Positions 1 to 23,872 of a DNA stretch of 23,872 bases are shown here, piece after piece. This DNA is from Candidatus Rokuibacteriota bacterium (lineage in GTDB: Bacteria > Methylomirabilota > Methylomirabilia > Rokubacteriales > JACPHL01). Numbering within the stretch: the first letter of the stretch is position 1; each line of letters begins with the position of its first letter. The notes under the pieces are model-generated. The model was not told where the DNA came from, searched no databases, and was given only the letters and a program-made list of their open reading frames with translations. The position numbers and the translations under genes were made by a program. The stretch spans positions 1-23,872 of the forward strand of contig JACPHL010000231.1 of NCBI GenBank assembly GCA_016188625.1. The letters are read 5' to 3'.

Positions 1-2075
1 TTCCCCGCGTCGAAGAAGAGCGCGGCGCGGAGGCGCGCGATCAGCGGGATGAGGAGCTCGGCGTTGAACAGGAGCTCCTTGTCGCCGCCGATCCTGGCCC
101 CGGTCTCATCCCGGGGGGAGACCGAGCGCGTCCGCTGGCCGCGCAGGGTGGTGGGGCCGCCCAGGAAGACGCGCTCGAAGAGCGGGACCTCCTTCCCCCC
201 GAACCCCCCGGCGATACCCCCCTCCCCCCGCCCGCCGAACACCCAGCCGTAGAACGGCAGGGGGAAGAACCACGAGGTCTCCCCGATCAGCTTGTAGAAG
301 CGGTTGTCGCCCCCCAGCCCGGCCGTCTCCAGGGAGAGCGAGTGGCGCGAGCCCCGGGTCGGCTCGAAGACGTTGTCCCGGCTGTCCCGGACGCCGGCGA
401 AGGTCACCCCGGAGGTGATCGAGGTCCCCTCGGCCTCGAGGAGCGTCCTCGAGGCCTCCTCCCCGATGTCGAAGACCTTCACCCGCTCCAGCTTGTAGGT
501 CCCGAACCCCCGGATGAACTCGGTGAACGGGTAGCTGAAGCGGAGGTCCCCCCCGACCGCCTTGCGGCTGAAGTCGTTGAAGGCCCTGGTGCTGTTGTAG
601 ATGTCGAACCCGGCCGAGAGGGGCATGTCGAAGAGGTAGGGCTCGGTGAAGCCGAGGTTGGCGAGCCGCGAGCGGCTCCCCACCCGGAGTTGGAGGAACA
701 GCTCCTGGCCGCGGCCGAAGAGGTTGCGCTGGCTGACGTCCAGGGTCCCGATCAGCTTGTCCAGGGAGCTGAAGCCGGCGCCCACGCTGAACAGGCCGGT
801 GGGGCGCTCCGTGACCTCGATGTTGACCACGATCTGGTCGGGCGCCGAGCCCGGGGCGCTGGTGATGTTGACCTCGTCGAAGAAGCCCAGGTTGAAGAGG
901 CGCTGCCGGCTCCGGATCAGCTTCTGGACCGTGAAGAGCTCACCCTCGACGAGGCGGAGCTCCCGGCGGAGGACCTTCTCGGAGCTCTTGGTGTTGCCGC
1001 TGATGTTGATCCGCTCCACATAGACCTCGGGCCCCTCCCTGATCTCGAAGGTCACGTGGACCAGCCGCGTCTTCGCCTCGGTGCTGGTCTGGGGGAAGAC
1101 CTCGGCGAAGGCCCGGCCGATGGAGGAGTAGAGCTCCGTGATGGCCGAGACGTCCCGCCGGAGCTTCGAGCGGCTGAAGACCTCGCCCTCCCGGATCCGG
1201 ATCTGCCGGCGGATCTCCCGCTCGGGGAGAACCTGGTTGCCGGTGACCTCGATCCGCCCGAATCGGAACTGTGGCCCCTCGACCACCTGGATCCGGAGGA
1301 CGAGGCGATTGACGGTCTCGTCCACGACGATCTCATGGGACTCGATCCGGGCCTGGATGTGGCCGTGGTCGGCGTACAGGGCGAGGATCCGGTCGATGTC
1401 GTCCTCGAACTCCTCCCGCTGGACGGTCCCCCGGAAGAAGAGGTACTGCCGCGCCTTGGTCTTCATGGCGCCCCTGAGCTGGGACGCGGAGAGGGCCTGG
1501 TTGCCGACGAACTCGATGTGGTCGATCTTGAGCTTCAGCCCCTCCTCGATCTGGAAGACGACCTTGACGTCCCCCTCTGGGGTCCGCTCGGTCACGGGGG
1601 TGACCTTGGCCCGGAAGTGTCCCAACTCCGCGTAGCGGGCGCGGATCCGCTCCTCGGCCTTCTGGATGTCCACCGGATTGTAGAGGGTCCCGAGGCGAAG
1701 CTCGGCCTTCTCCTGGAGCTCGTCGGTCTTGATGGCCCTGTTCCCCTCGAAGCGGATCTCCCGGACGAGGGGGCGCTCCACCAGCACGAAGGTGACCTTC
1801 ACCCCGCCCTCGAAGTCCTCCACCCTGAGCTGGACGTCGTCGAAGAACCCCAGGGCGAAGATCGCCTTCACGTCCTCGCGCAAGGCCGCGGGGACGAAGG
1901 GGTCGCCGATCTTAGTCTGGATGCGACCCAGGATGACGGCGTCCTGGATCCGCCGGTTCCCCTCGAGGGCGACCTCCTTGACGGTGATGGGCCGCTCCTG
2001 CGCCCAGCCGGAGCCAGCCGGGCCCAGCAGGGCGCACACAAAAAAAAGGACGAGCCCTCGCCCTCTCGGCGTCAT
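1..2075 (-). CDS. bamA: Outer membrane protein assembly factor BamA (3' end beyond window)
   Basis: Omp85-family protein that inserts beta-barrel proteins into the outer membrane. About 691 codons are visible from an ATG at 2075; the last part of the barrel runs off the left edge, since the family is usually 750-810 residues. Residues 1-26 look like a Sec signal peptide (basic start, hydrophobic stretch, cleavage after ...GWAQ). Residues about 28-420 contain a series of POTRA-type repeats with recurring F-x-G-N and GxFx[DE] patterns. The barrel begins near residue 425. The conserved loop-6 arginine-glycine is present as L-R-G-Q (R645, G646) where most BamA proteins have VRG[FY]. The Shine-Dalgarno is modest (GGTGAGG, 3 bases before ATG). 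The gene follows clpC after 60 bp with no terminator visible, so co-transcription with clpC is likely. Confidence 0.93.
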   Translation of the reverse strand, partial: MTPRGRGLVLFFVCALLGPAGSGWAQERPITVKEVALEGNRRIQDAVILGRIQTKIGDPFVPAALREDVKAIFALGFFDDVQLRVEDFEGGVKVTFVLVERPLVREIRFEGNRAIKTDELQEKAELRLGTLYNPVDIQKAEERIRARYAELGHFRAKVTPVTERTPEGDVKVVFQIEEGLKLKIDHIEFVGNQALSASQLRGAMKTKARQYLFFRGTVQREEFEDDIDRILALYADHGHIQARIESHEIVVDETVNRLVLRIQVVEGPQFRFGRIEVTGNQVLPEREIRRQIRIREGEVFSRSKLRRDVSAITELYSSIGRAFAEVFPQTSTEAKTRLVHVTFEIREGPEVYVERINISGNTKSSEKVLRRELRLVEGELFTVQKLIRSRQRLFNLGFFDEVNITSAPGSAPDQIVVNIEVTERPTGLFSVGAGFSSLDKLIGTLDVSQRNLFGRGQELFLQLRVGSRSRLANLGFTEPYLFDMPLSAGFDIYNSTRAFNDFSRKAVGGDLRFSYPFTEFIRGFGTYKLERVKVFDIGEEASRTLLEAEGTSITSGVTFAGVRDSRDNVFEPTRGSRHSLSLETAGLGGDNRFYKLIGETSWFFPLPFYGWVFGGRGEGGIAGGFGGKEVPLFERVFLGGPTTLRGQRTRSVSPRDETGARIGGDKELLFNAELLIPLIARLRAALFFDAG

Positions 2076-2135
2076 GGGCCTCACCAGAGGGGGACAGTCC
2101 GTACCCGCCGAATGGCGCGGGCTGGGGGGCAGGGA

Positions 2136-4583
2136 TCAGTGCTCCGCCAGCTCCAGGGAAGGCTCAACGGTGATCGGCGCGAAGGTGAACTCCTCGCCCT
2201 CCGCCCGGACCTCCATCCGGGACCCTTCCTGGAACTGGCCGCGCACGATGGCCTCGGCCAGCGGGTCTTCGATGAACTTCTGGATGGTGCGCCGGAGCTG
2301 CCGCGCCCCGTAGGTGGGGTCGAACCCCTTCCGGAGCAGTAGGTCCTCGGCGGCCGGGGTCAGCTCGATCTGGATGTTCTTCTCCAGGAGCTGCTGGTTG
2401 ACCCGGCCGATCATGAGGCGGACGATCCCCCTGATGTGCTCCTCGGAGAGGACGTGGAAGACCACGACCTCGTCGATCCGGTTCAGGAACTCGGGGCGGA
2501 AGGCCCGCTTGAGCTCGTCCAGCACCCGCTCCTTCATCCGCTCGTAGCTGTCCTCGGCCGACTCCTGGAGGAACCCCGGGCTCGTCCGCTTCCCGATCAG
2601 CTGGGTCCCCAGATTGGAGGTCATGATCAAGATGGCATTCTTGAAGTCCACCACGTGTCCCAGGGAGTCGGTGAGGCGGCCGTCGTCCAGGACCTGGAGG
2701 AGCATGTTGAAGACGTCGGGGTGGGCCTTCTCGATCTCGTCGAAGAGGACCACCGAGTAGGGCCGCCGCCGGACCTTCTCGGTCAGGTAGCCGCCCTCCT
2801 CGTACCCCACGTAGCCGGGCGGGGCCCCCAGCAGCCGGGAGACGGAGAACTTCTCCATGTACTCGGACATGTCGATCCGGATCAGGGCGTTCTCGTCCCC
2901 GAAGAGGAACTCCGCCAGGGCCCGAGCCAGCTCGGTCTTCCCCACCCCGGTCGGGCCCAGGAAGACGAAGGAGCCGACCGGGCGCTTGGCGTCCTTCAGG
3001 CCGGCCCGCGAGCGCCGGATGGCGCGGGCGACCGCGCGGAGGGCGGCGTCCTGACCGATGATCCGCTGGTGGAGGGCCTCCTCCATCCGGGCCAGCTTCT
3101 CCGACTCCTTCTCCTCCAGGCGGGCCAGGGGGATGCCCGTCCAGCGGGAGACGATGTACTCGATGTCCTCCTCCCCGACCACGGACGTCTGGTGGGCCCG
3201 GTTTTTCTCCCACTCCCGCTTCAGCTCCTCGTCCCGGGCGCGGAGGTGCTTCTCCTTTTCGCGGAGGGAGGCGGCCTTCTCGAACTCCTGCGCCTCCAGG
3301 AACATGTCCTTCTCCCGCACCACGCGCTCGATCTCCCGATCGAGCTCCTTGATCTGCGGCGGCGGGGTCATGGCCATGAGCCGGGTCCGCGAGGCCGCCT
3401 CGTCGATGACGTCGATGGCCTTGTCGGGGAGCTGGCGCTCGGTGATGTAGCGGTCGGCCAGCTTGACCGCCGCGTCGATGGCCTCGTCGGTGATCTTCAC
3501 CCGGTGGTGGGCCTCGTACTTGGGCCGGAGCCCCCGGATGATGTCCACGGACTCGGGGATGGAGGGGGCCCGCACGATGATGGGCTGGAAGCGCCGCTCC
3601 AGGGCCCCGTCCTTCTCGATGTGCTTTCTGTACTCGTCCAGGGTGGTGGCCCCGATGCACTGGATCTCGCCCCGGGACAGGGCGGGCTTGAGCATGTTGG
3701 AGGCGTCGATGGCCCCCTCGGCCGCCCCCGCCCCGATCAAGGTGTGCAGCTCGTCGAGGAAGAGGATGACGTTCTCCGACTGGCGGATCTCCTTCATGAC
3801 GGCCTTGAGGCGCTCCTCGAACTGGCCGCGGTACTTGGTGCCGGCGACCAGGGCCCCGAGGTCGAGCTGGAGGAGGCGCTTGCCGATCAGGACGTCCGGG
3901 ACGTCGTGGTTGACGATCTTCTGGGCGAGCCCCTCCACGATGGCGGTCTTCCCCACCCCGGGTTCGCCGATCAGGACCGGGTTGTTCTTGGTCCGGCGGG
4001 AGAGGATCTGGATGACCCGCTCGATCTCCGTCTCGCGGCCGATGACCGGGTCGAGCTTCCCCTCCCGGGCGAGCTGGGTGAGGTCGCGGGCGAACTCGTC
4101 GAGGACCGGGGTCTGGCTGCGCTTCTTGGGCCGGGTGGGGGAGTACTGGTCCCCCAGGAGGCCCAGGGTCTCCTGGCGGACCTCGTCGAGGCGGGCCCCG
4201 AGCGACTCCAGGATCTTGGCCGCGATGGACTGGCCTTCCTTCATGATCCCCAGGAGGAGGTGCTCGGTCCCGATGTAGTTGTGACCGAGCTGGCGCGCCT
4301 CCTCGATGGAGAGCTCGAGGACCCGCTTCGCCTGCGGGGTGAAGGGGACCTCGCCGAAGGTCAGGGTCTTGGGGAACCCGCCCAGGGCCCGCTCGACCTC
4401 GCCCTTGACCGTCTCCAGGCGCAGACTGAGGCGCTGCAGCACCGCGGTGGCGATCCCCTCGCCGTCGCGGATCAGCCCCAGCAGGATGTGCTCCGTCCCG
4501 ACGAAATCGTGGCGGAACCGCCCGGCCTCTTCCCGCGCCAGGATGATGACCCGCCTCGCCCGCTCGGTGAATCGCTCGAACAC
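2136..4583 (-). CDS. clpC: ClpC-type AAA+ unfoldase (Clp protease ATP-binding subunit)
   Basis: Cytoplasmic hexameric unfoldase that feeds substrates to ClpP. At 815 residues it has the family's full length. In order: double Clp N-domain (about 1-145), first AAA+ module with Walker A GEPGVGKT (206-213) and Walker B ILFLDE (about 273-278), a UVR-type helical middle insert (about 415-455) typical of ClpC rather than ClpA, and a second AAA+ module with Walker A GPTGVGKT (543-550). A P-G-F tripeptide at 669-671, after the second-module TSN motif, fits the ClpP-docking loop ([LIV]-G-[FL] in the family), so it probably works with ClpP. The start is a GTG at 4583 preceded by a near-perfect Shine-Dalgarno (GGAGGTGA). 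A consensus -10 lies about 50 bases upstream. No McsB or McsA gene is seen nearby. Confidence 0.95.
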
Positions 4584-4638
4584 TCCCTCACCTCCCCGGG
4601 CATCCGCCCCCGAGGGCCGGACCCCCGATACGCCTCAC

Positions 4639-4644
4639 ATTATA
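4639..4644 (-). promoter_or_regulatory. Probable clpC(-bamA) promoter -10 element
   Basis: The minus strand reads TATAAT, a perfect -10, in an otherwise very G+C-rich gap. The -35 region 17 bases upstream is poor (TGGCGG). A start about 7 bases downstream would give a leader of about 50 nt that carries the strong clpC Shine-Dalgarno. Confidence 0.55.
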
Positions 4645-4693
4645 CCCAGGCCTCCGCGGCCCCGCCAGAAAAAATTCTCCCCGGCCGGCCCGC

Positions 4694-5569
4694 TCAGTCG
4701 ATGGGCGCCCCCTCCTGCTGGACCAGCTCCCGGAAGGCCTTCATGAGCCGGAGGGTGATCTGCCCCGGCACCCCGCCCCCGATCGGCCGCCCGTCCACCC
4801 GGACCACCGGGACCACCTCGGCCCCGGTCCCGGTCAGGAAGCACTCGTCGGCGTTGTAGAGGGTGTGGAGGGTGAAGAGGTGCTCCTCCGCGGGGACCCC
4901 CTCCCGGGCGGCCAGCTCCAGGACCGCGTTCCGGGTGATCCCCACCAGGATCCCGGCGATGGGCGGGGGGGTGATGAGGGTGCCCTTGACCACGCTGAAG
5001 ACGTTGTCGGCGGTGGCCTCGGCCACGTAGCCGTCGTGGGTGAGCATGATCCCCTCCGGCGCGCCCATCCGGTTCACCTCGAGGCGGCCCAGGATCTGGT
5101 TCAGGTAGTTCAGCGACTTGATGTTGGGGTTCAGGGCCTGGTGGATGTTCTTGCGGGTGGAGACGGTCACCACCTCCATCCCCCTCTCGTAGAGCTCCCC
5201 GGGGTAGAGGGAGATGGTGTCGGTGATGATGATGACCGAGGGGCGCGGGCACTTGCGGGGGTCGAGGCCGAGGTCGCCCACCCCCCGGCTCACCACCAGC
5301 CGGATGTAGGCGTCCCGGAGCCCGTTCGCCCGGAGGGTGGCGAGCACGGCCTGCCGCAGCTCGTCGCGGCCCAGGGGGATCTCGAGCATGAGGGTCCGGG
5401 CCCCGGCCCAGAGCCGGTCCAGGTGCTGGTCCAGCCGGAAGACCCGCCCGCCGTACGCCCGGATCCCCTCGAAGACGCCGTCGCCGTAGAGGAAGCCGTG
5501 GTCCAGGACCGAGATCTTCGCCTCGTCCTTCGGGTAGAGCGTGCCGTCGATCCAGTACTTGAGCGCCAT
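4694..5569 (-). CDS. ilvE: Branched-chain amino acid aminotransferase (class IV, PLP)
   Basis: Transfers the amino group between glutamate and the 2-oxo acids of valine, leucine and isoleucine in the cytoplasm. It is 291 residues long, within the family range. The N-terminal W-I-D-G motif and the DHGFLYGDGVFEG block (about 23-35) are typical. K151 in NIKSLNYL is the Schiff-base lysine. The EATADNVF block (about 184-191) corresponds to the phosphate-binding E-x-x-x-x-N-[IV]-F motif. Start ATG at 5569 follows a good AGGAGG with four C bases between, and the stop of lolD lies just upstream, so it is the last gene of the lysS-lolC-lolD-ilvE run. D-amino acid aminotransferase or ADC lyase are alternative class IV members, but the RGVGDLGLDPRKC stretch favours IlvE. 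Confidence 0.9.
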   Translation of the reverse strand: MALKYWIDGTLYPKDEAKISVLDHGFLYGDGVFEGIRAYGGRVFRLDQHLDRLWAGARTLMLEIPLGRDELRQAVLATLRANGLRDAYIRLVVSRGVGDLGLDPRKCPRPSVIIITDTISLYPGELYERGMEVVTVSTRKNIHQALNPNIKSLNYLNQILGRLEVNRMGAPEGIMLTHDGYVAEATADNVFSVVKGTLITPPPIAGILVGITRNAVLELAAREGVPAEEHLFTLHTLYNADECFLTGTGAEVVPVVRVDGRPIGGGVPGQITLRLMKAFRELVQQEGAPID

Positions 5570-5577
5570 GGGGCCTC

Positions 5578-6288
5578 CTACTCGGCCACGGCCCGGCCGT
5601 CCACCAGGCGGAGCACCCGCTCCGCCCGCCGGGCGAGCTCGACATTGTGGGTCGCGATCACGAAGGTCACCCCCCGCTCGGCCTGGAGCCGCCCGAGCAG
5701 CTCGAAGATCGACTCGCTGGTCTTGGCGTCCAGGTTGCCGGTGGGCTCGTCGGCCAGGATGGCGGCAGGGCGGCCCACCAGGGCGCGGGCCAGGGCGACC
5801 CGCTGCTGCTCCCCGCCGGAGAGCTCCCCGGGGCGGTGCTGGTACCGGTCGGTCAGGCCGACCTCCCGGAGGGCATCCAGGGCCGCCGCCTGGGCCTCGG
5901 CCAGGGGGCGGCGCTGGATGAGGGCCGGCAGCATGGCGTTCTCCAGGGCCGAGAACTCGGCGAGGAGGTTGTAGAGCTGGAAGACGAAGCCGACCTCGGA
6001 GCGCCGGAAGCGCGCCAGCTCGACGTCGGAGCGGGCGTAGAGGTCCTCGCCCCGGAAGAGGACCCGCCCGCCCGTGGGTCGATCCAGGGCCCCGAGGAGG
6101 TGCAGCAGGGTGGACTTCCCCACCCCGGAGGCCCCGACGATCGCCACCATCTCCCCCCGCCGGACGGTCAGGTGGACGCCCTTCAGGACCCGCAATACCT
6201 CCCCCGTGGTCCGGTACTCCTTCTGGAGGTCCTCGGCCGCGAAGAGGATGGGGGCCTCCGGGTCGCCGGGCGGGCGCCGCTCACTCAT
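5578..6288 (-). CDS. lolD: Lipoprotein-releasing ABC transporter ATP-binding protein LolD
   Basis: Cytoplasmic ATPase of the Lol machine that extracts mature lipoproteins from the inner membrane for delivery to the outer membrane. It is 236 residues long. Walker A is GASGVGKS (52-59), the Q-loop glutamine is Q104 in FVFQLYNLL, the signature is LSGGEQQRV (about 156-164), Walker B plus catalytic glutamate is ILADEPTGNLD, and the H-loop is ATHN. The FQ-x-YNLL-x-EF/L context and the MacB-like subclass fit LolD. The start overlaps the stop of the permease gene by 8 bases (ATGAGTGA), which couples their translation and supports a shared complex. By sequence alone it could serve another MacB-type exporter; the permease next door makes Lol the better call. 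Confidence 0.9.
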   Translation of the reverse strand: MSERRPPGDPEAPILFAAEDLQKEYRTTGEVLRVLKGVHLTVRRGEMVAIVGASGVGKSTLLHLLGALDRPTGGRVLFRGEDLYARSDVELARFRRSEVGFVFQLYNLLAEFSALENAMLPALIQRRPLAEAQAAALDALREVGLTDRYQHRPGELSGGEQQRVALARALVGRPAAILADEPTGNLDAKTSESIFELLGRLQAERGVTFVIATHNVELARRAERVLRLVDGRAVAE

Positions 6289-7516
6289 AGCGGAGGACCT
6301 CGACGGGGTCCAGGCGCGCGGCCTGGCGGGACGGGTAGAGGGTGGCCAGGAAGGAGAGGACCAGGGCCGCGACGGCGATCAGCACCAAGTCCCAGGTGTG
6401 CATCCGCATGGGCAGCTCCGAGAGCTGGTAGACGTCGCCGGGGATCTTCACGATGTGGTAGGTCTCCTGGAGGTACCCGATCAGGGTCCCCAGGGCGGCG
6501 CCGACCGCGGTCCCCACCACCCCGATCAGGACCCCCTCGGCCATGAAGATGAGGGAGATGCTCCGGGCGGTCGCCCCCAGGGCCTTCAGGATGCCGATCT
6601 CCTTGCGCTTCTCCGCCACCATGAGGATGAGGTGGCTGATGATGGCAAAGGCGGCGACGAAGATGATGAGGGTGAGGATGATGAACATGGCGGTCTTCTC
6701 GAGCTGGATGGCCGCGAAGAGGTTCCGGTTCATGTCCATCCAGTCGCGGGTCCAGTAGGGGAACCCCAGGCGCTCCTGGAGGGCCAGCGCCACCGCCCGG
6801 GCCTGGAAGACGTCCCGGACCCGGACCTCGATCCCCGTCACCCGCCCCCCGAGGTCGGCGAAGGCCTGGGCGGTCCCGAGGGAGGTGTAGGCCAGGGCCG
6901 CGTCGTACTCGTAGAGGCCGACCTCGAAGATCCCCTTCACCGTGAGCCGCCGCATCTTGGGGACCATCCCCGTGGCCGTCATCACCCCCTGGGGCGAGAT
7001 CAGGGTCACCGGGTCGCCCACGAAGACGCCGAGGGTCCGGGCGAGCTCCCGGCCCAGGATGACCCCGGGCTCCGGTCCGGCCAGGGCCTCGAGGCTCCCC
7101 TCCGTCACCCGCCGGGCCAGCTCCTCCCGCTCCGCGACCGGGTCGATCCCCCGGAGGACGGCGCCGGTCGCCTGGCGGTCGTGGGCCACCATCACCTGCT
7201 GGAGGACGAAGGGGGCCGCGCTCCTCACGCCGGGGACCTCGAGCACGGCGGGCAGGAGGGCCTCGGGCCGCTCGATCCCCTGGCCGCCGGAGTCCAGGAC
7301 GAGGACGTGGGCCGTGGCCCCCAGGATCTTCCCCCTGAGCTCCTCCTCGAACCCGGACATGACGGCCAGGACCACGATGAGGGCCATGACCCCGAGGGCC
7401 ATCCCCGCCATGGCGATCACGGTCAGGAGGGAGAGGAACCCCCGCCGGCCCCGGGCCCGGAGGTAGCGCAGGCCGACGAAGAGCTCGAAGGGGAGGCTCC
7501 GCATCCGGCGGGTCAC
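6281..7516 (-). CDS. lolC: Lipoprotein-releasing permease, LolC/LolE family
   Basis: Inner-membrane subunit of the lipoprotein-releasing ABC transporter, 411 residues. The topology is FtsX/MacB-like: one membrane segment near 29-53 after a basic N-terminus, a large periplasmic domain, then a three-helix C-terminal block with the EKRKEIGILKALGA coupling-helix motif. It ends in the typical ...YPSRQAARLDPVEVLRYE pattern. The chosen start is GTG at 7516, because GGGAG lies 8 bases upstream; ATG at 7504 is an alternative. The gene begins 3 bp after the lysS stop. Only one permease gene accompanies lolD here, so the complex may use two copies of one subunit (as in LolDF systems) or a second permease encoded elsewhere. 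Whether it is closer to LolC, LolE or LolF cannot be decided by eye. Confidence 0.9.
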   Translation of the reverse strand: MTRRMRSLPFELFVGLRYLRARGRRGFLSLLTVIAMAGMALGVMALIVVLAVMSGFEEELRGKILGATAHVLVLDSGGQGIERPEALLPAVLEVPGVRSAAPFVLQQVMVAHDRQATGAVLRGIDPVAEREELARRVTEGSLEALAGPEPGVILGRELARTLGVFVGDPVTLISPQGVMTATGMVPKMRRLTVKGIFEVGLYEYDAALAYTSLGTAQAFADLGGRVTGIEVRVRDVFQARAVALALQERLGFPYWTRDWMDMNRNLFAAIQLEKTAMFIILTLIIFVAAFAIISHLILMVAEKRKEIGILKALGATARSISLIFMAEGVLIGVVGTAVGAALGTLIGYLQETYHIVKIPGDVYQLSELPMRMHTWDLVLIAVAALVLSFLATLYPSRQAARLDPVEVLRYE

Positions 7517-7519
7517 CCG

Positions 7520-9019
7520 TCAGGCTCCCGGGGGCTGGGGGCGGAGGAGGGGGACGCGGATGACGTCGCGGATCGAGGCCTGATCGGCGAAGAGCATCGT
7601 CAGGCGGTCGATCCCGATCCCCTCCCCCGCGGTGGGGGGCATCCCGTACTCCAGGGCCCGGAGGAAATCCTCGTCCACCCGGTGGGCCTCCTCGTCCCCC
7701 GCGGCCCGGAGGGCCGCCTGCGCCCGGAACCGCTCGGCCTGCTCGCTGGGGTCGTTCAGCTCCGAGTAGGCGTTGGCGATCTCCTTCTCGGCGATGAACA
7801 GCTCGAAGCGCTCGACGAGGTGGGGGGCGTCCCGTTTCCGCTTCGCCAGGGGGGAGAGGTCCAGGGGGAAGTCGATCACGAACGTCGGCCGGATCAGGGT
7901 CGGCTCGACCGCGGCCTCGAACAGCTCCTTGACGACGCGGGCCCACGGGGCCTCGGGCGGCGGCTCGATGCCGCGCCGCGCGGCCAGGATCCGGACGGCC
8001 TCTGGATCCTCGATCTCATCCCGCGAGGTCTCGAGGGCCCGGGCCAGGCCCTCCAGGTAGCCGACCCGGGGCCAGGGCGGCGCCAGGTCGATCTCCCGCC
8101 CCTGATAGCGGAGCGTCGTCCCCCCCAGGAGGGTCCGGGCCAGGTGCACGATCAGCTCCTCGGTGAGCTCCATGAGGTCCCGGTAGTCGGCGTACGCCTG
8201 GTAGAACTCGAGCATGGTGAACTCGGGGTTGTGCTCGGTGGAGATCCCCTCGTTCCGGAAGTTGCGGTTGATCTCGTAGACCCGGTCGAAGCCGCCGACC
8301 ACCAGCCGCTTGAGGTAGAGCTCCGGGGCGATCCGGAGGTAGAGCTCGAGGTCGAGGGCGTGGCTGCTGGTGACGAAGGGGCGGGCCGCCGCGCCGCCGG
8401 GGAGCGGCTGCATCATGGGGGTCTCCACCTCGAGGAACCCGCGGGCGTCCAGGAACTCCCGGGTCGCCTGGACGAGCCGGCTCCGGAGGCGGAAGACCTC
8501 GCGCACCTCCGGGTTCACCAGGAGGTCCACGTAGCGCTGCCGGTAGCGGGTCTCGACGTCCTTGAGGCCGTGCCACTTCTCCGGCAGGGGGCGGAGGGAC
8601 TTGGCCAGGAAGCCCCAGGCCTTGACCTCGACCGTGAGCTCCCCGGTCCGGGTGCGGAAGAGCTGGCCGGTCACCCCGACGAAGTCGCCCACGTCGAGGG
8701 CGGTGAAGAGCTCGTACTCCCGGCCGAGGAGATCGGCCCGGGCGTAGAGCTGGATCGCGCCGGTGTAGTCCTGGAGGCTGGCGAAGCAGGCCTTGCCGTG
8801 GTGGCGGACCGCGCGGATCCGCCCCGCCAGGGTGACCGGGCCCGCCCCCTTCAGCTCGTCGGCGGTCGCCCCCTCCCAGCGCTCGCGGAGGCGACCCGCC
8901 CAGTCCGAGACCGGATAGCGGGCCCCGAAGGGATCGAGCCCGGCGCGGCGGAGGGCCTCGAGCTTCTCCCGTCGGCGACGGATCAGCTCGTTGGCATCGG
9001 CGTCGGCAGGGACCATCAC
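7520..9019 (-). CDS. lysS: Lysyl-tRNA synthetase, class II
   Basis: Charges tRNA(Lys) with lysine. It is 499 residues, the usual bacterial class II length. An OB-fold anticodon-binding domain (about 60-140, with VTLAGRI and the HGKACFASLQD block) precedes the class II catalytic core. Motif 2 is FRNEGI (about 254-259) followed by HNPEFTMLEFYQAYADY. Motif 3 is GEGIGIDRLTML (about 465-476). The KEIANAYSELNDP segment is diagnostic for LysS. The start is either GTG 9019 or the adjacent ATG 9016; GAGGGTGG lies just upstream and both spacings are possible. It has its own promoter-like sequence (TTGACA, 18 bp, CATACT) in the 75-bp gap after prfB, so it probably heads the lysS-lolC-lolD-ilvE unit. Confidence 0.96.
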   Translation of the reverse strand: MMVPADADANELIRRRREKLEALRRAGLDPFGARYPVSDWAGRLRERWEGATADELKGAGPVTLAGRIRAVRHHGKACFASLQDYTGAIQLYARADLLGREYELFTALDVGDFVGVTGQLFRTRTGELTVEVKAWGFLAKSLRPLPEKWHGLKDVETRYRQRYVDLLVNPEVREVFRLRSRLVQATREFLDARGFLEVETPMMQPLPGGAAARPFVTSSHALDLELYLRIAPELYLKRLVVGGFDRVYEINRNFRNEGISTEHNPEFTMLEFYQAYADYRDLMELTEELIVHLARTLLGGTTLRYQGREIDLAPPWPRVGYLEGLARALETSRDEIEDPEAVRILAARRGIEPPPEAPWARVVKELFEAAVEPTLIRPTFVIDFPLDLSPLAKRKRDAPHLVERFELFIAEKEIANAYSELNDPSEQAERFRAQAALRAAGDEEAHRVDEDFLRALEYGMPPTAGEGIGIDRLTMLFADQASIRDVIRVPLLRPQPPGA

Positions 9020-9050
9020 GCGCCACCCTCGGTCGAGAAATGTTTCACGT

Positions 9051-9080
9051 AGTATGGCCGAGCCGCCGGGGGGGTGTCAA
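9051..9080 (-). promoter_or_regulatory. lysS promoter (perfect -35, near-consensus -10)
   Basis: On the minus strand TTGACA (9075-9080) is followed after 18 bases by CATACT (9051-9056). A start near 9044 gives a leader of about 25 nt that includes the GAGGGTGG ribosome-binding region. It occupies the only sizeable gap between prfB and lysS. Confidence 0.6.
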
Positions 9081-9094
9081 GGAACCCGCCTGCA

Positions 9095-10196
9095 TCACGC
9101 CGGCTTCTGCGGCATGAGCAGATAGGCCTCGATGAACGGGTCGATCTCGCCGTCCATGACGGCCGCGACGTTGCCGACCTCGAGACCGGTCCGGTGGTCC
9201 TTGATGAGCTGGTACGGGTGGAAGGTGTAGGAGCGGATCTGGTTCCCGAAGGCGATCTCCCTCTTCTCGCCGGTCAACTCCTCCAGCTCCTCCCGGCGCT
9301 GGCGCTCGGCGAGCTGGTAGAGGCGGGCGCGGAGGATCGTCAGGGCGGTCTCGCGGTTCCGGAGCTGGGAGCGCTCGTTCTGGCAGGAGACCACGAGGCC
9401 GGTGGGGAGGTGGGTGATCCGGACCGCCGAGTCGGCGGTGTTGACCCCCTGGCCGCCGGGCCCCGAGGCGCGGAAGACGTCGATCCGGAGATCCTCGTCC
9501 CGGATGACCACCTCCACGTCCTCCACCTCCGGGATCACGGAGACGGAGACAAAGGAGGTGTGGCGGCGGCGGGCGGCGTCGAAGGGCGAGATCCGCACCA
9601 GGCGATGGACCCCGGTCTCGCCCTTGAGGTACCCGTAGGCGTACTCGCCCGCCACCGTGAGCGTGGCGGACTTGATCCCCGCCTCCTCCCCCGGCTGGGG
9701 ATCGACCGCGTCCACCTTGAACCCCCGGCGCTCGGCCCAGCGGGTGTACATCCGCAGGAGCATCTGGGCCCAGTCCTGGGACTCGGTTCCCCCCGCCCCC
9801 GGATGGACGGAGAGGATCGCGGTCTTCCGATCGTGCTCGCCCGAGAGGACGATCCTGAGCTGGAAGTCCTGGAGGGCCTCCCGGATCTCCCCGATCCCCC
9901 CCTCGATCTCGGGGGCCAGGCTCTCGTCCCCCTCCTCGACGGCCATCTCCCAGAGCTGGCGGTGGTCGTCGAGGCGGCGGGCCAGCTCGCGCCAGCGGCC
10001 CACGAGCTGGGCGAGGTCGTTCCGCTCGCGGATCAGGGCCTGGGCCTGCCGGGGGTCGTCCCAGAAGGTCGCCCCCCCCATCGCCTCCTCGAGCTGGGCC
10101 AGGCGGGCCTCGCGGGCACCGAGGTCAAAGATGCCCCCGGAGGTCGTCGAGGCGCTTCTCCAGCTCGGCGAACTCCCGCTTCAGATCGCCCAGCAT
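9095..10196 (-). CDS. prfB: Peptide chain release factor 2, with programmed +1 frameshift
   Basis: Recognises UGA and UAA stop codons and triggers peptide release on the ribosome. The gene is in two frames. Codons 1-23 run from ATG 10196 to CTT, followed by an in-frame TGA (10127-10125). Skipping the T continues the protein in the +1 frame from 10126 to the stop at 9095. The total is 366 residues, matching the usual RF2 length. SPF, the stop-codon recognition tripeptide, is at about 203-205 and GGQ, the hydrolysis motif, at about 247-249. The start has GGGAGG upstream and lies 5 bp after the lnt stop. Read as a single frame, the gene would wrongly appear to begin at an internal ATG (10081) and lack about 38 residues. 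The gene's own stop is also UGA. Confidence 0.96.
10121..10140 (-). promoter_or_regulatory. RF2 autoregulatory +1 frameshift site
   Basis: The minus strand reads CGGGGG-CAT-CTT-TGA-C. This has the same geometry as the known bacterial prfB site: a G-rich internal Shine-Dalgarno ending three bases before the CUU slippery codon, then UGA followed by C. Low RF2 slows termination at UGA and favours the shift, so RF2 controls its own level. Confidence 0.95.
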
Positions 10197-10201
10197 CGCG
10201 C

Positions 10202-11737
10202 TTACCCTCCCTTGCGCCCCCGCCGGCCCAAGACCGCGGCGAGGCTCCCCAGCGCGCACCCGTAGGCGAACAGGTCGCCGAAGCGGGTGTAGAACGTCTG
10301 GCCCTCGCGGAGGGCGATGGTCGTCTCGATCACCCCCCGCTCGAAGAGGGGAAGCCGCGGCCCGATCCGGCCCGTGGGCTCCACCACCGCGGAGACCCCG
10401 GTGTTGGCGGCCCGCACCACCGCGACCCCGGTCTCGACCGCCCGGAACGGGACCATGGCCAGGTGTTGGAGCGGCCCGCTCGACCGCCCGAACCAGCCGT
10501 CGTTAGTGATGTTGACCATGAAGCGAGCCCCTTCGCCCACGAAGCGCCGGAAGAGGTCGGGGAAGACGACCTCGTAGCAGATCACCACCCCGAACGGGGC
10601 GCCCGCCAGCGGGAAGACCGTGACCTCACGACCCGAAGAGAAGTCGCCGATCTCGGCCGCGACGGCCTGAACGAAAAAGAGCAACCCCTTCAGGGGGACG
10701 TACTCCCCGAAGGGCACGAGATGAATTTTATCATACCTCCCCTCGACCCCCCGGGCCGTCAAGAGAAAGGCGCTGTTGTAGTAGCGCGCCGTCGGCCCCG
10801 CCCCCTCGGCGTCGGGGGCGCCGACCAGGAGTGGGGTCTCGACCGTCCGCGCCAGCTCGGTCAGCCACCCGAGAACCCAGGGCTCGCGGCGGAGGTAGGC
10901 CGGCACCGCGGTCTCGGGCCACACGATCAGGCGTGCCCGTCCCCGAGCCTCGGCGGTGAGGGCCCGGTAGATCTCGAGGGTCCTTCCCTGATAGGCCCTG
11001 TCCCACTTCACGGCCTGATCGATGCTCCCCTGGGCGATCGCCACCGGCAGCCCGGGTGGGGGCCCGCCCGCCAGGCGCTGGGCGCCGAGGAGCGTGGTGC
11101 CGCCCACGGCGAGCAGGATCACCCCGGCTGCGACCGGCACTCCCCGCCGACCGCGGACGATCGCCCAGGCGACGGCCGCGTTGACCAGGGCAACCAGGAA
11201 GGAGATCCCGTAGACGCCGGTCCAGGCCGCCACCTGAATGAGGAGTAGACGCCGGTACTGGGAGTAGCCGAGGAGGCCCCAGGGGAAGCCCGTGAGAAGG
11301 TGGCCCCGGGCCAGCTCGGCGGTGACCCAGAGGGCGGGCACGGCCCAGAGGGCGCGCGGGCCGACCCCGCGCGCGAGCCAGGCGAGGGCCGAGGCCACGC
11401 CGCCCCAGTAGAGGGCCAGGTACGCCGAGAGCCCGAGGAGGACCAGGAGCGCCAGGGGGAGGGGGAGCGTGGAGTAGGTGGTCATGGTGTGGGTGAGCCA
11501 GCCAAGGAGCGGAACGAAGAAGGCCAGACCGGCGAGCCACCCCCCGAGGAAGGCCTGGCCGGGCCTCGCCTCGAGGGCGTAGAGGAGGAGCGGGACCAGG
11601 GCGACCCAGGCCAGGAGATCCCACTCCACGCGGGGGTAGGCCAGGTGGAGGGCCGCCCCCGCGACGAGCAGGAGGCCGACCCGGGCGGCCTCGGGGAGGG
11701 CGCCAGGGCCGCTCCCGGACCGGCGGTCACCGCCCAT
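10202..11737 (-). CDS. lnt: Apolipoprotein N-acyltransferase
   Basis: Polytopic inner-membrane enzyme that adds the third acyl chain to the N-terminal cysteine of lipoproteins, which the Lol system then moves. It is 511 residues long, as expected. The N-terminal third to half is a bundle of membrane helices; a periplasmic nitrilase-like domain follows from about 230. The catalytic triad is present as E275 (VWPETAVP), K337 (YDKIHLVPFGEYVP) and C387 (VVICYEVVFPD), with the supporting glutamate E345. A last membrane helix lies near the C-terminus. The ATG at 11737 overlaps the stop of the metallophosphoesterase gene by 11 bp. lolC/E and lolD lie two genes downstream, so this region serves lipoprotein biogenesis. 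Confidence 0.95.
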   Translation of the reverse strand: MGGDRRSGSGPGALPEAARVGLLLVAGAALHLAYPRVEWDLLAWVALVPLLLYALEARPGQAFLGGWLAGLAFFVPLLGWLTHTMTTYSTLPLPLALLVLLGLSAYLALYWGGVASALAWLARGVGPRALWAVPALWVTAELARGHLLTGFPWGLLGYSQYRRLLLIQVAAWTGVYGISFLVALVNAAVAWAIVRGRRGVPVAAGVILLAVGGTTLLGAQRLAGGPPPGLPVAIAQGSIDQAVKWDRAYQGRTLEIYRALTAEARGRARLIVWPETAVPAYLRREPWVLGWLTELARTVETPLLVGAPDAEGAGPTARYYNSAFLLTARGVEGRYDKIHLVPFGEYVPLKGLLFFVQAVAAEIGDFSSGREVTVFPLAGAPFGVVICYEVVFPDLFRRFVGEGARFMVNITNDGWFGRSSGPLQHLAMVPFRAVETGVAVVRAANTGVSAVVEPTGRIGPRLPLFERGVIETTIALREGQTFYTRFGDLFAYGCALGSLAAVLGRRGRKGG

Positions 11738-12455
11738 AGAGGAGGCGGTCGCCCAGGAGCCGGGGGAGCCCGGCGGCCAGGATCTTCGCCCTGGCCGCGA
11801 CGACGTCGTAGGGGACGCGGCGGATCTCGACCTCGGCGGCCTCGGGGTCGTAGATCGCGTAACAGGCGCGGGGATCGGCGTCGCGGGGCTGCCCCACGCT
11901 CCCGACGTTGATGAGGTAGCGGCGCCCCGGCTCGAGGGACGTCCGCCCGGGACCCGGCCGATGAGCGACGCCCTCGGGGCCGAGGACGAAGACGCCCGGC
12001 AGATGGGAGTGGCCGATGAAGCCCAGGCGCGTGGAGAAGTGGCCGAAGGCCCGCTCGCCGTCGCGGAGGGAGATGATGTACTGCCACGCCTCGGGGTTCC
12101 TCGGCGAGGCGTGGACCAGCGTCGCCTCCCCCACCTCCGCCGTCAGCGGGAGCTCCTCGAGGTAGCGGGCCTGGGCGGGGGAGAGCCGCTCGGCGGTCCA
12201 CTCGGCCGCGGCGCGGGCGTAGGGGTTGAACCAGGCGAGATCGGTGAGCCCGACGGCCGCCCGATCGTGGTTCCCGGCCACCACCCCCGCCGCCCGGGCG
12301 ACCAGCTCGTCCAGGCAGGGGCCAGGATCGGCCCCGTAGCCGACCACGTCCCCGAGGCAGAGGAGCCGGCTCGCGCCCTGCCCGGCGAGGTCCTCAAAGA
12401 CGGTGGAGAGGGCCTCGAGGTTGCCGTGGATGTCGGAGAGGAGGGCGGACCTTAT
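11727..12455 (-). CDS. Calcineurin-like metallophosphoesterase, probable AUA start
   Basis: Small soluble phosphodiesterase/phosphatase of the YfcE/ApaH-like superfamily, 242 residues if it starts at 12455. The metal-site motifs appear in order: D-x-H (SDIHGN, residues 7-12), GDxVGYG, GNHD, a histidine in LVHASP, and GHSHLP. In this frame there is no ATG, GTG or TTG between these motifs and far upstream. The usual family N-terminus (M-R-x-A-L-L-S-D-I-H-G-N) lines up with ATA-AGG-TCC at 12455. That ATA overlaps the nusB stop as ATAA, with AAGGAG eleven bases upstream. The start is therefore inferred to be AUA. The substrate is unknown; it sits between nusB and lnt without an obvious functional link. 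Confidence 0.85.
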   Translation of the reverse strand: MRSALLSDIHGNLEALSTVFEDLAGQGASRLLCLGDVVGYGADPGPCLDELVARAAGVVAGNHDRAAVGLTDLAWFNPYARAAAEWTAERLSPAQARYLEELPLTAEVGEATLVHASPRNPEAWQYIISLRDGERAFGHFSTRLGFIGHSHLPGVFVLGPEGVAHRPGPGRTSLEPGRRYLINVGSVGQPRDADPRACYAIYDPEAAEVEIRRVPYDVVAARAKILAAGLPRLLGDRLLYGR

Positions 12456-12868
12456 GGCGGCACCAGCTCCTTCCGCACCCGATCGAGGACCCCGTTGATG
12501 AACCGCGTGGACTCCCCGGTGGAGAACTTCTTGGCGATCTCGAGGGCCTCGTTGATCGCGACCTTGGGCGGGATCTCGGAGCACCAGAGGAGCTCGTAAA
12601 TCCCGGCGCGGAGGATGTTCCGATCGACGACGGCCATCCGGGAGAGCTCCCAGCGATCGGCGAACTGGGCGAGGCACTCATCGATCTTGGCCTGATTCGC
12701 CTTGGTCCCCCGGACCAGCTGCTCGGCGAACGCCCGGACCTCCTGGCCCACCGGGTGCTCCGCCCAGAACGCCTCGATGGCGGCCGTGAGGGGATCCCCC
12801 TCCGGGAGGAGGTCGAGCCGGTAGAGGAGCTGCAGGGCCAGCTCGCGGGCCTTGCGGCGCCTGCCCAT
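12452..12868 (-). CDS. nusB: Transcription antitermination factor NusB
   Basis: RNA-binding protein that, with NusE (ribosomal protein S10), joins antitermination complexes on rRNA operons. It is 138 residues, the normal size, and all-helical in character. Recognisable blocks are the basic N-terminus MGRRRKARELALQLLY, the F-A-x-x-L-V-x-G block, and the C-terminal NEALEIAKKFSTGESTRFINGVLD signature. The ATG at 12868 shares one base with the ribH stop (TGATG), so the two are translationally coupled. The ribH-nusB pairing is common in bacteria. Its stop is part of the ATAA overlap with the downstream metallophosphoesterase. Confidence 0.95.
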   Translation of the reverse strand: MGRRRKARELALQLLYRLDLLPEGDPLTAAIEAFWAEHPVGQEVRAFAEQLVRGTKANQAKIDECLAQFADRWELSRMAVVDRNILRAGIYELLWCSEIPPKVAINEALEIAKKFSTGESTRFINGVLDRVRKELVPP

Positions 12869-13383
12869 CACCGCCCCCGCCCGCGCCGCCCCCGGCCCTT
12901 GGCCCGGACGGGCAGCCTCGCCATCAGCCCCACCAGCTCCAGCGCCGCCAGCGCGGCCTCCTCGCCGCGGTTGCCGACCTTCCCGCCCGCCCGGTCCCAG
13001 GCCTGGGCCTCGCTCTCCGCGGTCACCACCCCGAAGGTGGTGGGGACACCGGTGGCCAGGGCCACCTCCTGGATCCCGCGGGCGGCCTCCCGGGCCACAT
13101 GCTCGAAGTGGGGCGTCTCCCCGCGGATGACGACCCCGAGACAGATCAGGGCGTCGAAGCGGCCGCTCCGGGCCAGGCGGAGGGCGACCTGCGGGATCTC
13201 GAAGGCGCCCGGGACCCAGGTCACGTCGATGGCCGCGTCCGCGGCGCCGTGATCGCGGAGGGCCGCGAGGGCCCCCTCCAGGAGCCGGACCGTGATCGGC
13301 TCGTGGAAGCGGGCCACGACGACCCCGAAGCGCCGCCCCTGCCCCGCGGGCGCGCCGCGTCGCCCCGGCGCCCTCCCCGCCAC
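12868..13383 (-). CDS. ribH: 6,7-dimethyl-8-ribityllumazine synthase
   Basis: Condenses the pyrimidine intermediate from RibD with the four-carbon product of RibB to make the riboflavin precursor lumazine. It is 171 residues from GTG 13383. Core motifs are VVVARFHE near the N-terminus, the substrate-binding VPGAFEIP, VVIRGETPHFEHV with the catalytic histidine region, and GNRGEEAA. The GTG is chosen because the family core begins about 20 residues later and upstream codons belong to the mosaic repeat. No clear Shine-Dalgarno precedes it; an open frame through the repeat stops two bases before it. The C-terminus ends in an unusual Arg/Gly/Lys-rich tail (...RAKGRGRRGRGR). It is coupled to nusB through a TGATG junction. 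Confidence 0.93.
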   Translation of the reverse strand: MAGRAPGRRGAPAGQGRRFGVVVARFHEPITVRLLEGALAALRDHGAADAAIDVTWVPGAFEIPQVALRLARSGRFDALICLGVVIRGETPHFEHVAREAARGIQEVALATGVPTTFGVVTAESEAQAWDRAGGKVGNRGEEAALAALELVGLMARLPVRAKGRGRRGRGR

Positions 13384-13385
13384 GG

Positions 13386-13684
13386 CTAGGAAACTCCGAG
13401 GGGGGCTCCGCCCCCCTTCGGATGGCCCCGCGGGAGGCGTCGGCCCCTCGCTCCACACGCTCCACGGCGCACCCGCCTATGGCTCGCCGGCCGGGGCCCC
13501 TCCTGGTCGTGTCCCGCCCGCGAGCCGGCTTCCCCACCCGGCTCGCTCATGGCGGGGACCCGCGCCGCTCCGCTTAACGTTCCGCTCGGGGCCGACGCCC
13601 CCCCCGTAGGGACCGGTCGCTCTTCCACGACCGGGCTCGGGGCCTGCCGCCCCCCAAAGCCCTTACCCGGACACATTTCTAGCC
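13386..13684 (-). repeat. Mosaic intergenic repeat, copy B (between ribBA and ribH)
   Basis: This fills most of the 361-bp gap between ribBA and ribH. On the plus strand: a left module with a GGGGGGC-TCC-GCCCCCC hairpin (about 13391-13421, with about 50 bp missing relative to copy A), a core (about 13435-13598) and a right module (about 13631-13683). The left and right modules match copy A in the same orientation, but the core is the reverse complement of copy A's core at about nine in ten positions by eye. The core ends are short inverted repeats (GGGAGGCGTCGGCCCC against GGGGGCGTCGGCCCC). A hairpin (GAGCCGG...CCGGCTC) is conserved in the core. The remaining 60 bp next to ribBA (13685-13744) show nothing I recognise. 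Confidence 0.85.
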
Positions 13685-13744
13685 CCGGGGCGGGAGGTCC
13701 GACGTGAAGCGGTTCGTGCGGTGCGGCGTCGTGCAACGGGCCGC

Positions 13745-14977
13745 TCAAGGCTTGGAGAGGAGGTGGCCGAGCTTCTCCTGCTTGGTCTTGAGGTAGAACC
13801 GGTTCGCCTCCGAGGGGGAGATCTCGATGGGGACCCGCTCCTCGACCCGCAGGCCGTACCCCTCCAGGCCCACGATCTTCTTGGGGTTGTTGGTCAGCAG
13901 CCGCATCGACCGGACGCCGAGGTCCACCAGGATCTGCGCCCCGATCCCGTAGTCCCGGAGGTCGGCCTTGAAGCCCAAGGCCTCGTTGGCCTCCACCGTG
14001 TCCTTCCCCTGGTCCTGGAGCTCGTAGGCCCGCATCTTGTTCAGGAGGCCGATCCCCCGCCCCTCCTGGCGCATGTAGATGAACACCCCCCGCCCCTCGC
14101 GGGCGATGATGGCCAGCGCCTTCTCGAGCTGCTCGCCGCAGTCGCAGCGTCGCGAATGGAAGACGTCGCCGGTCAGGCACTCGGAGTGGACGCGCACCAG
14201 GATCGGCGCCGGGTCGGCGACGCCCCCCATGGTGAGGGCCAGCGGAAGCCGGTCGTCGATGGTGGTCTCGTAGGCGATGGCGGTAAAGGTGCCCAGCGGG
14301 GTCGGGAGCGCGGTGGTGGCGACGCGGCGGACCAGCTTGTCCTTCTGGATCCGGTAGCGGATCAGGTCCTTGATGGTGATGAGCTTGAGGGCGTGGGCCT
14401 GGGCCAGCTCCGCGAGGCGGGGGACGCGGGCCATCCGCCCGTCGTCGTTCATGACCTCGCAGATCACCCCCGCCGGGTAGAGCCCGGCCAGGCGGGCGAG
14501 GTCCACCGCCGCCTCGGTGTGCCCGGCCCGCCGGAGGACGCCCCCGGGCATCGCCCGGAGCGGCAGGATGTGCCCGGGGCGGGTCAGATCCTCGGCGCGC
14601 GTGGCGGGGTCGACCAGGGTCCGGATGGTCACGGCCCGGTCGTACGCCGAGGTCCCGGTGCTGACCCCGCGACGCGCGTCCACGGTGACGGTGAAGGCCG
14701 TCCCCATGGGCGCGGTGTTGTCGGAGACCATCATGCTGATCTTGAGCTCGTCGAGCCGCTCCCCGGTCATGGGGACGCAGATCAGGCCGCGGCCGTGCTT
14801 GGCCATGAAGTTGACGGCCTCCGGGGCGACCTTCTCGGCGGCCATGACGAGGTCGCCCTCGTTCTCCCGATCCTCGTCGTCCACCACGACGACGATCCGG
14901 CCGTTCCGGATCTCCTCGACGGCCTCCTCGATGGGCGCGAACATCCCCCCGGGCTCCTCCCGGGACGGCGTGGTCAT
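13745..14977 (-). CDS. ribBA: Bifunctional 3,4-dihydroxy-2-butanone-4-phosphate synthase / GTP cyclohydrolase II
   Basis: Makes both starting materials of riboflavin: the four-carbon unit from ribulose 5-phosphate, and the pyrimidine from GTP. It is 410 residues, the usual fusion length. The RibB half (about 12-210) contains [12 protein letters not shown] (33-44), [19 protein letters not shown] and the E-V-M-N-DDG block. The RibA half (about 215-405) has the zinc ligands C267, C278 and C280, the RQEGRGIGL loop (303-311) and the TNNPKK motif. The ATG at 14977 overlaps the ribE stop (ATGA). M12 is a possible alternative start because the family core begins there. Downstream it is separated from ribH by repeat copy B. 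Confidence 0.95.
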
Positions 14978-15627
14978 GGCTCCTCCCTCCCGTCCTCGGC
15001 CAGGAGCCCGCGCCGGGCGAGCGCCTCCCGCCCCTCCCCGCTCCCCGGGAGCAGGGCCCGGACGTACTTGCCGAGGACATCCATCTCCAGATTCACCCGG
15101 TCGCCGCCCTGTCTCGAGCCCAGGGTCGTACTCTCGAGGGTGTGGGGGATCAGGGCGACGGCGAAGCCCTCGGGATCGAGGCGCGCCACCGTCAGGCTGA
15201 CCCCATCGACGGCGACCGAGCCTTTCGGGATCAAGAGCGCGCGGAGGTCCTCCGAGACCGCGACCCCCAGCGCCCGTCCCTCGCCCTCCTCACGGACCGT
15301 CGTGACGACCCCGACCCCATCGACATGGCCGAGGACGAGGTGCCCGCCGAGCGGGGCGCCGAGGCGCAGCGGTCGCTCCAGGTTCACGGGGTCACCGGGC
15401 GAGAGCGCCCCGAGGGTGGTCACGGCGAGGGTCTCCTCGGCCAGATCGAAGCCGAGCCACCCCGCCCCCGTCGCCACCACGGTCAGGCAGGCGCCGTTGA
15501 CGGCAACGCTCCCCCCGGGTTCGCTCCCGTCCAGGACCCGGCGCGCCTCCACCTCGAGCCGCCACCCCGCCCCCCGCCGGGTCAGGGCCCGCACGCGCCC
15601 GAGCTCCTCGACGATCCCGGTGAACAC
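14974..15627 (-). CDS. ribE: Riboflavin synthase, alpha subunit type
   Basis: Dismutates two lumazine molecules to riboflavin plus the RibD/RibH pyrimidine. It is 217 residues with two tandem lumazine-binding domains: the first from [11 protein letters not shown] with VNGACLTV, the second from about residue 95 ([13 protein letters not shown]) with VDGVSLTV and IPHTLESTT. The family begins MFTGIVE, and here the codon is GTG at 15627, which is therefore the start. Reading further upstream enters repeat copy A. There is no good Shine-Dalgarno, and an open frame through the repeat ends in TAG one base before the GTG. The stop overlaps the ribBA start. The name follows the convention in which ribE is riboflavin synthase (ribC in E. 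coli). Confidence 0.93.
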
Positions 15628-15628
15628 C

Positions 15629-15979
15629 CTAACCAACTCGGAGGGGGGCTCCGCCCCCCTTCCGAACCTCCCCCCAAGGCTGCGAGGGCAAAGCCCGCGC
15701 CCGGAGCGGACCATCCCCGCGGGGAGGCGTCGGCTCCGAGCGGAGCGTGAAGCGGAACGGCGCGGGTCCCCGCCATGAGCGAGCCGGGTGGGGAAGCCGG
15801 CTCACGGGCTGAGAACGAAGGAGGAGGGGCCCCGCCCGGCGAGCCACAGGCGGGTGCGCCGTGGAGCGCGCGGAGCGAGGGGCCGAGGCCTTCCCCGGGG
15901 GCGTTCGGTCTCCAGAGAACGGACGGGCCTGCCGGGGGGCAGCACCCCCAAAAGCTTTACTCGGATACATCTCTGCGCT
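15629..15979 (-). repeat. Mosaic intergenic repeat, copy A (between ribD core and ribE)
   Basis: Longest copy of the element. On the plus strand: left module (about 15635-15714) with the GGGGGGC-TCC-GCCCCCC hairpin and a GGGCGCGGGC-type second stem, core (about 15726-15888), and right module (about 15924-15978) containing CTGCC-GGGG-GGCAG. The left and right modules are in the same orientation as copy B, while the core is inverted. On the minus strand an open frame from ATG 15970 (GGAG seven bases upstream) to TAG 15629 crosses the element. A matching frame in copy B shares its first residues (M-[YC]-P-[SG]-K-[AG]-F-G-G) and its last ones (KGGGAPL). The middles are unrelated because of the inversion, so I regard it as repeat DNA rather than a proven gene. 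It overlaps the present 3' end of ribD. Confidence 0.85.
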
Positions 15980-16896
15980 CCAGATCGGTCCACCAACCCC
16001 GCCTCGAGGAGCGAGGCGTGCAGTTCGCCCCCGCCTTCCGCGAGGAGCGACACCACGCCCCGCCGGGCGAGCTCGGCCAGGAGGGCATCGAGGTCCACCC
16101 GGCCGTCGCGGGCCGGGCAGCCGAGGACCTCGACGCCCCGCGCGGAGAGGGCTCGGGCGGCCTCGGCCGGAGCGCCGGCGACGCAGGCGATCAGGGTCCG
16201 CGCCGGGGCGCCCACCTTCAGAAGCCGCGCCTCGGGGGGCGTCCGGAGCCGGCTGTCCACGACCACGCGGAGCGGCTCCCGGGGCCCGAGCTCGGGGAGC
16301 CGGACCGTCAGCTCCGGGTCGTCCCGGAGGACGGTCCCGACCCCGACGAGGATGGCGTCGGCGCCGGCCCGCATCCGGTGACCCTCGGCCCGGGCCGCCT
16401 CCCCCGTGATCCAGCGGGAGGCCCCGTCCCAGGCCGCGATCTTCCCGTCCAGGGTCATGGCCGTCTTGAGGGTCACCAGGGGGCGCCCGGTGGCGATGAA
16501 CTTGAAGAAGGCGCGATTGAGGACCCGGGCCTCTTCCTCCCGCACCCCCACCGTGACCTCCACGCCCCGGCCGTTGACCACCGGGTTGGGGTCGAGGCAG
16601 CCGACGACGACCCGCCGGATCCCGGCCTCGAGCAGGGCATCGACGCAGGGCGGGGTCCGGCCGCGGTGGACGCACGGCTCGAGGTTGACGTAGAGGCTCG
16701 CTCCCCGCGCCTCGGGCCCGGCGGCCCGGAGGGCCTCGACCTCCGCGTGGGGCTCGCCGGCCCGCCGATGCACCCCTTCGCCCACGGCCGCCCCGTCGCT
16801 GACTACCAGGGCGCCCACCATCGGGTTGGGCGAGGTGAGGCCCCGCCCCTGCGCGGCCAGGGCGAGGGTCCGGCCCATCCAGGCGTGATCGTCCAT
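15802..16896 (-). CDS. ribD: RibD deaminase/reductase with repeat-encoded C-terminus
   Basis: Bifunctional enzyme: deaminates the GTP-derived pyrimidine, then reduces its ribosyl side chain. The open frame gives 364 residues. The zinc deaminase domain is intact: H50-A-E52, then C75 and C84 in EPCVHRGRTPPC. The reductase domain starts near 140 with RPLVTLKTAMTLDGKIA and includes ILVGVGTVLRDDP and LLAEGGGELHASLLEAGLVDR (ending at 304). After R304 family similarity stops. The next 60 residues, Arg/Pro-rich, are read through repeat copy A, replacing the final strands and helix normally following L-V-D. The overall length is normal only by coincidence. Start ATG 16896 lies 2 bp after the ftsY stop. 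The deaminase is probably functional; the reductase is uncertain. Confidence 0.88.
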   Translation of the reverse strand: MDDHAWMGRTLALAAQGRGLTSPNPMVGALVVSDGAAVGEGVHRRAGEPHAEVEALRAAGPEARGASLYVNLEPCVHRGRTPPCVDALLEAGIRRVVVGCLDPNPVVNGRGVEVTVGVREEEARVLNRAFFKFIATGRPLVTLKTAMTLDGKIAAWDGASRWITGEAARAEGHRMRAGADAILVGVGTVLRDDPELTVRLPELGPREPLRVVVDSRLRTPPEARLLKVGAPARTLIACVAGAPAEAARALSARGVEVLGCPARDGRVDLDALLAELARRGVVSLLAEGGGELHASLLEAGLVDRSGAQRCIRVKLLGVLPPGRPVRSLETERPRGRPRPLAPRAPRRTRLWLAGRGPSSFVLSP

Positions 16897-16898
16897 CG

Positions 16899-17813
16899 TC
16901 AGGCGACCAGGGCGGAGACGAAGACCTCGGGGTCGAACGGGGCGAGGTCGTCCACCCCTTCCCCCGTCGCCACCAGCTTGATGGGGAGCCCCAGCTCCCG
17001 GTAGATCCGGACCACGATCCCGCCCTTGGCGGTGCCGTCGAGCTTCGTGAGGATGAGCCCGGTCAGCTCCAGGGCCTGATGGAAGAGCCGGGCCTGCGCG
17101 ATCCCGTTCTGGCCGGTCGTCGCGTCGAGGACCATGAGGGTCTCGTGCGGGGCCCCGGGGAGCTGTCGCCCCACGACCCGCTTCACCTTGGCCAGCTCCG
17201 CCATGAGGTTGACCTTGGTGTGGAGCCGGCCGGCGGTATCCACGATCAGCGCGTCGGCCCGCCGCGCCAGGGCGGCCTTGACCGCGTCGAAGGCCACCGC
17301 CGAGGGGTCGGCGCCGGGCCCCTGCTTGATCACCTCGACCCCGACCCGTTCCCCCCACCGCTCCAGCTGCTCGATGGCGGCGGCCCGGAAGGTGTCCGCG
17401 GCGGCCAGGAGCACGCGCCGATTCGCCTGCCGGAGCCGGTGGGCCAGCTTGCCGGCGCTCGTGGTCTTCCCCGACCCGTTCACCCCCAGGACCAGCACGA
17501 CCGCGGGCCGGGCCTCGAGGTTGAGCGGGGCGCCGGCCCCCTTCAGGGCGCGGAGGAGGTGGTCGCGGAGGGCAATGCGGACGTCCCGGTCCCCGAGGCG
17601 CCCCCGCCCGGCCTCCTCGCGGAGCTCGGCCACGAAGGCCTCGGCGGTCTCGACGCCGAGATCGGCGGAGATGAGGAGTTCCTCGAGCAGCTGAAGCTCC
17701 GAGGGCTCCAGCTCCCGGCCGCGGAAGAGCCGGTCGAACCCCTCCTGGAGCGTCTGGCGCGTCCGGCCGAGGCCCTCGCGCAGGCGATCCGTCAGGGCGG
17801 CAAAGAGGCTCAT
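16899..17813 (-). CDS. ftsY: Signal recognition particle receptor FtsY
   Basis: SRP-family GTPase that docks ribosome-nascent chain complexes to the membrane for co-translational insertion. It is 304 residues: a short form with the N domain (1-90) and G domain, lacking the long acidic A domain of E. coli. GTPase motifs are GVNGSGKTT (110-118), the AADTFRAAAIEQL insertion-box element, DTAGR (193-197) and TKLDG (256-260). The family's ATTGQN and C-terminal GEGVDDLAPFD blocks are present, which separate FtsY from Ffh; there is no M domain. ATG 17813 overlaps the rodZ stop by four bases (ATGA). An upstream in-frame extension to 17954 is the antisense-like out-of-frame part of rodZ and is rejected. 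Confidence 0.95.
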   Translation of the reverse strand: MSLFAALTDRLREGLGRTRQTLQEGFDRLFRGRELEPSELQLLEELLISADLGVETAEAFVAELREEAGRGRLGDRDVRIALRDHLLRALKGAGAPLNLEARPAVVLVLGVNGSGKTTSAGKLAHRLRQANRRVLLAAADTFRAAAIEQLERWGERVGVEVIKQGPGADPSAVAFDAVKAALARRADALIVDTAGRLHTKVNLMAELAKVKRVVGRQLPGAPHETLMVLDATTGQNGIAQARLFHQALELTGLILTKLDGTAKGGIVVRIYRELGLPIKLVATGEGVDDLAPFDPEVFVSALVA

Positions 17814-18574
17814 GACCCCTCCAGGAGCGGGAGCACCAGCTCCCGGACCACCTCCCCGCTCGCCCCGAGCGGCGGGAGGGGCTCGCCGTTCAGCTCGAGG
17901 GAGACCCCACCGGCGTTCCCCACGGTGAGGACGAAGCGCGACGAGCTCCGCCACTCCCGGGTCTCGCCGGGAGCGAGGAGCTCCTCTCTGGCCGTCCCGG
18001 CTCCGGTCTCGACCCGGACCCAGGTCAGCTCCCGGGCCCTGACGACGAGCCGGTGCTCCTCAGAGTCCTCCCCCACGACGGCGGCCCCGCGCGCGCCGGG
18101 GCTCGGCTCCCCGGCGAGGGGGCGCGTCGGGGTCCCGGCGGTCAGGCCGCCGGCGGACGGCGCGAGGTCCGGGGCCCTGGACGAGACGCGCTCAGCGGGC
18201 CCCGGCCCGTTGCCCGGCGGGCGTGGGGCGACGAGGTAGAGCCCGGCCGCCAGGACGAGGAGAAGCAGCGCCGCCGCCACGAGCGGGGGGTGGAGGCGGA
18301 AGCGCGGAGGGGGAGGCGCCTCCCGCGGGGTGTGCGCCGCCACCCACGCCTCGTAGAGCGCGAGGGCCTCCCTCGGCGAGTCGCCCAGCTGCCGGAGGTA
18401 GGCGCGGATGAACCCCCGAACGAAGACCGGGGCCGGGAGCTCCCTCAGGCGATCCTGCTCCATGGCCTCCAGGATGCGGGGGGGGATCCGCGTGGCCCGG
18501 GCCAGGGCCTCCACCGAGACGCCGCGCGCCTCGCGACGCGAGCGAAGACAGACTCCAAGACGCTTCCCGGGCAT
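17810..18574 (-). CDS. rodZ: RodZ-like cytoskeletal helix-turn-helix membrane protein
   Basis: Bitopic membrane protein that links MreB to the cell-wall elongation machinery. It is 254 residues. An N-terminal Xre-type helix-turn-helix domain (1-70, with the RVS-x-E-L-A-x-x-T-R-I-like pattern and the family block LPAPVFVRGFIRAYLRQLG) is followed by a Pro/Arg-rich linker. Then come one membrane helix (about 97-116) and a low-complexity periplasmic linker. The C-terminal beta-rich DUF4115-type domain (about 175-250) contains LTWVRVETG, LAPGETREW and LTVGNAGGVSLELNG. The ATG at 18574 has no Shine-Dalgarno, but a good promoter ends about four bases upstream, so the message may be leaderless. It heads the rodZ-ftsY-rib-nusB-lnt-prfB run. 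Confidence 0.87.
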   Translation of the reverse strand: MPGKRLGVCLRSRREARGVSVEALARATRIPPRILEAMEQDRLRELPAPVFVRGFIRAYLRQLGDSPREALALYEAWVAAHTPREAPPPPRFRLHPPLVAAALLLLVLAAGLYLVAPRPPGNGPGPAERVSSRAPDLAPSAGGLTAGTPTRPLAGEPSPGARGAAVVGEDSEEHRLVVRARELTWVRVETGAGTAREELLAPGETREWRSSSRFVLTVGNAGGVSLELNGEPLPPLGASGEVVRELVLPLLEGS

Positions 18575-18584
18575 GTTCGCGGCT

Positions 18585-18613
18585 AGTGTAAATCACGGGG
18601 TGGGGGAAGTCAA
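18585..18613 (-). promoter_or_regulatory. rodZ promoter
   Basis: On the minus strand TTGACT (18608-18613) is followed after exactly 17 bases by TACACT (18585-18590). The expected start near 18578 lies about four bases from the rodZ ATG (18574), so the transcript would be almost leaderless. The -35 overlaps the T-run of the smc hairpin. Confidence 0.6.
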
Positions 18614-18643
18614 ACCGGCCGGGGGTTTCCGGCCCCCCGGCCG
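18612..18643 (-). terminator. Hairpin after smc, probable terminator
   Basis: Ten-bp perfect G+C stem, CGGCCGGGGG with CCCCCGGCCG, 8-nt loop, starting a few bases after the smc stop and followed by GTTTGA. The stem is strong but the T-run is only three bases, so termination may be partial. Confidence 0.5.
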
Positions 18644-18645
18644 AT

Positions 18646-21600
18646 TCAGTCCTTGAGGGTGACGGAGACCAGGCGCGAGAGACCGGGCTCGTCCATGGTG
18701 ATCCCGTACAGGACGTCGGCGGCCTCCATGGTCTTCCGGTTGTGGGTGATGACGATGAACTGCGTCTGGGCCGAGAGCTCCCGGAGGACCCGGACGAAGC
18801 GATCGATGTTGGCGTCGTCCAGCGGCGCGTCCACCTCGTCCAGGAGGCAGAAGGGGCTCGGGCGGAAGTAGAAGATCGCGAACAGGAGGGCGAGGCCCGT
18901 CAGGGCCTTTTCCCCGCCCGAGAGGAGGGAGACGGCCTGGAGGCGCTTGCCGCGCGGCTGGGCCTGGAGCTCGATCCCGGCCTCCAGGGGGTCCTCGGAC
19001 TCCACGAGGCAGAGGCCGGCCCGTCCGCCCTCGAAGAGGCGGGCGAAGAGGGCCTGGAAGTTGGCGTTGATGGCCTCGAAGGCCTGCACGAAGCGCTCCT
19101 GGGCGGTCCGGGTCATCCCCTTGAGGGCCCGCTCCAGGTCCTTCATGGAGGCGGTGAGATCGTCGTGCTGGGAGCGGAGGAAGGCGTGGCGCTCCTCCAG
19201 GGCCCGGTACTCCTCGTCGGCGATGAGGTTCACCGGCTCGAGGGCCGCGATCTTCTGGGCCAGCTCCTCCACCCGGGCCCGGGCCGCCTCGAGGTCCCGC
19301 GCGGGGTCGTGGGCCTGGCGGAGGGCCTCCACCTCCACCCCGAACTGCCGCCCGGCCTCCGCCTCGAGGTCCTTCCGGCGGACCTCGACCTGGGCGGACC
19401 GGAGCGCGAGGTCGTGGAGCGCGGAGGTCACGCGCGCGAGGTCCGCCTCCACGGCCCGGACCGCCTCGCCGAGCTCCTGCACGCGCCGGGCGTGATCCTG
19501 GGCGGCCGCCTGGGCGGCGCCGACCGCCCGCTCGGCCTCGCCCCGCTCCCCGACCAGGAGCCGCGCGCGCTCTTCCGTCCGCTCCAGCTCGCGCTCGATC
19601 TCGGCGCGCCGGGCCGCGAGCGCCTCGAGCCGGTCCGCGCCCTGCCGGAGCCGCTCGTCGGCCTCGCACTCGGCCTCGGCCAGCCGGCCCTGCTCGGTCA
19701 GGGCGGCCTGGATGCGCTCGGCCAGCGCGGTGCACGCGACCTGGGCGGTCAGGACGCCCTGGGTCAGCCGCTCCTCGCCGGCCGCCTCCTCCTCGATGGC
19801 GCGGAGGCGGGTCACGATCGTCTCGTCGAGCCGCCGCGCCTCCCCCTCGGCCGCCGCCAACTCGCCCCGGCGCACCTCGAGCTCGCGGGCGACCGTCGCC
19901 GCCTCGGCCTCCAGCTGGGCCCGTTCGGTCCCGAGCGCGGTGGCGAAGAGGTCCGCCCGTTCCAGCTCCCGCCCGAGCTGCTCGTGATCCTTCGCGAGCG
20001 CGAGCCGCTCGGCCTCGTCTCGCTCCCGCCGATCCCGGGCCTCCGCCCGCTCCGCGCCGAATCGGGCGAGCTCGGCGTCCAGGGCGCGGAGGCGATCCTG
20101 CCCCTCCTCCAGGGCCCGGCGCAGGTCGGCGACCTCGGCGTGCAGGTCCCGGATCAGGCGTCGCCGGGCCAGCAGGGACGACGAGCCCGGGGAGGCCGCG
20201 CGTCCGCCGCCGAGGGCCCCCGGCGGGGTGAGCAGCTCGCCCTCCACGGTCACGTAGCTCGCCGCGGCCCCGTTCTGGCGCCACAGCCGCTCCGCCGCCG
20301 GGAGGTCGCGGACCACCACCACCGAGCCCAGGAGGTGCTCGAGCAGCGCCCGGTAGGGGGAGCGGACCAGCGCATCGGCCGGTCCGATGACCCCGTCGCC
20401 CTCGGGGGAGCGGTACCCGGGGCCGCCGTTCAGGAGCTCGAGGGGAAGGAACGTCGCCGGCCCGTCCCCCCGCGCTCCGAGGTAGCCGAGGGCGGCCTTG
20501 GCGTCGCCGAAGGTCTCGACGACGACCCAGCCGAGGCGATCCCCCAGGGCCGCCTCGACGGCCCGCTCCATCTCCCGGGGGACCTCGAGGAGGTCGGCGA
20601 CCGTGCCGACGATCCCGGAAAGGCGCGGGGGCTCGCCCTGCGCGGCGCCGAACACGGCCTTGACCCCGGCCCCGTACCCCTCGCGCTGGGCCTCCAGGGC
20701 CTCCAGGGCCTCGAGGCTCGACTGCCGGCTCGCCACGGAGAGCCGGGCCTGCTCCACCCGATCGCCGGCAGCGGCCCGCTCGACCTCGAGCTCCCGGGCC
20801 TTGGCCTCGAGCCGGGCGACGCGCGCCGCGGTCTCGCCGAGCCGCCCGACCAGGGCCTCGAGCCGCGCCGCAAGCCCGCGCTGGGCCTCCCCGAACCCCG
20901 CCTCCTCGGCGCGCGCCGCGGCCTGCTCCCCCCGGAGCCGCTCGATCCGCCGGCTGATCTGCTCCGCGCGTTCGACGAGGCCGCCCACGAGTTGCCCCAG
21001 CTCGGTCCGCCGGCCGGCCGTCCGGACCTGCTCGGCCCGCAAGGCCTCCACCTCCTCGCGCCGGGCGCGGAGGCGGGCCCGGGTCTCCTCGAGCCGCGCC
21101 TCCTCGGCCGCGACGACGCCCCGCCTGGCCTCGTGCTCGGCCCTGAGGGTCGTCACCAGGGCGGCCTTGACCTGGCGCTCGGCGGCCAGGGCCTCGAGCC
21201 TGGTGGCGAGCGCCTGCCGCTCCTCCCCGAGGCGCGCCGTCTCGGCACCCAGCTCGACCGCCTGATGGCGGAGCTGCTCGGCCCGCTCGAGGAGCCGCTC
21301 CAGCTCGAGCTCCACCTTCTGGAGCGCCTGGCGGCGGTCGTCGAGGCGATGCTCGGCCTCCAGGGTGTCGGCGCGCGCCAGCTCCTGCTCCGCGCCCAGG
21401 GCGGCCACGCGGGCCCGGAGGCCCTCGGCGATCCGCTCCTCGCTCGCGCGCCGGGCGGCGAGGGCCGCCTCCTCGTCGAGGAGGGCCCGGTGCTCGGCGG
21501 CCATGAGCGCGAGCTCGAGGGTCCGCCGCTCGGCGACGAGGGCCTTGTACTGCTGCGCCCGCCTGGCCTGGCGCTCCAGGGCGGCGAGCTGGCGGCGGAC

Positions 21601-22188
21601 CTCGTCCATCACGTCCCGGACCCGGAGGAGGTTCTGGCGGGTCGCCTCGAGCTTGGCCATGGTCTCGGCCCGCTGCTGCTTGTAACGCGTGATCCCCGCG
21701 GCCTCCTCGATGAAGACCCGGCGGTCGATGGGCCGCGCGGTGAGAAGGTGGGCCAGGCGCTCCTGCTCCATGAGGGCGTAGGCCTTGGGGTTGACCCCGG
21801 TCCCGAGGAAGAGGTCGTGGATGTCCTTGAGGCGACAGGCGGTGCGGTTCAGGAGGTACTCCGACTCGCCGTCGCGGTAGAGGCGTCGCCCCACCATGAC
21901 CTCGCTCCAGGGGACGGCGAGGTCGCCGTCGTTGGTGAACACCAGGCTCACCTCGGCCAGGCCGAGGGGCCGACGGGAGACCGAGCCGTGGAAGATCACG
22001 TCCTCCATCCGCTGGCCGCGGAGGGTCTTGGGACTCTGCTCCCCCAGGGCCCAGCGGATGGCGTCGGCGACGTTGGACTTGCCGCAGCCGTTCGGCCCCA
22101 CGATGGCGGTGACCCCGGGGCGGAGGGTGAGGACCGTCTTGTCGGCGAAGGACTTGAAGCCGTGGAGCGCGACCGATTGAAGGTGCAT
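18646..22188 (-). CDS. smc: Chromosome partition protein SMC
   Basis: ATPase that loops and compacts DNA with ScpA/ScpB. It is 1180 residues, the standard length. The N-terminal head carries Walker A GPNGCGKSN (about 32-40) and the conserved RGQRMEDVIFHGS block. A long, Ala/Arg/Glu-rich coiled coil (about 165-500) leads to a hinge (about 500-660) with the GYGAGVKAVF and PATFLPLELL stretches. A returning coiled coil runs to about 1000. The C-terminal head contains the ABC signature LLSGGEKALTGLALLFAI (from about 1087), Walker B CLLDEVDAPLDDAN and the ITHN switch. Glycine-rich hinge motifs and head signatures distinguish it from MukB and Rad50. ATG 22188 has no clear Shine-Dalgarno; the promoter is only a few bases upstream. 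No scpA or scpB is in the window. Confidence 0.96.
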   Translation of the reverse strand: MHLQSVALHGFKSFADKTVLTLRPGVTAIVGPNGCGKSNVADAIRWALGEQSPKTLRGQRMEDVIFHGSVSRRPLGLAEVSLVFTNDGDLAVPWSEVMVGRRLYRDGESEYLLNRTACRLKDIHDLFLGTGVNPKAYALMEQERLAHLLTARPIDRRVFIEEAAGITRYKQQRAETMAKLEATRQNLLRVRDVMDEVRRQLAALERQARRAQQYKALVAERRTLELALMAAEHRALLDEEAALAARRASEERIAEGLRARVAALGAEQELARADTLEAEHRLDDRRQALQKVELELERLLERAEQLRHQAVELGAETARLGEERQALATRLEALAAERQVKAALVTTLRAEHEARRGVVAAEEARLEETRARLRARREEVEALRAEQVRTAGRRTELGQLVGGLVERAEQISRRIERLRGEQAAARAEEAGFGEAQRGLAARLEALVGRLGETAARVARLEAKARELEVERAAAGDRVEQARLSVASRQSSLEALEALEAQREGYGAGVKAVFGAAQGEPPRLSGIVGTVADLLEVPREMERAVEAALGDRLGWVVVETFGDAKAALGYLGARGDGPATFLPLELLNGGPGYRSPEGDGVIGPADALVRSPYRALLEHLLGSVVVVRDLPAAERLWRQNGAAASYVTVEGELLTPPGALGGGRAASPGSSSLLARRRLIRDLHAEVADLRRALEEGQDRLRALDAELARFGAERAEARDRRERDEAERLALAKDHEQLGRELERADLFATALGTERAQLEAEAATVARELEVRRGELAAAEGEARRLDETIVTRLRAIEEEAAGEERLTQGVLTAQVACTALAERIQAALTEQGRLAEAECEADERLRQGADRLEALAARRAEIERELERTEERARLLVGERGEAERAVGAAQAAAQDHARRVQELGEAVRAVEADLARVTSALHDLALRSAQVEVRRKDLEAEAGRQFGVEVEALRQAHDPARDLEAARARVEELAQKIAALEPVNLIADEEYRALEERHAFLRSQHDDLTASMKDLERALKGMTRTAQERFVQAFEAINANFQALFARLFEGGRAGLCLVESEDPLEAGIELQAQPRGKRLQAVSLLSGGEKALTGLALLFAIFYFRPSPFCLLDEVDAPLDDANIDRFVRVLRELSAQTQFIVITHNRKTMEAADVLYGITMDEPGLSRLVSVTLKD

Positions 22189-22200
22189 GGCCCAACTTTA

Positions 22201-22228
22201 TTTATCACACGGCCGGCCTGATCGCCAA
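22201..22228 (-). promoter_or_regulatory. smc promoter (extended -10)
   Basis: On the minus strand TTGGCG (22223-22228), 16 bases, then GATAAA (22201-22206) preceded by TGT (extended -10). A start near 22194 would leave a leader of about 6 nt before ATG 22188 and no Shine-Dalgarno. It lies in the 83-bp A+T-richer gap after the CPBP gene. Confidence 0.5.
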
Positions 22229-22271
22229 GAAAAAACGCACTACGCCTGGGGAGGGGGAAAGGAAGGCGCCA

Positions 22272-22895
22272 CTAGATATTGGATCTCCAGCCCAGTCCCA
22301 CCGTCCCGAGGATGGCGACGAGGTTGACGACCCCGTGGGCCAGGATCGGGGGGAGGAGCGAGCGGCTCCGCTCGGCCAGCACGGCCAGGGCGAGCCCGAC
22401 GGGGAGGACGGGGAGCCAGGACGGCGGGGTCGGATCGTGGACGCCGTGGACGAGGGCGAAGAGGAGGCTCGAGAGGGCGATCGCCCACGGTGCGCCCCAC
22501 CGGGCGCGGAGGAGGGTGTAGAGGAATCCGCGGAAGAAGACCTCCTCCCCGATCGGAACCGGGACGGTCACGCCGACCAGGAGCAGCGCGAGGTCGCCCG
22601 GCCCTCGCGCCCGGTCGAGGAGCCCCTCGACCGGATGGTCGGCCGGCGGCCAGCCGGCGGCCCGGAGCGCCCCGTCCACGGCCCAGGCGCCAGCGACGGC
22701 CCCGATGCCAGCCAGGAGCCCGAGGACCCACCACCCCCCGCGGACCCCCCGGAACCCGATCCCGGCCAGGGAGCGCGGATAGCAGCGGGCTGCGAAGTAG
22801 AGGCTCACCAGGACCAGCAGGGTGTCGTCGAGCGACTGGATGAGGAGGAACGTCCGCGGCTCGAGCCCGACCGGTGAGAGGCGACGGCCCAGCAA
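22272..22895 (-). CDS. CPBP-family intramembrane metalloprotease (start uncertain)
   Basis: Multi-pass membrane protein of the CPBP/Abi (Rce1-like) family, which includes CAAX-type proteases and proteins of unknown role. From the only in-frame ordinary start, TTG 22895, it has 207 residues. Motif 1 is E117-E118-x-x-x-R122 (EEVFFRG), motif 2 is F146-x-x-x-H150 (FALVH), and motif 3 is H187-x-x-x-N191 (HGVVN); these are the catalytic residues. However, the same frame continues upstream into a clear membrane helix (YLFFAAVLYLVPALGLGYLLG, just before the TTG) that resembles the family's N-terminal helix. No ATG, GTG, TTG or CTG exists in that frame back to secA. The real start, or a break, is unresolved. 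Substrate unknown. Confidence 0.8.
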   Translation of the reverse strand: MLGRRLSPVGLEPRTFLLIQSLDDTLLVLVSLYFAARCYPRSLAGIGFRGVRGGWWVLGLLAGIGAVAGAWAVDGALRAAGWPPADHPVEGLLDRARGPGDLALLLVGVTVPVPIGEEVFFRGFLYTLLRARWGAPWAIALSSLLFALVHGVHDPTPPSWLPVLPVGLALAVLAERSRSLLPPILAHGVVNLVAILGTVGLGWRSNI

Positions 22896-22983
22896 GTAGC
22901 CGAGGCCGAGGGCCGGAACAAGGTAGAGGACGGCCGCGAAGAAGAGGTACCGGAGCCGCGGAACAGGGGGTGGAGGACTCGTG

Positions 22984-23004
22984 GGGGGAGACGGGGTCTC
23001 CCCC
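22984..23004. repeat. Perfect 9-bp inverted repeat (GGGGGAGAC / GTCTCCCCC)
   Basis: Two perfect 9-base arms separated by three bases in the secA-CPBP gap, about 90 bp upstream of the TTG codon. It would form a very stable hairpin on either strand. No T-run follows, so a role in mRNA processing or stability, or partial termination, is more likely than simple intrinsic termination. Confidence 0.6.
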
Positions 23005-23044
23005 GCCTCTGGGGCGGCGCCCGGAGAAGGCTGCTCTGGGAGCC

Positions 23045-23180
23045 CGTCCGAGTAACGGGTGCGCTCGTGCGTTTTTGGACCCTCGGCTCGCGGATCGGGT
23101 GGTCCGCTCCGGGCGCGGGCTTGGCCCGCGCACCCTCGGGGGGAGGTTCGGAAGGGGGGCGTTAGCCCCCCTCCGAGGCA
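23045..23180 (+). repeat. Mosaic intergenic repeat, copy C (core-less, after secA)
   Basis: Starts two bases past the secA stop. On the plus strand a short right-module relic (GTCCGAGTAAC at about 23046-23056) is followed by a nearly complete left module (23100-23177). That module is about 90% identical by eye to the reverse complement of the left module of copy A, including the G6C/GC6 hairpin and the GGTCCGCTCCGGGCGCGGGCTT stretch. The 165-bp core is absent, and the orientation relative to transcription is opposite to copies A and B. Together with the inverted repeat above, it makes up the 286-bp secA-CPBP gap. Confidence 0.75.
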
Positions 23181-23181
23181 C

Positions 23182-23872
23182 CTAGCCGCCCTTCAGGAGG
23201 CAGCACTTCTTGTACTTCTTCCCGGAGCCGCAGGGGCAGGGGTCGTTGCGCCCCACCTTCTGGCCGGCCCGCCGGGCCGCGACGGGCCGATCGGCCGTCG
23301 CGTGCACGGGGTGGGTCTCGCGGGCCGGTTGGGAGGCGCGGCTCGGCCAGGGCGCGGCGGGCGCCTCGGATGCCGGCTCGCGGACCAGCTGGACCTTGAA
23401 GAGCCACTCGACCACAGTGACCTTCACCCGGTCCACCATCTCCTGGAAGAGGTCGAAGGCCTCGCGCTTGTACTCGGTCAGGGGGTCGCGCTGCCCGTAG
23501 CCCCGGAGCCCGATCCCCTCCTTCAGGTGGTCCATGGAGAGGAGGTGGTCCTTCCACTGGGCGTCGATGACCTGGAGCATGACGACCCGCTCCAGGTGGC
23601 GGAGCATCTCGCTCCCCAGCTCCCGCTCGCGGGCCGCGTAGCGCCCCTGGACCTCCTCCCAGAGGAGCTGGCGGAGCCCGTCGTGGGAGACGACCTCGCG
23701 GGCCTGGACCTCCAGGGAGAGCTTCAGGTCGAACTGCCGGTGGAGGGCCTCGCCGAGCCCGGTAAGGTTCCAGTCCTCGGGGTGGACGTCCTTGCCCGCG
23801 TACCGCCCCAGGACCCCGTCGAGGAGCTCCTCGACCCCCTCCCGGACGGTCTCCTCCTGACTCTCCCCGGCC
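23182..23872 (-). CDS. secA: Preprotein translocase ATPase SecA, C-terminal part
   Basis: Motor of the Sec translocon. Only the last 229 or so codons are in the window; the gene continues past the right edge, with the frame open from 23871. The visible part covers the helical wing/scaffold region, including the conserved [32 protein letters not shown] block and the [12 protein letters not shown] block, then a variable linker. The C-terminal zinc-binding tail is [15 protein letters not shown] (C-x-C-x8-C-C), which binds SecB and lipids. It ends in TAG at 23182, two bases before repeat copy C. An internal methionine at 23607 could be mistaken for a start but lies in the middle of the domain. 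Confidence 0.97.

Follow-up and report, generated by a model that had tools for sequence, protein, structure and literature searches.

Two mosaic repeats in the rib operon

The stretch of DNA analysed here, referred to as the window, comprises 23,872 nucleotides of contig JACPHL010000231.1 from a Candidatus Rokuibacteriota MAG of 2.6 Mb with 344 contigs and 84.5% completeness. Gene calling was based on codon usage, with a finder that had the window as its training set. The rib operon of the window lies on the minus strand throughout and contains two repeats in the order ribD, right copy, ribE, ribBA, left copy, ribH and nusB. The left copy (about 13390-13676) occupies the gap between ribBA and ribH, and the right copy (about 15634-15970), 2 kb away, that between ribD and ribE. 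These are the gaps named in an earlier note on this DNA, where the left copy was called B and the right copy A, and the gene assignments made there hold. The note had described flanking modules in the same orientation around a core that is reverse-complemented at about 89% identity. In full agreement, the two cores match as reverse complements with 88.9% identity over 180 nt, far beyond chance (E = 1.6e-65), and the flanking modules L and R keep their orientation, L with 93.5% identity over 31 nt (E 4e-10) and R with only 80% over 30 nt (E 3e-4). The ends of the left-copy core are inverted repeats (GGGAGGCGTCGGCCCC / GGGGCCGACGCCCCCC) and those of the right-copy core are less alike, also as described before (Table 1).

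Two features had been overlooked. In the right copy, L and the core are separated by a further hairpin, module X, so that the two frames are not otherwise equivalent, and a related element consisting of L and X without a core is present on the minus strand near the end of the window, where it begins a few nucleotides past the stop codon of a SEC-C/SecA-like gene. When the sequences are compared by eye, the right copy resembles the left half of such an L-X element (type Q) joined to a core and to the right half of a second core-less type, L-h1-h2-R (type P).

Table 1 Modules of the repeat elements in the window
Feature	Position	Strand or orientation	Remarks
Left copy, module L	13390..13422	+	GC hairpin GGGGGGC-TCC-GCCCCCC; adjoins ribH GTG start; 93.5% to right-copy L
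Left copy, core	13432..13603	+ (orientation defined as + here)	Terminal inverted repeats 13432-13447 / 13588-13603
Left copy, hairpin h2	13609..13634	+	GGACCGGTCGC..CGACCGG; same place as h2 in core-less P elements
Left copy, module R	13636..13676	+	Terminates ..CCCGGACACAT
Right copy, module L	15634..15665	+	Exact L pattern match; adjoins ribE GTG start
Right copy, module X	15665..15716	+	Hairpin with loop CAAAG, ~52 nt; no counterpart in left copy
Right copy, core	15722..15894	- (opposite to left core)	88.9% to left core over 180 nt
Right copy, hairpin h2	15901..15924	+	Sequence unlike left-copy h2
Right copy, module R	15925..15970	+	Terminates ..CTCGGATACAT; within RibD reading frame
Third element, core-less Q type	23045..23178	-	L, X and 3' end GTTACTCGGACG; 91% identity with L+X of the right copy (81 nt)

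RibD lacks approximately the last 42 positions of its C-terminal reductase domain, exactly where the right copy starts. The match to the RibD_C domain ends at 15985, near the end of R at 15970, and covers positions 1-155 of the 197 in the model; the match to TIGR00326 likewise stops, at position 296 of 343. The reading frame continues for 166 nt (about 55 codons) into the right copy on the minus strand, up to a stop codon at 15802. This RibD_C domain is the only one in the MAG, and the truncated protein is either a functional oddity or it reflects a pseudogene or a mis-join.

A genome-wide family of discrete cores and interchangeable modules

The MAG was surveyed by pattern searches combined with retrieved sequence stretches, with reversed patterns serving as control. 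Allowing up to three mismatches, we found 78 sites for the 22-nt 5' end of the core and 145 for the L hairpin, with none for either reversed control; one variant of R gave 10 sites. The 70 distinct core copies that were collected include 54 of full length (median 175 nt in the coordinates used). The match between them is bounded by GGGAGGCG.../...CGCCTCCC. Beyond these ends the copies often have nothing in common, which marks the core as a discrete unit. Proximity to a contig end is five times as frequent among core copies as expected (24 of 70 versus 4.6), and the copy number is therefore a minimum. Six cores (L101, L149, L088, L153, L170 and L151), two of them near a contig end, lose the match at a shared internal position, 70-75 of 174 (..GGGGCCCCTCC); the half-core may be a separate module.

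Viewed in the core's own frame, L (27 cases), R (7) or module S (6) adjoins the 5' side, and L with or without X (17), X alone (5) or R (9) the 3' side. All four combinations of end modules occur. The arrangement of the left copy, L-core-R, was seen five times and that of the right copy, R-core-L with or without X, three times; L-core-L with or without X was found four times and R-core-R once, and other cores are flanked by neither module. If the core flipped within a fixed frame, neither L-core-L nor R-core-R would arise. The earlier note had proposed that core orientation be tabulated relative to the flanks across the whole genome: it varies, as L and R occur on either side of the core. Elements of L...R architecture also exist without a core. 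These type P elements show 12 distinct middle parts, and in copies of this type that do carry a core, the core stands in the place of h1.

Of 58 other genomes that belong to the order, 54 have L-like hairpins; as for the core, nothing beyond short partial matches turned up in them. A search of 84,980 species genomes with the exact core 22-mer hit one contig, which is binned as Candidatus Wallbacteria (L148, JACPRK010000024.1, 6903-7010). There, a single core is cut by the contig end and the 4.5-Mb bin contains no other copy, which suggests misbinning or transfer as the likely source. Plasmid and viral contigs gave no match.

The core forms a single long hairpin and shows intrinsic strand polarity

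Covariance folding had also been proposed in the earlier note. RNAalifold predicts one long hairpin for the core, and on the core tree 13 same-branch co-changes were counted over 37 pairs, compared with 0-2 when the partners were slid; the pairs with most co-changes are 59:136 (six) and 62:134 (four). The hairpins of X and of the P elements likewise keep their complementarity across copies despite quite different stem sequences. Just outside the core ends, the sequence is inverted-complementary above the level of shuffles (4.34 versus 3.96, 6 nt with offsets; reached in 0 of 500 shuffles). One core (L188) has a wholly different terminal stem, which is still complementary (CTCGGCGCCGGGCGCCCC / GGGGCCCCGGCGCCGAG). 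The core, present in about 80 copies, is thus a palindromic unit whose structure is conserved and which can be linked on either side to L, X, R or further modules.

The strand opposite to the + orientation of the core folds better in 50 of 50 full copies, whatever the direction of the neighbouring genes, and its advantage averages 22 kcal/mol versus 12 in composition shuffles. Unpaired transitions in the stems are mostly A-C and not G-T on the + strand (81 versus 23, drawn from few columns and not independent), which agrees with a strand polarity intrinsic to the element. Owing to this polarity, the rib transcript carries the better-folding strand of the core in the left copy (-116 kcal/mol, z -4.9) and the weaker one in the right copy (-85 kcal/mol, z -1.7). 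Rfam models gave no match at gathering thresholds, and a riboswitch or another known structured RNA was rejected on this ground.

Elements fill gaps between genes and end at stop codons

No called gene spans a core. Neighbouring genes run along the core direction in 16 cases and against it in 16, are convergent in 12 and divergent in two. The 16:16 split of core orientation relative to transcription speaks against a core that functions strand-specifically as RNA within host transcripts. Divergent gaps account for two of the 78 gaps that hold a core or L, and for seven of the 39 other gaps of at least 60 nt (p = 0.006). Where the gene on the L side ends toward L (39 cases), L follows its stop codon after 0-6 nt in 28 and overlaps with it by 1-2 nt in four others, and the distance from the end of R to the stop codon of the facing gene is 2-17 nt in 10 of 14. 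The elements thus fill gaps between tandem or convergent genes, with their ends a few nucleotides from stop codons. A consensus scan revealed no U-tract or classical intrinsic terminators.

Two candidate insertion signatures were rejected. CTAG at both ends of some elements had prompted the idea of a CTAG target-site duplication; stop codons of all kinds precede L (n = 61), among them 24 TAA, 11 TGA and 17 TAG, 11 of the latter as CTAG. A fixed direct repeat, ACTCGGA, at both ends was considered as an insertion target; with only 10 near-exact sites of the 3'-end motif, solo targets were not demonstrable.

Relation to known repeats and possible origin

REP and BIME sequences are high-copy extragenic palindromes arranged in mosaics, with GTAG- and CGTC-tagged REPs (PMC3733652, PMC2817692), and are mostly found between tandem or convergent genes, less than 20 bp from the stop ends of the flanking genes (PMC3733652). 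The family described here shares the copy number, the extragenic palindromes combined in mosaics and the placement between tandem or convergent genes near stop codons, and in both cases compensatory mutations preserve the palindromes (PMC3733652, PMC2817692). It differs in that the core measures about 173 nt, as opposed to a palindrome of 20-40 nt in REP, and in that neither a conserved GTAG at the terminus nor a CGTC tag free of pairing could be recognised: other copies do not share the GTAG next to the left core, and the CGTC at the core end varies and is base-paired. No RAYT (Y1_Tnp, PF01797) was found in the ~84% complete MAG. With BOX elements of Streptococcus pneumoniae, the family has in common that it is intergenic, composed of separable modules with a variable middle and structured if transcribed (PMC3049150). 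However, it is GC-rich and unrelated in sequence, and its end modules are interchangeable on both sides, whereas BOX consists of boxA and boxC around boxB units (PMC3049150). Taken together, we are fairly confident that the elements represent a dispersed, non-coding intergenic repeat of BIME/BOX-like character whose modules (L, X, h1/h2, R and the ~173-bp core) are GC-rich hairpins. Against this reading, a search for a mobilising enzyme, which covered Y1 transposases, found none, and no target-site duplication was seen.

In principle, the core could instead be a classical MITE that is moved by the DDE transposase of an insertion sequence with matching ends (GGGAGGCGTCGG) and has entered pre-existing L...R elements either way round. 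Its terminal inverted repeats, high copy number, and non-coding and intergenic nature would fit, as would the precision of its ends against varied flanks and the position of the left-copy core, which is that of h1 in core-less P elements. MITEs such as Correia elements, RUP and YPAL/RU-2 are also folded, measure 100-200 bp and are able to extend reading frames (PMC2229807). However, direct repeats at the core ends are not above shuffled pairing and thus provide no target-site duplication, the immediate flanks of the core are complementary in inverted orientation and do not form direct repeats, and the core is GC-rich and not A+T-rich, without TA ends or a known partner IS. No autonomous partner was seen in the 84% complete MAG with a search that covered Y1 transposases. 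We regard a MITE origin as unlikely, albeit worth keeping in mind.

A further reading, of low probability, is that the repeat is copied via a single-stranded intermediate, and that the enzyme responsible is one so far not associated with repeats of this kind. This would be in line with the exchange of whole hairpin modules at fixed positions (h1 for the core; stems with all pairs compensated), with ends flush with stop codons and with a folded-strand preference that is independent of host transcription.

Opposite core orientation in the rib operon is probably due to modular assembly

The earlier note had offered three readings of the opposed cores, an invertible module, one past inversion and independent modular assembly, of which the last is supported and the other two are not. 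A core that flips between its terminal inverted repeats by site-specific recombination, switching rib expression on and off, would fit the inverted repeats of about 16 nt at the core ends, which are present in the left copy and in the family consensus, and the occurrence of cores both ways round relative to L and R. Yet it is from these inverted repeats that the base of a single long covarying hairpin is formed, and flipping the core of one rib copy would not produce the other: X separates core and L in the right copy, L abuts the core in the left, and the frames differ by h2 as well. Copies with L or R on both sides have no defined frame at all, the flanks being combinatorial. No sigma-70-type promoter-like site was detected in 12800-16700 and, in line with the earlier note, the window genes examined include none for a recombinase. 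No result emerged in favour of an invertible module, and we consider such a switch highly improbable.

A single past inversion or gene conversion between the rib copies might be suspected because the same operon holds both, at a distance of 2 kb and with their cores inverted, but it is largely refuted by the core sequences and has very little to recommend it. The two rib cores are no closer than random pairs (89.0% identity versus a mean of 90.0% over 1225 pairs). The nearest relatives of the left core reside on other contigs (95.9%), those of the right core are different ones (93.6%), and each ranks low in the similarity list of the other, 24th and 14th of 49. In addition, the right copy has an extra module, and both architectures recur at other loci on other contigs. 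An assembly artefact, in which core orientation or copies were mis-joined, would accord with a repeat that breaks assembly, as evident from the accumulation of cores near contig ends, but is scarcely credible given that the copies differ by about 10%, that rib gene order runs on across both of them and that both architectures are present on other contigs. The cores in the rib operon are therefore most probably opposed because modules were assembled in several ways and directions; throughout the family, core orientation relative to L and R varies by assembly and not by switching.

Implications

As a modular, BIME/BOX-like repeat, the family probably acts on the 3' ends of mRNAs, as judged from placement and structure. 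Co-transcribed elements would form stable 3'-end hairpins, and these could make the upstream mRNA more stable or, in operons such as rib, dampen read-through. The elements may spread as non-autonomous units, and recombination or copying between hairpins may swap modules.

What had appeared to be a DNA switch is thus resolved as modular repeat assembly. The truncation of RibD suggests that such elements can reach into core metabolic genes. The family provides a worked example of hairpin mosaics that lie flush with stop codons and in which one module has undergone lineage-specific expansion, and the order-wide occurrence of the L hairpin makes the evolution of 3'-end elements directly comparable over many MAGs.
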